Position numbers and translations under genes: made by a program. A DNA stretch of 57,458 nucleotides, taken from IMG/VR virus record IMGVR_UViG_3300025418_000002, positions 1 through 57,458 of that record. One strand, given 5' to 3'. Positions 1 to 57,458 of this stretch are shown here, piece after piece. The notes beneath the pieces were generated by a model that saw only the letters and a program-made list of their open reading frames with translations, did no database searches and had not been told where the DNA came from. The DNA is from a virus. The first letter of the stretch is position 1, and the number at the start of each line of letters is the position of its first letter.

Positions 1-127
1 CAGGCATAGGACCAGGCATAGGACGGCGGCGAGGGATAACCCCAGGGGCGCCAATACCACCAGGCATCCTAGATACAGGAGGGGACCCAATAGGACCTCC
101 CATTGGCTGTCCAGTTATTGGATGAAA
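1..127. repeat. Terminal direct repeat, left copy
   Basis: These 127 bases are identical to the last 127 bases of the window (57332-57458). Both copies lie inside the same reading frame of the proline/glycine-rich virion gene, which reads straight through if the ends are joined. An exact 127-base overlap is typical of a circular contig closed by a 127-mer assembly graph, so this is probably an assembly overlap rather than a physical terminal repeat. The unique genome length is then 57,331 bp. Confidence 0.9.
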
Positions 128-1375
128 TCCTGTAGGTGTAACTCCACCACCCATTGGCGGCACTTGAGGCCCGCCCATTGGAGGACGCATTATTCCAGGG
201 CCGACACTTGGGGGTAATTGGCTAACTCCTGGAGGCATTGGCGCAGGAGCCGGACCAAAGGAGCCAGTAGGGACAGCGGAAGGAGCTGGCCCAAAAGATC
301 CAGTAGGAGTAGATCCAGGACCAGGCATAACGGCCACAGGAGGAGCCGCAACAGGCGCACCCATCATTGGGCCGCCGTTAAACTTACCTACACGGCCACC
401 ACTTTTAAACGGCATACCAGGAACACCACCTGGAGGAGGCGCACCAGGAGCCATCCCTGGGGGTGTTGGCGCAGGACCAGCAGCACCCATAGGCGGAGCC
501 GCAGGGGCGCCAACTGGTGCAGGCATGCCAGCACCCATTGGAATACCCATATCAGACAAAGGCTGATTACTTTTACTTGTTTCAATTTTTATGCTGATTT
601 CTGGGAAGTGTTTATTTTTACGGCCTTTACTTTTCTTTTCACCAGTTAATCCGCCGCCCCAAGCCTTGCCAAGGCGTCCAAGCGTCTCAGCCAACCGCGC
701 ACGTTTTCCTAACTTTCCGCCCTTTTCAGCCGCAGCATGAAGCTTCTTAGCTGGAATCTTCTCACCAGCAGGAACACCTAACTGCTTATGTAAGGCTCCC
801 TTATGCTTAATAGCTTTCTGAATCCACTTGCCGCCACCTTCAGCTTTGCCAGTAAGGGCTTCTTTCTTAACCATCTTCTTAATGAGGGATTTATCCTCAG
901 CAACATCAGGATGATCTGCCTTGCCGCCCTTCTTATAATGCTGGGCAGCGCCACGGACTGGCTTAATCTTTTCCGTTCCAATGCGGGCCTTATCCGTCTG
1001 CGTCTCTTTGTCAGATGGAACTTCGCCGCCATGCTTAAGGCCGCCAATGTGCTTCACGCCTTCGCGTGACTTATTGGCTTCCTTCATGTTCTTGTTGGCC
1101 ATGCCAACACCAATTTCTTTTTCTACAGCGCCGCCTGCCTTGCGGGCCTTTCTGTCAGCTCTGGCCTTGGAAGCTGCACCCGCAGCCTTACCAACAACCT
1201 TGCCACCCTTCTTATAATTCCGAGGGGAGATAGGACGCATGCCCGTCTTGGCTTCCGTATTCAACGGTTCAGCTGGGATCCAGTCTGAGCTATCTACCTT
1301 TTGATCCTTTTCGCCAGCAAGAGAACGGGCTTTCGCCTTCATCTTCTCGCGGGCCTCTTTGGCAATTTTATACAT
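1..1375 (-). CDS. Basic/proline-rich virion-associated protein, N-terminal part (gene crosses the contig ends)
   Basis: This is the 5' part of a gene starting at the ATG at 1373-1375 (N-terminus MYKIAKEAREK) and running off the left end. Joined to 57129-57331 it encodes 525 aa. The start follows a GGAGAG ribosome site and an in-frame stop lies directly upstream. The first 250 residues are rich in Lys, Ala and Gly, with repeated motifs such as YKKGGKVVG, LKHGGEV and YKKGGKAD. After about residue 260 the protein becomes Pro/Gly/Met-rich, with repeats like PTGSFGPAP. No enzymatic domain is recognisable. It lies downstream of the portal and ParB-domain genes and upstream of the capsid genes, so a structural or DNA-associated virion role is inferred. 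The frame is open throughout. Confidence 0.8.
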   Translation of the reverse strand, partial: MYKIAKEAREKMKAKARSLAGEKDQKVDSSDWIPAEPLNTEAKTGMRPISPRNYKKGGKVVGKAAGAASKARADRKARKAGGAVEKEIGVGMANKNMKEANKSREGVKHIGGLKHGGEVPSDKETQTDKARIGTEKIKPVRGAAQHYKKGGKADHPDVAEDKSLIKKMVKKEALTGKAEGGGKWIQKAIKHKGALHKQLGVPAGEKIPAKKLHAAAEKGGKLGKRARLAETLGRLGKAWGGGLTGEKKSKGRKNKHFPEISIKIETSKSNQPLSDMGIPMGAGMPAPVGAPAAPPMGAAGPAPTPPGMAPGAPPPGGVPGMPFKSGGRVGKFNGGPMMGAPVAAPPVAVMPGPGSTPTGSFGPAPSAVPTGSFGPAPAPMPPGVSQLPPSVGPGIMRPPMGGPQVPPMGGGVTPTGFHPITGQPMGGPIGSPPVSRMPGGIGAPGVIPRRRPMPGPMP

Positions 1376-1485
1376 TTAAACTCTCCGGCCAGATTGTGGG
1401 GCGTCCCCCCTCCGCAAAAGCTTGCGGAAGCAAAGATAATATACTAGCGTAGATAATATTCATAGTGTTGATATGGGGGATTGAT
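1376..1485. promoter_or_regulatory. Divergent intergenic region with hairpins and a direct repeat
   Basis: About 110 bases separate the divergent virion gene and the small plus-strand gene. It holds a perfect 7-bp hairpin (1411-1417 with 1422-1428, TCCGCAA/TTGCGGA), a short GGGG-CGT-CCCC hairpin (1398-1408) and a direct repeat AGATAATAT at 1434-1442 and 1451-1459, spaced 17 bp. The repeat could be an operator or overlap a -10 element of the plus-strand gene. I see no convincing -35. Confidence 0.4.
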
Positions 1486-1665
1486 ATGGAGCATTTCACT
1501 CAATATGACGCCGAGTGCCTTATAGAGTCTATCCACACAAAAATAGGCGAGCTTATTCTTGTTTTAGGGTTAGACCTAGAAAAAAATAAAGATGCAGAAA
1601 TCATTATTAACGAATTAAACATGCTTGTTGGTGACATTAAAGGTTATACCATTCCACCAACATAA
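1486..1665 (+). CDS. Small hypothetical protein (59 aa)
   Basis: Encodes MEHFTQYDAECL... of 59 aa, lacking any recognisable domain. It is predicted helical and mildly acidic. The ATG at 1486 is preferred over an upstream GTG because a GGGGG element lies 7-8 bases before it. It is a lone plus-strand gene inside the minus-strand late region, and its 3' end overlaps the convergent 675-aa gene by 22 bp, so it may be expressed early or act independently of the late operon. Confidence 0.55.
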   Translation: MEHFTQYDAECLIESIHTKIGELILVLGLDLEKNKDAEIIINELNMLVGDIKGYTIPPT

Positions 1666-3671
1666 TACCCCCATCCTTTTTTATTTTTTTCAAGATAGCT
1701 CATAATATTATCAAGCCATTCTTGGTCCGCCTTTTGAACAGGCGTCTGAGTCATTAACGCTTGCTGATACATTGTAGGCGTCATAGGGACCATTCTTCCT
1801 GATTTCTTTTCAAGATATTCTGGCTTTATGTTCTTATACCAATTTGGGAACATTAACCGAGCAGGAACTTGATGCTCAAATCCTCCAGCATATCCAATAT
1901 TTCCGGGTAACTGCCCCCCGTATGTTTCATGTATATGCTCTGGATCAACTAAAATTTTTCCCTTAGGGTCTAATCTTGATAAAGAATAACCACTTGCCAA
2001 ATGTTCCCCGCTTATAAGATTAGGGTCCATTGCAGCAACTCTAGCTGCTCCAACATCTGGGAACCCACCTTTTATCATAGTGGATCTATCTAGGGCTTTT
2101 GCAAATTCAGATGAAGCTGTTCCAGGGCGACTTGCTAGAAACTTTTCTGATTCTTTCCAATTTTCAAAACCTGGCCACTCACCAGCTTTGTCACTTACTT
2201 TTCCAGAAACAAAATCATTAAGCTTCTTTAATGCAGATGTATCAAGATTTAAGTTTGGAGCTTGCCTTAACAAACTTTGAGCAATCATATGGGAAGAATC
2301 CATACTAGGAATACCCATAAGAGTGTGGGCCATATAAACAGGAACATCTTCATCAGGTAATTGGGACTGTATTTTTTCTAACATTTGTTTGGCTGTTGCT
2401 GGGCGAGATGCCCAAGGAGAAGGAGCAAACCTAGACCTCTGATAATTACCTCCACCTTGAAGCAAAACAGGCTCCGCTAATGGAACGCCATTAATTTCAT
2501 GCAAAATCATTTCAGCTTCAGTTCTATCTCCTAAGGCAGGAGCAACATAGGCTCCCTCTTTATATAAATCCTCTGGGGTCAGAACTTTCTTAGGCCGCAA
2601 TAATCCTGTTGGAGTAGCCACATATTCAATTTCACTTAATGGTTTTCCAAAGTTCGAAACTTGCAATTCCGAAGAAAGATTCGGGTCTCGTGAAATAATA
2701 TCAGAAGCTTTGACAACTGAAGGCTTTAATCCTTTTACAATATTTAACGCCTTTGCTATTGGTCCAGCTTCAGCATCTTCTGGCATAAGAGCAGCGGCGC
2801 CAACCGCAGCCGCCTTCGCAGCCTTTCCTGGAAGACCAAGAGCTGATAACGCAGCAGTAGTTGGGTCCCCCTCACGCAATCCAACCGCAACATCTCTTGC
2901 CGCAGCAATAGGAGCAGCCGGCGTAAAGTAAGGAGCTATCTCTGAAGCAGCTTGGAGGGCTGGCTGAATAACGTCAGTAGTTCCCTTTGGATATGTGCCA
3001 AGAGGAAGACGCGAATGTGTTAAAGGTTCCTCAATTGACATAGGCGCAAATTCAACCGCGCCGCTTACACCTTTATGGTGCGTAGCGCCTTCCCGCGCAG
3101 CAACTTCATTGGCTGTTTTAATAGCAGCCTCAATGTCGTCAGGAGTCCCGCCGCCTTGCATAACCTGTCTTCCAACTTCAGGAAGGTAATGTGTCGGAAA
3201 CCCATCCTCTAATACTGGCCCACCATCCGCCCGCTTCAAAACAGGCGCAGCAGCAAAGCTCCAGGCAATCAACCGACGAAAGAAAGCGCCGGAATCATCA
3301 TCACCTAAATCATGCTGATAAGGAATGCCGCCGCCAAGAGCTCTTTCGTCTCTGCCATCATCATCAGTATGGCGAAAATCCATGACAGGAACCTCTTTAA
3401 TTCCTAGCTCTTTTGACGCCTCAGCTCTGTGTCTGCCGTCTTGGATATTGTCTTTATACAGCTTCAAAGGACCAATATGATGACCATGCTTAATATGCTT
3501 CTTGAAGCCACGGATAATGGACCTATCCCCTTCATCCATTTCCATCTCTTGAGTCTCTCCAAGAAACTCGCCCGGAGAAATATTTTTCAGCTTTGCTTTT
3601 CCAGCCTTCAACTCAAGCTTGGCTTCCTTTGGCATGGCTAATGGATATTTAAGTTTCTTCTTAGCCATCAT
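1644..3671 (-). CDS. Large virion-region protein with N-terminal ParB/Srx-like domain
   Basis: A 675-aa protein whose start overlaps the portal stop by 4 bp, indicating translational coupling. Residues ~35-100 look like the ParB/sulfiredoxin-fold domain: the core NIQDGRHRAEASKELGIKEV matches the family pattern DG-x-HR-x-A-x(4)-LG-x(3)-VP. A RADGGPVLEDG segment follows (~145-155), then an Ala-rich hydrophobic stretch (~235-300). The long C-terminal part contains GVPLAEPVLLQGGG and FPDVGAARVA and is of a type I associate with large multi-domain phage proteins, without a known activity. Its position directly after the portal suggests it is packaged or acts at assembly. Some ParB-fold proteins are nucleases or CTPases; which applies here cannot be told from sequence. 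Confidence 0.65.
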   Translation of the reverse strand: MMAKKKLKYPLAMPKEAKLELKAGKAKLKNISPGEFLGETQEMEMDEGDRSIIRGFKKHIKHGHHIGPLKLYKDNIQDGRHRAEASKELGIKEVPVMDFRHTDDDGRDERALGGGIPYQHDLGDDDSGAFFRRLIAWSFAAAPVLKRADGGPVLEDGFPTHYLPEVGRQVMQGGGTPDDIEAAIKTANEVAAREGATHHKGVSGAVEFAPMSIEEPLTHSRLPLGTYPKGTTDVIQPALQAASEIAPYFTPAAPIAAARDVAVGLREGDPTTAALSALGLPGKAAKAAAVGAAALMPEDAEAGPIAKALNIVKGLKPSVVKASDIISRDPNLSSELQVSNFGKPLSEIEYVATPTGLLRPKKVLTPEDLYKEGAYVAPALGDRTEAEMILHEINGVPLAEPVLLQGGGNYQRSRFAPSPWASRPATAKQMLEKIQSQLPDEDVPVYMAHTLMGIPSMDSSHMIAQSLLRQAPNLNLDTSALKKLNDFVSGKVSDKAGEWPGFENWKESEKFLASRPGTASSEFAKALDRSTMIKGGFPDVGAARVAAMDPNLISGEHLASGYSLSRLDPKGKILVDPEHIHETYGGQLPGNIGYAGGFEHQVPARLMFPNWYKNIKPEYLEKKSGRMVPMTPTMYQQALMTQTPVQKADQEWLDNIMSYLEKNKKGWGYYVGGMV

Positions 3672-6031
3672 TCACCTGTATTGATTATAGGTAATGGAGC
3701 CTCTTGGCTTTCCAGCCTTTGAAGCATGCCAGGCTCAATAATGCTTTGGATAATAGGAAGCGACGTAGGATTGGCCGCAATATCCTCAGCCAACTTTACA
3801 GCCGCCAGTCTTTCACGGCTTTCCCTATCCCGCTGACGGTTTATGGCGTCAAACTGACTGTCCATAACCTTATGTTGCAACTCCTCACGCTGTTGCTGCA
3901 ACTCCATTTGCTTCTCTTGCAACTCAGCCTGCTTCATTTGAACTTCCATCAACTGAGCAGGGTCAGGCTGTTGATTTGGATTGTTTTGGCTTTGAGCCTT
4001 AATCTGGACCTCAGCAGCCTTAGACTGTGCATCCATTGTCCTAGCGTCAGCCTCTTGCTTCTGAATCTTCAACTGCTCTTGAGCCAGTTGAACCTCAGGC
4101 GGCGTCTGAGGCTGACCCGCCGTAGCAGCCATAAACTGCTCAGGGTTGCTCCAGCCAATGGCTTTCATTGCAACCATGTCAATCTTAATTGGGTCATACA
4201 TACCAGGGTTGCCTTGCTGCAATTGCTTCAAAGCCATTACCTTCATTAGTCGCTGTGTTTGACTAGCTGTGTTTGGATCAGCCTGCGGAACCAACTCATA
4301 ATTGTCCAGGGCCTCAATAAACAGCTGATAGTTCCAAGGTGCAGATGGAGACTTCATACGCTTCCAAAAGCTTTCAGGATGCTCCCTAAAGCAACGCACC
4401 AACAACTGAAACTCTTCAGCCTGTGACGCATGCATGCGCTTGTGAACGGAATTAAGAATCTTTGTAGCCTGGTCAATCATTGCCAGCGTTGTGCCAACAG
4501 GCGCATCTTGGCGCCCTTCACCAACTTGCAACTCACTTGTTGAGCCAACACGCTGGCCAGTCTCAACCATGTTGCTAACCAAATTCATCATAGCCTGCCC
4601 AGGCTCTTTGTAGGGCAATGGCATAATGGCTTGGCTAATTGGCATTCCGCCAGTTTTTACTAAAGCGCCCCCACCTGGAGGAACACGGAAGATATTTGTA
4701 TTTTGGCGGGCACCAGTATCTGCCATGAGGAAGCCCGGAAAATTTGCATACATTCCGGCGTCTAACATTTCTCGCCATGCAGCCGTCACCGCATTAGTAG
4801 TGTTGCCAAGGATGTGAAGTAAACCAATGTCGTAAAAGCCCATACCGGGGACGAAAGAATATTTAACAAAGTTGTTTCGCGCTTCAGGTAATTCATCACC
4901 TTCCTCGCCCGTCGGTTCATCATAGTTTCTTACAATGGAGAGTATTTCCCTAGAGGATACATCAATAGTTACTCTGTAGGGAATCTCTAATCCTGTCTCT
5001 TTTCCTTTATATTTGTGCTCATGTCCCCTTATGTTTAATTCGCAATAAATTTCATAAATTTCTCTATCTCTGTCTTCAGGATTTCTTGTATCAATAGAAA
5101 TGCCTTGCTGATCCGCCTTTTGGCGTTGAACCGCATCCGGCTGATCCATTGACGGAACTGTTAAATCAATGTCTCGGTAAACGCCTAAAATCTGCAAACG
5201 CTTAACAGTAGACTGACGCATGAAAACACGGTGAGTAGTGCGCTTGGCGTTACTCAAATCCGTCGCAGCATTATTAACAATCAAGTCATCAGCGTCTACC
5301 GTCTCAGAAACTGGACGGCCTCGAAGTGGGCAGAAGTAAACTTTCTTAAATGATGTCCCCCCAAACCCAAGCATAAATAGCATTCTGTCTGTGTCTGGGT
5401 AATACTCACGCGCGACAGCCGTAAGATAATGGTTGAGGTCTTTTTCAAGAGCATCCGCCAATCCATCTTCCTGCATGGTGGCCATATAGTCGTCGTTACG
5501 AATTTTAACTGGACCATCCGTCGGAAGAAGCTCACTTCTTGCATTAGCTTGGAAGCGAAGAACAGATTCAAGAAGAAGCGGATGTCTTACCTTGCTCATA
5601 CCCTCAACAGGGGCACCGTCCGCTGCGCCCTGTATTCCAGGGATTTCTATCTTAAGGCCAAGAAGCTTAATGCCTTGCGCCCTGTCTTCAATCCATTCAT
5701 TGCGGCTGTCTAAGTCATCTCTAACGCCGCGAAGCAGGTCTTCGGCAATTCTGCCTAACTCCATGCTATCAATATCTTCAACAAGATTGCCAAACCACTC
5801 AGCGGATTTATCAGCCTCAGACTCTTTGCCAAGACCATTTCCGTCCAAGGATATGCTGACTGACCCGTCACCGTGTTCAATCTTTATGATGTTGCCAGAG
5901 TCGTCTACTTCTTGCCTGTCATCATTATCTTCAAGGATTTCAACTAAAATATCTTCAGCTGCGCCGAGGCCTTGGGGCTCCTGGCCCTCTACTTGCCGGA
6001 TGGCTGGATTGAGGCCGGGAGTCATACCCAT
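3668..6031 (-). CDS. Portal protein
   Basis: A 787-aa protein with the size and position expected of a podoviral (P22-type) portal, the dodecameric ring through which DNA enters and leaves the head. The N-terminal ~110 residues are acidic, the middle holds the conserved portal core (e.g. FVPGMGFYDIGLLHILGN, WREMLDAGMYANFPGFL), and the C-terminal ~170 residues form a Gln/Glu-rich coiled coil (QMELQQQREELQHK), likely the barrel. The ATG at 6029-6031 is chosen because an AGGA lies 9 bases upstream; a TTG at 6037 is less likely. The gene follows large terminase and a 71-aa protein, the classical packaging order. Confidence 0.88.
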   Translation of the reverse strand: MGMTPGLNPAIRQVEGQEPQGLGAAEDILVEILEDNDDRQEVDDSGNIIKIEHGDGSVSISLDGNGLGKESEADKSAEWFGNLVEDIDSMELGRIAEDLLRGVRDDLDSRNEWIEDRAQGIKLLGLKIEIPGIQGAADGAPVEGMSKVRHPLLLESVLRFQANARSELLPTDGPVKIRNDDYMATMQEDGLADALEKDLNHYLTAVAREYYPDTDRMLFMLGFGGTSFKKVYFCPLRGRPVSETVDADDLIVNNAATDLSNAKRTTHRVFMRQSTVKRLQILGVYRDIDLTVPSMDQPDAVQRQKADQQGISIDTRNPEDRDREIYEIYCELNIRGHEHKYKGKETGLEIPYRVTIDVSSREILSIVRNYDEPTGEEGDELPEARNNFVKYSFVPGMGFYDIGLLHILGNTTNAVTAAWREMLDAGMYANFPGFLMADTGARQNTNIFRVPPGGGALVKTGGMPISQAIMPLPYKEPGQAMMNLVSNMVETGQRVGSTSELQVGEGRQDAPVGTTLAMIDQATKILNSVHKRMHASQAEEFQLLVRCFREHPESFWKRMKSPSAPWNYQLFIEALDNYELVPQADPNTASQTQRLMKVMALKQLQQGNPGMYDPIKIDMVAMKAIGWSNPEQFMAATAGQPQTPPEVQLAQEQLKIQKQEADARTMDAQSKAAEVQIKAQSQNNPNQQPDPAQLMEVQMKQAELQEKQMELQQQREELQHKVMDSQFDAINRQRDRESRERLAAVKLAEDIAANPTSLPIIQSIIEPGMLQRLESQEAPLPIINTGE

Positions 6032-6033
6032 AA

Positions 6034-6249
6034 TCAACTGTCCTTACTATCAACGAGTTTACCAATTTCTTCGCAAAACCTATCAAGGCCCTCGCGGGCT
6101 GCTAGTGTATCAGTTTTGGAAGCTATTTCATAGACGCGCACATAATCATGTGGCTCTTTCCCCCACACCTCAACTTTATATTTTCCCAGACCCTTGCCAT
6201 GAGGTGGCGCAGCTTCCAGAACGTCAACAACTGCGTTGGCGTAAATCAT
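6034..6249 (-). CDS. Hypothetical 71-aa protein between large terminase and portal
   Basis: Starts at the ATG at 6247-6249 behind GGGAAG and encodes MIYANAVVDVLEAAPP... A longer open frame extends upstream but overlaps the terminase gene in another frame, so the internal start is preferred. The short product has an N-terminal sheet-like part and a C-terminal helix (REGLDRFCEEIGKLVDS). Similar-sized genes often sit between terL and portal in related phages; no function is recognised. Confidence 0.7.
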   Translation of the reverse strand: MIYANAVVDVLEAAPPHGKGLGKYKVEVWGKEPHDYVRVYEIASKTDTLAAREGLDRFCEEIGKLVDSKDS

Positions 6250-6262
6250 TGTGTCTTCCCAT

Positions 6263-7900
6263 CTATATTGGATAGAGCGGCTCCTCCTCAGAGCCGTGAT
6301 GCACTCTACCTTGGTCGAGGTCTGCCGTCCATTCAGCGTTTCTAACAAGCAGTCCGGCGTCCCGCAGGTGCCGCAGCGCCATGCTAACCGTGTCAGCAAG
6401 GTCGTCATGTTTTGCTTTTGGAAACTGAGCAACTTGAGTAATGACCATATCCGCCCATGACCTGTCCGGCGCGTAGATAAGCCCCTCAGCAAAAAGATGC
6501 TGAACACTGTATAGGCGCGCCATCTTATCTTGAGACTTAGGGTCAATCAATTGGACCATAAACTCCTCATGGCCATAAAGGCGACGAATCTCCTGGGCTA
6601 CACTGTGGCCGCTGGCTTTATTCTCAACAAGCAGCTTATCTACCTTGTAGGCGCCCATTGTCTCTTGGACTTTCTCAACGAGCTCATGCAACTCCAGCCT
6701 TTCCGCCCAGGCATACATCAGCATGGCCCTGGGGTGCTCCTGAGTATAGGTTCTCTCAAGAACACTCAGCATTTCACCTTCTGACGTTGGCATGCGCGTG
6801 ACTTGCGCTGTCTGGTCTCCACCAGTCCATATCCCCCAAACAGTCATGGCAGACGGGTCATTCTCAGTCTTGGTGGTGTATGCCGTATCTAATGACGCAA
6901 TGATGTAGTCAAATGGCGGATAAGACTTATCCTTCCAGAGCTGCCACCATTCCCTTTTGATGATACCGCCACCCCTTGGTTCCGGCGACTGTTGAAACTG
7001 CCCGGCTGTGGCGTAGGGTCCCATAATCCGTTCATCCCTATCAACCACAGATTCGGGAAAACGAGCCGGAAAAAGAAGTTCCCCTTCTTCTGTTCTTGGG
7101 TCTTCAAGGCCAAGCAATGTGGGGAATGACCTCCCCGGCTCGTAGCGCATTGGAAGCATAATATGGTCATAACCCAAATCCTTTTCTAAAATGACGCCGG
7201 AGACATCTTCTTCATGCAGTCTTTGCATAATGACAACAATTGCCGACCTATCAGGATTATTTAAGCGGGTTGGAACTGCCTCACTGAACCACAGAATGGT
7301 TGACTGGCGTTGCTGGTCAGATGCGGCGCCCTCAACGCTGTGCGGGTCGTCTATGATAACTCTGTCACCTCTGGCGCCGGTAATAGATCCGGCTGCGACA
7401 GCCTGGCGGAATCCTGTCGAGGTGTTTTCAAACTTGGTCTTCTGGTTCTGATCTTTGGTAAGCTGAACTCTCTCACCCCATCTTTCTTGATACCATTCGC
7501 TTTCAATAAGCCGGCGCATCCGCAAGCCGTCACGGATGGCTAGGTCTTGGCTGTGGCTGGCGCAGACGTAACGCATGTGGGGGAGGTTCTGTGGACCCCA
7601 CTCCCATGCTGGCCAGAATACGTTAGTGAGTAGGGATTTCATTGTTCCTGGCGGAACATTCACCAGAAGTCTGTTGTAGACGCCGCCATCCGGCATTTCC
7701 AGCTCGTAGGTTACGGCTTCAAGGTGTTCACAGATGAAATCAATATGCCAGCCATGGATGTAGGTCTGACCAGGCTCAATGATATGCCATGCTTGCTTGA
7801 CGAATTCTGACAGGCTGTCTTCTGCCTGAACCTTGTCAATATTAAAAAGAACTTTATCCCAATTTAGGCTTAAGCCATCAATGGTTGTCACTTGAATCAA
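6263..7900 (-). CDS. terL: Large terminase subunit (packaging ATPase and nuclease)
   Basis: A 545-aa terminase that drives DNA into the prohead using ATP and cuts concatemers. The N-terminal ATPase shows a deviant Walker A (VPPGTMKS, residues 82-89), Walker B VIIDDP (181-186) and a QRLHEEDVSG coupling-type motif (226-235). The C-terminal RNase H-like nuclease shows its acidic residues in SLDTAY (D338), LLVENKASG (E426) and KHDDLADT (D499/D500). Start choice is uncertain: no ATG is available nearby, and a TTG at 7900 behind GGAG or a GTG nine bases later are the candidates. The upstream PD-(D/E)XK gene overlaps its start by 23 bp. Confidence 0.95.
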   Translation of the reverse strand: MIQVTTIDGLSLNWDKVLFNIDKVQAEDSLSEFVKQAWHIIEPGQTYIHGWHIDFICEHLEAVTYELEMPDGGVYNRLLVNVPPGTMKSLLTNVFWPAWEWGPQNLPHMRYVCASHSQDLAIRDGLRMRRLIESEWYQERWGERVQLTKDQNQKTKFENTSTGFRQAVAAGSITGARGDRVIIDDPHSVEGAASDQQRQSTILWFSEAVPTRLNNPDRSAIVVIMQRLHEEDVSGVILEKDLGYDHIMLPMRYEPGRSFPTLLGLEDPRTEEGELLFPARFPESVVDRDERIMGPYATAGQFQQSPEPRGGGIIKREWWQLWKDKSYPPFDYIIASLDTAYTTKTENDPSAMTVWGIWTGGDQTAQVTRMPTSEGEMLSVLERTYTQEHPRAMLMYAWAERLELHELVEKVQETMGAYKVDKLLVENKASGHSVAQEIRRLYGHEEFMVQLIDPKSQDKMARLYSVQHLFAEGLIYAPDRSWADMVITQVAQFPKAKHDDLADTVSMALRHLRDAGLLVRNAEWTADLDQGRVHHGSEEEPLYPI

Positions 7901-8387
7901 ATCTCCAAGTGGCTGTCCATTTTGGGACTCGCCTCAATAGCTCATTCATGTTCGTAAGCCTCTCCTGTGGAATTTGATGGGTCAGGATTCCATGGAAAGA
8001 CCTTTTAGGCTCTACGGATAATATATAGTCTTTAGTCGTCCAGCCTACGCATTTAGCGTCTGTCTTATCATCATTAGCGACAGCGAGAACGTAAATGTCT
8101 GCTAAGACCTTACCACTTTCAACATATAATGTTGAGGTATGATACGCGGCTGGAGCCTTGGTTGTCTTTACGTCTATAATTTTTAAGAATGGAACAACGA
8201 AGTCAACTCCTCTGTCTCCGTTTATTCTTTTTTCTACGTCTGGCATTTGGCCAACCAGACGCCCGAATGAAAACTCCCCAAGCAGACCTATTTCATGAGT
8301 GCTTCCGCTTGTAAATTGCCTGGTGGATGCGCTGCCGGCGTGAAGTTCTTCCCGTTCCTGAGCTACTCTTTTGATGATGTCATACAT
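7878..8387 (-). CDS. PD-(D/E)XK nuclease-like protein next to terminase
   Basis: A 169-aa protein with the layout of a compact PD-(D/E)XK nuclease: E38 in LLGEFSF, D62 in GDRGVDFVV and D72-x-K74 in KIIDVKTTKAP. This is the usual E...D...(D/E)xK active-site set. A few Cys/His residues are present but no zinc cluster. The ATG at 8385-8387 follows GGGGGACTT. It overlaps the next upstream gene and the start of terL, so it is expressed with the packaging genes and could process replicating or packaged DNA, or degrade host DNA. The nuclease assignment rests on motif and predicted fold only. Confidence 0.6.
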   Translation of the reverse strand: MYDIIKRVAQEREELHAGSASTRQFTSGSTHEIGLLGEFSFGRLVGQMPDVEKRINGDRGVDFVVPFLKIIDVKTTKAPAAYHTSTLYVESGKVLADIYVLAVANDDKTDAKCVGWTTKDYILSVEPKRSFHGILTHQIPQERLTNMNELLRRVPKWTATWRFDSSDNH

Positions 8388-8623
8388 AAGTCCCCCATAA
8401 TTTCCGTAATGATTGCGTCTTTCCGCTCTTTGACTTGGATTTTTGTGACCACATAATTTGCTTTGACATCAAAGTTTCTAACTATGTCAGCGGCTCTTTT
8501 TCTTTCTTCAACCCTGACTTTTTCAAATCCTGTTTGAGACTCCCAGTCGCATCCAGCCATGAAGGCGTCACGCCGGATGTCCATCAACTCTTCTTCAGTT
8601 AGTGATATAGTCCCTTGTGCCAC
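8363..8623 (-). CDS. Hypothetical 86-aa protein
   Basis: Probably starts at the GTG at 8621-8623, five bases after GGAG, giving MAQGTISLTEEELMDIRRDAF... It overlaps both neighbours by about 25 bp, typical of the tightly packed packaging operon. The product is charged and helical and matches no family I recognise. A later in-frame ATG (MDIRRDAF) is an alternative start. Confidence 0.6.
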   Translation of the reverse strand: MAQGTISLTEEELMDIRRDAFMAGCDWESQTGFEKVRVEERKRAADIVRNFDVKANYVVTKIQVKERKDAIITEIMGDLCMTSSKE

Positions 8624-8862
8624 ACTGTATCTCCAGTCTCATCAGCTGTCTTTAGCGCGTCCCCTATAATATTAACGAAAGTGTTGTAGGCTAGGTTTGC
8701 TTCTATTTGTGAACTGACGCCATTACAAAGAATATAAGCAGTTGCAGCAGAGAGAGTGTGGAGGGCTTCGTCGGCATCACTTAAGGACGTAAGAATGTTC
8801 AGAAGTTCACACGTAGCAGATTGTATCTTCTTCCTGTATTCTTCCGAAATTTCCTCATCCAC
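8599..8862 (-). CDS. Hypothetical 87-aa protein, paralogue of its neighbour
   Basis: An all-helical 87-aa protein (MDEEISEEYRKK...). Its C-terminus TADETGDTVWHKG resembles ASEETGEAYWLKS at the end of the 90-aa neighbour, and the overall length and hydrophobic pattern agree. The pair therefore looks like an old tandem duplication. Function unknown; position between small and large terminase suggests a packaging-related or host-directed accessory role. Confidence 0.65.
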   Translation of the reverse strand: MDEEISEEYRKKIQSATCELLNILTSLSDADEALHTLSAATAYILCNGVSSQIEANLAYNTFVNIIGDALKTADETGDTVWHKGLYH

Positions 8863-8865
8863 AAT

Positions 8866-9138
8866 CTATTCCTTAGCTGACTTCAACCAATATGCCTCAC
8901 CAGTTTCTTCGGACGCTTTTATGTAGGCTTTAATTCTAATTTCATTCAAATCCAACAAACTGGTGGCAACATCTTTTGTTGTAGAAAATGACGTTATGAA
9001 GCTTCCTAAGCAAACCGTTAAAATGTGGAAAACCTCTTCTGGCGAAGCGTCCATATCATTGAATACATCAAAGACTTTCTGTGAACCGCCATGAAGACGA
9101 GTCAGCTCCGTCTCATCAGTAATTACTTGTTCAGTCAT
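8866..9138 (-). CDS. Hypothetical 90-aa protein, paralogue of its neighbour
   Basis: Begins MTEQVITDETEL and overlaps the stop of the small terminase gene by 4 bp. The protein is helical with a hydrophobic centre (VFHILTVCLGSFITSF) and ends with the ETGEAYW signature shared with the adjacent gene. No known domain is recognised. Confidence 0.7.
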   Translation of the reverse strand: MTEQVITDETELTRLHGGSQKVFDVFNDMDASPEEVFHILTVCLGSFITSFSTTKDVATSLLDLNEIRIKAYIKASEETGEAYWLKSAKE

Positions 9139-9653
9139 GACGCCTTCCCCTTCGCGGCTAATATTAATTGCTTTAGTGCTTCTCTCTGATCTGGTTCCAA
9201 ATTACGCGGGTCAAACTCTTCCTTGTGCTGCACCTGGATGGGCGCGCCTTCTGGTCCGCTTATCTCAGTAGATTTGCGCTCTGTGTAATCTTCCCTGAAA
9301 CGTGATGCCGCAGACCTATACCAAAGGTTTGCGTTGAAGTCCCTGTTTTTCATGTTATCACGCGCTTCGCGCTCGAACCAAGCTTGCTCATGCGTCTTAG
9401 CCGCGCGTAAAGCGGTGGAAAAATCTTTGTGAGCGGCGGCCCAATCATACAGAGAAGCCTTGTCAACATCCAACTCAGCAGCGAGCTCTGCGTGACTGAA
9501 TCCCAACTTTCCCAATTCAATAATAATGTCGCAAAACTCTGGCTCATAGCTAGAAGGGCGCCCAACTGGACGCTTCCCGGCTTTGATTGGTTTAGACTTA
9601 GCTGCGGCTATTCTTTCCCGCAGTTCTGTTAGTTTGTCTTTTTCTTCACTCAT
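9135..9653 (-). CDS. terS: Small terminase subunit
   Basis: A 172-aa protein of the helix-turn-helix small-terminase type, which recognises packaging sites and regulates the large subunit. After a Lys-rich N-terminus comes GRPSSYEPEF, then the HTH LGFSHAELAAELDVDKASLY (~residues 50-70), followed by WAAAHKDFSTALRAAKTHEQ and a C-terminal helix likely used in oligomerisation. It is the first gene of the packaging block, with large terminase about 1.2 kb downstream. Confidence 0.85.
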   Translation of the reverse strand: MSEEKDKLTELRERIAAAKSKPIKAGKRPVGRPSSYEPEFCDIIIELGKLGFSHAELAAELDVDKASLYDWAAAHKDFSTALRAAKTHEQAWFEREARDNMKNRDFNANLWYRSAASRFREDYTERKSTEISGPEGAPIQVQHKEEFDPRNLEPDQREALKQLILAAKGKAS

Positions 9654-9654
9654 A

Positions 9655-9798
9655 TCAGTTACAATTCTCTGGCTGAATTAGTGAACACTCAACGACGTAT
9701 TTCATTGGCGCGCATCCTGTTAGGGTTACTGCTGCTCCAAATAACATAAGCACGAAAGCCACAGAATACAAAAGAGCTACGACAGTTTCTCTAACCAT
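9655..9798 (-). CDS. Small lipoprotein (47 aa)
   Basis: Starting at the ATG at 9796-9798, the product has one hydrophobic segment (VALLYSVAFVLMLFGAAV) ending in a lipobox-like LTGC, then 22 residues after the cysteine. It is therefore a probable small lipoprotein anchored in the membrane. The ribosome site is weak; an upstream ATG at 9855 would add 19 residues. Exclusion or lysis roles are conceivable, but nothing in the sequence decides. Confidence 0.55.
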   Translation of the reverse strand: MVRETVVALLYSVAFVLMLFGAAVTLTGCAPMKYVVECSLIQPENCN

Positions 9799-9855
9799 TG
9801 CCGCACCAAGGAAAGAATTGAGGTGCAGTATATCACACCCCAATCCTGTAGTCAT

Positions 9856-10161
9856 TTACGCAAATTCTGATTCTATTTCTTTTGTTGGGTGTGTCGCTCT
9901 ATGAACTGCTGCTTTCCCCAAGGGGGTGTCCGCCAGCATCCCCAGAGCATCCATATAAGTTGCCAAAATAGCTTGTTCCTCGGCACGTTTATTTGCATCC
10001 TGTTTTCTAAGGGCTATCACTTTCTTGATGATTTTAGGGTCAAAGCCTGTTGATTTTGCTTCCGAATATATTTCTTTAATGTCTTCGGCAATGGCGGCTT
10101 TTTCTTCTTCAAGCTTTTCTATTCTCTCGACAAAGGCTTTCAATTGATTGTTCGCAGTCAT
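9856..10161 (-). CDS. gapR: GapR-like nucleoid protein (DUF2312)
   Basis: A 101-aa protein matching GapR/DUF2312: [17 protein letters not shown] (residues 5-21), then [20 protein letters not shown] and KVIALRKQD, then [16 protein letters not shown]. GapR is an alphaproteobacterial DNA-binding protein studied in Caulobacter, where it encircles overtwisted AT-rich DNA and supports topoisomerases and replication. The phage copy has all helical segments plus a short C-terminal extension (after ~residue 77). It may aid phage replication on supercoiled templates or interfere with host GapR. It is the most upstream recognisable gene of this minus-strand operon apart from the small cysteine protein whose 3' end overlaps it by 53 bp. 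Confidence 0.88.
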
Positions 10162-10345
10162 TTAATTCTTCCTCTATAAGAGAAGCCAGATAGTCGGCTT
10201 TTTTCCGGCAGTAGCTACAGATTTTCTGGCATTGTGTTCCAGGTGGCTTTTTCACCACACGACCATATCCATATCCATCTCGAACTATGCCTGCACCATA
10301 GGCGCACAAACCAACCTCAATAGTGTCCCTTAAATTTTTTTTCAT
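10109..10345 (-). CDS. Small cysteine-containing protein (78 aa)
   Basis: Starts at the ATG at 10343-10345 ([12 protein letters not shown]...) and ends inside gapR in another frame (53-bp overlap). The segment [11 protein letters not shown] could bind a metal ion but lacks a second clear CxxC pair. Function unknown. It diverges from the plus-strand early operon, so both probably share the control region at 10346-10438. Confidence 0.55.
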
Positions 10346-10373
10346 GTCAAACCCACTTTTTTCACTTTTCTGA

Positions 10374-10402
10374 TTGACAGTAAGAAGAAACTTCCCTATA
10401 AC
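10374..10402 (+). promoter_or_regulatory. Early sigma70-type promoter with palindrome in the spacer
   Basis: TTGACA at 10374-10379 and TATAAC at 10397-10402 are separated by exactly 17 bp, near-consensus for a housekeeping sigma factor. The spacer holds the palindrome GAAG-AAA-CTTC (10384-10394), a likely operator. The first gene starts 37 bases downstream at 10439. Confidence 0.8.
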
Positions 10403-10438
10403 AGTTTCATTGATTGAGATTGAAACGGAGATACGGAA

Positions 10439-10639
10439 ATGAGCATTTGGAGACAAAATACTGACCTGATGTCCCGCTTGGCAGTAGCCCAAAACCATGA
10501 AGCAAACATCAACCAGGATATTACAACATTTGTGGCTTTCTTTAATACCCGCGAAGAGTTACTGCGTCACGTTGAGAGCTATGAACAAAGAGCTGCCAAC
10601 TATATAGCTCCTCAAAAACGCCGCCGCAAAGTAGCTTAA
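10439..10639 (+). CDS. Early small basic protein (66 aa)
   Basis: Encodes MSIWRQNTDLMSRL... of 66 aa ending in QKRRRKVA, a basic tail suggesting nucleic-acid contact. GGAG lies 9 bases before the ATG. It is the first gene after a strong promoter and is followed at once by a UUCG-loop hairpin, so it may be made abundantly and alone. No family recognised. Confidence 0.7.
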   Translation: MSIWRQNTDLMSRLAVAQNHEANINQDITTFVAFFNTREELLRHVESYEQRAANYIAPQKRRRKVA

Positions 10640-10643
10640 AGAT

Positions 10644-10659
10644 AGGGGCTTCGGCCCCT
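10644..10659 (+). terminator. UUCG tetraloop hairpin terminator
   Basis: AGGGGC-TTCG-GCCCCT makes a 6-bp GC-rich stem capped by the very stable UUCG loop, just after the stop of the first early gene. The following bases are pyrimidine-rich (TTCCCTTCTCT) rather than a pure T-run, so partial termination is likely. Confidence 0.7.
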
Positions 10660-10687
10660 TCCCTTCTCTAACTTTATGGATGTTGAC

Positions 10688-10963
10688 ATGTCATACCGAA
10701 CCAGAGAAACCACGGCTTATTTGTTTATGATGGACACTGACTGGGTTGTTACCATTGAATACGAGTTTATTAACTATGGCACCTCTGGCTCCTATTATTC
10801 GCCGGCAGAGGGTCCAGATTACGACATTTGCAGAATCTGGTTATCCCGTGACGAACGAGACAATGAAGGACCAAAGTGGGAAGCCACAGGTGAAATGTTC
10901 TACAATTTAGCAGGCAGGGACAATATTAATACTGCCGTGATTGATGACATTAACTCTTACTGA
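10688..10963 (+). CDS. Early hypothetical protein (91 aa)
   Basis: Starting at ATG 10688 (MSYRTRETTAYLFMM...), chosen because it follows the GGAT-n-TTGAC context seen before several genes here, whereas ATG 10676 lacks a ribosome site. Alternating aromatic and charged residues suggest a beta-rich fold (DWVVTIEYEFINYG). Unrecognised family. Confidence 0.65.
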   Translation: MSYRTRETTAYLFMMDTDWVVTIEYEFINYGTSGSYYSPAEGPDYDICRIWLSRDERDNEGPKWEATGEMFYNLAGRDNINTAVIDDINSY

Positions 10964-10973
10964 GGAGGCAGCC

Positions 10974-11129
10974 ATGAAAATCATTACTTACTTTGAAGAT
11001 TGGACAAACGAGTGGTTTGCTTACTACGACGACGACGAACCAGATGATGATGGAAGAATGGATAGATCCTGGGGAGATACAGCAGAAGAAGCAATCCAAA
11101 ACCTTCTAGAAGATTTTCCAAGAAAGTAA
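10974..11129 (+). CDS. Small acidic HicB-like protein (51 aa)
   Basis: ATG 10974 follows a strong GAGGAGG. The product begins MKIITYFEDWTNEWFAYYDD and ends in a helix, WGDTAEEAIQNLLEDF. The shape (strand, WxAYY-type strand, then 'TAEEAI' helix) resembles short HicB-like domains. The later gene at 11555 has the same layout, so they are probable paralogues. No HicA-type toxin lies next to it. Confidence 0.6.
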   Translation: MKIITYFEDWTNEWFAYYDDDEPDDDGRMDRSWGDTAEEAIQNLLEDFPRK

Positions 11130-11149
11130 GAAAAAACTTCTAGACACGC

Positions 11150-11177
11150 TTGACATGGGAAAAAACTTCTTTATAGT
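11150..11177 (+). promoter_or_regulatory. Second early sigma70-type promoter with repeated operator-like element
   Basis: TTGACA (11150-11155) and TATAGT (11172-11177) are 16 bp apart. A 12-base element GAAAAAACTTCT lies in the spacer (11159-11170) and is repeated upstream at 11130-11141. It resembles the GAAGAAACTTC palindrome in the promoter at 10374, pointing to one regulator for both. The next gene starts at 11226. Confidence 0.8.
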
Positions 11178-11225
11178 AACAAACATTGGAACACACCAAT
11201 AACCCTTATTGAGATGGAGACTGAC

Positions 11226-11513
11226 ATGACAAACAACATTGACACCCTTGCCGACCTCTACGCTGTAGCTAAAGCTGAGATGGATGCTTGCGCCAAGCGT
11301 GTTGAGGAGCTCCGCAAGGAAATCCTTAACACTGGCCACGAAAAGATTAACGGCGCCAACTTCGCTGTTGAGGTTGGTCTTTCTGAGAGAACAACCATTG
11401 ACACCAAACTGGTCCGTCAATTCCTAACAAACGAGGAATTGGCTTCGTGCAGCAAAACAGCTGTAGTCACCACTTTGCGGATCAAAGTCTCTGAGAAAGT
11501 TGCTGCTGCTTAA
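11226..11513 (+). CDS. Phage-conserved coiled-coil/beta protein (95 aa)
   Basis: Starts at ATG 11226, six bases after GGAG. The N-terminal half is a coiled coil (KAEMDACAKRVEELRKEI), the C-terminal half is beta-rich (FAVEVGLSERTTID, VVTTLRIKVSEK). This two-part layout recurs in small early proteins of many phages without a firm function. It has its own promoter and terminator, so it is a single-gene transcript unless read through. Confidence 0.7.
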   Translation: MTNNIDTLADLYAVAKAEMDACAKRVEELRKEILNTGHEKINGANFAVEVGLSERTTIDTKLVRQFLTNEELASCSKTAVVTTLRIKVSEKVAAA

Positions 11514-11518
11514 TAATA

Positions 11519-11540
11519 GGGAGCTAACGCTCCCTTTTTT
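11519..11540 (+). terminator. Rho-independent terminator
   Basis: GGGAGC-TAAC-GCTCCC (11519-11534) followed directly by six T: a textbook intrinsic terminator closing the 95-aa gene. Confidence 0.92.
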
Positions 11541-11554
11541 CTATGGAGATGGAT

Positions 11555-11776
11555 ATGAAGATTATAACAAACCACAAACCCCTAGATAATTACAAAGACA
11601 ATTCAATGGATTGGTATGTTTACGACGAAGAAGAAATAATAGCCAATCCAATTAATTTTACCATGGGCTATGGCGCTACTGAAAAAGATGCCGTTGCAAA
11701 CTTTATGCATAAAAAAATAAACAAGCTTCTAGACACTATTCCATACTTTAACAAATCAGAGGAACCACCAAAATGA
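11555..11776 (+). CDS. Small HicB-like protein (73 aa)
   Basis: ATG 11555 lies five bases after GGAG. The sequence MKIITNHKP...DWYVYDEEE...GYGATEKDAVANF matches the strand-strand-helix pattern of HicB-like domains and of the 51-aa product encoded at 10974. It overlaps the next gene by 4 bp (ATGA). Role unknown. Confidence 0.65.
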   Translation: MKIITNHKPLDNYKDNSMDWYVYDEEEIIANPINFTMGYGATEKDAVANFMHKKINKLLDTIPYFNKSEEPPK

Positions 11777-11895
11777 ACATGCTGATTAACACAGTATTTA
11801 TTGTGGTGTTTACCATTTTTGTTTGCTTGACCTTGGCTGTTGGAACAGTTGCTGGTCTTTGGGTTATTGGAAAGGTTTTATTATGGAATGCATGA
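11773..11895 (+). CDS. Small membrane protein (40 aa)
   Basis: A short gene translationally coupled to the previous one. The product, MNMLINTVFIVVFTIF..., is almost entirely one hydrophobic helix with a short LLWNA tail. It could modify the host envelope early in infection (for example superinfection exclusion). No family is recognised at this length. Confidence 0.6.
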   Translation: MNMLINTVFIVVFTIFVCLTLAVGTVAGLWVIGKVLLWNA

Positions 11896-12128
11896 AACGC
11901 TTTGTTTTAGGCAAGCTTGATCCTTGCTACGACGTAAACCCTGTGTTGTGGAGAATGTTCTGCGCAATCACTGACAGGCCACTACACACAGTCAGTTTTA
12001 ATTGGACGGAACAAGATGTGATTAACTTTATTATGAGAAGGGCAATGGGCTCCCATGACACAGGAAGAAATGAAAAACATTCTGATACGGACAGAAATAT
12101 CCAAACAGGACCTGGCAACAATTGCTGA
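11883..12128 (+). CDS. Hypothetical protein (81 aa)
   Basis: Starts at ATG 11883 (MECMKRFVLGKLD...), within the end of the membrane-protein gene. The first ~55 residues look like a real folded protein (NPVLWRMFCAITDRPLHTVS); the last ~24 are polar and read through the start of the HTH gene in another frame. Unrecognised. Confidence 0.5.
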   Translation: MECMKRFVLGKLDPCYDVNPVLWRMFCAITDRPLHTVSFNWTEQDVINFIMRRAMGSHDTGRNEKHSDTDRNIQTGPGNNC

Positions 12129-12282
12129 TGTTACAGTAAGGCAAGTAAACTCGTGGTTTTCTGGAGCCTATAATATCCCTCAGCCAATTGCTTTATTACT
12201 TTGGGGGATTGACCAGCAACAAATATCCAAAGAGTGGCTGGTTAATACTGTAGAATATGAAATCAATCAAAAAATAACATAA
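12055..12282 (+). CDS. Helix-turn-helix regulator (75 aa)
   Basis: A 75-aa protein with an XRE-like HTH: ISKQDLATIADVTVRQVNSW (~residues 15-34) followed by FSGAYNIPQPIALLLWGI. Such small proteins act as Cro/repressor-type regulators. It is the last gene of the plus-strand early block and could bind the repeated elements in the two early promoters. Its start lies in the preceding gene (74-bp overlap). Confidence 0.7.
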   Translation: MTQEEMKNILIRTEISKQDLATIADVTVRQVNSWFSGAYNIPQPIALLLWGIDQQQISKEWLVNTVEYEINQKIT

Positions 12283-12288
12283 AGAAAT

Positions 12289-12314
12289 GGGCCGGGTGAT
12301 GAATCCGGCCCTTT
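12289..12314 (+). terminator. Terminator hairpin of the plus-strand early block
   Basis: GGGCCGG (12289-12295) pairs with CCGGCCC (12305-12311) and TTT follows. It sits seven bases after the HTH gene stop. Confidence 0.75.
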
Positions 12315-12375
12315 GTCACGCTATGTGTGCTTTCTGTATTCTATGGCAACTCCTGAGTTTTTTTACGACAATAAA

Positions 12376-12402
12376 CACAGGGAGGTTGGCGTTATCCCTG
12401 TG
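12376..12402 (-). terminator. Hairpin terminator for the convergent minus-strand operon
   Basis: CACAGGGA (12376-12383) and TCCCTGTG (12395-12402) form a perfect 8-bp stem just beyond the stop of the minus-strand gene ending at 12415. Read on the minus strand, the stem is followed by a TTTATTG stretch, consistent with termination. Confidence 0.65.
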
Positions 12403-12414
12403 AATATCTTTCAA

Positions 12415-13092
12415 TCAAAACGGAATATCTTCACCCTTTTCCCAATCAAATCCTTCTGGCGGCCCATCTATAGGCGCAGAGCTATCAAAGATTCCTTCAC
12501 CATTTCCTACTGGTGTCTCTAATGGATCTGAGACTTTTAACTTGGTCTTTACTACTTTTGCTCCTGGGAATTCTTTTTTTGCTGTTACAATTTCAGGGAA
12601 AGCAGAAATCATATTGGCTATTTCTTCTAACGTATAAACATTTATTCTGCGTCCTTCAGCCAGGACCCTGTTGGCCATTTGTGGCTCCCTAACAATTGTA
12701 GCCACCGTGCCATCTTCAAGCGCCACTTCCCATATGGCTGGGTCCAGCACCTGTGCGCCTGAGCTGGTTGCCGCTTTGTCGAGCGCCTTCCATGCTTTGG
12801 CCATCCTGGCTGCTTCTCGTTTAACATCCTCTAATTCACCATGCCAACGGGCTTGTGAGGTCAAATATCTCTGCCTGTCGAACTTCTCCCGTAACGAAGC
12901 GTCAACCAGCAGCCTCAGCCTATCACGCCCCCACTTCAGTTCAAGCTCAACTTCTATGGCGTCTGACTCATCCAGGGCTGCCCTGCCAGCAATATAAGTT
13001 CCAGGCGTAACCATCCAAGGAACAGAGGTATAAGAGGACACAACAATCCCCTTATCCACGTTTGATTTCTTTATTTTAGGTTTGTAGGCCAT
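12415..13092 (-). CDS. Replication-region protein with SSB-like C-terminal tip (225 aa)
   Basis: A 225-aa protein of unknown fold. The middle is helical and charged (LKWGRDRLRLLVDASLREKF, AARMAKAWKALDKAA). It ends in FDWEKGEDIPF, closely resembling the acidic tip of bacterial SSB (DDDIPF in E. coli), which recruits SSB-binding repair and replication proteins. No OB-fold signature is obvious. It might be a diverged ssDNA-binding protein or a decoy carrying the SSB tip. The ATG at 13090-13092 follows GGAT. Confidence 0.55.
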   Translation of the reverse strand: MAYKPKIKKSNVDKGIVVSSYTSVPWMVTPGTYIAGRAALDESDAIEVELELKWGRDRLRLLVDASLREKFDRQRYLTSQARWHGELEDVKREAARMAKAWKALDKAATSSGAQVLDPAIWEVALEDGTVATIVREPQMANRVLAEGRRINVYTLEEIANMISAFPEIVTAKKEFPGAKVVKTKLKVSDPLETPVGNGEGIFDSSAPIDGPPEGFDWEKGEDIPF

Positions 13093-13141
13093 GTTTTATA
13101 TCCACATCAATTATATTTTTAATTCCATTGTTTCATACAGT

Positions 13142-13411
13142 CTATTTATCCCACGAGAACTTGGGCAGCGTTATATTGGCTTTATTCTTTTTTGCATAGG
13201 ATGTTTTTGTGCTGCTGGTAGCCCGCAACTGCATTTTTAATTTTGTTTTTTCGGCATATTCTGGGTCTTCTTTCATTCTTTTGGAATGGGCTCTAATTGC
13301 GAGAAAAACCTTTTTTTCAGAAAATGAAAGCTTACCCAAACCTAAATTAGGCGCACTGATGGAAATCATATTTGTTGACGCACCAGTTCTTCCAATCCCC
13401 TTTCTTGCCAT
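13142..13411 (-). CDS. Small basic protein (89 aa)
   Basis: Begins MARKGIGRTGASTNMI and is rich in Lys and Ser, with a helical centre (SEKKVFLAIRAHSKRMKED). GGAGA precedes the ATG. It is the first gene downstream (minus strand) of the palindrome-rich segment 13412-13791 and is followed by the SSB-tip protein. DNA or RNA binding is plausible from charge only. Confidence 0.6.
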   Translation of the reverse strand: MARKGIGRTGASTNMISISAPNLGLGKLSFSEKKVFLAIRAHSKRMKEDPEYAEKTKLKMQLRATSSTKTSYAKKNKANITLPKFSWDK

Positions 13412-13791
13412 ATCAATATCTCCACATTTGTTTACGGATCTATTTAAATTTGCTGCCTTTGTGCGACATACTTACCCAATTTTGTAGCCTTTAGGATACA
13501 TTTTCAATTGTTGTTGTTTAGCGTCATTTGCGGAGAATAGCCATTTTATCCTCCGCACAAACTACGGTCTGATTTATAGAATTTAGTTTCATAGCTCACT
13601 ACGTTTTTATGCCAAATGCCACCCCATATTTAGATCATTTGTCAGCTTCGTGGGTCATATTTGATACTTTTGTATTACCAAGACGGCATTTTGCCGTATG
13701 TCAAATATGACATAATCTTTCTTTATGTGGCATTTGTAATATTTCCCGCTCAGTAAAAATATTACATTTTCTTATGCTGAAATTGTTATCT
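13412..13791. promoter_or_regulatory. 380-bp non-coding segment with nested inverted repeats (candidate origin or control region)
   Basis: No convincing gene lies here, though adjacent genes overlap by single bases. It contains nested perfect inverted repeats: CAAATGCCAC 13613-13622 with GTGGCATTTG 13727-13736; GTCATATTTGA 13654-13664 with TCAAATATGAC 13701-13711; and inside them ACGGCA-TTT-TGCCGT 13683-13697. Also GTAATATTT 13736-13744 with AAATATTAC 13757-13765, and TGCGGAG 13529-13535 with CTCCGCA 13551-13557. A TTGACA lies on the minus strand at 13699-13704 with the small palindrome just downstream. On the minus strand a GGAGG precedes a six-codon frame (MAILRK) that reads through the last hairpin. 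Confidence 0.6.
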
Positions 13792-14046
13792 TTACCGTTC
13801 GGTAAAATTGTCTTCCTTCTCTCCCAATACTTTACGGGCTTGCCGTAGGTCGCCAATTGTCAATCTGCATGTAGGCGTTTCATCATCTTCCAACTCTGAG
13901 CCAGTGACATACTCGTCGTCTATTCTTTGCGCCTCATCAGCAAACGGCTTTAACGCTGCCTCTAGTTCAGCGATGCGGGTTAATAAGTTAGCTACTTCTT
14001 CTTCTAAGGCGTCAATTTGTTCGTCAGTTGCATAGTTTCCAGCCAT
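13792..14046 (-). CDS. Small coiled-coil protein (84 aa), tandem paralogue
   Basis: Starts at ATG 14044-14046 (MAGNYATDEQID...), overlapping the previous stop by one base (ATGA). A coiled coil carries RIAELEAALKPFADEA, and the C-terminus has LRQARKVLGEK. Both blocks recur in the upstream gene, showing tandem duplication. The IAELEAALxPFAD motif is common in small phage proteins of unknown function. Confidence 0.7.
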   Translation of the reverse strand: MAGNYATDEQIDALEEEVANLLTRIAELEAALKPFADEAQRIDDEYVTGSELEDDETPTCRLTIGDLRQARKVLGEKEDNFTER

Positions 14047-14354
14047 CACTTCTCTCCCAAAGCGCGGTCTTGCGCCTCCCAATCTGCTGCAGCGTTTCCT
14101 AATACCTTACGGGCTTGGCGCAACCACCCAACAGGAAGACCTGTCTGCAAGCTACTATTATGGTATGGAAAACACGGATTATCATATTCGTTTGCTTTAT
14201 CAGCGAATGGCTCTAACGCTGCCTCTAGTTCAGCGATGCGCATATTCAACATTGTAATTTCAGCTTCCAGATACCATTCTCTGGTTTGTGCATCCATCTT
14301 TTCCACTAGTTCTCTTTGTGCGTCAGTTACTGGTGGCCCATCAAATAATCCCAT
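14046..14354 (-). CDS. Small coiled-coil protein (102 aa), tandem paralogue
   Basis: Likely starts at MGLFDGPPVTDAQRE. It contains RIAELEAALEPFADKA and GWLRQARKVLG, nearly the same as its downstream neighbour, with divergent N-terminal and linker parts. DNA blocks are also alike (e.g. CTGCCTCTAGTTCAGCGATG in both), indicating recent duplication or gene conversion. Confidence 0.7.
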   Translation of the reverse strand: MGLFDGPPVTDAQRELVEKMDAQTREWYLEAEITMLNMRIAELEAALEPFADKANEYDNPCFPYHNSSLQTGLPVGWLRQARKVLGNAAADWEAQDRALGEK

Positions 14355-14787
14355 CAACTTTCTCCAACTCTGATCTTTCCTCAAGATGATGCAAAATACC
14401 TTCGCCCTCTAACATCAAATAGTCAGGTATCTCTGTCGTCATTGTCAGTTCATTGCGTTTTGCTTCCGGCGAACTGCCGTATTTAAACAACTTTTCCATC
14501 CAATATTCTAACAGCGCAATACGCCTAGACATTTGTTTACGCTTCCAGAGATAAGTGTCACACTCGAATTTCAGTTGATGTTCTAAATCCGCAATCCGCT
14601 CATTAGCCTTTTCTATGTCAGCCAAATATTCCAAAGCCAGTTCCTTTTGCTGCTCCCATAATTCATTCGCACACTTTAGTTCGCGCTGTAAAAGCTCAAT
14701 AGCGTCGGCGGCTTCATTGAGGAAATCTACATACATATTTTCGGCATGTTCCTGCAATCGCTCCACAAGGTCTGTATAGTCAGTCAT
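14341..14787 (-). CDS. Coiled-coil protein (148 aa)
   Basis: Begins MTDYTDLVERLQEHAENM and is helical over most of its length (IEKANERIADLEHQLKFE). The opening 'LVERL...A..A...I..L' is shared by many small phage accessory proteins. It overlaps both neighbours slightly. No defined activity. Confidence 0.7.
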   Translation of the reverse strand: MTDYTDLVERLQEHAENMYVDFLNEAADAIELLQRELKCANELWEQQKELALEYLADIEKANERIADLEHQLKFECDTYLWKRKQMSRRIALLEYWMEKLFKYGSSPEAKRNELTMTTEIPDYLMLEGEGILHHLEERSELEKVDGII

Positions 14788-14984
14788 TTCGCTACCTCAC
14801 CAATATTAAATTCTGGTTTTTCAAAATAATGTATGCAGTTTTCCTTGCCCAATGATTCATCCCAAAACCATTTAAAGTTTAGATAAGAATTACTATTAGA
14901 GGGCTTTGTTCCACTTTTTTCATGACGGCGGCATAGTGGCGCCATAGGGCAGTCAGGATTTGCGCATAAAGAAAAATCAATCAT
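14784..14984 (-). CDS. Small cysteine/histidine protein (66 aa)
   Basis: N-terminal CANPDCPMAPLCRRH carries three Cys and a His that could bind zinc; the rest is short and aromatic (LNFKWFWDESLG). ATGA-type overlaps on both sides place it in one operon. A function is not recognised. Confidence 0.65.
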   Translation of the reverse strand: MIDFSLCANPDCPMAPLCRRHEKSGTKPSNSNSYLNFKWFWDESLGKENCIHYFEKPEFNIGEVAK

Positions 14985-15163
14985 TTCTTTCCCTCCAACG
15001 CCTTAAATGTATTTAATTCCTCTTCCAATTCAGCAATTCTTTTATCCCGTCTATTTAAGTCATATAGGACCTTGACGCAGATGGATGCGTCACTTGCAAG
15101 GCCGTCTTCTTGAAGGCGTGATATTAAATCAACCAATGCAGGGTAAGTTGGCAGTTTTGTCAT
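14981..15163 (-). CDS. Small helical protein (60 aa)
   Basis: MTKLPTYPALVDLISRLQED... followed by a heptad segment RRDKRIAELEEELNTFKAL. Translationally coupled to the genes before and after by 4-bp overlaps. Unknown role. Confidence 0.6.
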   Translation of the reverse strand: MTKLPTYPALVDLISRLQEDGLASDASICVKVLYDLNRRDKRIAELEEELNTFKALEGKK

Positions 15164-15267
15164 TTCTTAGCCCTTACGGCATGTTTTAGTTTTTTTATTT
15201 TCTTTTTGAGGCGTTTAAGTTCCTCAAAAATCTGTAAAAGGGTAATTTCTTTTTCTTTTTCACTCAT
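15160..15267 (-). CDS. Very small lysine-rich protein (35 aa)
   Basis: Probable start MSEKEKEITLLQIF; the product is a Lys-rich amphipathic helix (FEELKRLKKKIKKLKH). A longer open frame extends to 15369 without ribosome site support. The 160 bases upstream (15268-15427) show no other gene or clear signal. Confidence 0.45.
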   Translation of the reverse strand: MSEKEKEITLLQIFEELKRLKKKIKKLKHAVRAKK

Positions 15268-15427
15268 GGCTATCATCCAGCCAATGCCTGAATTGTCTTT
15301 CCTTTGTGGTATGCCGCTTAAACATTTTGGCGACAGAAACCCAAAAGACGCAGACAAGAAATACGACACCCAGGAACCTTAAGACCTGATCCCCCATTTC
15401 AACCTCCATACCAATATCAATATTTAT

Positions 15428-16114
15428 CTATACCTTCACATCATATGGAAGGTAAACATGCTGGCCTTTTATTGCGGCCATCTTGATCCTTCTATGCCTT
15501 ATGGCTTTTGTCAAGAATGATTTGACGTAAGGCCTATTAACCTTGAACTGACTTCTAAAAACAGGAAAGATATTTTCAAAGCTGATAGGTTCCCCGACCT
15601 CCCAACTGACAGCTATTTCTTCAACCAGTTTTCTATCTATTTCTACGTCCGTTTTGTATGTCCGCAGTTTAGCTTTTAAGCTATTTCCCAACTCAGACTT
15701 AAGAAACTTAGTCATCCGTAAACCTACCTCATCCTGTCCCTCCTTAACCGCCTTTTTCCTACCCTTCTTTGGGCAGTCAAATCCATCAGGATAAGGCGCC
15801 GGATTCAGAGTTAGGCCAGTGATAACATCCCCCACCCATTTCAGCATGTCAGGCGCGTATTTGCACAGGTGCCGAAAGTCAGCAGACTTAGAGAAAACGC
15901 CATCCTTAAATCCAAGGTGCCAGGCGCCCTTGCCAGTCCTGCGCCAATTCTCGAAATACAAAACGTAGTTACCCCAGCCAGAGGATTTTCCCCTCGGCTT
16001 GACATGCAAGATCCACTTTCCGTCCCTGTGAATTTCTTTCTGACTGGCGGTTGCGACATATTCCCTGCCGCCAAAAAATACCACCCGCTGATACAATCCA
16101 TTTACCATAAACAT
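15428..16114 (-). CDS. Hypothetical protein (228 aa)
   Basis: The ATG at 16112-16114 (MFMVNGLYQRVVFFGG...) lies just after GGGAGAA; a TTG 45 bases upstream is less likely. The N-terminal half is beta-rich with aromatics (GWGNYVLYFENW), the C-terminal half helical and basic (YVKSFLTKAIRHRRIK). It follows the primase-helicase gene across a 229-bp gap. I do not recognise a family; a DNA-binding role would fit the basic tail. Confidence 0.65.
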   Translation of the reverse strand: MFMVNGLYQRVVFFGGREYVATASQKEIHRDGKWILHVKPRGKSSGWGNYVLYFENWRRTGKGAWHLGFKDGVFSKSADFRHLCKYAPDMLKWVGDVITGLTLNPAPYPDGFDCPKKGRKKAVKEGQDEVGLRMTKFLKSELGNSLKAKLRTYKTDVEIDRKLVEEIAVSWEVGEPISFENIFPVFRSQFKVNRPYVKSFLTKAIRHRRIKMAAIKGQHVYLPYDVKV

Positions 16115-16343
16115 ATCAAATTCTCCCAAACCATTACACTCAAACAACCCAAAACGCAAGCCCCCGTGAGCGTAGCGGAGGGGCGCCTTAGCGCCCCCGC
16201 AGCGGAGCGAACTATGCTAAGGTTAGTAACATTGTTTTTTGAGCTTTTCATGTATTTTCCATTTACTTTCAAATATTTAGTTCTCGCTTTTGTTTTACAT
16301 ATATATCCGCGAATACTTTACTTTCAAATACTTATTAATTTTT
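16115..16343. other. Intergenic region: GC-rich palindrome and AT-rich direct repeats
   Basis: The right part is AT-rich and holds two imperfect direct repeats, TTTACTTTCAAATATTTAG (16262-16280) and TTTACTTTCAAATACTTAT (16317-16335), differing at two positions. The left part is a GC-rich island with a strong hairpin GGGGCGC-CTTA-GCGCCCC (16180-16197) flanked by AGCGG-type repeats. No gene is apparent. Position next to the primase-helicase gene makes it a second candidate for an origin or control element. Confidence 0.5.
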
Positions 16344-18533
16344 TCACAACCCCTTTGCAACCTTCAATCCCGTGGATGTCGTCTTCGTATTTACTCGGTA
16401 GCCTTCCACAACAATCACATCATTCCACAGCCACTGGCGAATCAGTTTCTCAGCCTGATCCACAGACACGCCAAACTTTGCCGACAGCTTGTCAGCAGCA
16501 TACCGTTCCGTCTTCCTGGAGTTCTTATTAGACGACCAAGGGTAGCCCCCGTCCCACGCCTCACCAATAGACGCAACCATTCTACGGCACTGATCCATGT
16601 CAGGTTCAGCCTTGGTTTGTTGCTTACCACCAAACCCCTGATCCTTAGATGGCGTTTCCTGAGCCTGGGGAGCCTCCAGATTGAGTTTCTCAACAAAGAG
16701 GGAGGTATGGTGGTCTATTGTGTTTAGCTCAACCAGTGAGACGCTAAACTCATCCTGCCAGCCATCAATTGCCGCCTTAATCTTCCTGGCTGTGATTGTC
16801 CCAGCCATGGCCCCATTCTCTCTCTCGACATGCAGAAGGAAGTCTGCGGCGCCGTCGAAGACTGTGGACCCACGTAGGGTTGTGCCGCCATTTCTGTTCA
16901 TGTGGTGGACGCCAATTGTAGCAACGCCAAAGGTTTGCTTGAGGGCATCACAGGCATTGATGAACAGCGTCATGTCCTTTTGTAGATTCTCATCTGCCCC
17001 CGGTAGGACTCGGCTTACCGTGTCAACAAAGATAGCAGCCGGCGTAGCCCCCAACCTCTCAGACTGAACCCTGATAGTCTTAATCAGCTTGGAGACACAG
17101 TTCACATCCATGAAGTTCATGGACTGCTGAATCAGAATGAAGGGGATGTCACTGGCATCAATTCCCTTCTTTTCAGCCCAGGCGCGAATACGGAACTTCA
17201 TGTCACTCACACCCTCAGAGCTGATGTAAATAACAGGGCCAGACTTGTGTATCTTCCTACCCCACCATTCGGGTAGTTTAGATGCTATACTCAATCCCAT
17301 CCCTATTGTGATAAAAGACTTGAGGCATCCAGGCACCCCATAGACGAAGCCAAGACCACTCTCAATGACCAATCCATCAATCAGAAATTTTGGGTCGGGA
17401 AGATTGTAAATATCCAAAACGCTTAAGCATTCAAAAATATCAGCGTCTTTCTGGACATGAGAATTATTAATATCCAGATCCGCAACCTTAATTATTTCAT
17501 CTATCCGACTTGCTGCTGTAAAATCACTCACTGGCGCCGGATAAGAATTAACGGGCTTCGGGGTCTTGGCATATTCACTAACTTTCCCATCCCACTGACG
17601 CTTTGCCTTTTCCCACTTAATATTAAAGGCGCTTCTCCCCCTGCCCTCCTGCTCAAGCAACTCCTCTTTTGAAAGGTTAGGGTTGCTCAGTCTTGGGTGT
17701 GTCTTACGCAGATAAGTGGAAAAAAGTTCGTCCCGCTGAATTATCTCAGTATTTCTATCAAGACCCATAGGTCCTTCACGGTAGAGGTCAACCATGCGGG
17801 CCCAGACAAGCCGCATCATGTAATCTTCACGACCATCCAGCAATTCGCCGTAAGGGGTCTCTTGGTGTAACGGGGTGGGGGTTCTTAAACCAAACTGATT
17901 TACATGCCCACTTCCGCCACCATATCTGGCAACCGTCTCATCAATGAAGTTACAGAGCCAAATAGGGGCGACAGCAACCTCAATGGTCCAAGGTTCACAG
18001 CCCTCATCCCAGGAATAACCATTCCCACTGGAATGTTCTGAGGGGGGAAGCATAGCAAAGCCGCCAACACCCCTAATGTCCACTCCTATAGAAGTCTTAT
18101 TGGTTGGTGGGCGCCATCCCTCCGGCGCTAAATAAAGTCTTTGCTTCCCACCACCACCTGTTGTTTGCACAACAGTATCCAACTCCCCGGCGTGTTCTTG
18201 CATATCTTCACAAGACGCCCACCAGATAGCTGCGTCTGAGTGGGAATAAAAATCCAGATCAACGCTAAACAAACAAGGAGAGCCAACACCAGTGATAACT
18301 CCCAGGTTCTTAACCTTAGAGTATTGGCCATTATCACCAAACCACTTCTCAAACGTCCCGTCATCAACTAGCTCTTTAGTATATTCCCGCCACTCATTGA
18401 GGGCTGGACGCTTGAAATTCTTTTGCTGCTTTGGATGATACGCTGGAACAACCTGCCAGCCAAGAGCTCTATAATATTTTGCATGGTCAATTGGGCCCGC
18501 AAAGCTGTCATCAAAATCAGGAAGGTCTGTCAT
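16344..18533 (-). CDS. Prim-Pol / RepA-type helicase fusion (primase-helicase)
   Basis: A 729-aa replication protein. Residues ~18-195 form a Prim-Pol (bifunctional primase-polymerase) domain: GWQVVPAY, the metal-binding VDLD (91-94) and VDIRGVGGFAMLPPSEHSSG. The stretch TGGGGKQRLY (125-134) stands where many Prim-Pols have GGxH, so the motif-II His appears replaced. Residues ~380-620 form an AAA_25/RepA-type ATPase: YGVPGCLKSF (Walker A, 399-406, with the non-glycine seen in this subfamily), AIFVDT (Walker B), GVHHMNRNGG and TLRGSTVFDGAAD. A C-terminal winged-helix-like part (~650-729) may bind DNA. The start at MTDLPDF is preferred over a GTG-type upstream start. It probably primes and unwinds phage DNA for the host polymerase. 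Confidence 0.85.
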   Translation of the reverse strand: MTDLPDFDDSFAGPIDHAKYYRALGWQVVPAYHPKQQKNFKRPALNEWREYTKELVDDGTFEKWFGDNGQYSKVKNLGVITGVGSPCLFSVDLDFYSHSDAAIWWASCEDMQEHAGELDTVVQTTGGGGKQRLYLAPEGWRPPTNKTSIGVDIRGVGGFAMLPPSEHSSGNGYSWDEGCEPWTIEVAVAPIWLCNFIDETVARYGGGSGHVNQFGLRTPTPLHQETPYGELLDGREDYMMRLVWARMVDLYREGPMGLDRNTEIIQRDELFSTYLRKTHPRLSNPNLSKEELLEQEGRGRSAFNIKWEKAKRQWDGKVSEYAKTPKPVNSYPAPVSDFTAASRIDEIIKVADLDINNSHVQKDADIFECLSVLDIYNLPDPKFLIDGLVIESGLGFVYGVPGCLKSFITIGMGLSIASKLPEWWGRKIHKSGPVIYISSEGVSDMKFRIRAWAEKKGIDASDIPFILIQQSMNFMDVNCVSKLIKTIRVQSERLGATPAAIFVDTVSRVLPGADENLQKDMTLFINACDALKQTFGVATIGVHHMNRNGGTTLRGSTVFDGAADFLLHVERENGAMAGTITARKIKAAIDGWQDEFSVSLVELNTIDHHTSLFVEKLNLEAPQAQETPSKDQGFGGKQQTKAEPDMDQCRRMVASIGEAWDGGYPWSSNKNSRKTERYAADKLSAKFGVSVDQAEKLIRQWLWNDVIVVEGYRVNTKTTSTGLKVAKGL

Positions 18534-18632
18534 ATCTATATCTTGCGTTGCAGGCGCAAACAGACACACTATATTGCAATATCTATTTTGACATGCTACT
18601 TATGTGTTGTTTGGGACCTTGGTGAATAACTT

Positions 18633-18668
18633 AACGGCGTAGTCTTGCAGGACAGCGCCGTTTTTTAT
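18633..18668 (+). terminator. Plus-strand intrinsic terminator in a minus-strand gene gap
   Basis: AACGGCG (18633-18639) pairs with CGCCGTT (18656-18662), and a T-run follows on the plus strand. Flanking genes are both on the minus strand, so it may end an unannotated short plus-strand RNA or insulate the region. A TTGACA at about 18588 lies upstream, but no good -10 is seen. Confidence 0.6.
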
Positions 18669-19129
18669 ATTTTTATACTTACTTGAGAACCATAAAGGGC
18701 AAGCAATGCGGCCTCAGCCCGACCATCATCTTTCTTCCTATTGAAATGCTCGGACTCAGGCCACAGCATAATTGCTAATCTGCGAGATAAATCCTTATCT
18801 TTTGTAAGATTAAAATGCTTTTTCCATTTTGTCGGCGCAACAAGGTGAGTTGGGACGCCGCATGCCGCTATAACACCACGAACCATGCCAAAACTACACC
18901 CAAAATTAAATGAACTACTAACGCCTTGGCCTGGGAAAGAATGAACCGCCTCAACAATTGCAACGTCAGGCTGATATTGCTTAATAAGAGCAGTCAATTC
19001 CGGGCAATTAATTTCCTTGCCAATTGACGGCGCATCATAAACAGAAACAACTTTAGGATGATTTGGCCAGAAAAAAGCAATTGCCCCGGAAACTCCGGGG
19101 TCAACTCCCATTATACATTTGTCAGGCAT
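18665..19129 (-). CDS. RuvC-like Holliday junction resolvase
   Basis: A 154-aa RNase H-fold protein with the RuvC acidic set: MGVDPGVSGAIAFF (D10), VAIVEAVHSFPGQGVSS (E60) and KKDDGRAEAALLALYG (D134/D135, E139). It should resolve four-way junctions arising in replication, trimming branched DNA before packaging. It overlaps the stop of the upstream gene by 8 bp, so the two are co-expressed. Confidence 0.85.
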   Translation of the reverse strand: MPDKCIMGVDPGVSGAIAFFWPNHPKVVSVYDAPSIGKEINCPELTALIKQYQPDVAIVEAVHSFPGQGVSSSFNFGCSFGMVRGVIAACGVPTHLVAPTKWKKHFNLTKDKDLSRRLAIMLWPESEHFNRKKDDGRAEAALLALYGSQVSIKI

Positions 19130-19592
19130 TGTATTTTTCTTCTTCCCTGTCTTCTATTTGTATAAGAGAGGATTCAATTTCAGCCGAAATTCTATAAATT
19201 GACTTTCTTAAGGAAAGAAGGTTCTGCTTTCCTTCCGAGTTAAGTCTACGAGTCTGAAAGAAAATGTAATTCATCAACTCTGGTTCAATTTCAACCCGCC
19301 ACTGGGCTGCATCAGCATCATCAGGGCCAAACGGTAGACAAAATGCAGCCTCAATATTTTTGCTAGGCTTTTTGGAAAAAGTCATAAACGCAAAATTTTC
19401 CAATGCATATGTTATAGCTTCAGCCGCAGCTACTTTTATAAGATGCTCAAAATCATCATCTCTAAATCTTAGTTCATCAATTATTTTCTCTATCTTATCA
19501 GATACTTTTTCAACTTTCTTTTCAATTATATCTGATGATTTTGGTAGGCTCCAACCCCGTAAGTCAGCTGGTTTGATAACTTTCTTTGCCAT
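19122..19592 (-). CDS. Hypothetical protein upstream of resolvase (156 aa)
   Basis: ATG 19590-19592 (MAKKVIKPADLRGWSL...) follows GGAG with the TTTGAC context seen before other starts here. The N-terminal part has a short coiled coil (IEKKVEKVSDKIEKIIDEL), the C-terminal part an amphipathic helix (RLNSEGKQNLLSLRKSIYR). It diverges from the plus-strand nuclease operon. No family recognised. Confidence 0.6.
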   Translation of the reverse strand: MAKKVIKPADLRGWSLPKSSDIIEKKVEKVSDKIEKIIDELRFRDDDFEHLIKVAAAEAITYALENFAFMTFSKKPSKNIEAAFCLPFGPDDADAAQWRVEIEPELMNYIFFQTRRLNSEGKQNLLSLRKSIYRISAEIESSLIQIEDREEEKYNA

Positions 19593-19661
19593 GTCAAACT
19601 CCATATAAATTAGACGCAAACCTTCCCCCTAAATTAAAAAAAATTCAAGTTAAATTTTTGC

Positions 19662-19690
19662 TTGACGCTAAAATTACATTCCAATAGGTT
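19662..19690 (+). promoter_or_regulatory. Promoter of the plus-strand recombination/replication operon
   Basis: TTGACG (19662-19667) and TAGGTT (19685-19690) are 17 bp apart; the first gene starts at 19718. The -10 is weaker than in the two earlier promoters, and the palindromic spacer element is absent, so timing may differ. Confidence 0.55.
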
Positions 19691-19717
19691 GTGATTCTCT
19701 ATTGATATTGAGGTTAA

Positions 19718-20470
19718 ATGACAAACCCATTTGAAGTTCACGGAATTAAACACCTGTCGCCATCAAGCTGTAATTTGTTTGCCGGCAGCCCCGCCATGTT
19801 TGTTCTTGAAAAGTGTTTGAAACGCAAGGGACAAGTTGGCGCCGCAGCTTTCCGTGGAAATGCTGTTGAGAGTGGTATTGTCTTAGGCCTAACAACAGGA
19901 GCAAATGAGAGTGCTTGCGTTGAAATGGCAAAAGAAGAATTTTGGCGCCTCTCGGCGCTATCATCTGACCCAAGACGGGAAAAGGAAGAAGCCGCAGTTG
20001 CGGATATGGTCAAAATTGGCCTTAAGGAACTTATGCCTTATGGCCCACCTTCCTCTGTTCAAGGAAAAATTGACTATAAGGTGGAAGGTCTCCAAGTCCC
20101 GCTCGTCGGTTATTATGATATTGAATGGCAAAATCACAAAATTTTGTTAGACATTAAAACAACTCACGCACTTCCATCAGCAATTAAATTAAATCATGCC
20201 CGCCAAGTTGCGCTTTACATTAAAGCAACAGGTGGTGATATGGAGCCCCGTCTTACTTACATAACCAGCAAGAAATGTTCGACATATAAGTTAGAGAATG
20301 TTGATGAACATATTAAAGCTGTTGAGAAGATTGCACTTACAATTCAGCGGTTTTTATCAATAAGCACAGATCCAATGGAATTGGCTATGATGACAATTCC
20401 AGACATTGATACGTTTTATTTTAGTGACCCTGGAACTCGCCAAGCTGCGTTTGAGATTTGGGGACTATAA
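19718..20470 (+). CDS. RecB/Cas4-like PD-(D/E)XK nuclease
   Basis: A 250-aa protein of the PD-(D/E)XK superfamily (PDDEXK_1, RecB-like). The N-terminus has LSPSSCNLFAGSPAMFVLEK, then FRGNAVESG (in the place of the usual GxxxHxxxE), then GKIDYK, GYYDIEW (D134), LLDIKTTH (D145-x-K147) and a conserved Gln in ARQVALYI (Q163). No four-cysteine iron-sulphur cluster is seen, unlike Cas4. With the downstream ssDNA-binding protein it may form an exonuclease/annealing pair for recombination and end processing. Confidence 0.8.
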   Translation: MTNPFEVHGIKHLSPSSCNLFAGSPAMFVLEKCLKRKGQVGAAAFRGNAVESGIVLGLTTGANESACVEMAKEEFWRLSALSSDPRREKEEAAVADMVKIGLKELMPYGPPSSVQGKIDYKVEGLQVPLVGYYDIEWQNHKILLDIKTTHALPSAIKLNHARQVALYIKATGGDMEPRLTYITSKKCSTYKLENVDEHIKAVEKIALTIQRFLSISTDPMELAMMTIPDIDTFYFSDPGTRQAAFEIWGL

Positions 20471-20535
20471 CAAGGGCTTCGCCCATGTGGGCAAGAGCAA
20501 GCGGTTGGCTAGATAGCCGCATTAGGAGAACTGTG

Positions 20536-21186
20536 ATGGCTTTTGGTGGATTTTTTGACAATGTAGGTGGCGGCGTAGACTTCCTCCCTATTGTTAAGTA
20601 TGACGCACGTTCAGGACGTATCTCACGCCGTGACCGGGAAAATGGTGAAACCAACGAAGTTGATGTAACCAAAAGTTTCAAGGCAATCTTTGACTTTGAG
20701 AATGTTGAGATTGGTTGGATTAATTTTGCCACAGGATCTGCTCCTGACTTCAAGATGTCTCGCTACTACGGCGGAAAGCTTATTGAAAAGCCAGGTGATG
20801 ACTATAAGCGAGGTGTGCGCCTTGTTGTAAAGTTGGCAAAGGAATGTGGTGGTGATGTCCGCGAGATGGCGTCAAATGCTGCGGCTTTCCTTGAAGGTAT
20901 TAAAAAGCTGCACGACCTATACGAGTCAACTAAAGATAGTAATGCTGGAAAGTTGCCAGTTGTTGTTTTCAAAGACTCGTATGCTAAGACTTCTGGAGAA
21001 GGGGCCAGGAAGTCCACGAATTACGTGCCGGAATTCGAGATAACTGGTTGGGTAAAGCGTCCAGATGATCTTGTTTATAAGGCACGTAATTCGGAGGATT
21101 CTTCTGCTCCTAATAACGCATCTCCACCTGCTACTGGCTCAACAAAGGTTGCTGCTCCAGCCGTTGATGAAGATGATTTTGGATGA
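20536..21186 (+). CDS. Probable single-stranded DNA-binding protein (216 aa)
   Basis: The ATG at 20536 follows AGGAGA; the longer open frame starting at 20458 overlaps the nuclease gene and is not used. The body is beta-rich with many aromatics (FKAIFDFENVEIGWINF), then comes a flexible Ala/Pro/Ser linker and an acidic end (VDEDDFG), the layout of phage SSBs. Neighbouring nuclease, DnaA-like and dCTP deaminase genes fit a replication role. Identification rests on layout more than strong motifs. Confidence 0.65.
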   Translation: MAFGGFFDNVGGGVDFLPIVKYDARSGRISRRDRENGETNEVDVTKSFKAIFDFENVEIGWINFATGSAPDFKMSRYYGGKLIEKPGDDYKRGVRLVVKLAKECGGDVREMASNAAAFLEGIKKLHDLYESTKDSNAGKLPVVVFKDSYAKTSGEGARKSTNYVPEFEITGWVKRPDDLVYKARNSEDSSAPNNASPPATGSTKVAAPAVDEDDFG

Positions 21187-21204
21187 TTATACATTAGGAA
21201 TTAG

Positions 21205-21269
21205 TCTACGAGTATTACCGTAGATTAATACGGGGTGTGGCGCTTACAATGCAAAGCCGGCGTCACACC
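21205..21269. repeat. Two hairpins between early genes
   Basis: TCTACG/CGTAGA (21205-21210 and 21219-21224) and a longer stem, GGTGTGGCGC (21234-21243) with GCGTCACACC (21260-21269), 10 bp with one G-T pair. Neither is followed by a T-run, so they look like RNA structures or protein sites rather than terminators. Confidence 0.55.
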
Positions 21270-21291
21270 TCTAAATACACAAGGATAAGCA

Positions 21292-21540
21292 ATGAGGTTT
21301 CTTGTTACACTCAATATGCCAAGTTATTCAGGCCACCAAGTTCATCAAATGAATGTTGAACATGATTCAAACAGCCTGGATGAATTTATAGATACTTTAA
21401 TGAAGGAAGACTTCGTTATTGTTGAAGAGTTCTACAAGAGCCAGCACTCGGATGAATATTATAGCAGAGGTTTCGTAGCCCTTAATCACAGATACCTTGG
21501 AAAGATTAAGGTCTTTGGAGATAAGGTTAAGTCAGAATGA
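21292..21540 (+). CDS. Hypothetical protein (82 aa)
   Basis: MRFLVTLNMPSYSGHQ... with strand-rich N-terminus and an acidic, aromatic centre (LMKEDFVIVEEFYKSQ). AAGGA lies before the ATG. It overlaps the DUF6378-like gene by 4 bp. Unrecognised. Confidence 0.7.
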   Translation: MRFLVTLNMPSYSGHQVHQMNVEHDSNSLDEFIDTLMKEDFVIVEEFYKSQHSDEYYSRGFVALNHRYLGKIKVFGDKVKSE

Positions 21541-21806
21541 ACCACATGGATGTTCTAGAGGCTGCAAAAAGCCTTCTCGGTCCGAGGGGTGAAGTCTACG
21601 GATCACCAAAAGATAACTTCAAACGTATTGCCGACATTGCAGCGGTAATACTTGGAAGGGAAGTGTCTGAGTATGAAGTTGCTGTTTTTCTTCTCAGCAC
21701 TAAATTGGGGCGGATTCCAAATGACCCGTCCTATAGAGACAGCTATGTAGATGGTATTAACTATTTGGCCTTTATGGCTGAATTTTCTGATGGAGTATTG
21801 AAATGA
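21537..21806 (+). CDS. DUF6378-like protein (89 aa)
   Basis: Contains LLGPRGEVYGSPKDNFKRIA, LGREVSEYEVAVFLLSTKLG and DSYVDGINYLAFMAEF, which match a phage-typical family (DUF6378) in which 'YG-P-NF-RIA' and 'DS-VD-AGY' are conserved. The helical layout recalls MazG-like nucleotide pyrophosphohydrolases, but the metal-binding ExxE motif is not evident. With dCTP deaminase nearby, nucleotide metabolism is possible. Confidence 0.7.
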   Translation: MNHMDVLEAAKSLLGPRGEVYGSPKDNFKRIADIAAVILGREVSEYEVAVFLLSTKLGRIPNDPSYRDSYVDGINYLAFMAEFSDGVLK

Positions 21807-22150
21807 CAATGACGGAATTAATTTCTTCTCAACAAGGGTTAACGGCAGAATATTTGACACACAGGCTGCGGGCTATTGCAACAAATGCAGTCCGGGAGTC
21901 CAGACTTGCCCATGGCCGTGACGGAAATCCTTGGATTGATGATGATGCACGTAGGCTAGAACTTATTTTTGAGATTTTACATATTGCAAAAACTCAGGAA
22001 ATAGACAGCGAGTCGGAAAGCTATCCACTTGTGGCGCCACAACAGGCGCAGCCTGATAAAGTATTAGATGAAGTTGAGCATGCTATTTATAAAGCGAAAG
22101 CTCCACGTATTAAAAATTCCGTAGAAGCAAAGATTGAAAACCTTGACTGA
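21803..22150 (+). CDS. Hypothetical protein (115 aa)
   Basis: Starts at the ATGA overlapping the previous stop (MTMTELISSQQG...). Helical, with AEYLTHRLRAIATNAVRESR and a charged C-terminus. A terminator follows at 22159, closing this transcript. No recognised function. Confidence 0.65.
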   Translation: MTMTELISSQQGLTAEYLTHRLRAIATNAVRESRLAHGRDGNPWIDDDARRLELIFEILHIAKTQEIDSESESYPLVAPQQAQPDKVLDEVEHAIYKAKAPRIKNSVEAKIENLD

Positions 22151-22158
22151 TAGGAGGT

Positions 22159-22184
22159 GGGAGGGTTAAAGCCCTCCCATTTTT
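22159..22184 (+). terminator. Rho-independent terminator
   Basis: GGGAGGG (22159-22165) pairs with CCCTCCC (22172-22178), followed by ATTTTT. The next gene's ATG begins only four bases after the T-run, so that gene must depend on read-through or RNA processing. Confidence 0.85.
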
Positions 22185-22187
22185 AAT

Positions 22188-22511
22188 ATGCGGGAACAAA
22201 GATTTTGCGTCCAAAACAGAGACAAAACAATTAAACAGATAATTGAAGAAGAGGCGTCTGCTGGTGATGTTTTTTACACAGAAATTACTGGTAATTGCAG
22301 AAATATAAAAGTCACGAAAGCACGTTGGCGCGCAATGTATAGGGCTAGAAAAGAACTTGGAGCTCCTTACACAATGATTGGTAAAATATTCAACAAAGAC
22401 CACACCACAGTTATCAATGCAGTAAAAAAGATTCAAATGCATAACCCTGATGGCAATTTAAAAGTTATACCCTGTTATTCAGTATCAACGAAAAACGAAA
22501 ATTATGTCTGA
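22188..22511 (+). CDS. Protein with DnaA C-terminal DNA-binding domain
   Basis: A 107-aa protein whose residues ~12-83 match domain IV of the replication initiator DnaA. They include KARWRAMYRARKELG, then APYTMIGKIF, then the DnaA signature DHTTVINAVKKI (71-82), which reads GRDHTTVIHAVRKI-like in bacterial DnaA. The ATPase domain is missing. It could bind DnaA boxes, compete with host DnaA, or mark a phage origin. There is no good ribosome site before the ATG, which lies right after a terminator. Confidence 0.85.
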   Translation: MREQRFCVQNRDKTIKQIIEEEASAGDVFYTEITGNCRNIKVTKARWRAMYRARKELGAPYTMIGKIFNKDHTTVINAVKKIQMHNPDGNLKVIPCYSVSTKNENYV

Positions 22512-22716
22512 AGAAAAGATAGAACATTTTGCCTATGTCCCCCATTCAAGGCAACGCCAGTTTGAGTCTTTGGGGTGGGAGTATCACAATGACCTTGGCC
22601 CTCCTCATAGTTCATACGCCAGTTTGTTTATATGGATGGGAGAAGGTGAGCCGGTATATCCAACGGCTGACATACATATTTTGAAGCCAGTAAAACCAAG
22701 ATCAGAAGGGGAATAA
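22504..22716 (+). CDS. Hypothetical protein (70 aa)
   Basis: MSEEKIEHFAYVPHSRQRQF... rich in His, Trp and Tyr, with a compact beta-like pattern (SLGWEYHNDLGPPHSSY). Overlaps the DnaA-domain gene end by 8 bp. Unrecognised. Confidence 0.65.
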   Translation: MSEEKIEHFAYVPHSRQRQFESLGWEYHNDLGPPHSSYASLFIWMGEGEPVYPTADIHILKPVKPRSEGE

Positions 22717-22717
22717 C

Positions 22718-23194
22718 GTGAGTCAATTATCAGCTCAATCCATACGCCGACTTTGCATGCGTTCGGAGCCAATGATTGACCCTTTTGAATCAGAAAGGAA
22801 AATTATTAATGGAAAGTCTTATGGCCTTTCGGCATCTAGTTATGATGTGCGTATTGCTCATAATCTTATGCTTAACTCTGGACAGAGTTCTTTGGCTCAC
22901 ACCGTCGAAAATTTCCGTATCCCGACAAATGTTGTCGGATATGTCGTTGACAAGTCAACATACGCGCGCCGTTTCATTACGGCCTTCAATACACTTCTGG
23001 ACCCAGGATGGGAAGGAAACCTTACCCTCGAACTTGTTAATCTTGGCGACAGATCAATCAATATTCATGCGGGGGACCCAATTGTCCAAATAGTATTTCA
23101 TTGGCTTGATGAACATACAGATAGACCATATGACGGAAAATATATGTATCAAACACCAGCAGCACATGGACCAAGATATGAGGGCTTGGAATGA
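22718..23194 (+). CDS. dcd: dCTP deaminase
   Basis: A 158-aa enzyme of the dCTP deaminase/dUTPase family, converting dCTP to dUTP (some members also hydrolyse it to dUMP) for dTTP synthesis. Motifs: YGLSASSYDVRI (35-46), VVDKSTYARR (77-85), LLDPGWEGNLTLELVN with the catalytic-type Glu (E105), and a C-terminal Tyr-Gln (YQTPAAHG). The GTG start at 22718 follows AGGGGAA. It probably raises dUTP/dTTP supply during replication. Confidence 0.9.
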   Translation: MSQLSAQSIRRLCMRSEPMIDPFESERKIINGKSYGLSASSYDVRIAHNLMLNSGQSSLAHTVENFRIPTNVVGYVVDKSTYARRFITAFNTLLDPGWEGNLTLELVNLGDRSINIHAGDPIVQIVFHWLDEHTDRPYDGKYMYQTPAAHGPRYEGLE

Positions 23195-23231
23195 TAAAAA
23201 AATATGCTAAACTGTTTGATGGAGAAACGCC

Positions 23232-23393
23232 ATGCAGAAACTATTCTCATGGGGAAGGTTAGAAGAAATTGCTAGCTTAATTTGCGGGGGCATCCTGCAA
23301 ATATCAATGGCTTTCACTTGTATGTTTCTGATAAAATTAGACCAAATAGAAGCCAAACGTATTGAAGTAAAAACCCGCCGCCATTTCTTCTAA
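23232..23393 (+). CDS. Small membrane protein (53 aa)
   Basis: ATG 23232 behind GGAGAAA. The product MQKLFSWGRLEE... has one hydrophobic segment (IASLICGGILQISMAFTCMF) then a basic tail ending KTRRHFF. It could be a small inner-membrane protein acting on the host envelope; holin function cannot be claimed. Confidence 0.6.
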   Translation: MQKLFSWGRLEEIASLICGGILQISMAFTCMFLIKLDQIEAKRIEVKTRRHFF

Positions 23394-23466
23394 TATCTTT
23401 TTGGCTGGCACTTTACCTTAACATACTCACCTCAGTAGGTGCGACAACCGAGGAGGCTATAGTCAT

Positions 23467-23553
23467 ATGAGATGGCAAGCCACATACAATGCCCTGCTCT
23501 ATTTTAGCCTGATAGGCACGGGCTGTTTTCTCATTACAGTCATGTATAGATAG
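23467..23553 (+). CDS. Very small membrane peptide (28 aa)
   Basis: GAGGAGG lies 10 bases before the ATG at 23467, giving MRWQATYNALLYFSLIGTGC... a single hydrophobic helix. The strong ribosome site supports a real gene despite its size. The 70 bases before it hold nothing else clear. Confidence 0.45.
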   Translation: MRWQATYNALLYFSLIGTGCFLITVMYR

Positions 23554-23588
23554 GTGTGAGGCGCAAACATAAACAACAATATAAAGCA

Positions 23589-23843
23589 TTAGTTGTCGCT
23601 ATTGTTGGACGCCTTGCCACCTTGTATGGACGCTAACTCGCCTATTGGATTGGTTTTAAACGACCTTCTAACGGCTCCCAGCATCATTAATGCCTCTTTC
23701 TTTAGCTCCTCATCCTTTATGTGGCAACAAAGGGAAAGGAGCTTGGTAAAAGCAGAACACCTGGCAGCCACTGGGTCTAATTCGGCCTCTTCAATAATGT
23801 CTGGGCCGTCGTATAGTGCGTCCTCATCATCATCCCCAATCAT
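23589..23843 (-). CDS. Acidic hypothetical protein (84 aa)
   Basis: Starts MIGDDDEDALYDGPDIIEE, strongly acidic at the N-terminus, then helical (AFTKLLSLCCHIKDEELKKE). GGAGG precedes the ATG. It follows the HNH gene on the minus strand. Acidic N-termini of this kind occur in DNA mimics, but nothing specific is recognised. Confidence 0.65.
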   Translation of the reverse strand: MIGDDDEDALYDGPDIIEEAELDPVAARCSAFTKLLSLCCHIKDEELKKEALMMLGAVRRSFKTNPIGELASIQGGKASNNSDN

Positions 23844-23863
23844 GACAGCCTCCTTGGTTTGAT

Positions 23864-24604
23864 CTATAGTAACATACCCCTAGACCTCATAAAGTCCATT
23901 TGGTCATGGGATGCTTTTGATTTATTACAGGGTTCACATAAAAGTTGCAGGTTGCTAGGCCAGTTTGACCCCCCCTTGCTGAGGGCGACAATATGGTCAA
24001 GATGGTAGGGTGATTTTTTCAAACTAACCTTGCAGATGGCGCATTTCTTTTTTTGCATAGTATATATTCTATCAACATCTTCTTGGGTAAATGATCCTTC
24101 CGCCTCAGAAAGCCTAGCTCTCCTGGTTTGTTTGTAAATCTTCCTTTTTGATTTATTGCCGGATTCCCATAATTTTTGATATTCCTTTGCCGCTTCCTTA
24201 TTTTTATTTCTCCATTCACGGGACTTGCTTTTCTCTTTTTCATGATTGTTGTAATAATATTTTTTATAATTTTCTCTGTTTTTCTCTGGATTTGCACTTA
24301 CCCGTTTGAAATCAGATATTTTTTTACATTCAAGGCATTCCCTGTTTTTGGTTCTTCTTTGAGATATATGACCTTTTATGCATTCCCTAGCCTCAAAGAA
24401 TTTACTAAGACCATTTTTCTTTGCTTCCTCCCTGGTGACAATTTCCCCATCATAGGGCTTATACCTACTCTCAATATCTTTTAATTTTAGTGGGAGTTTT
24501 TTTCTTACGCCAACCAAAATCTTTCTCTTGACGGACAATTTCAGTTGTGTAGGGTTGCTATTGTATATGATGTATATATCAACTTCAATAAAGAACGGTG
24601 ACAA
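23864..24604 (-). CDS. HNH endonuclease
   Basis: An HNH homing-type nuclease of up to 246 aa. The N-terminal part has a zinc finger-like CIKGHISQRRTKNRECLECKK, followed by a basic linker (KSREWRNKNKEAAKEY). The HNH core is CAICKVSLKKSPYHLDHIVA (Cys pair, then HLDH), SKGGSNWPSNLQLLCEPCNK. The stated start is a TTG next to the divergent gcrA start, so the first ~20-40 residues are uncertain. Such genes are often mobile insertions in phage genomes; here it separates the plus-strand replication block from gcrA. Confidence 0.85.
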   Translation of the reverse strand: MSPFFIEVDIYIIYNSNPTQLKLSVKRKILVGVRKKLPLKLKDIESRYKPYDGEIVTREEAKKNGLSKFFEARECIKGHISQRRTKNRECLECKKISDFKRVSANPEKNRENYKKYYYNNHEKEKSKSREWRNKNKEAAKEYQKLWESGNKSKRKIYKQTRRARLSEAEGSFTQEDVDRIYTMQKKKCAICKVSLKKSPYHLDHIVALSKGGSNWPSNLQLLCEPCNKSKASHDQMDFMRSRGMLL

Positions 24605-25024
24605 ATGATTGATATTGAAACAAAAAACAAAATAACAAAAATGTGGGAAGAAGGATTTACAGGAGGGGAGATTGCTTCACTTTTGAAAATAACAAGGAAT
24701 ACTGTGATGGGATTCCTTTACAGGGTGAAGAAAGGTGGAAGGGTATTTGAAAGAACACAAATTGAAAAGCCACCAGCTGAAAAAACAAAAAAAGTTGCAC
24801 TAAAAAAATATACAAACAAAGAAATAACATTTAGTTCAGAAGATGAAACAATGGAATTTAAGAATATAAGGCTGTTTGATTTAAGCCTTAACACTTGCCG
24901 TTACATTGTTTCAGAAATTGATGGAATTGATACTTTGTATTGCGGGAATGAAACAACAAAAAGACCTTATTGCCAGCACCACCACAGAATTTGCTACAAA
25001 AGAACGCCGTTAATAAAAGTATGA
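24605..25024 (+). CDS. gcrA: GcrA-like cell-cycle transcription regulator
   Basis: A 139-aa homologue of GcrA, the alphaproteobacterial regulator that works with sigma70 RNA polymerase and responds to CcrM (GAnTC) methylation. The N-terminal HTH reads MWEEGFTGGEIASLLKITRN, then TVMGFLYRVKKGGR (cf. GcrA's RNAVIGKVHRLGLSGR). The C-terminal module LFDLSLNTCRY (C98), YCGNETTKRPYCQHHH (C113, C123, H125-127) and C130 matches the Cys/His tail of GcrA. The linker is shorter and Lys-rich. No CcrM-type methylase gene is present in the window, so it likely uses the host's methylation or acts without it. Confidence 0.88.
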   Translation: MIDIETKNKITKMWEEGFTGGEIASLLKITRNTVMGFLYRVKKGGRVFERTQIEKPPAEKTKKVALKKYTNKEITFSSEDETMEFKNIRLFDLSLNTCRYIVSEIDGIDTLYCGNETTKRPYCQHHHRICYKRTPLIKV

Positions 25025-25141
25025 TGAATTAATATACTCATAAGCCAAGCGGCCAAGGCGGAAACTGTATAAAGTAATACCGCCTGCCGCGAAGCACTTG
25101 CAAATCATGATTAGTTTTTCCCTATCAAACGGATGCATCAT
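25010..25141 (-). CDS. Small hypothetical protein (43 aa)
   Basis: The ATG at 25139-25141 follows AGGAAA; the product MMHPFDREKLIMICKCF... ends in NSSYFY and overlaps the convergent gcrA gene by 15 bp. It contains a weakly hydrophobic stretch (ICKCFAAGGITLYSF). It is the last minus-strand gene of the late region, after the terminator at 25210. The same DNA superficially resembles a tRNA D-arm, but the coding frame is intact. Confidence 0.5.
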   Translation of the reverse strand: MMHPFDREKLIMICKCFAAGGITLYSFRLGRLAYEYINSSYFY

Positions 25142-25209
25142 TATAATTTCCTAATTTGAATAAGGACTCTAATTATAAATAGAAAAAAACATGCAGCAAA
25201 CAAAAAAGT

Positions 25210-25233
25210 GAAGTGGGAAACATTCCCCACTTC
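25210..25233. terminator. Bidirectional terminator after the S74 fibre gene
   Basis: GAAGTGGG (25210-25217) pairs with CCCACTTC (25226-25233). An A-rich run lies on the left and TTTATTTTTATT on the right, so the hairpin can end transcripts from either side, including the late operon on the minus strand. Confidence 0.85.
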
Positions 25234-25243
25234 TTTATTTTTA

Positions 25244-26551
25244 TTACGACTGTTTAGATTCAAGAGCCGCAATGCGCGCCTCTAGTTCTTTGTTTGATTC
25301 TATAAGCAATGCAACAATATTTTGATATGATACAGCATATTTATCACCAAATGGCTGAGACACAACTTCTGGCAAAATTCCAATTACCTCTTGTGCAATT
25401 AAACCAATGCTTTTTTCCGTAAAACCAATTATATTGTAATAAACACCCCTAAGTTTTTTTACCTTATCTGTTGCATTAGATATTGTTTCTACGTTTTCCT
25501 TAATTCTTGCATCAGAAACAGAATACCACATACCAGTTGAGATATTCATAGCTGAATAATAGGTATAAGTTGGATTGCTAAATCCAATATAACCGTTCCC
25601 AGCACTAAAATCAGAAAATATTTTCCCCCCATAAGTCCCTAAAGAAATTGTTGGATAAGTATTCCCAGTCCCCACAGCGTTTGGGACATTTATAGTTCCG
25701 AATGTCCCTGTTCCGGCCAAAGCAGTAACGCTGCCAGCTATTAGGGTAACACTCCCTGCTGATGATTGATAACCGCTAGTTCCGGCATTGTAGCCATTAG
25801 CAGTAATGCTGCTAGACGCTCCAGATAAACTAATAGTTGCAGACGCTCCTGATAACGTCATGTTCCCATTGCTGACTAAAAGATTGCCGTTTGTTAAAGT
25901 TAATGTGTTTCCATAAGGAGCAGACCCTCCAGATAATGTAGCTGTAGTTAGCGTTAATCCCGGTATAGAAACAGTTCCATTTAATGTTGTTGTTTGCCCA
26001 GTTGGTGTATTTACAGTTAAGGGCCCGTTAACAGTAAGGGACCCATATGTGGAAGGAGCAAGAGGGCCAACAGTAAGATTTCCTGAAAATGTTTGATTGC
26101 CAGTTGCAAGCAAATAACCCGAAGCCGTAGCTGGAAGTGCAAGTATGGCGGATGTGCCATCAGAATAAATGATAGTTGATCCGGCTGTTGAAAGCGTAAC
26201 GCCAACGTCTGATGCGGAACCCTTAATTGTTATAGTGTATGAACCAAGGACGCCAGTATCAATTGTTACAACCCACATTCCTTGAATGTTGTTTTGAATG
26301 ATAAGAGAGGTGTTTTGGCTAATAGAACCAGATATTCTAATACGAACACCTGCAAGTCCAGCTCCAGTTGGATTTGACCCGGAATTACTAAGATTAATAG
26401 CGTTGCCAGAAGAACTACTAAGTGTAACCTGACCAGTCCCGCCAAATGCCTGGTCAATGTCCTGTATACTTAAATTTAATGTCTGGCCCCAATTAATATC
26501 ATTAATTGCTGGATAGGGTAAATTTTTATTTGCAGTATATGAAGTAGTCAT
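25244..26551 (-). CDS. Tail fibre/spike with S74 intramolecular chaperone
   Basis: A 435-aa fibre. The N-terminus (YPAINDINWGQTLNLSIQDI) resembles attachment domains of phage fibres; the middle is a Gly/Ser/Thr-rich beta repeat (TLSGASATISLSGASSSI). The C-terminal ~90 residues are the peptidase S74 chaperone: SDARIKENVETI with the likely self-cleaving Ser346, then IGLIAQEVIGILPEVV and a coiled-coil end (ESNKELEARIAALESK). This domain folds the trimer and is then cut off. Confidence 0.9.
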   Translation of the reverse strand: MTTSYTANKNLPYPAINDINWGQTLNLSIQDIDQAFGGTGQVTLSSSSGNAINLSNSGSNPTGAGLAGVRIRISGSISQNTSLIIQNNIQGMWVVTIDTGVLGSYTITIKGSASDVGVTLSTAGSTIIYSDGTSAILALPATASGYLLATGNQTFSGNLTVGPLAPSTYGSLTVNGPLTVNTPTGQTTTLNGTVSIPGLTLTTATLSGGSAPYGNTLTLTNGNLLVSNGNMTLSGASATISLSGASSSITANGYNAGTSGYQSSAGSVTLIAGSVTALAGTGTFGTINVPNAVGTGNTYPTISLGTYGGKIFSDFSAGNGYIGFSNPTYTYYSAMNISTGMWYSVSDARIKENVETISNATDKVKKLRGVYYNIIGFTEKSIGLIAQEVIGILPEVVSQPFGDKYAVSYQNIVALLIESNKELEARIAALESKQS

Positions 26552-26559
26552 GTTGCCCC

Positions 26560-29262
26560 TCAGATATGGTTGTTTGCTACTTTAAGTGCGCTGACAACAT
26601 TTTCATCAGGCTCCTCAAGCAAAGACTTTGTTTCTGACTGTATTTGCTTCTTAGCATTTTCAGCCATTTTAATAAGTTTTTCAGCCGTCATTGCGGCGCC
26701 AGTTCTTCCGCCTGTTGCTCTTTTTGTTCTGTCTTTAGAAAAAGCAGTTTGCTCTAAAAATGCAGGATAAGCAATTTTAGGAATAGTCCTACCTAAAGAA
26801 TTAGCAGTGCCCTCAATGGCTCCACTTAAAGAAGAAAATGCCTCAGGAGATGGCTTTCTTAACAATTTAGCCATTAATGCTGGATCACGCATGGCTTGCT
26901 GTAAAAGCTGCATAGCGGCATCTTGAGTTGTGCCATACAGGAAAGTATTGAAACTCGAAACAACAGGGGCCGTTAATTTACTGCCAACACCTAGCACTCT
27001 TGCAGCAGCAGCCCCAAAAGGAGCTCCCGAAGCAGCCGCAGAAACATTCTCAGCAATATGGCCAAGGACAGCCGCCGCCGCCACATCAGAAATGGCGCCA
27101 GTGGCCCTGCCGTAAATAATTGACATGATATTATTGTTAGCCAGCTTATCTAGCGTCTTTGTTCCAGCTACTTTTCCAGCAGGAAGTTTTGAGACGACTT
27201 TTGCCGAACGGTGCAACGCATCAAGATAGGCCTGAAGGTTTGTATTATTTCCAGCAATTCTACTCAATTCATGACTGTGTTGATCCATGAATTGAGCTAA
27301 AGCCTTAGGATTATTTCTATTGGCTATTGATTGGAAGTTTTCAGTTAGCTGCCGCATCCTTGCGGCCTCAGCTGATTCACCCGCTCTTTGAGCAATATTA
27401 GAAATTCTCTCCCGTAAACCAGGAACCTCATTAACAAGGGCTGCGGTTTTAGGGTCAGACAAAAACTTAGTTACATCTTTAGGCGTAACATTAATGTTGG
27501 TGCCGTTTTTAGTTAATTTGCCAATAAGCCAGTTTGAGGCCGCTTCATCAACATTAACGCCTGGAAGGTCCCTAATTTGCCGTAAATTTTGAACAGCGTT
27601 AGGACCAGAAAACATCCTGTCAAATGTTGCTTCGCCAGCAATTTTAGCCCCGCCACCTTGAAGGTCAGAAACCAAATCACTGACAAATTTAGGGCCAAAA
27701 GTTGAATGGTAGTCAGCAGTTGCAGCTCTAGCGTTATTCCAAGCAGACCTTTGGCCAATATTCCTAAAATCAAAAATAACATTATCTTCATTATTTATAA
27801 TTTCTGCTAATTTTGCCCCTAACTCATTATTTACAAACTGTCCAAAATTATCTCCCTTTCTACCAGCTTCCCTTCCGGCAGATAAAACCTGGGACCGTAA
27901 ATCTTGAACATGGGAGAGTGGTATATTCCCCGTTTCCATTCCCCTAATCTGGTCCATAACATCAATAACATTTTTTGGTATCATCTGCATACGTGAAGGG
28001 GAAAGTTCATCTAAGTAACTGTCAATAGTATTTATTACCTTGTTTCTTTCCAGGGCGGCCCCCTTTAAGCTTGGATTATCCCACGCATTTTTTACAGCCC
28101 TGTCTTTTTCTTCTTCAAGAGCCTCAACAACACTTTTAACATGTCTTGCCGCTTCGCCTTGAGGATTAAAGCCTGTTGGAAGCCCAACAGCGGCCTCCAT
28201 ATCAACAGAAGGTATTTCACCAGCAACTCTTTGGGGAGCCCTAGCAGCGGCGGCGGATGTAGATTGCTCAGAAAGAGCTTCTTGAGCCTTTCTTAACGCA
28301 AGCTCAGTGTCAGACTCTTTTTGTCCTGCTCTTTCAAAAATATTCTCAAGACCTTTAGCCTCACCACCACCAAGAACCTGCGCAGTTGTTGGCTCAACGC
28401 CTGGAATATATCTGTCTGTTGGCGCAAGCTCCCTTGCCGCAACTTCACCCTCTAACCTTGTCGCCGCCTTTTCTGGTTCAGCAAAAGCCTCTCTTGCAAC
28501 TTGGCCAGCAATCTTTTCAGCTCTTGCTTGAACAGCCGGGGCACTTCGTGCTTCCATAGCCGCCGCACCAGCTGTTCCAGCTAAGGCACCAGGAAGGGCG
28601 CCAATTAATCTTGCCGCTGTCTCGTAGTCAGTGCCTTTTGTAGCCTGGCCAGCAGCCTCTGATGTTAACCCAGATAAGGCTCCAGTTGTCATGCGCTGAC
28701 CAAGAGTTCCCGGTCCAGCTAAAGATGCTCCCGCAAACTCACCCGCAGTCTGTCCAAACTTGCCAGGAATTGTTTTTGCTTCATAAGAGGGCATGCCAGC
28801 ACGTTTTGCTGTTTCTACTACGCCTCTTCCCGTTATTACGGGGACGCCCAAAATACTGGTCACTTCGCCGCGTTTTTCAGCTTCCGACCTTGGCGCAACT
28901 TCCTCACCAAGTTTTTTGCCAGCTTCAATAAATTGTTCAGCCGTTTTACCTTGCGGAAGAAGACCAGCCTTTTCCGCAAGTTTAACTGCCCCGTAAGTGG
29001 CCTTTTCAGCCCCAAGATCATAGAGCTGGCCAAGAGAGCCAATAATACCAGGGGTTGAAACAACGCCAGTTGCTAATCCTGAAGCGGTTCCTTTAGCAAC
29101 ATCCTCAGCAATACCAGGCTTGCCTTCATGAACCACAGGAGGAGGCGCATATTCTTTTGGCATTGGCGCAAAGGTCATTGCCGGCGCGCGTTCTTCCTTC
29201 TTCTCTTCTTTGCGAAGATGTGGAGGTGCGTAGTCTTCTGGCATTGACTCAAAGTCATCCAT
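26560..29262 (-). CDS. Large internal virion (ejection-type) protein
   Basis: A 900-aa protein with repeated proline motifs at the N-terminus (MPEDYAPP, MPKEYAPPP), an Ala/Gly-rich stretch (~50-250) and long helices to the end. No catalytic motif is visible. The C-terminus carries KRATGGRTGAAMTAEKL, an example of the GG motif found in other virion-region proteins. Size, alanine content and position beside the transglycosylase protein suggest a podoviral internal protein ejected with DNA. Confidence 0.65.
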   Translation of the reverse strand: MDDFESMPEDYAPPHLRKEEKKEERAPAMTFAPMPKEYAPPPVVHEGKPGIAEDVAKGTASGLATGVVSTPGIIGSLGQLYDLGAEKATYGAVKLAEKAGLLPQGKTAEQFIEAGKKLGEEVAPRSEAEKRGEVTSILGVPVITGRGVVETAKRAGMPSYEAKTIPGKFGQTAGEFAGASLAGPGTLGQRMTTGALSGLTSEAAGQATKGTDYETAARLIGALPGALAGTAGAAAMEARSAPAVQARAEKIAGQVAREAFAEPEKAATRLEGEVAARELAPTDRYIPGVEPTTAQVLGGGEAKGLENIFERAGQKESDTELALRKAQEALSEQSTSAAAARAPQRVAGEIPSVDMEAAVGLPTGFNPQGEAARHVKSVVEALEEEKDRAVKNAWDNPSLKGAALERNKVINTIDSYLDELSPSRMQMIPKNVIDVMDQIRGMETGNIPLSHVQDLRSQVLSAGREAGRKGDNFGQFVNNELGAKLAEIINNEDNVIFDFRNIGQRSAWNNARAATADYHSTFGPKFVSDLVSDLQGGGAKIAGEATFDRMFSGPNAVQNLRQIRDLPGVNVDEAASNWLIGKLTKNGTNINVTPKDVTKFLSDPKTAALVNEVPGLRERISNIAQRAGESAEAARMRQLTENFQSIANRNNPKALAQFMDQHSHELSRIAGNNTNLQAYLDALHRSAKVVSKLPAGKVAGTKTLDKLANNNIMSIIYGRATGAISDVAAAAVLGHIAENVSAAASGAPFGAAAARVLGVGSKLTAPVVSSFNTFLYGTTQDAAMQLLQQAMRDPALMAKLLRKPSPEAFSSLSGAIEGTANSLGRTIPKIAYPAFLEQTAFSKDRTKRATGGRTGAAMTAEKLIKMAENAKKQIQSETKSLLEEPDENVVSALKVANNHI

Positions 29263-29266
29263 GTCC

Positions 29267-32200
29267 TTAGCGCCCCATTAACTTGTCAGTTATGCCATTA
29301 CCAAAGTTCTTATCAATATATTCTCTTACAGTTTGACCATTTGAATATTTCCCATTTGGACCAAACTTCCTAAGGTCTTCAATTGCTCTTGGATTAACTG
29401 TCGAGAGAATAGCCCTATCAGCATATTTTTGCGGCGGGTTTAACTCTCTAAACGCATTTTCTGCGCCTTTAATTGTTTGGTATTTTGCCGCATATTTTTC
29501 CATGAAAGTAAGTTTGTCTTGCTCATATTTTGCAGCTTCTTTTAATCCAGCCGTAATACGCTGGAATCCAAGTTGGGTATTTTCCATGCCTGGATTTGCC
29601 GCAATAGAACGCTCAACAATAAATCCTGGCTCATGTCCAAGACCTTGCGCAGTAGCAAATCCTAGTCGCGTTGTATCTTTTGCTAACGTCTCTGCCGCAG
29701 CTACGTTGCTTGGGTCAAAGAGAGGCTTGCCGCCAATCATGGCGACAATGCCATTGATGTCTTTTGCAATTTGAGTCCGTTGCGCAGCATAAGGACCCCA
29801 CTCCAACCATCCCTCACTAGGAATGTTTTTGGATTGGTTTTCCATTTCATCAATGCGGTAAAGTTGATTGTAAGAAGCGTTTGCAAGCGCCCTTTGCTTA
29901 TCAACCTCTGTCTTTGATGACTCTATTTCCTTTTCCAATGCCCCAGGCGTCATTGCAATATTGTAAGCGCCTGTAGGGGGTTGCATTGTGGATGGGATGT
30001 CTGTTGTTGCTTTCCAATTAGCTGCGGAGCCAATTTGATCTTTGCCAATTGGCTTCACCTCTGTTGGTGGAGCCTCTATTGGTTTTTCTCCACCAACTGC
30101 TGTTGGAACTTCATTTGGGTGAGGAGCATTAGAAAGCGGCCTACCTTCAACATCAGAAATTGGCGTTGGGATTTGATTTGGATCATCCTTACGGTTGATG
30201 GTCCAACCAACATTTGGAATCCATTTTTTCTCATAGAGCTCACTAAGAGCTTTTTTAGTTTCAGCTTCCACAAACTTTTGTTCAGCGCCAAGCTTGCCAG
30301 TTCGGGCTCCAACCTCACCTGTTTCAGCACGAGTTTTAGCGGCTTCTTCAGCAGTTTTAAGAGCCTCTTGTCCAATTTTCTTAGTTTCAGCAGAAATTTT
30401 TGGAACTTCCATATAAGAAGCTGCGCCTGCTCCAAGTCCTTTTAATAAAGCGGGAGCAAAGAAGCGGCTTTTAGACTCAGACATTGCACCTAAGCCAGAA
30501 AGCAATGGAACAATAAACCGTTCACTGGTTAAAAAGTCTAATGCCTTCTCCCCTACACCTTCAGGGGCTGTTCCTCTAAGGAATCCAGAAATGCCTTCAC
30601 CTTGTTGCGGTGCTTCAGTTGCAGAAGATGGTGGGGAAATACCAGCCCCCTTGACTGTTGTAGCCATCATGCTGAGCTGTTCCGGCGTCATTTCGCTTAA
30701 ATCAGGCATACCTGCGCCAGCAAGGCCTAAGGCCTTAGGAACATAATCACGGGTCTCTTGCGGAAGAAGAGACATTACATCTCCACCTGGGCCAGCCTTA
30801 TCCAAGGCTTTCTGAACACGCCCAGGGCCAGCATTGTAAGCGGCTAAAGCTAATTCAGGAGTTCCAAATCTTTTTAACTGAGCATCATAGTAAGCTTTAC
30901 CGAGGGCCTTGTTATAGCCTTCATCACTACGAACCCGCTCTGGGTCATATTCTAAGCCAGCAAGTTTAGCAGCCTCCGGGGCGGTTGAAGGCATAATTTG
31001 AGCAATGCCTTCCGCACCTTTAGGAGACGTTAGAACACGACCCTTCTTATCAAATTGGCTACGGCCTGACTCGGCTCCTAACAAACCTTTTTCAAATATA
31101 TCATCATCTGAAACATCATCATCAGGGCCACCATCTTTATATGCGGCGCGAGGAACTGAACCGCCGTCTTTTAGAAGCAATAATGGACCAAGAGCAGCAA
31201 GACCCTCACCAATGCTACTTAACAGTCCACTTCCGGCAGAAGCAGCAGACCCAAGGCCAGCCATCAAGGAATCACCAAGACCGGCACTTGTGGCGCCAGC
31301 CGCCCCACTATCCCCTATAACGCCGGGAATGCTAAACATTCCCTGTCCAAGATTTGCGCTTTTAGCGGCGTCTGAAGCAAGGCCAGAAAGCTTGCCACCA
31401 GTAAGTGAGTCAAGTCCCTTTAATTCACCAAGCGCAGACTTGCCCTGACCATATAAATCAGAAAGAGCACTTAGGCCGGACTTCCCTGAGCTTGTTGGTG
31501 ATGAAAATGGCAGTGGAGACATAGCAGCCATAGTAGGAACATTAGAAGCCTTTGTTGGCTTGATATTCAAATAACCAATGCCGCCATAAAGACCTTCTGA
31601 TGGATCATATTGACTTGATTGACCAGTCCCACCATCAGCAAAGCCACCTCGTGCATAATCACCTGATCCCGTTACACCACCACCAAGTCTTTCTTCAGAA
31701 CCATTAATTGCGCCACCTGATGCAGCCAACGTAGTCCCAAAAAATGAAAGTGGAACTTGTTGGGTTTGTGACCCATATTGATTTGTGCTTTGAGTTTGCC
31801 CGTATAATGGTCCAAGCTGAGAAGCAATATTTGCAGCATATTGGCCAACCTGAAATGGGAAAGCCTGAGACATAAGATATTGGTTGTAAAGTGCTTGCAA
31901 CCCTGCTTGAGCCGTCTGCTGTTCAGTCCCACCTGCACCCATAAGAGCCTGGGCAGCTTGAATTTGAGCTGTTTGTGCGCCAGCACCCAACCCACCCATA
32001 AGTTGTGCGGCTTGAAGCTTTCTAGTTAAATCAGCTTGCTGTTGCGTCTGTTGCTGCTCATAAGCTTGGCGACCTAATGTTCCAATATTGGCATATTGAT
32101 CACCAGCCTGAAGAAGACGCGAAAGGTCTGCCTGCTGAAGCTGACCAGCCGTAGAACCAAATTGACCCATAGCCTGGCTGGCAGCCAATTGACGCGCACG

Positions 32201-32950
32201 GTCTGCTTGGCTGGCTTGCTGAGACTGAAATGCAGCGTTAAGGGCCTGCCCATAGCCTTGCTGCATAATGTCGCCGTAAGTCTTGCCGCTAGACATTTCT
32301 TGCTGCGCAGCCAACGTAGCAGCGGCAATACCTGCCCTATCTCCACCAAAAGCCCCTTGCTGAATAGCCTGACCAGTTTGGCCAGCCATTGCCTGCTCTT
32401 GCTGTTGCTTTAAGAAGGCCATTGTCGGGTCAGCGACATCCTTCAAATATGGAGACATAAAACTCTGGATCTGCTGCTGACCAACAGGAGTGGTTAATTG
32501 AGATGCTTGTTGAGCAAGACCAAAACCAGAAGTTAGATACGGATTGGCAGCTTGATACCCCCCAGGGGCTGTGGCGGCCTGTTGTGTATATTGTGCCGCT
32601 GTGTTGTAATATGGCTGAGACTTTTCAGCTATATTAAAATCAGATACATTTTGACCACCAGCTCCTGCCGCCATCCCTAGCGCCGCTTGGTAGGCCGGCT
32701 GTGCTGTGTTTTGCGCCTGTCTAAGGTCCCATATTGACTGTAATTGATCTTGATTAAGCTGCGCCACAAAAGACGAAGGGTCTGAACTATATGGCTGAAA
32801 CTGCCTGTAGGCAGCCGACATAGCTATAGATCCAGCAGGATTGTAATAACCCTCTGCGACACCAGGAAGTGCAGTAACAGTCTGGTTTCCACCTTGAGTA
32901 GTATTTTGAATAGTTGGAGCAGAATTGGACGAAGAACCAAAATTACACAT
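29267..32950 (-). CDS. Large internal virion protein with lytic transglycosylase domain
   Basis: A 1227-aa protein. Residues ~1-400 are Gln/Ala-rich (AQQEMSSGKTYGDIMQQGYG), then Gly-rich linkers include YARGGFADGG and LLKDGGSVPR. Residues ~622-740 are an SLT (GH23) transglycosylase: GAESGRSQFDKKG with the catalytic-type Glu, GIAQIMPSTAPEAA, and LALAAYNAGPGRV. The C-terminal ~450 residues are helical. It probably cuts peptidoglycan at entry so that the DNA channel can cross the wall, as in T7 gp16 or other ejected proteins. Confidence 0.85.
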   Translation of the reverse strand: MCNFGSSSNSAPTIQNTTQGGNQTVTALPGVAEGYYNPAGSIAMSAAYRQFQPYSSDPSSFVAQLNQDQLQSIWDLRQAQNTAQPAYQAALGMAAGAGGQNVSDFNIAEKSQPYYNTAAQYTQQAATAPGGYQAANPYLTSGFGLAQQASQLTTPVGQQQIQSFMSPYLKDVADPTMAFLKQQQEQAMAGQTGQAIQQGAFGGDRAGIAAATLAAQQEMSSGKTYGDIMQQGYGQALNAAFQSQQASQADRARQLAASQAMGQFGSTAGQLQQADLSRLLQAGDQYANIGTLGRQAYEQQQTQQQADLTRKLQAAQLMGGLGAGAQTAQIQAAQALMGAGGTEQQTAQAGLQALYNQYLMSQAFPFQVGQYAANIASQLGPLYGQTQSTNQYGSQTQQVPLSFFGTTLAASGGAINGSEERLGGGVTGSGDYARGGFADGGTGQSSQYDPSEGLYGGIGYLNIKPTKASNVPTMAAMSPLPFSSPTSSGKSGLSALSDLYGQGKSALGELKGLDSLTGGKLSGLASDAAKSANLGQGMFSIPGVIGDSGAAGATSAGLGDSLMAGLGSAASAGSGLLSSIGEGLAALGPLLLLKDGGSVPRAAYKDGGPDDDVSDDDIFEKGLLGAESGRSQFDKKGRVLTSPKGAEGIAQIMPSTAPEAAKLAGLEYDPERVRSDEGYNKALGKAYYDAQLKRFGTPELALAAYNAGPGRVQKALDKAGPGGDVMSLLPQETRDYVPKALGLAGAGMPDLSEMTPEQLSMMATTVKGAGISPPSSATEAPQQGEGISGFLRGTAPEGVGEKALDFLTSERFIVPLLSGLGAMSESKSRFFAPALLKGLGAGAASYMEVPKISAETKKIGQEALKTAEEAAKTRAETGEVGARTGKLGAEQKFVEAETKKALSELYEKKWIPNVGWTINRKDDPNQIPTPISDVEGRPLSNAPHPNEVPTAVGGEKPIEAPPTEVKPIGKDQIGSAANWKATTDIPSTMQPPTGAYNIAMTPGALEKEIESSKTEVDKQRALANASYNQLYRIDEMENQSKNIPSEGWLEWGPYAAQRTQIAKDINGIVAMIGGKPLFDPSNVAAAETLAKDTTRLGFATAQGLGHEPGFIVERSIAANPGMENTQLGFQRITAGLKEAAKYEQDKLTFMEKYAAKYQTIKGAENAFRELNPPQKYADRAILSTVNPRAIEDLRKFGPNGKYSNGQTVREYIDKNFGNGITDKLMGR

Positions 32951-32973
32951 ACCGTCTCTCCAAGCCCCTTAGG

Positions 32974-33474
32974 CTATATGCTGTTTGCAGCATTTTCTTT
33001 CCACTCGCCAGTTTTGGCTCCATATGTATACGTCACACCTGATGGTTTACCAAATAATCTGTTGTAAAGCTTTATTTTGCTTTCGGTTCTTTGATTAGAA
33101 AGAATGCCTATCATAAGCGTCATTTTGAGCTCATCAGCTGTCTTTTTACTGAACTCACACAACTTACGAGCCCTCCCGCCTTTTGCGCTTCTGAAATCAG
33201 GATGCACAAAGACGGTTTTTTCTTCTATTATAGACGTATCAGAATACCATAAATTTCCTATCCTTAACAATACAAAGCCCTCTAAAGGCCCGCCAACTGG
33301 ACCAATCACGCCAATAATTCCCCTATCCTGATGAAGAGAAGGGACAACATCATATAGAATTTTATCAATATTAGGCTCAGACAGTCCGTTTTCATCACAA
33401 ACCATTAAAGCCATTTTCATTATTTCATGCAGGTCTTCTGGACCTCCAACTCTTACTTTTACTTCCTCAGCCAT
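32974..33474 (-). CDS. GNAT-type acetyltransferase
   Basis: A 166-aa protein resembling GNAT acyltransferases: strands up to DTSIIEEKTVFVHPDFRSA, then KGGRARKLCEFSKKTA in place of the acetyl-CoA loop, then a C-terminal NQRTESKIKLYNRLFG. GNAT-like genes are often inserted among podoviral structural genes; targets are unknown and activity here is uncertain because the CoA-binding loop is atypical. Confidence 0.7.
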   Translation of the reverse strand: MAEEVKVRVGGPEDLHEIMKMALMVCDENGLSEPNIDKILYDVVPSLHQDRGIIGVIGPVGGPLEGFVLLRIGNLWYSDTSIIEEKTVFVHPDFRSAKGGRARKLCEFSKKTADELKMTLMIGILSNQRTESKIKLYNRLFGKPSGVTYTYGAKTGEWKENAANSI

Positions 33475-33487
33475 AACATTCCCTTCC

Positions 33488-33994
33488 TTAGTCCCGTTTA
33501 GGCCCCGGCAAATTTTTTAATGTCTCAACAGTTTTCGCCCTATATTTTTTTATCAAATCATCAAAAATACGGTGCCCTTGTTCTAGGATACCTTGACCTA
33601 CTCTTTTTACAGTGGAAGGGGACAAGACATATTCACCACCAGCCGCAATGATCTCAGTTGCTGGTTCAGGACCTAAAATTTGGCGCCCAAACATTTTGTT
33701 CAAAATCCTAAACCCAGCCATTGTATTACCTTCCCCCAAAGCAGAAACAATGTCTGCGGGAATGACATAAGCACCAGAAGGAACATGCATAGGAAGATGG
33801 TCAGTGCGGCCAGCAACAGGGCTATGAATAGGACCAACAAATGTTTTTGCTTCTGAAGCGCCACCTTCGGCATAAGATTGAAATGCCTCCTTTAATGAAG
33901 CGGCAACTGCCTGTTTATGCGGATGACCCGAACTAATCATCTCAGATATATTATATGAAATTGTTTTTGGGGATTTTCCCTTTTTAAGAGGCAT
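33488..33994 (-). CDS. Phage-conserved structural-region protein (168 aa)
   Basis: The ATG at 33992-33994 (MPLKKGKSPKTISYNI...) is preferred, with AAGGA upstream; a longer frame overlaps the next gene. Residues include YAEGGASEAKTFVGPIHSP, then AGRTDHLPMHVPSGAYVIPA, then AAGGEYVLSPSTVKRVGQG and a basic end. This family recurs in related phages near internal virion genes and is presumed structural. It carries the same GG motif context as several other virion-region proteins. Confidence 0.7.
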   Translation of the reverse strand: MPLKKGKSPKTISYNISEMISSGHPHKQAVAASLKEAFQSYAEGGASEAKTFVGPIHSPVAGRTDHLPMHVPSGAYVIPADIVSALGEGNTMAGFRILNKMFGRQILGPEPATEIIAAGGEYVLSPSTVKRVGQGILEQGHRIFDDLIKKYRAKTVETLKNLPGPKRD

Positions 33995-34004
33995 AGTTAA
34001 ATCC

Positions 34005-34370
34005 TTAGTTTGTCGTATAACAGACAACTACTGTCTGGCCTGAACCTGGGCTGATAACGAGCCCACTAGAAAAATTAAATCCTATTTCAAAAATTCCAAC
34101 CGTAGCTGGTATTATAACAATTTGGTTGTCTGATATGGCTCCGCTCGGAGAAATGGCATTATATATTGTTCCAGCCGACCCAGAAACTAAAACAGATATT
34201 CTGACAATATAACCACTTCCTGTATAAAGAAGTGTTGTTGATCCTGATATTGGAGCAGATGTAACTTGTCCGCGTGTTTTATTGACGTAATCTTGCCAAG
34301 ACTTATTAAGGTTATTAAGGGCAATAACGCCATTTTTTTGTGTTGTAAGAATGTCGTCTAGAGTAGCCAC
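34005..34370 (-). CDS. Small virion-region protein (121 aa)
   Basis: Short N-terminal helix (MATLDDILTTQKNGVIALNN) followed by a beta-rich Ser/Gly domain (TTLLYTGSGYIVRISVLV, SGQTVVVCYTTN). It abuts the 864-aa tail protein gene by 1 bp. Layout suggests a small virion or fibre component. Confidence 0.65.
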   Translation of the reverse strand: MATLDDILTTQKNGVIALNNLNKSWQDYVNKTRGQVTSAPISGSTTLLYTGSGYIVRISVLVSGSAGTIYNAISPSGAISDNQIVIIPATVGIFEIGFNFSSGLVISPGSGQTVVVCYTTN

Positions 34371-36964
34371 TAAAACTTCCCGTCTGGTTGAAGTCTGTAT
34401 CTAATAGCGCCGAGACGCCAAAATGACCCAACATCTCCCGGCGCCGTTTCAAGCTTAATAGACATAAGCCTTCCACGGAACCTTGGTGTGACAAAGGTTG
34501 TATTTACGTTAATGTTAAATGGATATTCTTTAGGGGTCTGCTCTGGATAGTCGGTGACATAAAATGTCATGACAAGATCAGCAGCATTTGACCCACCATA
34601 ATACCCATACTTCATATCAGGCCAAACTTGGTCAACAAAGACTTTGTATTCAGCGTCAGAAATTTGGAAATATCCAGTTTGGAAGCTGGCATAAAGTGGC
34701 TGACCATCTGCATCAGGAGAAGTTTCATGCTGGTAAATATAATTTGTCCCACTGGCCCCAATTGGAGGCCCAAGAACAGACTGATTTATCCAAGCAGTTC
34801 TGGATAAAGTCCCAAAGTCCCACTGGTCAAGAACGGCATTATATTTAACGTAATTGCTAATTTCTCCGTTTGACCCTTTGGTGGCATAATACCAAGATAT
34901 TTCGCCAAATTGAGAATTAACAGCAATTCTAATTTTATTTAATGCCGTTTCACTTGTATCAAAGTCTTGGAATATAACGTCCCAAACTGGACACCGAATA
35001 ACTTCAACGCCAGTCCCGGATAACCTGTAAAACTGGCTTTGGCTCATCCAATACACAACACCATTCATAGACGCTGCGGCCTTGCGGGAAATAAGTCCGC
35101 AGCCATTGCCTATTTCATTAAATTGGTAAACATACGGAGGGCCAACATACTGCATAGCCCAAATACCTAAATCAGTCCAAATCAGACCCTGTTGCGGCCC
35201 CTGAATACAACCAACAACTTTAGAGCCTTTAGGAAGTCTGTAAGACCCTGCCTGATTTGTTACTGTAGCAACCCAACTTCCATAATTATTAACATCACAC
35301 CAGCGGATAAGTAGAGGGTCTTGAATCCCATTAAAAGTTGACCCCCATGCAACAATTTGACGTTGAGGCATAGCCACAAACATCCCATCATTTACCATAG
35401 GGCCATTAGACATAACTGAGGCTACTGAATTCCCGCCAGTTGGAGACCAATTATAAATTGGACCGCCAATAGGGCAGGCAACAAGAATTTCACCCCAATT
35501 ATCAAGCGTCCAGTCTACCGCAGCAATTGGAGATCCCGTTACAGCAACAGTTGCTTGTCCAGGAGTTCCCGTTCCATATAAACCATCCCCATAATATCCA
35601 TTACCGTATCCACCCCCAGAAGGGGTTGGGCCTGGAGTTTTTAAGTATTCGTAATAAGCATTCCCATTATTTAAATAAGATTGATTTATAAAAGCAGAAC
35701 CCTGTTGAACAGATTCTGTCATTGACATAAATATGGAGCCATTGGAATTTTGAAAAGTAACTGTTTTATACACATTATCAATTGTTAATATTTTAGCATA
35801 TTGACCTGATGGAGTATTAAATTGAGATGCAGGACCTGTATAATTTGAAATTAATATATGGTCATTTACGTTAAAATTATATACGCCAGAATAGGTAAAT
35901 GTTCCTGTTGTTGTCCCATTTCCAGATATAGAAATAATAACAGAAGAATTAGGAATTGATTTTAATGATATTTTAAAGTTATTTGTATCAATAATAGAAG
36001 ATACAATGTAGTTTCCGTAAAGGGTTGTTGTGCCAAAATTTAACGGAACAATAATTGGGAATGTGTCCCCTACAGAATAACCATTATTAGGTAGCGTTAC
36101 TGTTGCAGTTTGGTCTCCTATTGCAAATGTAAAAATAGGAACACTTGCCGCCGTCCCAGGCGGAACTGTTGTAGTTGCGGCAACGGGACTCCCAATTATG
36201 TTTTTTGCATTTATAAAATAGCTATTAGCGCCATCAATGTATGTGCAAGGATAGCTGCCAAATAATATTAGGCCGCCAACACTAATTTGTGTTTTTATGT
36301 AAACGGAGTCAAAATTAGATACATTAGATCCAGCGTTATTTATCCGAACCTGTGAACTTCCGGCTGTTGTAACAGCGTCTGGAGGTGAATTTGTGCTGAA
36401 TGTAACGCGGGGAGTTATAATATTAAATGAGGTGTTTGCATTTGCAGCAATGTAACCAAGTCCATCACCAGAACTTAAGGCTCCAATTGGAGATCCGTCT
36501 GGATTAGACACAGACGCATGAGAACCGCTTAATGTGTATTGAATATAATTAGGACCAGAGGCAGCTACTACCGTAGAAGTTCCTACCGGCGTATTATAGG
36601 CATTAACACTAATTCCAGAAATAATAACATTTGATCCAACTTGAAATAATGAACTTCCACTGTAGGTTATGGTCGCCAATGTTCCATTACATGAAGCCGT
36701 TAAAATAGAAGCAATAGTTGTCTGTGATCCAACGCCAAGATAAGCCAAGGCATTTGTATCTTCCCAGGCCCATAAAGCCCTAACGGTAGAATACAACTGA
36801 CCCCTAAACCACTGGGTCCACCCACCAAGCTTTTGAACAAGCCCTAATCCCTGTTTGTCAGGGACAAATCTAACAAGGTTTGTGTAGGAAATGGCGGCTT
36901 CGTTTAAAGCCAGCGTCCTATTCTGGTCAACTCCAGGGATTAACTTTAATGTAGTGTGCGACAT
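34370..36964 (-). CDS. Tail hub / packaged-DNA stabilisation-like protein
   Basis: An 864-aa mostly beta protein. The opening TLKLIPGVDQNRTLALNEAA and the segment FVPDKQGLGLVQKLGGWTQW resemble the starts of podoviral tail hub/stabilisation proteins, which commonly read 'PGV(D)...N..R(F/Y)..G..EKVGGW'. Later parts contain GCGLISRKAAASMNGVVYWM and end with FWRLGAIRYRLQPDGKF. It probably forms part of the tail that seals the portal and contacts the fibre proteins. Confidence 0.7.
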   Translation of the reverse strand: MSHTTLKLIPGVDQNRTLALNEAAISYTNLVRFVPDKQGLGLVQKLGGWTQWFRGQLYSTVRALWAWEDTNALAYLGVGSQTTIASILTASCNGTLATITYSGSSLFQVGSNVIISGISVNAYNTPVGTSTVVAASGPNYIQYTLSGSHASVSNPDGSPIGALSSGDGLGYIAANANTSFNIITPRVTFSTNSPPDAVTTAGSSQVRINNAGSNVSNFDSVYIKTQISVGGLILFGSYPCTYIDGANSYFINAKNIIGSPVAATTTVPPGTAASVPIFTFAIGDQTATVTLPNNGYSVGDTFPIIVPLNFGTTTLYGNYIVSSIIDTNNFKISLKSIPNSSVIISISGNGTTTGTFTYSGVYNFNVNDHILISNYTGPASQFNTPSGQYAKILTIDNVYKTVTFQNSNGSIFMSMTESVQQGSAFINQSYLNNGNAYYEYLKTPGPTPSGGGYGNGYYGDGLYGTGTPGQATVAVTGSPIAAVDWTLDNWGEILVACPIGGPIYNWSPTGGNSVASVMSNGPMVNDGMFVAMPQRQIVAWGSTFNGIQDPLLIRWCDVNNYGSWVATVTNQAGSYRLPKGSKVVGCIQGPQQGLIWTDLGIWAMQYVGPPYVYQFNEIGNGCGLISRKAAASMNGVVYWMSQSQFYRLSGTGVEVIRCPVWDVIFQDFDTSETALNKIRIAVNSQFGEISWYYATKGSNGEISNYVKYNAVLDQWDFGTLSRTAWINQSVLGPPIGASGTNYIYQHETSPDADGQPLYASFQTGYFQISDAEYKVFVDQVWPDMKYGYYGGSNAADLVMTFYVTDYPEQTPKEYPFNINVNTTFVTPRFRGRLMSIKLETAPGDVGSFWRLGAIRYRLQPDGKF

Positions 36965-36967
36965 TCG

Positions 36968-37708
36968 TTAACCGCGAGTCGGAGTAGCAGTTGTAGAAGC
37001 AGATTGAGAAGACCAAGCCGCAGCCTCAAACTTCTTTCTATTTTCTTCAGATACGGCGCCCTTAAGAAGTGTTTGATATTGAGTCTCATACGTTACAGGC
37101 ATTTGAGGATCATTACCCATTGCACTACTAAAGTTGCGTTGATAAGCAGCAATGTAAATCATGCTGGCCATGATTAATAAATCAGGAAGATAAAGGCTGA
37201 TAAACGTCGTAAGGTTTGATGCTGACATACTGTCTGGACGGTAAGTTCCAATTATCTCGCAGGTGTAATTGCTGTCAGGATATGGACCAACAAGAAAAGT
37301 GTAATCATCAAATGGAACAAAATATTTAGGCAAGCCAGTATTAGACGCCACGTTATAAACAGCGTCTAAAAATTCCTTGGTTGTTGGCAGTAAAGGGTTT
37401 CTTGTCCCCAAATCTGGATTGGTTACAGTGTAAGGCGTAATCACATTAATCTGTTCAGGAACAACAAGAGTGCCAGCCGGAACAGAAATAATACGGCTTC
37501 CAACAGTCAATCCATAGGCAGTCGTAGCAATAGATGTGAAAAGGAAGTCAACATCTCTATATATGCGGTTTTCCGCATAGGTAATCATTTGGGGTAAAAT
37601 AGCCAAAAAAGCGGTGTCCGTTGGGTCAACAACGGCCATGGTAGAAATTTGACCAATATAACTTGTGGTTCCGGGGACAGTCCCGTCGTAGCTTAAGCCA
37701 GTCGTCAT
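36968..37708 (-). CDS. Head-tail adaptor-like protein (246 aa)
   Basis: A 246-aa helical protein: FLAILPQMITYAENRIYRD, then beta parts with TLVVPEQINVITPYTV, then TFLVGPYPDSNYTCEIIGTY and LPDLLIMASMIYIAAYQRNF. This layout (N-terminal helix, central barrel, C-terminal helix) is that of podoviral adaptors such as T7 gp11 or P22 gp4-type. Located directly upstream (minus strand) of the 864-aa hub gene. Confidence 0.65.
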   Translation of the reverse strand: MTTGLSYDGTVPGTTSYIGQISTMAVVDPTDTAFLAILPQMITYAENRIYRDVDFLFTSIATTAYGLTVGSRIISVPAGTLVVPEQINVITPYTVTNPDLGTRNPLLPTTKEFLDAVYNVASNTGLPKYFVPFDDYTFLVGPYPDSNYTCEIIGTYRPDSMSASNLTTFISLYLPDLLIMASMIYIAAYQRNFSSAMGNDPQMPVTYETQYQTLLKGAVSEENRKKFEAAAWSSQSASTTATPTRG

Positions 37709-37750
37709 TATATGCCTCTTTGCCCTCTACAATCTTACCACAAAAATAAA

Positions 37751-38071
37751 TTATTGAATAATCTCACCAAATTGACGCAAAACATCATTATAAAAATCCC
37801 CATCAGCCTCCAACCTCTTATTTGCTGTAATGGCCGCCGCCCTATTCTCAAGGGCAAAAGTCTTTATGCTTTTCCCTTTAGTGGCCACAGGAAGTGGAAC
37901 AGGCTTGCCAAAATCAGCGGGTGCGTCTGGAAGCCTTGCCCTTTCCAGCTGATGCGTCGAGGTTGCGCACGACGCCAGCAAAGTCGTCGTCAACACGGCA
38001 ATTATACCTAACTTTGGGGCATGATATTTTGATGGATTGCTCACTTTTCGTCTCCTGAGCATTAAATTCAT
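37751..38071 (-). CDS. Rz1: Outer-membrane spanin subunit (Rz1-like lipoprotein)
   Basis: Begins with basic residues, then LGIIAVLTTTLLASCATSTH: a lipoprotein signal with lipobox LASC. The mature part is proline-containing. The gene starts inside the Rz-like gene in another frame, the arrangement typical of Rz/Rz1. It extends well past the Rz end, so it is longer than the classical Rz1. Confidence 0.8.
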   Translation of the reverse strand: MNLMLRRRKVSNPSKYHAPKLGIIAVLTTTLLASCATSTHQLERARLPDAPADFGKPVPLPVATKGKSIKTFALENRAAAITANKRLEADGDFYNDVLRQFGEIIQ

Positions 38072-38363
38072 CTATCTGATTTTTTAGCTTATAAGCTAAT
38101 AAGGCGTTTTCGTCAGCCCTGGCCGTAGCTGCGGCAGTTATTTCCCTCGCAGCCTCTTGTTGGCGTATAACTTCAGCATGATAAGCCGCCTCTCTGGCGG
38201 CATTTTCAGCTGCAACCCTGGTTTCCCACTGAAAGTTTGTGTGATGGGCTGACCAAAACCATGCAACAGCAAAAACAATAGCAAATTGGCCCAATGTGGA
38301 ACTGGTAAAGGACCATATTGAGCCACCAAGCCACTGTAAGGCGGGTAAAATTGCAAACGGCAT
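37914..38363 (-). CDS. Rz: Inner-membrane spanin subunit (Rz-like)
   Basis: A 149-aa protein with one N-terminal membrane helix (LGQFAIVFAVAWFWSAH) and a long periplasmic coiled coil (AENAAREAAYHAEVIRQQEA). Paired with the overlapping Rz1-like gene, it fits an i-spanin that fuses inner and outer membranes at the last step of lysis. Two cysteines (ISCPKVRYNC) lie near the C-terminus. Confidence 0.8.
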   Translation of the reverse strand: MPFAILPALQWLGGSIWSFTSSTLGQFAIVFAVAWFWSAHHTNFQWETRVAAENAAREAAYHAEVIRQQEAAREITAAATARADENALLAYKLKNQIDEFNAQETKSEQSIKISCPKVRYNCRVDDDFAGVVRNLDASAGKGKASRRTR

Positions 38364-38364
38364 A

Positions 38365-39435
38365 TTACCTCGCTACATTTATACCAACAGCGGCGTCCCT
38401 AACCCGGCTTTGCTCTGCCAGCTTGGCGCCTTTATAGCATTTCCAGGCAAAGTAACATGCTACAATTGTAGCAATAATTCCAAAAAGAGCAGGCCAGTAA
38501 AATTTTATAAATGACCAAAAGTCTATTCCAGATTGGGCGCTTGCAGCTATATCTTGAACATTAGAAATAATAGTACTCGCCTGCGTTGTAATACCCGCAG
38601 CTGTGGCTAGTCCGCCTCCAATGGCGCCTATCCTAGCCTCATCTGTCCCTTTTATTGTATTGGAACCAGAATCCCTAAGCTCAGAAGCAGTTATATTTGC
38701 CCTCTCATCCGACACAGGCCGAATAGGTGCATCATTTGAGTGCAAAACCCTAATTGTTTCCGGGTCCAATGAACCTGTTATGGGAAGATTTGCAGCATCT
38801 TGAAAGTCCCTTATCCCACTTCTGGTTAAGGGGCCATGAATTCCGTCAATCCCCCCAACAGGATAATTAAGCTGGGTAAGACGGCTTTGAGCAAGCCTAA
38901 CGTCATTTAATTGGTAGTTTGCTAATTTCAAATAACGGCGCCGACTTTCAAGGCCATTATACCCACCATTTACTTTACGGGTTATCCCATCAATGTCATT
39001 TATATCAGCAAGTTTGTTTAAATTGTTATCACGCCAAAATAGGGCCGCCGTCAAAGCAGCATAAGGGAATTGAGATGCTAGTTCTGGATTTCTGATGAAA
39101 TCAACATTTAATTCATTGCCGTATTTTCTATAATTGTTTTTACCAGTTATTTGTATAAGTCCCCGCCCCTTATAAATAGGTCCGTCATTTGGCCCATTCC
39201 CTAAGTCGGACCTGTTGTCGTATTCCCGCCCACTGGCATATTCAACAGTAGTCCTAAAGCCATCACTCTCATGAGCAATTTGAGCAAGGAACTGGGCCTG
39301 TCGGCCCTTAGTAGAAAGATTGGCAATTTCTATGACTTCCGGCATTGCCGCAGCAAGGCCATTAATAATACTTTGCCTTGCGGTTGGAGCTATTTTGCGA
39401 ATAATTGATTCCCATTGGGCAGTATTATTCGCCAT
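38365..39435 (-). CDS. GH19 endolysin with peptidoglycan-binding domain and membrane tail
   Basis: A 356-aa lysis enzyme. Residues ~1-180 are a GH19-type glycosidase: AQFLAQIAHESDGFRTTVEY with the catalytic-type Glu, GPIYKGRGLIQITGKNNY and NGGYNGLESRRRYL. Residues ~185-240 are a peptidoglycan-binding repeat (GGIDGIHGPLTRSGIRDFQ). The C-terminal ~80 residues contain two hydrophobic stretches (IGAIGGGLATAAGITT and FYWPALFGIIATIVACYFAW) and a basic end. The tail suggests membrane tethering or combined holin-like function. The second ATG (39433-39435) fits the ribosome site better than the one at 39441. Confidence 0.88.
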   Translation of the reverse strand: MANNTAQWESIIRKIAPTARQSIINGLAAAMPEVIEIANLSTKGRQAQFLAQIAHESDGFRTTVEYASGREYDNRSDLGNGPNDGPIYKGRGLIQITGKNNYRKYGNELNVDFIRNPELASQFPYAALTAALFWRDNNLNKLADINDIDGITRKVNGGYNGLESRRRYLKLANYQLNDVRLAQSRLTQLNYPVGGIDGIHGPLTRSGIRDFQDAANLPITGSLDPETIRVLHSNDAPIRPVSDERANITASELRDSGSNTIKGTDEARIGAIGGGLATAAGITTQASTIISNVQDIAASAQSGIDFWSFIKFYWPALFGIIATIVACYFAWKCYKGAKLAEQSRVRDAAVGINVAR

Positions 39436-39446
39436 AACCATCCCGC

Positions 39447-39680
39447 CTATTTGTCAGCCTTACCATCCAACTTATCAGATATTTTTGTCAACATTTCTTT
39501 AATTTCTCGCATACCATCAGAAAACTCATCCCGTCTAATATAATTCGTTGGCATTTCTATCTCAATTCTATGGAGGTCGGCCCTTAATTCTTTCACAGCA
39601 ACCCAAAGCTCCCTAGCTAACCATCCAACAACCATTAATACTGAACCCGCTACAAGGTTAATGATTGTTTGAGGTTCCAT
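39447..39680 (-). CDS. One-helix membrane protein in the lysis cassette
   Basis: A 77-aa protein with an N-terminal membrane helix (IINLVAGSVLMVVGWLA) and a coiled-coil tail (MREIKEMLTKISDKLDG). Located next to the endolysin and spanins, it may be a holin or antiholin partner, but one-helix proteins of this kind have varied roles. Confidence 0.65.
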   Translation of the reverse strand: MEPQTIINLVAGSVLMVVGWLARELWVAVKELRADLHRIEIEMPTNYIRRDEFSDGMREIKEMLTKISDKLDGKADK

Positions 39681-39684
39681 GCTA

Positions 39685-41547
39685 TTAACTTTCTACGTGT
39701 TTTTTAAAGAGACGGGTGAAAGCATTATCCACAGTCAGCATATAACCTTTGTTAATATGCCGCAGTGTATCTTGCCATATAGTGTCCCACATGTGAACAG
39801 CATAGCTGCCATTTAGTGTCGGCAAATATGCGTCGGCGCATTCCTCTCTCAATATTGATTCATCATAAAAATCAAATGGAAGGAACTTTTCAGTCTCTAT
39901 TAAAGTAAGCAAATCTTTGTTTTCTTTGTATATTTCCACAGGAAGACCAACAATATGCCAAGCCCACTCCCCACTCTTTAGGGCCTCAGGAAGTCTTTCA
40001 ATCCAAATCCTAATAAATTCAGATTTTGGAGCAGCCAAAATTGTTGCCGCCGGCATAGATTCATCTTTAAACTTTGTGCCAGTAACGTCTCCAACAAACC
40101 CAGCCAACACACAGTCATTGTCCATGAAGTCATTAAGAGGCTTTGTCAGGAAACAATCTGTATCCAAATAGATACCGCCCATTTCATAAAGCTTCTGAAG
40201 CCTAACAACATCAGACTGATATTGGGCCCACCCGTCTAATGAAACGCCCTCAAGCTCCGTTGGTGGTTCAATATGAACCATCTCAACATACTGCTTCATA
40301 TTGTCCCAGTTTTCGTTACTCTCCGGCTCTTTATTGTAATAAAAATAAATCTTATCCGGCTTTTGAACATCAAACGCAGTTTTTACAGCCAAATAGTTAA
40401 GGTAGCTGAAGTCACGGGATTTCTCTCCGTAGAAATACATAAAATGGATTATGTTAGGGATTTTGGGCTTCGGCTTAAAGCTTTCCAATATAAACTTTAA
40501 GTTATCCCTAAGCCTGTCAATTCTAGGGGACTTCTCAACAGAAATCTTTGCTTGCTCTAAAGCCTCATCCCTCAACCCTAAATGCCAAGCGGATATGCTA
40601 GCCAAGTCATGAGGCCAATGCTCCCAAACCGCCGGATCACATGTGTAAACTAATTCCCTCTCCTTAATTTGAAGAGCTCTCATGCAACTTGCATAACATT
40701 CCGCCCATCTGGACTGGCGGTAATACAGCATAGCCAATTCACACCATGGCTCCCTTGTATTAGGAGCTTCAGCCGCAGCCCGCTGGAACCATCTTTCACA
40801 TTCATAAGCATTACCCATTTCCGCGTAACACCTAGCCATAACCCGCATGGCGTAGCAGCGTTCATTCTCCCAAGCAGAATTCGGCATTTCCAAATACTTC
40901 TTGCAGGCGTCAATTGACTCCTGCCACCGAGCATTAAAAGAAAGCTCTCTGGCATAGTAAAAAGCGTTTCTGGAGCATAAAGGATCTTCCTTAACCGACA
41001 GCTCCAGCAAGTCCATATACTGGCCACGGCTCTTAGTTGGATCAGGATGATGGGTTGCAATCAGCCTATCAGTATAGGCGTAAACCTCATTAATCCGCTT
41101 ATCAAAAACAGGATATTCATGGCAGGGATGGTGCCAAAAGTAGCCGTGACGGGCATGAATTTTCTCATACCGAAACTTAATGCCACAGCCCCAGTCAAAG
41201 AAATAACTAAGGCGGGTTGTAACACCATTAATCCAAACCCTCTCAATTTCCTCACGCCACCCAGGCTCCAACATCTCATCAATATCTAAACTAATACAAA
41301 CGTCCATTTCTTTAGGAATAAGGGCAATGGCTGCATTTCTGGCATGGTCAAACCGCCAAGGCGTGATGCAGATTTGATGGACTGTAACGCCGTTAGCCTT
41401 ACACTCCTCAATTGTGCTATCAGTGCTGCCAGTGTCAGCAACCATAACAAGGTCAGCCTCACGGCAGGAATCAGCAAACCTTTTAATAAAATGCGCCTCA
41501 TTCTTGCTGATGGCATAGACGCAGATTTTTAGCTTTCTATCTTCCAT
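39685..41547 (-). CDS. Two-domain glycosyltransferase with TPR linker
   Basis: A 620-aa protein. Residues ~1-180 are a GT2-type transferase: ADTGSTDST (nucleotide-sugar contact) and ISLDIDEML (DxD, ~86-92). Residues ~200-345 are TPR-like repeats (FNARWQESIDACKKYLEMP, AYECERWFQRAAAEAP). Residues ~370-620 are a second GT of the GT32/TcdB sugar-transferase type: IPNIIHFMYFYG and GGIYLDTDCFLTKPL (DxD at ~463). Acceptors cannot be told from sequence; surface antigens or phage fibre proteins are both possible. It lies between lysis genes and the fibre genes, all in the late operon. Confidence 0.85.
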   Translation of the reverse strand: MEDRKLKICVYAISKNEAHFIKRFADSCREADLVMVADTGSTDSTIEECKANGVTVHQICITPWRFDHARNAAIALIPKEMDVCISLDIDEMLEPGWREEIERVWINGVTTRLSYFFDWGCGIKFRYEKIHARHGYFWHHPCHEYPVFDKRINEVYAYTDRLIATHHPDPTKSRGQYMDLLELSVKEDPLCSRNAFYYARELSFNARWQESIDACKKYLEMPNSAWENERCYAMRVMARCYAEMGNAYECERWFQRAAAEAPNTREPWCELAMLYYRQSRWAECYASCMRALQIKERELVYTCDPAVWEHWPHDLASISAWHLGLRDEALEQAKISVEKSPRIDRLRDNLKFILESFKPKPKIPNIIHFMYFYGEKSRDFSYLNYLAVKTAFDVQKPDKIYFYYNKEPESNENWDNMKQYVEMVHIEPPTELEGVSLDGWAQYQSDVVRLQKLYEMGGIYLDTDCFLTKPLNDFMDNDCVLAGFVGDVTGTKFKDESMPAATILAAPKSEFIRIWIERLPEALKSGEWAWHIVGLPVEIYKENKDLLTLIETEKFLPFDFYDESILREECADAYLPTLNGSYAVHMWDTIWQDTLRHINKGYMLTVDNAFTRLFKKHVES

Positions 41548-41597
41548 AGCCCTTCCCCCTTAGGCATTTTAATTACATTTTCCTATCCCGTATTTAC

Positions 41598-42131
41598 TTA
41601 TTGACTCCATTGCTCCGTAGGAACAACAGGCCAATTTGTTACAGGAGTTGTTGGAGGATTTAAAGCTATTGCCCTAACTTGATTTCTATATGTAAAAAAA
41701 TCATTTTGATTCATTAAATAAGGATTTGACTGAGCCGGATCAGCAACTGAAGGAATAGATGTCCAATCAGTATTGGTTAAAAGCTGAGTAGCTTGATTTT
41801 TATTTTGAGCTTGAACTTGAGCATCATGAGAAGCTTTTTGTTCTGGCGTCATCTCAGAAACTGTCCAGCCTAGAGTCCAAGTTTCACCAATCATTTTTGG
41901 GTCGGCGTCTTGAACACATATTTCTGTATTTGTGTCATATGTAGGTTCTGGTAAAATTGTAACAGGCTCAAGGGTATAACCATTATCTATAGCCAATTGA
42001 GTCTGAGGAAACCAATAAGCAACATCATAATTGTCGCCATAGTTTGTATAAGGATTTTGAGACTGTAACGTAGAAAAAAGATACGGATAAAGAATTAAGG
42101 TTGTCCCCTGGACCTCTGCATAAGTCGTCAT
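41598..42131 (-). CDS. Tail-fibre assembly-like protein (177 aa)
   Basis: Contains MIGETWTLGWTVSEMTPEQK, then AQNKNQATQLLTNTDWTSIP, then NDFFTYRNQVRAIALNPP. The 'LL..TDW...P......(Y)R..(L/V)R' pattern is typical of C-terminal parts of fibre assembly chaperones and similar tail proteins. It is close to fibre genes. Function is inferred. Confidence 0.65.
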   Translation of the reverse strand: MTTYAEVQGTTLILYPYLFSTLQSQNPYTNYGDNYDVAYWFPQTQLAIDNGYTLEPVTILPEPTYDTNTEICVQDADPKMIGETWTLGWTVSEMTPEQKASHDAQVQAQNKNQATQLLTNTDWTSIPSVADPAQSNPYLMNQNDFFTYRNQVRAIALNPPTTPVTNWPVVPTEQWSQ

Positions 42132-42364
42132 TGATTTTCTCCGTTAATAATAGCCGTAGAGGTTTCCCTGTCTATTTGCAAAAAACCATCACAGGCAATG
42201 TTATAATCATCACCAGTTTGCTCATCCCAAGAAGGAACATTTATCTTAACGTGTTTTGCAAGATATTCTTTTAACCCATTCTCGAAGACGCGCCAAACAT
42301 GATCTTTAGTCCCGCGCCCTGGCTGTCCCTTTGTCTTATTATAGCGTATTTGGTAGTGGTTCAT
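42128..42364 (-). CDS. Hypothetical protein (78 aa)
   Basis: MNHYQIRYNKTKGQPGRGTK... a small, basic-to-neutral protein overlapping both neighbours by 4 bp. The layout, with HVWRVFENGLKEYLAKHV in the centre, is unrecognised. Same transcript as the oxygenase gene. Confidence 0.6.
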   Translation of the reverse strand: MNHYQIRYNKTKGQPGRGTKDHVWRVFENGLKEYLAKHVKINVPSWDEQTGDDYNIACDGFLQIDRETSTAIINGENQ

Positions 42365-42996
42365 ATAACCTCTACCTCTATGCCACTATGAGGATTATCA
42401 ATTAAAGAAATGTTAAAATGGACAAAACGAAAAGGATCACTACTGCCATTTTTAGTAAAACTGTGCGGTAGCCAAGCATTGGTCAAAACAAGCATTCCAG
42501 GCTCCGGCCTAAAATGAAAAGCATTTGATGCATACGTCACATTAGATATGTCATCCTCAGAAATTCCAAGCTGAGTTTTGCCTGGTCTAGGGTCATGAAA
42601 TGTGGCTGCGCATGACCCTTCCGGCGTGTCTAAAAAATAAAATCCAACAATTTGAACGCCATTAGGATGAATGTGTTGATCCATTTGGCTGAATTTATAA
42701 TGCTCCTGGCACCACATTTCCGTAAAAAATGCAGCTTTTCCTTTTACGTTATAACCCTGCTCTATTAAAATATTAAGGGCCGTAACAGCAGTATAAGAAC
42801 AAAAATCCTGTATGGATGGGTCTTGTGAAATATCCCCTGTCATTTTTACAGGGTAAATATCATTTAACTCATGATCTACAGATAATAATGCGGCATTAGA
42901 AGATTTGCGAACAGAATCAAGAAACTCTGGCTTACTAATTGAATAAACTGTGGTTGGGAAACAATGTATATTGTTTAAAATATCTTCAGACATCAC
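42361..42996 (-). CDS. 2OG-Fe(II) oxygenase
   Basis: A 211-aa protein of the phage-associated 2-oxoglutarate/Fe(II) oxygenase family. A double-stranded beta-helix runs from ~residue 90: MDQHIHPNGVQIVGFYFLD (H108/H110), FHDPRPGK (candidate D135), GMLVLTNAWLPHSFTKN (H178) and DPFRFVHFNIS (R190, for 2-oxoglutarate). These match the His-x-Asp...His and Arg roles, though the exact metal ligands need modelling. Such enzymes hydroxylate proteins, nucleotides or small molecules. It lies in the fibre gene block, so a fibre protein is a reasonable but unproved substrate. Confidence 0.8.
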   Translation of the reverse strand: MMSEDILNNIHCFPTTVYSISKPEFLDSVRKSSNAALLSVDHELNDIYPVKMTGDISQDPSIQDFCSYTAVTALNILIEQGYNVKGKAAFFTEMWCQEHYKFSQMDQHIHPNGVQIVGFYFLDTPEGSCAATFHDPRPGKTQLGISEDDISNVTYASNAFHFRPEPGMLVLTNAWLPHSFTKNGSSDPFRFVHFNISLIDNPHSGIEVEVI

Positions 42997-43606
42997 GCTT
43001 ATCTTCTAAAAAATATTCAGAATGATTTGTTAAGCATTCAATAGCGTTCTTTGCTCCTGACAGTTTGGTCATAACGCCTTGGATATGCGGCAAAAGCTCA
43101 GTCTGAAAGTCAGGATGATTTCTCATAGCCCTAAGCTGGTCTTCTGGAATAGTGCCAATTGAGAAAAGAAAGTTTTCAACTCTATTTTTAAACTCACCAA
43201 GCCATTCTTCTCTTTGCGCAGCTTCGTTTGCTTCCAATAATGGAAGATGCGCATATTTACGGTGTGGCTCTAATTCCATCATAATTTCATTGATGGTGTT
43301 TAATTCCATTTTTGCAGCTTCTAGATTCTTTTCCCACACATAGTAATTGGCGTTAGCCTCCATAATATCTGCCTGAGCTCTCATTTTATCTGTTTTAGAG
43401 CTATTTAAGTCATCAATAATAGATTGCGCATCTAGTATAGTGGCTTCTCTACGAATACGTTGCGCTTCACAACTTTTAATAACAGCCTCTCTATCTACCT
43501 TCTGGCTATACATTAGCATCCAAGCGCCATCAGGAGTAAAACATGAACCAGCCATGAAATGGCGTAACTGAAAGTCACAGTTATTTCTATGTGGATTGGA
43601 GTTCAT
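42986..43606 (-). CDS. Hypothetical protein in fibre block (206 aa)
   Basis: A helical 206-aa protein: MNSNPHRNNCDFQLRHFMAG, AQADIMEANANYYVWEKNLE (coiled coil) and AMRNHPDFQTELLPHIQGVM. It overlaps the oxygenase gene by 11 bp. I recognise no domain. Coupled expression with the oxygenase suggests a shared task. Confidence 0.65.
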   Translation of the reverse strand: MNSNPHRNNCDFQLRHFMAGSCFTPDGAWMLMYSQKVDREAVIKSCEAQRIRREATILDAQSIIDDLNSSKTDKMRAQADIMEANANYYVWEKNLEAAKMELNTINEIMMELEPHRKYAHLPLLEANEAAQREEWLGEFKNRVENFLFSIGTIPEDQLRAMRNHPDFQTELLPHIQGVMTKLSGAKNAIECLTNHSEYFLEDKRDV

Positions 43607-44530
43607 TTATAAATTAACCCCTGATATTCCATTTGATGCAGCAGCGCCACCGGTTGAAACCGCGCTTGAAACAGCAACGCCTGAAGCTGTGCTTGTGTCA
43701 CAGGCATAAGTGTATTTATTTCTGGCTGTTGACGGAGCGGCACACGGCGACCCAGTTGCTCCTAAAGCAAAAATACCTCTAGTGCTATTTCCAGTAGCCG
43801 CACCTCTAAATGATACAGCACTTGCAGCCCCAACACCTGTTGCTGTGCTTGTATCACATGCATAAGTGTATTTATTGCGGGTTGTTGTTTGGCTTCCAAT
43901 TGCAAATATTCCCCGTGTGCAATTACCCGTAGCAGAACCTCCAGTAGATGTGGCGCTTGCTGCGGTAGCAACTGCATTTGCATCACAAGCATAAGTATAT
44001 TTATTTCGTGTCGTTGTAGAGTTTGCTAACTGAAATATTCCTCTAGTGCTATTCCCAGTAGCAGCACCTAAGTTTGATGCTACACTAGAGGCTGTAGCTG
44101 ATCCATTTGTGTCACAAGCGTAGGTATATTTATCTCTAGTAGTGCTTGCTACTGTAGTAAACCCAAGAGCAAAAATACCTCTTGTGCTATTTCCAGTAGC
44201 TTCTCCTTGCGCAGAATTGGCGGATGACGCCGTCGCTGTCCCATTTGTGTTACATGCGTATGTATATTTATTACGGGTTGCTACTCTTACGGAACCACAC
44301 GTTTGCCCTATAGCGAAAATACCGCGTGTGCTGTTTCCAGCAGCAGATCCAAATGCTGAATTAGCAGATGAACTTGTTGCAGCACAACTTAAGCAAGAAG
44401 CAAAAGTATATTTATTTCTAGTAGCAGTGACGTTTCCTAAAGCAAAAATACCGAATGTGGCGTCTAATGCAGGGCTTGCAAATCCATATCCCTGAGCAGA
44501 AATAGCGCCTTTTGTGGATAATATTGGCAT
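43607..44530 (-). CDS. Kelch-like repeat protein (probable fibre/propeller)
   Basis: A 307-aa protein built from about six ~45-residue repeats of the form 'GNSTRGIFALG...TTRNKYTYACDT...SATGGAATGN'. Each repeat carries the TRGIFA and TRNKYTYACD cores. Six such blades would close a beta-propeller, common in phage adhesins. Cysteines occur once per repeat (YACD), which is unusual. The gene ends just before the next hypothetical protein. Confidence 0.8.
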   Translation of the reverse strand: MPILSTKGAISAQGYGFASPALDATFGIFALGNVTATRNKYTFASCLSCAATSSSANSAFGSAAGNSTRGIFAIGQTCGSVRVATRNKYTYACNTNGTATASSANSAQGEATGNSTRGIFALGFTTVASTTRDKYTYACDTNGSATASSVASNLGAATGNSTRGIFQLANSTTTRNKYTYACDANAVATAASATSTGGSATGNCTRGIFAIGSQTTTRNKYTYACDTSTATGVGAASAVSFRGAATGNSTRGIFALGATGSPCAAPSTARNKYTYACDTSTASGVAVSSAVSTGGAAASNGISGVNL

Positions 44531-44531
44531 T

Positions 44532-45023
44532 TTACTTAAACTGCGTCACGCCAGCAATAACCGTATATGTGGCATTTGCTGTCTTAGTAATTGTGTAAGT
44601 GTAAATATCCAAACCAGAAGCGTTCCCGCTTGCAGGTGCAACTCCCCCTTGCCATTTTGGAACAACTGTAGCGCCATCAATTTGATAAGCATTATTATAA
44701 TACGCCGTTCCACCCTGTGTCGTCATTGCCACAACTGTAATGGTTTCATTAAGTCCAATATATGAATTTAAAGGAGTTCCAGCTGTTCCCCTAAAATTTA
44801 TTGTCCAGTTACCACCAGCATTTTGCGTAAAATATAAAACAGACTGCTTATCAACGTCAAAGTTAATTGTTGTATTAGGCGCTGTCCCAATAACTGTAAC
44901 AGCATCTACGGTAGGATATTCAGTTGCTGATACAAACGAGCCGCCATAACTTTTTAGGCTGGATGTCGTTGCCGTATCAAATGACGCAACCCTTTTACCA
45001 AATGCAGATGATGTTTTTGGCAT
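44532..45023 (-). CDS. Virion-associated beta protein (163 aa)
   Basis: Starts at ATG 45021-45023 (MPKTSSAFGKRVASF...). Beta-rich central part (TTINFDVDKQSVLYFTQNAG, WTINFRGTAGTPLNSYI) with Thr/Val/Ala-rich strands, similar to small fibre or spike accessory domains. Weak ribosome site. Confidence 0.65.
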   Translation of the reverse strand: MPKTSSAFGKRVASFDTATTSSLKSYGGSFVSATEYPTVDAVTVIGTAPNTTINFDVDKQSVLYFTQNAGGNWTINFRGTAGTPLNSYIGLNETITVVAMTTQGGTAYYNNAYQIDGATVVPKWQGGVAPASGNASGLDIYTYTITKTANATYTVIAGVTQFK

Positions 45024-45024
45024 A

Positions 45025-45470
45025 TCAGAGAAGCGCCCCAAACGCAGTAGCACTAAGTGCAGTTGTATTAGCAACTGTTGTTACTGTCACGCTGACATAC
45101 AAACGGTTTGCAGCAGGAAGATACAAACCATTAGCAAAAGCATATGTCGTTGTAAATCCGGCAGCCGTCGCACTTGGTGTTACAGCCGACACAGGTATTT
45201 CATCCGTCAAATAAGCGTTTGTTGCATCCCAGTTCCAAATCTGAACAAGGTTAGCTACCGTGGCAGACGTAATACTGCTAGAAGCCGCAACTACTTTAAT
45301 ATAATCAATTCTTGTCCCATTTGTTGATGTAGGAACAAACTGAATTATATTAGCCGCCGCCAAGCTGGCGGTAGCAGTTGGTGCGCGTGTCGTGCAAGCA
45401 GTCTGGGCTGCCAAACTTACAGACACAGAATAAGGTGTCTGTGCAAATACTGGAGTAGCTGTTACGGCCA

Positions 45471-45471
<1 letters not shown>
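45025..45471 (-). CDS. Small virion-associated protein (148 aa)
   Basis: Ala/Thr/Val-rich beta protein (VSVSLAAQTACTTRAP, IDYIKVVAASSSITSA). It abuts the collagen-like gene by 1 bp and resembles small surface proteins of podoviruses. No specific motif. Confidence 0.65.
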
Positions 45472-48367
<2,896 letters not shown>

Positions 48368-48368
<1 letters not shown>

Positions 48369-48970
48369 CAGTCAAGCGGCCCTGTCTTTGGAACTTCGTC
48401 ATAATTATACGGAAGTCCTGGGTCATTGTCACCCGGAGCATTCGGATTAGTTCCGGGTTGCTGGTTAAGACCACCAGGAGGTTCGCCTGTTTGTTGCGTA
48501 ACTCTCGTCGGGCCTTGAACGTATGTTTCCACTGGTTCCTGCGTAAGATAGTATACATTACCTTCAAGCATAAGATAACCAGTAAGATTCTCTAAAAGTA
48601 TGTCGCCACCAGTTAAGAACCCATCACTGGTAACGCGCGTATCACCATTAATAATTGGTATATTGGTAACTGGATCAATAGTATTCTGACCAGATGTAGC
48701 GCGCGTATTTGTTTCAGCTGTAGGATAATCTTGAACACGCGGATTGAGAATTGGCACAGGATCAGCCGGAACAATAATAGCCCTCAACTGCTGCTGTGGA
48801 ACATCATTACAAGTATCACAAACAAGAATTCGTTTATTAATAAGTGAGGCGCCAGCCCAATCAAATTGCCATTTGAGCCTATCATGATTGTATAGAAATC
48901 CACATCTGTCGCATATGCCAAATGCGCGAGGATTCCTTGAACTTACCTGAGCTCTACCGTGTGGCCTCAT
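48368..48970 (-). CDS. Zinc-ribbon protein of the structural module (200 aa)
   Basis: The N-terminal half has a zinc ribbon: [14 protein letters not shown] (C20, C23) and LVCDTCND (C51, C54). The C-terminal half is extended and proline/threonine-rich. Similar Cys4 proteins occur among podoviral structural genes. It precedes the collagen gene and overlaps the adaptor gene by 4 bp. Confidence 0.75.
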
Positions 48971-49647
48971 CTAAAGTAGCCGCTTATTTGAGGCGAGATA
49001 TATTGCTGTGCAGTTTCTATGTTCTGATCCGCAGCAACTTGGTAAGACTCATCAGCTAAAGCCTTTAATGGAATGGCTTTTTCTGGAGCCCAAATAGTAG
49101 CTAACCTAAAAGCCAATCCATGCGCCACAGCCTCAAGCCATAAATAAGGGACATCTAAAGTCTCAGCATTAAAGATATTAGCGTCTTGGCTTTGCTTTAA
49201 ACGGTAATACTTTAAGCTTGTTTGGCTTCCATCTGGAACAGGCCAAAGTGTAAATGCAGGGTTTATAAGTCTGTCAAACCAAAAAGTTGTAGGAAATCCT
49301 TGCTGTTCCTTATTAGGATAAGAAGCATATTCAGTTCTACTGACAGGAAGAATTATTCTATCAATTGGTGGATTACCATACTCAATATAAGCGTCCAACA
49401 TAACAACTGTGGTTCCATCCACTTGATATGTGGCCTGCCCTTGGACAAGAGGGACAGTAATTAATTCAACAGACCAAAGATTTACACCCTCATTACTCCA
49501 CCTAGAAAGCATCATGTTTGTCGCCATTCTGGCGGCTTCAAGATGCTCTTGTAATAATGCAGACGGCCTTATGCCAATTAAGTTATAGGCGTAGAGTGTT
49601 ATTTCACCCAGAGACGGATTAAAATTATATGTCCCCGAAGTGGTCAT
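48967..49647 (-). CDS. Head-tail adaptor / tail tube-type protein (226 aa)
   Basis: Helical N-terminus (YNLIGIRPSALLQEHLEAAR, MMLSRWSNEGVNLWSVEL) followed by a barrel and TFWFDRLINPAFTLWPVP and YLWLEAVAHGLAFRLATIW. This type is annotated as tail tubular A or gp4-like adaptor in podoviruses. It is in the head-proximal cluster, so it is the likely first ring below the portal. Confidence 0.75.
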   Translation of the reverse strand: MTTSGTYNFNPSLGEITLYAYNLIGIRPSALLQEHLEAARMATNMMLSRWSNEGVNLWSVELITVPLVQGQATYQVDGTTVVMLDAYIEYGNPPIDRIILPVSRTEYASYPNKEQQGFPTTFWFDRLINPAFTLWPVPDGSQTSLKYYRLKQSQDANIFNAETLDVPYLWLEAVAHGLAFRLATIWAPEKAIPLKALADESYQVAADQNIETAQQYISPQISGYFR

Positions 49648-49650
49648 TTG

Positions 49651-51144
49651 TTAGCTCCAGTTGCCAACCGTGATGTTTGTGGCGGCAGCGTTAACACTCG
49701 TTACAGGACTGCACTTAAAGTATGATTGCGCGCCAACAATAGCGGCGTTTGCAACACCAAGAGAAACTTGAGGAATTACAGACCCAGTTGTTGTTACTCT
49801 AAATATACCCTTAATAAATGCATAACCCACAGTATTAGTGGACACCGCCGTCAAAGCCGCATTGGCAATAATATTGTAAGTCATTTGCTCTGCGGTAGCT
49901 GATGCAAGGATTGTTGTTCCCTTTTGAGCCCAAGCCCACCATCCCTGTGACCCAATAACAGCGCCGCTAACACCAAGGGCAAAACCAAATGAGCCAGATG
50001 TCGCAGACATATTGGAAAGGGAAAAGAAGCACTCAAATTGATAGGTGCCAACAGGAAGCGTAAGCGCGCCATTTGTTGTGGCATTAAATAATTTTTGAAC
50101 AGCCGTTTGCGCCGTAAGTGTATAAGGCGTCCCAAGAACAACAATCTGCTCTGAAGGAAGTGCGCCCCTTGTGCTTGCCGCAATAGAGAAATAAGGAACA
50201 GTTCCATCATACTCTATAGCACCAGCGGCAGCTGTCGTAAGATTTGTTCCAGATGCCAGCTTAATTGGCGCAAGAGTATTTGTTCCAGCCGCAACATTAA
50301 TATTAGTTAGCGTCGGAGATGTCGCAAAAACAAGAGAACCAGAACCAGTTTCATCCGTAATAGCAGAAGCTAAATTTGCTGATGTCGGTGTTGATAAAAA
50401 TGTTGAGACATTAGTTCCAAGACCACTGACACCAGTAGAAATTGGCAGACCTGTGCAGTTTGTAAGTGTCCCGCTGGACGGAGTTCCGAGAATTGGCGTA
50501 ACAAGAGTGGGGGAATTTGCAAAAACCAGAGAACCAGAACCAGTTTCATCTGTAACCGCAGCAGCTAAATTAGAAGAATTTGGGGTTGCTAAAAATGTTG
50601 CAACATTAGCTCCAAGCCCAGAAAGAGACGCAACTGGAAAACCTGTGCAGTTGGTCAATGTCCCACTTGCAGGGGTGCCAAGGTTTGGCGTTACCAATGA
50701 GGCACTCGTGGTAAGAACAAGGGCGCCAGTCCCTGATGGCGTAGATCCAAGAGCGGAAACAACTCCAGTACCTAACCCAGTCACGTTTGTAATTGGAAGG
50801 CCGCCGCAATTAGTCAAAGTCCCCGACAATGGCGTCCCAAGAACCCCACCATTAATAACAAAAGAGCCCGCTGTCCCCTCATTAACAGCAAGAGCAGTCG
50901 CCACCCCTGTGCCAAGACCAGAAACACCAGTTGAAATAGGTAAGTTTGTGCAGTTTGTCAGAACACCAGCAGAAGGCGTCCCAAGATTAGGCGTGACAAG
51001 AACAGGAGAGGCGCTTGTATATGTCTTAATTTGAGCAGCAGATGTCTTTACTGGCCCAACACCCGTAACTTGGACGTTAGGTAAAACGTCAGTACCAGAA
51101 ACTGCTGCACCAGGCGCAAGGCCAGATATTGGTAAATTTGCCAT
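49651..51144 (-). CDS. Repetitive tail-fibre protein (497 aa)
   Basis: A 497-aa fibre with repeats such as LVTPNLGTPSAGVLTNCTNL, GVSGLGTGVATALA and TSPTLVTPILGTPSSG, widespread in phage fibres. The C-terminal ~180 residues are a separate beta domain (ALTLPVGTYQFECFFSLSNM). Probably a receptor-binding or accessory fibre trimer. Confidence 0.8.
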   Translation of the reverse strand: MANLPISGLAPGAAVSGTDVLPNVQVTGVGPVKTSAAQIKTYTSASPVLVTPNLGTPSAGVLTNCTNLPISTGVSGLGTGVATALAVNEGTAGSFVINGGVLGTPLSGTLTNCGGLPITNVTGLGTGVVSALGSTPSGTGALVLTTSASLVTPNLGTPASGTLTNCTGFPVASLSGLGANVATFLATPNSSNLAAAVTDETGSGSLVFANSPTLVTPILGTPSSGTLTNCTGLPISTGVSGLGTNVSTFLSTPTSANLASAITDETGSGSLVFATSPTLTNINVAAGTNTLAPIKLASGTNLTTAAAGAIEYDGTVPYFSIAASTRGALPSEQIVVLGTPYTLTAQTAVQKLFNATTNGALTLPVGTYQFECFFSLSNMSATSGSFGFALGVSGAVIGSQGWWAWAQKGTTILASATAEQMTYNIIANAALTAVSTNTVGYAFIKGIFRVTTTGSVIPQVSLGVANAAIVGAQSYFKCSPVTSVNAAATNITVGNWS

Positions 51145-51169
51145 ACTACCCCGACCTTAAATATTATAT

Positions 51170-51808
51170 TTACAGACCAACGCCGCCAGACTGTAAGAAT
51201 GTCCCAGAAACAGTCCCGCTACCGCTGTTTAAGAGTATGCGAATAAATGTTGGCGCATAAGTAATGCCAGACTGTTTTCCAGCAGAAGCCCCAACAAGAG
51301 CAGAATCCGTAGAATTAAACCAACTAACATTTGTAATAGATACTGGATCAGTTGCAGAATTTGGATCATCCAATGTTGTTTGAACTGTATAATTTACAGT
51401 CCCACTAACGTCCGTTTGGATGGAAACAAAGTTTGGAGCCCAGTCATCCAATCTAGCCCAATCACTTCCAGCTACAGTGCTTGTGCCAGCAGAAACATTA
51501 CCAGCTGTTGTGTCGCTGGTTAAAATGCTTGTAACAGTGGCAAAATCAACAGTAGTTGATGCCGTGCTTGCATTAGAACCGGCAATTGTTTGAAAAACAC
51601 TTGTTCCGCCAAAAGTTGTCCCAGAAATAGTAAATGTTATTCCCGTATCATCACCAACTGACGTAATTATAACTCTACGCGGAACATCCAAAGTAACAAC
51701 AGAAGACGTAAGGGTTAAATATCCAGAACCAGTAATTGTTTGAGCAGCCGCAATACTTGTTGCTGATGCTGCCGCAAGTGGTCCAACACTAACTGTAATT
51801 GGGCGCAT
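51170..51808 (-). CDS. Virion beta protein (212 aa)
   Basis: Thr/Ser/Val-rich beta protein (RRVIITSVGDDTGITFTISG, TVSGTFLQSGGVGL), of a type found among small virion surface or fibre proteins. It lies 25 bp from the fibre gene. No catalytic motif. Confidence 0.65.
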   Translation of the reverse strand: MRPITVSVGPLAAASATSIAAAQTITGSGYLTLTSSVVTLDVPRRVIITSVGDDTGITFTISGTTFGGTSVFQTIAGSNASTASTTVDFATVTSILTSDTTAGNVSAGTSTVAGSDWARLDDWAPNFVSIQTDVSGTVNYTVQTTLDDPNSATDPVSITNVSWFNSTDSALVGASAGKQSGITYAPTFIRILLNSGSGTVSGTFLQSGGVGL

Positions 51809-51809
51809 T

Positions 51810-51980
51810 TTATTTTCCCTTTGTGTGTCCGGCTCTAGCCGCAGCTACATTATCAACAAGGTTTGGATATGGACGGCCAGCGGCTCTGGCCTTCGCCTTG
51901 GCTAGCTTAACACCTTTCACACTCAAAGCCTTGTGCTTGGCGTCTTTAGGTGCGTCTTTTTCCCAAAAGGGCTTGCCCAT
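51810..51980 (-). CDS. Small basic protein (56 aa)
   Basis: MGKPFWEKDAPKDAKHKALS... with KLAKAKARAAGRPYPNLVD, a Lys/Ala-rich short protein. The reading frame is complete between the flanking genes. It fits the group of small basic proteins in this cluster and could bind packaged DNA. Confidence 0.6.
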   Translation of the reverse strand: MGKPFWEKDAPKDAKHKALSVKGVKLAKAKARAAGRPYPNLVDNVAAARAGHTKGK

Positions 51981-51981
51981 A

Positions 51982-52251
51982 TTAACAATCCCATTTTCTC
52001 AAAGATTTATTTATCCGACTATTTGGGTCTGCGGCTGCCGCTGAACCCGTAAGCTTTTTCTTCATACCTGTCATTCTAGCACAGAATGAACTTCTCCGCG
52101 CAGCAGATGCTTCACTTTTTGCAGCCTGTTTCTTAGAAACTGGCGGCTTAAGATTGTGGCCCTCAGCCTTAGCAGAAGCCCTCCCCTTGGCGTTTAATCC
52201 ACCCTCAGGGTTTTTACCTTCTTTTCTTTGCCATGCAGGAGATTTTGCCAT
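51982..52251 (-). CDS. DUF6321-like small basic protein (89 aa)
   Basis: The ATG at 52249-52251 follows GAGGA. The sequence has WQRKEGKNPEGGLNAKGRAS and RRSSFCARMTGMKKKL, ending SRINKSLRKWDC, matching a conserved small phage protein (DUF6321-type). Strongly basic, so nucleic-acid association is likely; function is not established. Confidence 0.75.
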   Translation of the reverse strand: MAKSPAWQRKEGKNPEGGLNAKGRASAKAEGHNLKPPVSKKQAAKSEASAARRSSFCARMTGMKKKLTGSAAAADPNSRINKSLRKWDC

Positions 52252-52316
52252 TTTATCCTCGCAATATATAGGCGGCGGGGCTTTGGACACCCCGCCGAAG
52301 CACCTACTAATTTAAA

Positions 52317-52526
52317 TTAGTAATGTGAAGCCTTGCCGCGAGGTGTTCCAGCTTTAGCTGAAGAGAAAACACCACCACCCGTTGCACGGGCTGGCTTTTT
52401 ACCTTTATGAGCAGCAGACATTACTTTGCCACCCTTCTTAGCGCATCCACCCTTTTTAAAGGTTTCAGTCTTGTTTGCAGCTTCACTAGCAACATTAGAG
52501 TCACCACCTGCGTAATATTTACCCAT
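52317..52526 (-). CDS. Small basic GG-motif protein (69 aa)
   Basis: MGKYYAGGDSNVASEAANKT... contains TFKKGGCAKKGGKVMSAAHK and ARATGGGVFSS, two or three copies of the Lys/Arg-x-Gly-Gly motif also seen in the large virion-region proteins. Presumably a minor virion or DNA-binding protein. Confidence 0.65.
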   Translation of the reverse strand: MGKYYAGGDSNVASEAANKTETFKKGGCAKKGGKVMSAAHKGKKPARATGGGVFSSAKAGTPRGKASHY

Positions 52527-52546
52527 AGTCTTTCTCCGTTACTCTG

Positions 52547-53020
52547 TTAGAGGCCAAGAGCCTGAACGTAGTCTACCGTAAGAACACCAACACCTGCACC
52601 AGTATTTGTTGAAAGCATGAAAATTTGAACGTCAGAAGTCCCAACGTCAATCCAGTTTCCAACTCTCGTAGCATCAGTGCCTGGCGACACGCTTACAATA
52701 CCAACAGCAACGCCGGTATTTGCGGCAGTCGCAGCAACAGCCAATTCAGTAGCAGTTGCACTTGTGCCAATATTAAACGTGCTTGCAACGCCGTCCCAAG
52801 CTGTCGTTACATAAAGCTTGATGGACGTAATTTGGCTTCCGGCTGGAACCACAATTGTAGTCGTGTAAAGACCAGCAACAGTTCCGTTAGTAGCCTGAGT
52901 AACAGGAACAGACTGCGACATAAGAACATAGCCAACATTGGCCAGTGTCCCAACAGTTGATCCAGTAGTATATAAAACATCCCCAGCCGTAATTGGGCCG
53001 GTAAAAGTAGTGGTGCCCAT
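52547..53020 (-). CDS. Virion beta protein (157 aa)
   Basis: Start at ATG 53018-53020 six bases after AGGAGG (MGTTTFTGPITAG...). Beta-rich Thr/Val/Ala protein (LYTTTIVVPAGSQITSIKLY), similar to small head-decoration or fibre-base proteins. Located directly after the major capsid gene. Confidence 0.7.
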   Translation of the reverse strand: MGTTTFTGPITAGDVLYTTGSTVGTLANVGYVLMSQSVPVTQATNGTVAGLYTTTIVVPAGSQITSIKLYVTTAWDGVASTFNIGTSATATELAVAATAANTGVAVGIVSVSPGTDATRVGNWIDVGTSDVQIFMLSTNTGAGVGVLTVDYVQALGL

Positions 53021-53040
53021 AAGAGCCTCCTGCACGAGTC

Positions 53041-53083
53041 GCTGTATAGTCTGTGCAGCGTCCGCTGGGCCGGTCTATACAGC
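53041..53083. promoter_or_regulatory. Nested inverted repeat downstream of the capsid gene
   Basis: GCTGTATAG (53041-53049) and CTATACAGC (53075-53083) are a perfect 9-bp inverted repeat. CAGCG/CGCTG (53056-53060, 53063-53067) lies within it. It sits in the leader of the 157-aa gene, after the capsid gene terminator, and may be an RNA structure or a protein-binding site. Confidence 0.55.
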
Positions 53084-53103
53084 TTGAAAACCCAGAAAGA
53101 AGA

Positions 53104-53128
53104 CGGGGGCTTAAATCAGAGGCCCCCG
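53104..53128 (-). terminator. Hairpin terminator after the major capsid gene
   Basis: CGGGGGC (53104-53110) with GCCCCCG (53122-53128) on the minus strand, followed by TCTTCTTTCT. It probably gives partial termination, so that capsid mRNA is more abundant than the downstream fibre genes. Confidence 0.7.
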
Positions 53129-53139
53129 CCATGTTTTAC

Positions 53140-54054
53140 TTACGACGTTGGGAATGAACCCCAAATTGAACGCCAGTTGTAATAGCCGAAGCTATAACGC
53201 TCGTAGCCTTTAACCAAAAGGTTGTCGGTTACGAAATCTACCTGCATGTCCGTCTCGAACTTAACGCGCTCCATGTAGGAAAGGCCGTCAATGTTAGTGA
53301 GAAGGAACCAAGCATAAGCAGAGGTCAAGAAGTCATTGACCATGTAACCTTCGGGAAGGCCCCCGGCAGTCATCATGATTGCGTTGACATCATTGTCTGC
53401 TGTGCCTGGGCGCAGTTCCGTCTTTGTAAGACGAATTGCAACAGGCTCAAGCTGTGGCGGAACAACAAGACGACGGCCACGGGCAAATACCTTCAGGCCA
53501 GCTTGGTCTTTGAAGTTCGTGCGGATGCTAATCATAGCATTCAGCAACGTAGCTTCATTGAGGTCAACTGGAACTGTCGGCAGATTTGAAACCGTGCCAC
53601 CATCAATAGGATGGTCAGACGCACAAAGCGCCTTACCGTCACCACCAACGGAAGCATTATACGTCGTCGCCGTGTTCAACACGTTGGCGCCGTAAATTTC
53701 CTTCGTCTGCTGGAACGACTCAATCAGGCCAAGGTTTGACGGCATGAACTGTGTTTTATACAGATTGTCGTCAACTGCTTTGCGCGTAATGGCGTAACCC
53801 AGAGCAATTTCAGTGTGCTCTTGGTTGTAGACATAACGCTCACCAGCTGAGTTGTCGAAAGCAGTCTGGCCGCCTTCAGTTTTCAGCTGCGCAAGACCCA
53901 AGAAACGCATTTCTGCGGTGCGCTCAAGCGCCATCTTGGAATCATGCTTGGTGAAGATTTTGTCGTATTGAGATGGGATCATCTCATACTTGCCTTCAAC
54001 TCCGCGCAAGCCGGGGAGCAGAAGGTCTTTTATGGCAGAGAGATTAACAGCCAT
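53140..54054 (-). CDS. Major capsid protein
   Basis: A 304-aa protein with the sequence of the Mu gpT-like major head family: MIPSQYDKIFTKHDSKMALE, QEHTEIALGYAITRKAVDDN, then LPTVPVDLNEATLLNAMISI and GLPEGYMVNDFLTSAYAW, ending in a beta/helix C-terminus. HK97-type capsid fold is expected. It is preceded by a decoration-like protein and scaffold genes. Confidence 0.88.
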   Translation of the reverse strand: MAVNLSAIKDLLLPGLRGVEGKYEMIPSQYDKIFTKHDSKMALERTAEMRFLGLAQLKTEGGQTAFDNSAGERYVYNQEHTEIALGYAITRKAVDDNLYKTQFMPSNLGLIESFQQTKEIYGANVLNTATTYNASVGGDGKALCASDHPIDGGTVSNLPTVPVDLNEATLLNAMISIRTNFKDQAGLKVFARGRRLVVPPQLEPVAIRLTKTELRPGTADNDVNAIMMTAGGLPEGYMVNDFLTSAYAWFLLTNIDGLSYMERVKFETDMQVDFVTDNLLVKGYERYSFGYYNWRSIWGSFPTS

Positions 54055-54068
54055 GGTCCTTTACTCCC

Positions 54069-54668
54069 TTAGCTGATGCCCGTCTGAGCGCCGTTTGCAC
54101 GGGTCAGCGAGTTGTTGAACTGCACAATAACGAGATTGTAAGCAGCCGTAGCGTCTGTGCCATTCGCGCCAGGAGGCTGAGTGACAACATCAACTACGCG
54201 GAAAGGAAGCGTTGCAGTCGTGGCAGGAGACTCAACATAAGCGCCAGAAATGCCAGAGTTAGCATTGCCAGTGCCGAGGTTGACCTGAATGTTCTGGCCA
54301 ATCTTTGAGAAGCCAACATTCGTTCCACCAGCTTGCACAAGGAACTTCGCGTTAGGGTCATTGATGACGTATGCCGTCACATCACCATTCGCGTCTGAAC
54401 CTGGCCAGTAATTTGACCAGACTGTGCGCTTTTGGGAAACTGACAGATACTTACAACCAGCGAAAATACCAGCGCAGGCAGCCGTGCCAGCGGTGTTATA
54501 AACGCGGATATAACCAGTTGCCGTGCCAACCACTGGCTGCACGGGGTCGCCAAAGTAAATTGCCGTGGCGTAATTACTAGCAATGGTCATTGCGACCTGC
54601 TCATAGGTGGGAGCAGACCCAGTGCCCTGATACTGTTTGAAACCAAACGGCGCATTTGTATTCGCCAT
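54069..54668 (-). CDS. Head decoration-like protein (199 aa)
   Basis: MANTNAPFGFKQYQGTGSAP... begins like a known group of phage head/structural proteins (MANxNAPFGF). The rest is beta-rich with YFGDPVQPVVGTATGYIRVY. It precedes the capsid gene by 14 bp and is likely made in similar amounts, fitting a decoration or stabilising protein. Position supports this more than motif. Confidence 0.7.
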   Translation of the reverse strand: MANTNAPFGFKQYQGTGSAPTYEQVAMTIASNYATAIYFGDPVQPVVGTATGYIRVYNTAGTAACAGIFAGCKYLSVSQKRTVWSNYWPGSDANGDVTAYVINDPNAKFLVQAGGTNVGFSKIGQNIQVNLGTGNANSGISGAYVESPATTATLPFRVVDVVTQPPGANGTDATAAYNLVIVQFNNSLTRANGAQTGIS

Positions 54669-54807
54669 GACGGTTCCTCCTTTTCAGGAGTTCCTTCATT
54701 GCGCGCCGGGGCAACTATGGAACAGGGATAAGTTAATGCTCCGCGCCGGGGGAGCCTAAGCCTTTAAGACTTAATAACATTATACTATTGACAACTAATA
54801 AAAGTAA
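54669..54807 (-). promoter_or_regulatory. Leader/promoter region of the decoration-capsid operon
   Basis: On the minus strand, TATAAT lies at 54779-54784 just after the preceding terminator, a candidate -10 for a head-gene promoter (the -35 is weak). The leader then holds two GC-rich hairpin elements that share GCGCCGGGG (around 54695-54712 and 54739-54757), in contrast to the surrounding AT-rich DNA. GGAGG precedes the decoration-protein ATG. Confidence 0.5.
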
Positions 54808-54830
54808 AGGGGCGGTTAATTGCCGCCCCT
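54808..54830 (-). terminator. Rho-independent terminator upstream of the decoration-capsid genes
   Basis: AGGGGCGG/CCGCCCCT (54808-54815 with 54823-54830) forms an 8-bp GC stem. On the minus strand it is followed by TTTACTTTTATT. It ends the transcript of the preceding structural genes. Confidence 0.85.
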
Positions 54831-54836
54831 ATTATC

Positions 54837-55460
54837 TCATTCCTCAGGAACAGGAATTGGCTCATATCCCTTTTTAATACTCGGCCTCACTCGCGCATGG
54901 TCACGAGTCATTGTGCCCTCAGGAGTTCCAGCAAGTTGTGCTTCCTTATGTCGGACTTGCTCACGGGCCTTGCGCTGTTCATACCGCTTACGCTCATCCG
55001 TAATTTCTTTTGGACATTCCATTAAAACCATCCCCTTACGCAAGATAGTTTCACTGGCGGTATTATGCGGCATCATTTCAGGATGGCGCGAAGCAGGAAC
55101 AGGCGTCCAACCAGAACGGGCCAAAGCTACCTGATAAGCAGGATCTTCGGCGCCGTAAGTTGTATGCCGCTTCCACTCATATTGCCAGCCGTCGGGAATG
55201 GTGTCTTCACTGATGTAAAAGTCATCAGTGCCATCAACAACATCCCCTAAATGACCACGCAACTCAGCAGCACGTTTAGCTGCGCGAGTTCTAGGGTCTT
55301 CTTCCCGTAGTGAAGGGCGTATTGGCTGAACATCAGCAGGGGCACCAGACTGGATGCCTTCAAGTTCTGAGTCAATTTCATCAATTGATTCAACTGGGTT
55401 CTTTTTACCAAAAAGACTTGGCTTGCGGCCTCTTTTTGTAACTATTGGCGTATCACTCAT
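54837..55460 (-). CDS. Phage-conserved head-region protein (207 aa)
   Basis: Contains DDFYISEDTIPDGWQYEWKR, DPAYQVALARSGWTPVPASR and HPEMMPHNTASETILRKGMV, ending with RVRPSIKKGYEPIPVPEE. These blocks recur in a conserved protein next to capsid genes in related phages. N-terminus is basic (TKRGRKPSLFGKKN). Possibly a minor head or assembly protein; function unproved. Confidence 0.7.
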   Translation of the reverse strand: MSDTPIVTKRGRKPSLFGKKNPVESIDEIDSELEGIQSGAPADVQPIRPSLREEDPRTRAAKRAAELRGHLGDVVDGTDDFYISEDTIPDGWQYEWKRHTTYGAEDPAYQVALARSGWTPVPASRHPEMMPHNTASETILRKGMVLMECPKEITDERKRYEQRKAREQVRHKEAQLAGTPEGTMTRDHARVRPSIKKGYEPIPVPEE

Positions 55461-55471
55461 GATTTTAATCC

Positions 55472-56416
55472 TTAATGTCCAAGCTTGCCTTCTTTTTGAA
55501 GCGCAACCATCTGTTTAGCGTAATCAGATTCAGTCATTCCCATCATTTTTGCCATGTCGGCTTGCTCACGCGAAAGACGCACGACATTCGGCCTCTGGCC
55601 CCCACGAGAAACAGGAGCCGGAGGTGGTTGTGGGGTTCTTTTAGGCGCAGCTGCACTAGAAAGAGGGCTTTCTGGTGTGGCTTCATTTTGTGGAGACTCA
55701 TAACGACGACTGGGAGTCAGACGACTTTCAATGAACTTAAAATATTCATCTGAGTCTGGCCTAATACCATCATCTATTGCGTCCTCATGCGCCCTGAACA
55801 TCTTTCTTACGTCTGTTTCAGAACGAATAAGACTTCTGTTTTGATGTAGCCACATGGCAGACTTAGGAGAAGAAGGCGCAACAGAAGAAATAAGCTGATC
55901 TACAACGTCCCCATGCTGAACAGGCTGTTGTTGCTGTTGAGAAGATGCGTCTTCCGCATCTTTCAACTGCTTTTTCATAGCTTTTTTGCCTTCTTTCAGC
56001 TTTTCAAGCTGATTTTCATTCGTAACCATGGCGTTATTGATTTCAGCGGCCTTTGCATGGTCGCCAACATTTAACGCCTCAGCATAAGCATTCTGCAAAG
56101 CTTGAGAACGCCCCTTTAATGTATCAATGGCGTTAGAAACCATTTGATATTGGGCTTCAATTGTCTCATCTTTGGCCTTTTGAGCATTAAGTTGAGCCTC
56201 TCTTGCGCGTCTTTCAGCCTCAACTCGCGCTAATTGCTCAATTTCAAGCTTGCGCTTGAGCTCATTAATGCCTTCTTCTGGTGCAATTTCAGAAGATTTC
56301 TCTACCTTTTCAGGTTTTGCCGAAGCTTCGTCTACAATTTCAACTTCTGGCTCATTTTCAGGCATTTTTTTATCATCTTCCAGCGTCACTTCGACGACTT
56401 CAGGATCATCACTCAT
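55472..56416 (-). CDS. Scaffolding-like protein (314 aa)
   Basis: A 314-aa protein, strongly charged. The N-terminus is acidic (DDPEVVEVTLEDDKKMPEN), the middle is a long coiled coil (KLEIEQLARVEAERRAREAQ, ENQLEKLKEGKKAMKKQLKD), then a Pro/Arg-rich linker and a short C-terminal helix. This layout and its place upstream of the capsid gene fit an internal scaffold. Confidence 0.75.
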   Translation of the reverse strand: MSDDPEVVEVTLEDDKKMPENEPEVEIVDEASAKPEKVEKSSEIAPEEGINELKRKLEIEQLARVEAERRAREAQLNAQKAKDETIEAQYQMVSNAIDTLKGRSQALQNAYAEALNVGDHAKAAEINNAMVTNENQLEKLKEGKKAMKKQLKDAEDASSQQQQQPVQHGDVVDQLISSVAPSSPKSAMWLHQNRSLIRSETDVRKMFRAHEDAIDDGIRPDSDEYFKFIESRLTPSRRYESPQNEATPESPLSSAAAPKRTPQPPPAPVSRGGQRPNVVRLSREQADMAKMMGMTESDYAKQMVALQKEGKLGH

Positions 56417-56427
56417 TTAAATACTCC

Positions 56428-56820
56428 TTACCAAGCTACGTCTGGAGACGGCACACGCATTTTTATTTGCGTGTCCGACAACATTCGGCACAAAACACCA
56501 TTTATAGTGACGCCCCAGCCGTCAGATGGCCGAAATACAACCCAATCATGAAGATTGAGGGTGGCATTATCAAACCATTCACCCGTATCATCTTGGAAGG
56601 CAGACGGACCCATACCGACAATCAGGCCAATTTTGCCCTGATACCTGTCTTCGTCCGTATACTTGTCTGTTAAATACAGACCGCTCTTAGTTTTATTGGG
56701 CCTGATATAAACACAGCAGAGCACTTGGTTGTTAAAAATCTCAATATTGGATAAATCACCTAATTCACCTAGTAACTTCTGCTTAGGGTCAACGTCGTGA
56801 TCCATAAGCATATTAACCAT
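56428..56820 (-). CDS. GroES/Cpn10-like co-chaperonin
   Basis: A 130-aa protein resembling Cpn10. Residues ~25-55 cover the first strand and a loop region rich in Lys/Thr/Ser (VYIRPNKTKSGLYLTDKYTD), in the place of the GroEL-binding mobile loop. Then RYQGKIGLIVGMGPSAFQDD (cf. the GEVLAVGxG segment), LNLHDWVVFRPSDGWGVTIN (cf. KVGDxVxFxxxxG) and a C-terminal CRMLSDTQIKMRV (cf. LIMxExDILA). AAGGGG precedes the ATG. It could replace host GroES during capsid folding, like T4 gp31. Similarity is by pattern only. Confidence 0.7.
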   Translation of the reverse strand: MVNMLMDHDVDPKQKLLGELGDLSNIEIFNNQVLCCVYIRPNKTKSGLYLTDKYTDEDRYQGKIGLIVGMGPSAFQDDTGEWFDNATLNLHDWVVFRPSDGWGVTINGVLCRMLSDTQIKMRVPSPDVAW

Positions 56821-56837
56821 TATTTTCCCCTTCTTCG

Positions 56838-57044
56838 TTAGAGAACCTTCTCTCTGTATACCCGGTCTGCTTCAGCCAGATATTCCTTCGTCTGGGCAAG
56901 ACCAGCAATCTTGCCCGCTGCATATTTGTATTCAGGATAGTCGTGACGGCCTAAAGCCATATTTTCCATAAGACGTTCAATCTCAGTATCAATAAGGTCT
57001 TCTAGTAAATGCACGTAAACGTGCAACGGCGTAAGTGTTCCCAT
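56838..57044 (-). CDS. Small helical protein (68 aa)
   Basis: MGTLTPLHVYVHLLEDLIDT... then an Arg/Lys/Ala-rich helix (EYKYAAGKIAGLAQTKEYLA). AGGAAG precedes the ATG. It is between the join-spanning gene and the GroES-like gene. Function unknown; similar short genes occur in related phage head modules. Confidence 0.65.
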   Translation of the reverse strand: MGTLTPLHVYVHLLEDLIDTEIERLMENMALGRHDYPEYKYAAGKIAGLAQTKEYLAEADRVYREKVL

Positions 57045-57079
57045 ATCCAGCTTCCTCTCTGGCCTTCCTCTATGTAAGT

Positions 57080-57118
57080 GGGGCTGGCTTCTTGAGGAAG
57101 GGGGAAGTAGCCAGCCCC
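57080..57118 (-). terminator. Ten-bp GC hairpin after the join-spanning gene
   Basis: GGGGCTGGCT (57080-57089) and AGCCAGCCCC (57109-57118) make a perfect 10-bp stem. No T-run follows on the minus strand, so it may be a weak terminator or an mRNA-stabilising structure. Confidence 0.55.
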
Positions 57119-57128
57119 GTCGCAGTAA

Positions 57129-57458
57129 TTACTTACCGCGAACCTTTCCTCCAGACTTGCGCGCAGGAGCATCCTTGCGCAGCTTGGCAATATCAGTTTT
57201 CTGCAAACGGCCTTCACCACTTGCTGCGCCGGCTTCCATGTCTTTGTATGACTTGGCTACCTTCGTAATTCTACCACCTGATTTACGCATTAAAGGAACT
57301 CCAGTTATAGGTCCGCCAACAGGTCCAGGAGCAGGCATAGGACCAGGCATAGGACGGCGGCGAGGGATAACCCCAGGGGCGCCAATACCACCAGGCATCC
57401 TAGATACAGGAGGGGACCCAATAGGACCTCCCATTGGCTGTCCAGTTATTGGATGAAA
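57129..57458 (-). CDS. Basic/proline-rich virion-associated protein, C-terminal part (gene crosses the contig ends)
   Basis: The 3' part of the gene beginning at 1375. It continues from 1 to 57331 on the circle without a break and ends at 57129. The C-terminus carries VPLMRKSGGRITKVAKSY and APARKSGGKVRGK, both of the Lys/Arg-x-Gly-Gly type. Bases 57332-57458 duplicate 1-127, so only 57129-57331 is unique here. An ATG at 57432-57434 would give a 101-aa fragment, but the frame is open further upstream and the full-length gene is preferred. Confidence 0.8.
   Translation of the reverse strand, partial: FHPITGQPMGGPIGSPPVSRMPGGIGAPGVIPRRRPMPGPMPAPGPVGGPITGVPLMRKSGGRITKVAKSYKDMEAGAASGEGRLQKTDIAKLRKDAPARKSGGKVRGK
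57332..57458. repeat. Terminal direct repeat, right copy
   Basis: Identical to 1-127. See the left copy for interpretation as a circular-assembly overlap. Confidence 0.9.

Follow-up and report, generated by a model that had tools for sequence, protein, structure and literature searches.

A conserved non-coding module with a dif-like dyad at the tail of a putatively exchangeable small-gene cassette in uncultured phages

The closest described counterparts of the phage locus examined here are sites of Xer recombination. The centre of chromosomal dif is always 6 bp (PMC2731167), and position 25 of dif is an A that is highly conserved in XerD arms. Centres of 6-8 bp are usual among Xer sites, and the core of cer is 30 bp long with a centre of 8 bp (PMC5357621). 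Among phages, the attP of VGJphi is a 29-bp, dif-like site, and CTXphi has inversely oriented attP sites (PMC4246890). The locus compared with these sites below is a gap between genes in a viral record of 57,458 bases, all of which was analysed and is hereafter called the window. The record carries a 127-bp direct terminal repeat and therefore reads as a complete circular assembly.

A sequence-only reading had drawn attention to this gap as a segment with no gene and with nested inverted repeats, and had proposed that it was a replication origin or a master control region. The gap and the inverted repeats that it named are all present, as judged from the open reading frame (ORF) list and a repeat search:

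13142-13411, minus strand: downstream ORF (ORF list), a small basic protein of 89 aa
13412-13791, in a minus-strand gene run: gap between ORFs (ORF list)
13529-13557, minus strand: imperfect hairpin with one mismatch, around the GGAGG-N5-ATG of a 6-codon ORF (MAILRK), outside the conserved module
13613-13622 and 13727-13736: perfect inverted arms, 10 bp
13654-13664 and 13701-13711: perfect inverted arms, 11 bp
13683-13697: 15-nt palindrome ACGGCATTTTGCCGT, hairpin ACGGCAAAATGCCGT on the minus strand, the same in three type B versions of the module and absent from type A
13735-13744 and 13757-13766: perfect inverted arms, 10 bp
13791-13806: 16-bp palindrome TTTACCGTTCGGTAAA, absent from the earlier list of repeats
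13792-14082, minus strand: upstream ORF of 96 aa, the final gene of the cassette, ending ..EDNFTER* on a gene-end relic

The segment does lie between ORFs, but its right edge is the relic of a gene end. The leader of the 89-aa gene (13412-13590, minus strand) comprises a hairpin with the GGAGG and ATG of the MAILRK ORF. Beyond that gene, 12415-13092 (minus strand) encodes a 225-aa protein (p225) with an SSB-like acidic tip (GEDIPF) that is conserved across many relatives. This is the SSB-tip protein of the earlier reading; its structural model has low confidence (pLDDT 66) and is mostly helical with no evident OB fold, and p225 matched no Pfam or PHROG family.

That so many perfect arms should cluster by chance had been considered improbable. 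Locally this is so: none of 400 dinucleotide shuffles of 13412-13806 produced three or more arms of 9 bp or longer. The whole genome, however, contains 45 inverted pairs with arms of at least 9 bp (18 of them at least 10 bp), and one dense cluster somewhere is therefore only mildly unusual. Two other repeat-bearing regions were observed in the window: another gap of ~400 bp at 23195-23588 with long imperfect inverted repeats (14 nt at 93% and 16 nt at 81%), and a gene at 45471-48368 (minus strand) with dense 9-bp DNA repeats, whose 965-aa product is collagen-like and repetitive (Pfam Collagen, 1.9e-73).

Ordinary blastn of the whole gap gave no alignment in phages and relatives of the p225 gene; satellite phages of streptococci matched with E 5e-3 at best, inside a hypothetical CDS, and were discarded as chance AT-rich similarity. 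A permissive search first picked up 24 nt shared with two phages at a similar position, and this motif was then scanned through IMG/VR, which yielded a set of loci (numbered with the prefix L). L192 could be aligned with the right part of the gap, then L197-L202 were added, and further copies came from profile searches and from the whole records G001 and G002. The first nhmmer profile, built without L193, found L193 de novo (E 3.1e-21); the value for the window copy (E 4.6e-31), like the other strong E-values, refers to sequences inside the model. The features recovered from these comparisons are as follows:

13625-13743, minus strand: conserved module, type B, from nhmmer, a six-version alignment and pairwise identities
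13633-13662, minus strand: one copy of a 31-nt repeat, AAATATGACCCACGAAGCTGACAAATGATCT, the most widespread part of the module
13696-13706, plus strand: another XerD-like arm, GTATGTCAAAT, inverted and directly adjoining the dyad, identified by eye in the alignment
13705-13733, minus strand: dif-like dyad ATGCCACATAA-AGAAAGA-TTATGTCATAT (11+7+11, 29 bp), the best site in the window by dif position weight matrix (PWM)
13746-13808, minus strand: relic of a small-gene 3' end, whose frame reads ILPNGKDNNFSIRKCNIFTER

The alignment demonstrates that the core of the gap is a ~120-base, apparently non-coding DNA common to several uncultured alphaproteobacterial-looking phages. The earlier reading was right to treat the segment as more than idle spacer, part of it being a conserved non-coding module. 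Type B comprises the window, L202 and L193/L204, and type A comprises L192, L200 and L203; identity to the window is 82% in L202, 79% in L193 and 66-69% in L192, L200 and L203. The six distinct versions (119 bases) are 63-92% identical in pairs, and variable columns fall 8/7/8 on the three codon positions, i.e., without codon-position bias. In the window, a second copy of the 31-nt repeat is reduced to AAATATG (13625-13631). Short forms without the dyad occur in L197, L198, L199 and L201, and a further group of loci keeps a 25-nt motif alone. A sequence resembling that motif, AAGTATGTCGCACAAAGGCAGCAAA with 7 mismatches, lies in the same gap at 13449-13473 (minus strand), where ~0.3 such matches are expected per shuffled window.

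Two other interpretations of the module were dropped. Reading the 31-nt repeat as a micro-ORF (M[TA]HEA) was abandoned because its apparent synonymous pattern was partly built in by the search pattern, and the module lacks codon-position bias; translated module peptides gave no Pfam or phage match worth keeping. The likeness of TAATATGACGCACGAAG to a T7-like promoter was likewise dismissed. No single-subunit RNA polymerase was identified in the large proteins scanned, an absence that is weak since the PF00940 search gave no signal in any control.

The nested perfect repeats themselves fared differently from the module. The earlier reading had held that repeats unconserved in close relatives would argue against it, and the 11-bp perfect arms are of this kind: the pair is perfect in the window alone and broken in 5 of 6 sequences, and three of its base pairs are missing from at least four of the five remaining sequences. 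Hairpin 2 is kept in type B and missing from type A (broken in 3 of 6). No pair shows a two-sided compensatory change among the six sequences, a limited test, and the consensus fold of the alignment retains six pairs at -2 kcal/mol. To the extent that six sequences allow, the comparison gives the nested structure no support. The lesson is that nested perfect inverted repeats of a single genome can mislead; relatives revealed the conserved object.

The module follows the final gene of a run of small paralogs, which are of coiled-coil type and end ..RQARKVL... This run occupies 13792-15369 (minus strand) of the window and has internal DNA repeats. The run differs from one close relative to another and is likely a hot spot of gene exchange. 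The run lies after the prim-pol/helicase gene in the window and before it in L203 and L193. Between L193 and L203, flanking blocks on both sides are 92-96% identical while cassettes and module types differ; the exchange reaches past the module to where the next gene begins, with no junction at the dyad centre. The genes neighbouring the module in L202 differ from those in the window, yet the module is shared, and in L192, L198, L199, L200 and L201 it lies between convergent genes. Collectively, these arrangements demonstrate, at the level of gene order and alignment, a module that apparently travels with an exchangeable cassette of small genes, as its tail, and occurs in different gene settings.

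The gene-end relic bordering the module is intact in frame in L192, L200 and L203, where it reads ILPNGKYSSFRMKKGKNFTEQ* or close to it; in these loci a 72-aa gene includes TTTTACCGAACGGTAAA and TTTTACTGAGC in its 3' end. The window retains the relic, no longer in frame, after the 96-aa gene, and the C-terminal NFTER* of that gene is now encoded there. The relic explains the palindrome at 13791-13806. As TTTACCGTTCGGTAAA is coding in homologs, its reading as a repressor-operator was rejected as a conserved function.

The dyad in the module resembles dif, and this resemblance was noticed only after the dyad had been seen. Arm PWMs were compiled from 45 proteobacterial dif sites (Table 1, PMC2731167) and scanned with centres of 6-8 bp. 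The dyad scores 17.8 bits in the window, where the next unrelated site reaches 13.3; this is within the range of known dif sites but well below their median of 27.5. With the all-45 PWM it comes first in the window and in every homologous locus; with the alpha-only PWM it again leads in the window, but another site outranks it in L192, L200 and L203. Local shuffles scored as well as the dyad at rates of 1, 2, 1, 7, 2 and 16 per 1000 for the six versions (1 per 1000 for the gap of the window), and one of 12 single-strand shuffles of the whole window reached 18.0 bits. Across 2.24 Mb of related phage DNA, 13 distinct sites scored at least 13.5 bits, six of them in the module, and this dyad accounts for five of the seven best-scoring distinct sites; the top site (L090) lies outside the module. 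The homologs of the dyad and module are not independent of each other, and the related dyad versions therefore count as about one independent coincidence.

The dyad consensus is CCRCATAA-N7-TTATGT, i.e., CCGCATAA-N7-TTATGT, which occurs once per record at 0 mismatches. Its centre is 7 bp in all six versions, which fits a criterion of 6-8 bp and not the 6 bp of chromosomal sites, and just one of the six versions has the A of dif position 25 in its first XerD arm. By eye in the alignment, the arm [TG]TATGTNAAAT is kept in 6 of 6 versions. Type A has a second site, GTGAGCCATAT-TTAGAC-TTATGTGAAAT, with a 6-bp centre and the opposite orientation. The dyad has been lost through a short deletion in L197, L198, L199 and L201. 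Given these properties, we call the module dif-like, a putative designation, without classing it among the dif sites.

The interpretation that we tentatively prefer, while regarding it as possible and short of probable, is that XerC and XerD, the Xer tyrosine recombinases of the host, use the tail of the cassette as a DNA site. The CCRCATAA arm would be bound by XerC and the TTATGT arm by XerD, and the 7-bp centre would be the region of strand exchange, with the adjoining inverted XerD-like arm and the 31-nt repeats as potential accessory sites. Recombination could serve cassette exchange, attachment to the host dif, or multimer resolution. Neither an integrase (PF00589) nor a resolvase (PF00239) was matched in 13 phage records, several of them fragments, with searches in which the controls gave matches, and no ParA-type or ParB match supporting a plasmid life was obtained. 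GcrA-like proteins are encoded in the window, L192 and L202 records, which suggests alphaproteobacterial hosts.

One further gap of the window bears on the alternatives:

16160-16343, minus strand: alternative origin candidate, the intergenic stretch that follows the prim-pol/helicase gene; it bears repeats, a DnaA-box-like site and a hairpin

A structured RNA or mRNA leader from the minus strand would account for the folding of the segment, which has a z-score of -4.9 as minus-strand RNA (-5.0 as single-strand DNA) and ranks among the most structured stretches of the window in a sampled folding scan. Set against this, the six sequences show no covariation and little consensus fold, the 11-bp stem and hairpin 2 are broken as described, and no Rfam family reached its gathering score, making such an RNA very improbable. 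We consider it equally improbable that the gap is the phage replication origin, as the sequence-only reading had offered. It is AT-rich, bears repeats and lies near replication genes, but 13412-13791 contains no DnaA box and no iteron-type cluster of short repeats, whereas related loci have such a cluster after the primase. Some relatives lack the module, and L193, L203 and L204 have iteron-like repeats (TTCCGCAA, seven copies) ~3 kb from it. A syntenic iteron-like/GC-rich region lies directly downstream of the prim-pol/helicase gene in relatives; an 8-mer occurs at least five times in the 600 bases after this gene in 21 of 78 loci versus 10 of 390 random windows, a contrast that does not represent 78 independent trials since the loci share ancestry. 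The window's own 16160-16343 has 18-nt direct repeats (16262 and 16317), a DnaA-box-like TTTTTCACA at 16340, a GC-rich hairpin and an 8-mer count that is not high (2). It would be a better origin candidate than the gap, a comparison that is supported but not proved. The counterpart of this stretch in relatives has clustered 8-mers such as ACGGAAGT.

Two other explanations, each somewhat unlikely in our estimation, are serious rivals to a host Xer site. In one, the module is a cluster of operator or architectural sites, whose dyad and 31-nt repeats are bound by a protein of the phage or its host (HTH, GcrA-like or other) that regulates transcription of the neighbouring genes. Dyads and direct repeats at ~31 bp spacing would suit such binding, and the phage encodes a GcrA-like protein (24605-25024, plus strand), a DnaA C-terminal domain (22188-22511, plus strand) and an HTH protein (gene at 12055-12282). 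However, the motifs do not recur beyond chance in other gaps of the window, a consensus promoter scan fell below the shuffled mean, and in five loci the module sits between convergent genes, a position ill suited to a promoter of a same-strand gene downstream; the proposed master control region is not borne out. A promoter seen in relatives, TTGACR-N18-TAGCCT, was not above chance in the window and was set aside. In the other, the module has no function of its own and is an untranslated tail, a partly decayed coding sequence dragged along with a recombining cassette. The adjoining gene-end relic, the paralogous cassette genes with recombining DNA repeats, and the deletion of the dyad between TAAATAT repeats in four loci would all be expected of such a tail. 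Harder to reconcile with it are the 82% identity of the L202 module in a different gene setting, the blocks that stay invariant in six versions while hairpins and neighbours change, and the 25-nt motif that persists by itself in the further group.

Returning to the host Xer site, its most specific form is that integrase-less alphaproteobacterial tailed phages have a Xer-type site at the cassette end, with an inverted XerD-like arm pair, and borrow host XerC/XerD for cassette exchange or host attachment, a combination that we judge unlikely in full. The candidate resembles the attP of CTXphi, VGJphi and TLCphi in its dif-like arms, its atypical centre and the lack of any phage recombinase found. 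Those are filamentous ssDNA phages, however, whereas these are tailed-phage records with a candidate site predicted from DNA letters, and one exact-pattern scan of genome contigs with the 31-nt repeat turned up no integrated copy or host dif match. A Xer-type core beside accessory DNA in a small non-coding region recalls cer and psi, but these are plasmid multimer-resolution sites and no plasmid partition match was found here. The pdif modules of Acinetobacter plasmids likewise involve small genes exchanged with Xer-type sites; they have sites on both sides, whereas the phage records have one dyad each. Proteobacterial chromosomal dif shares the inner arms CATAA and TTATG and differs in the length of the centre (7 bp here, not 6 bp) and in the outer positions of the XerD arm. 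If host Xer does recombine the site, the proposal would suggest how such phages shuffle the small accessory genes to which they owe their great variability, and Xer hijacking by filamentous and plasmid elements would have a counterpart in tailed phages.
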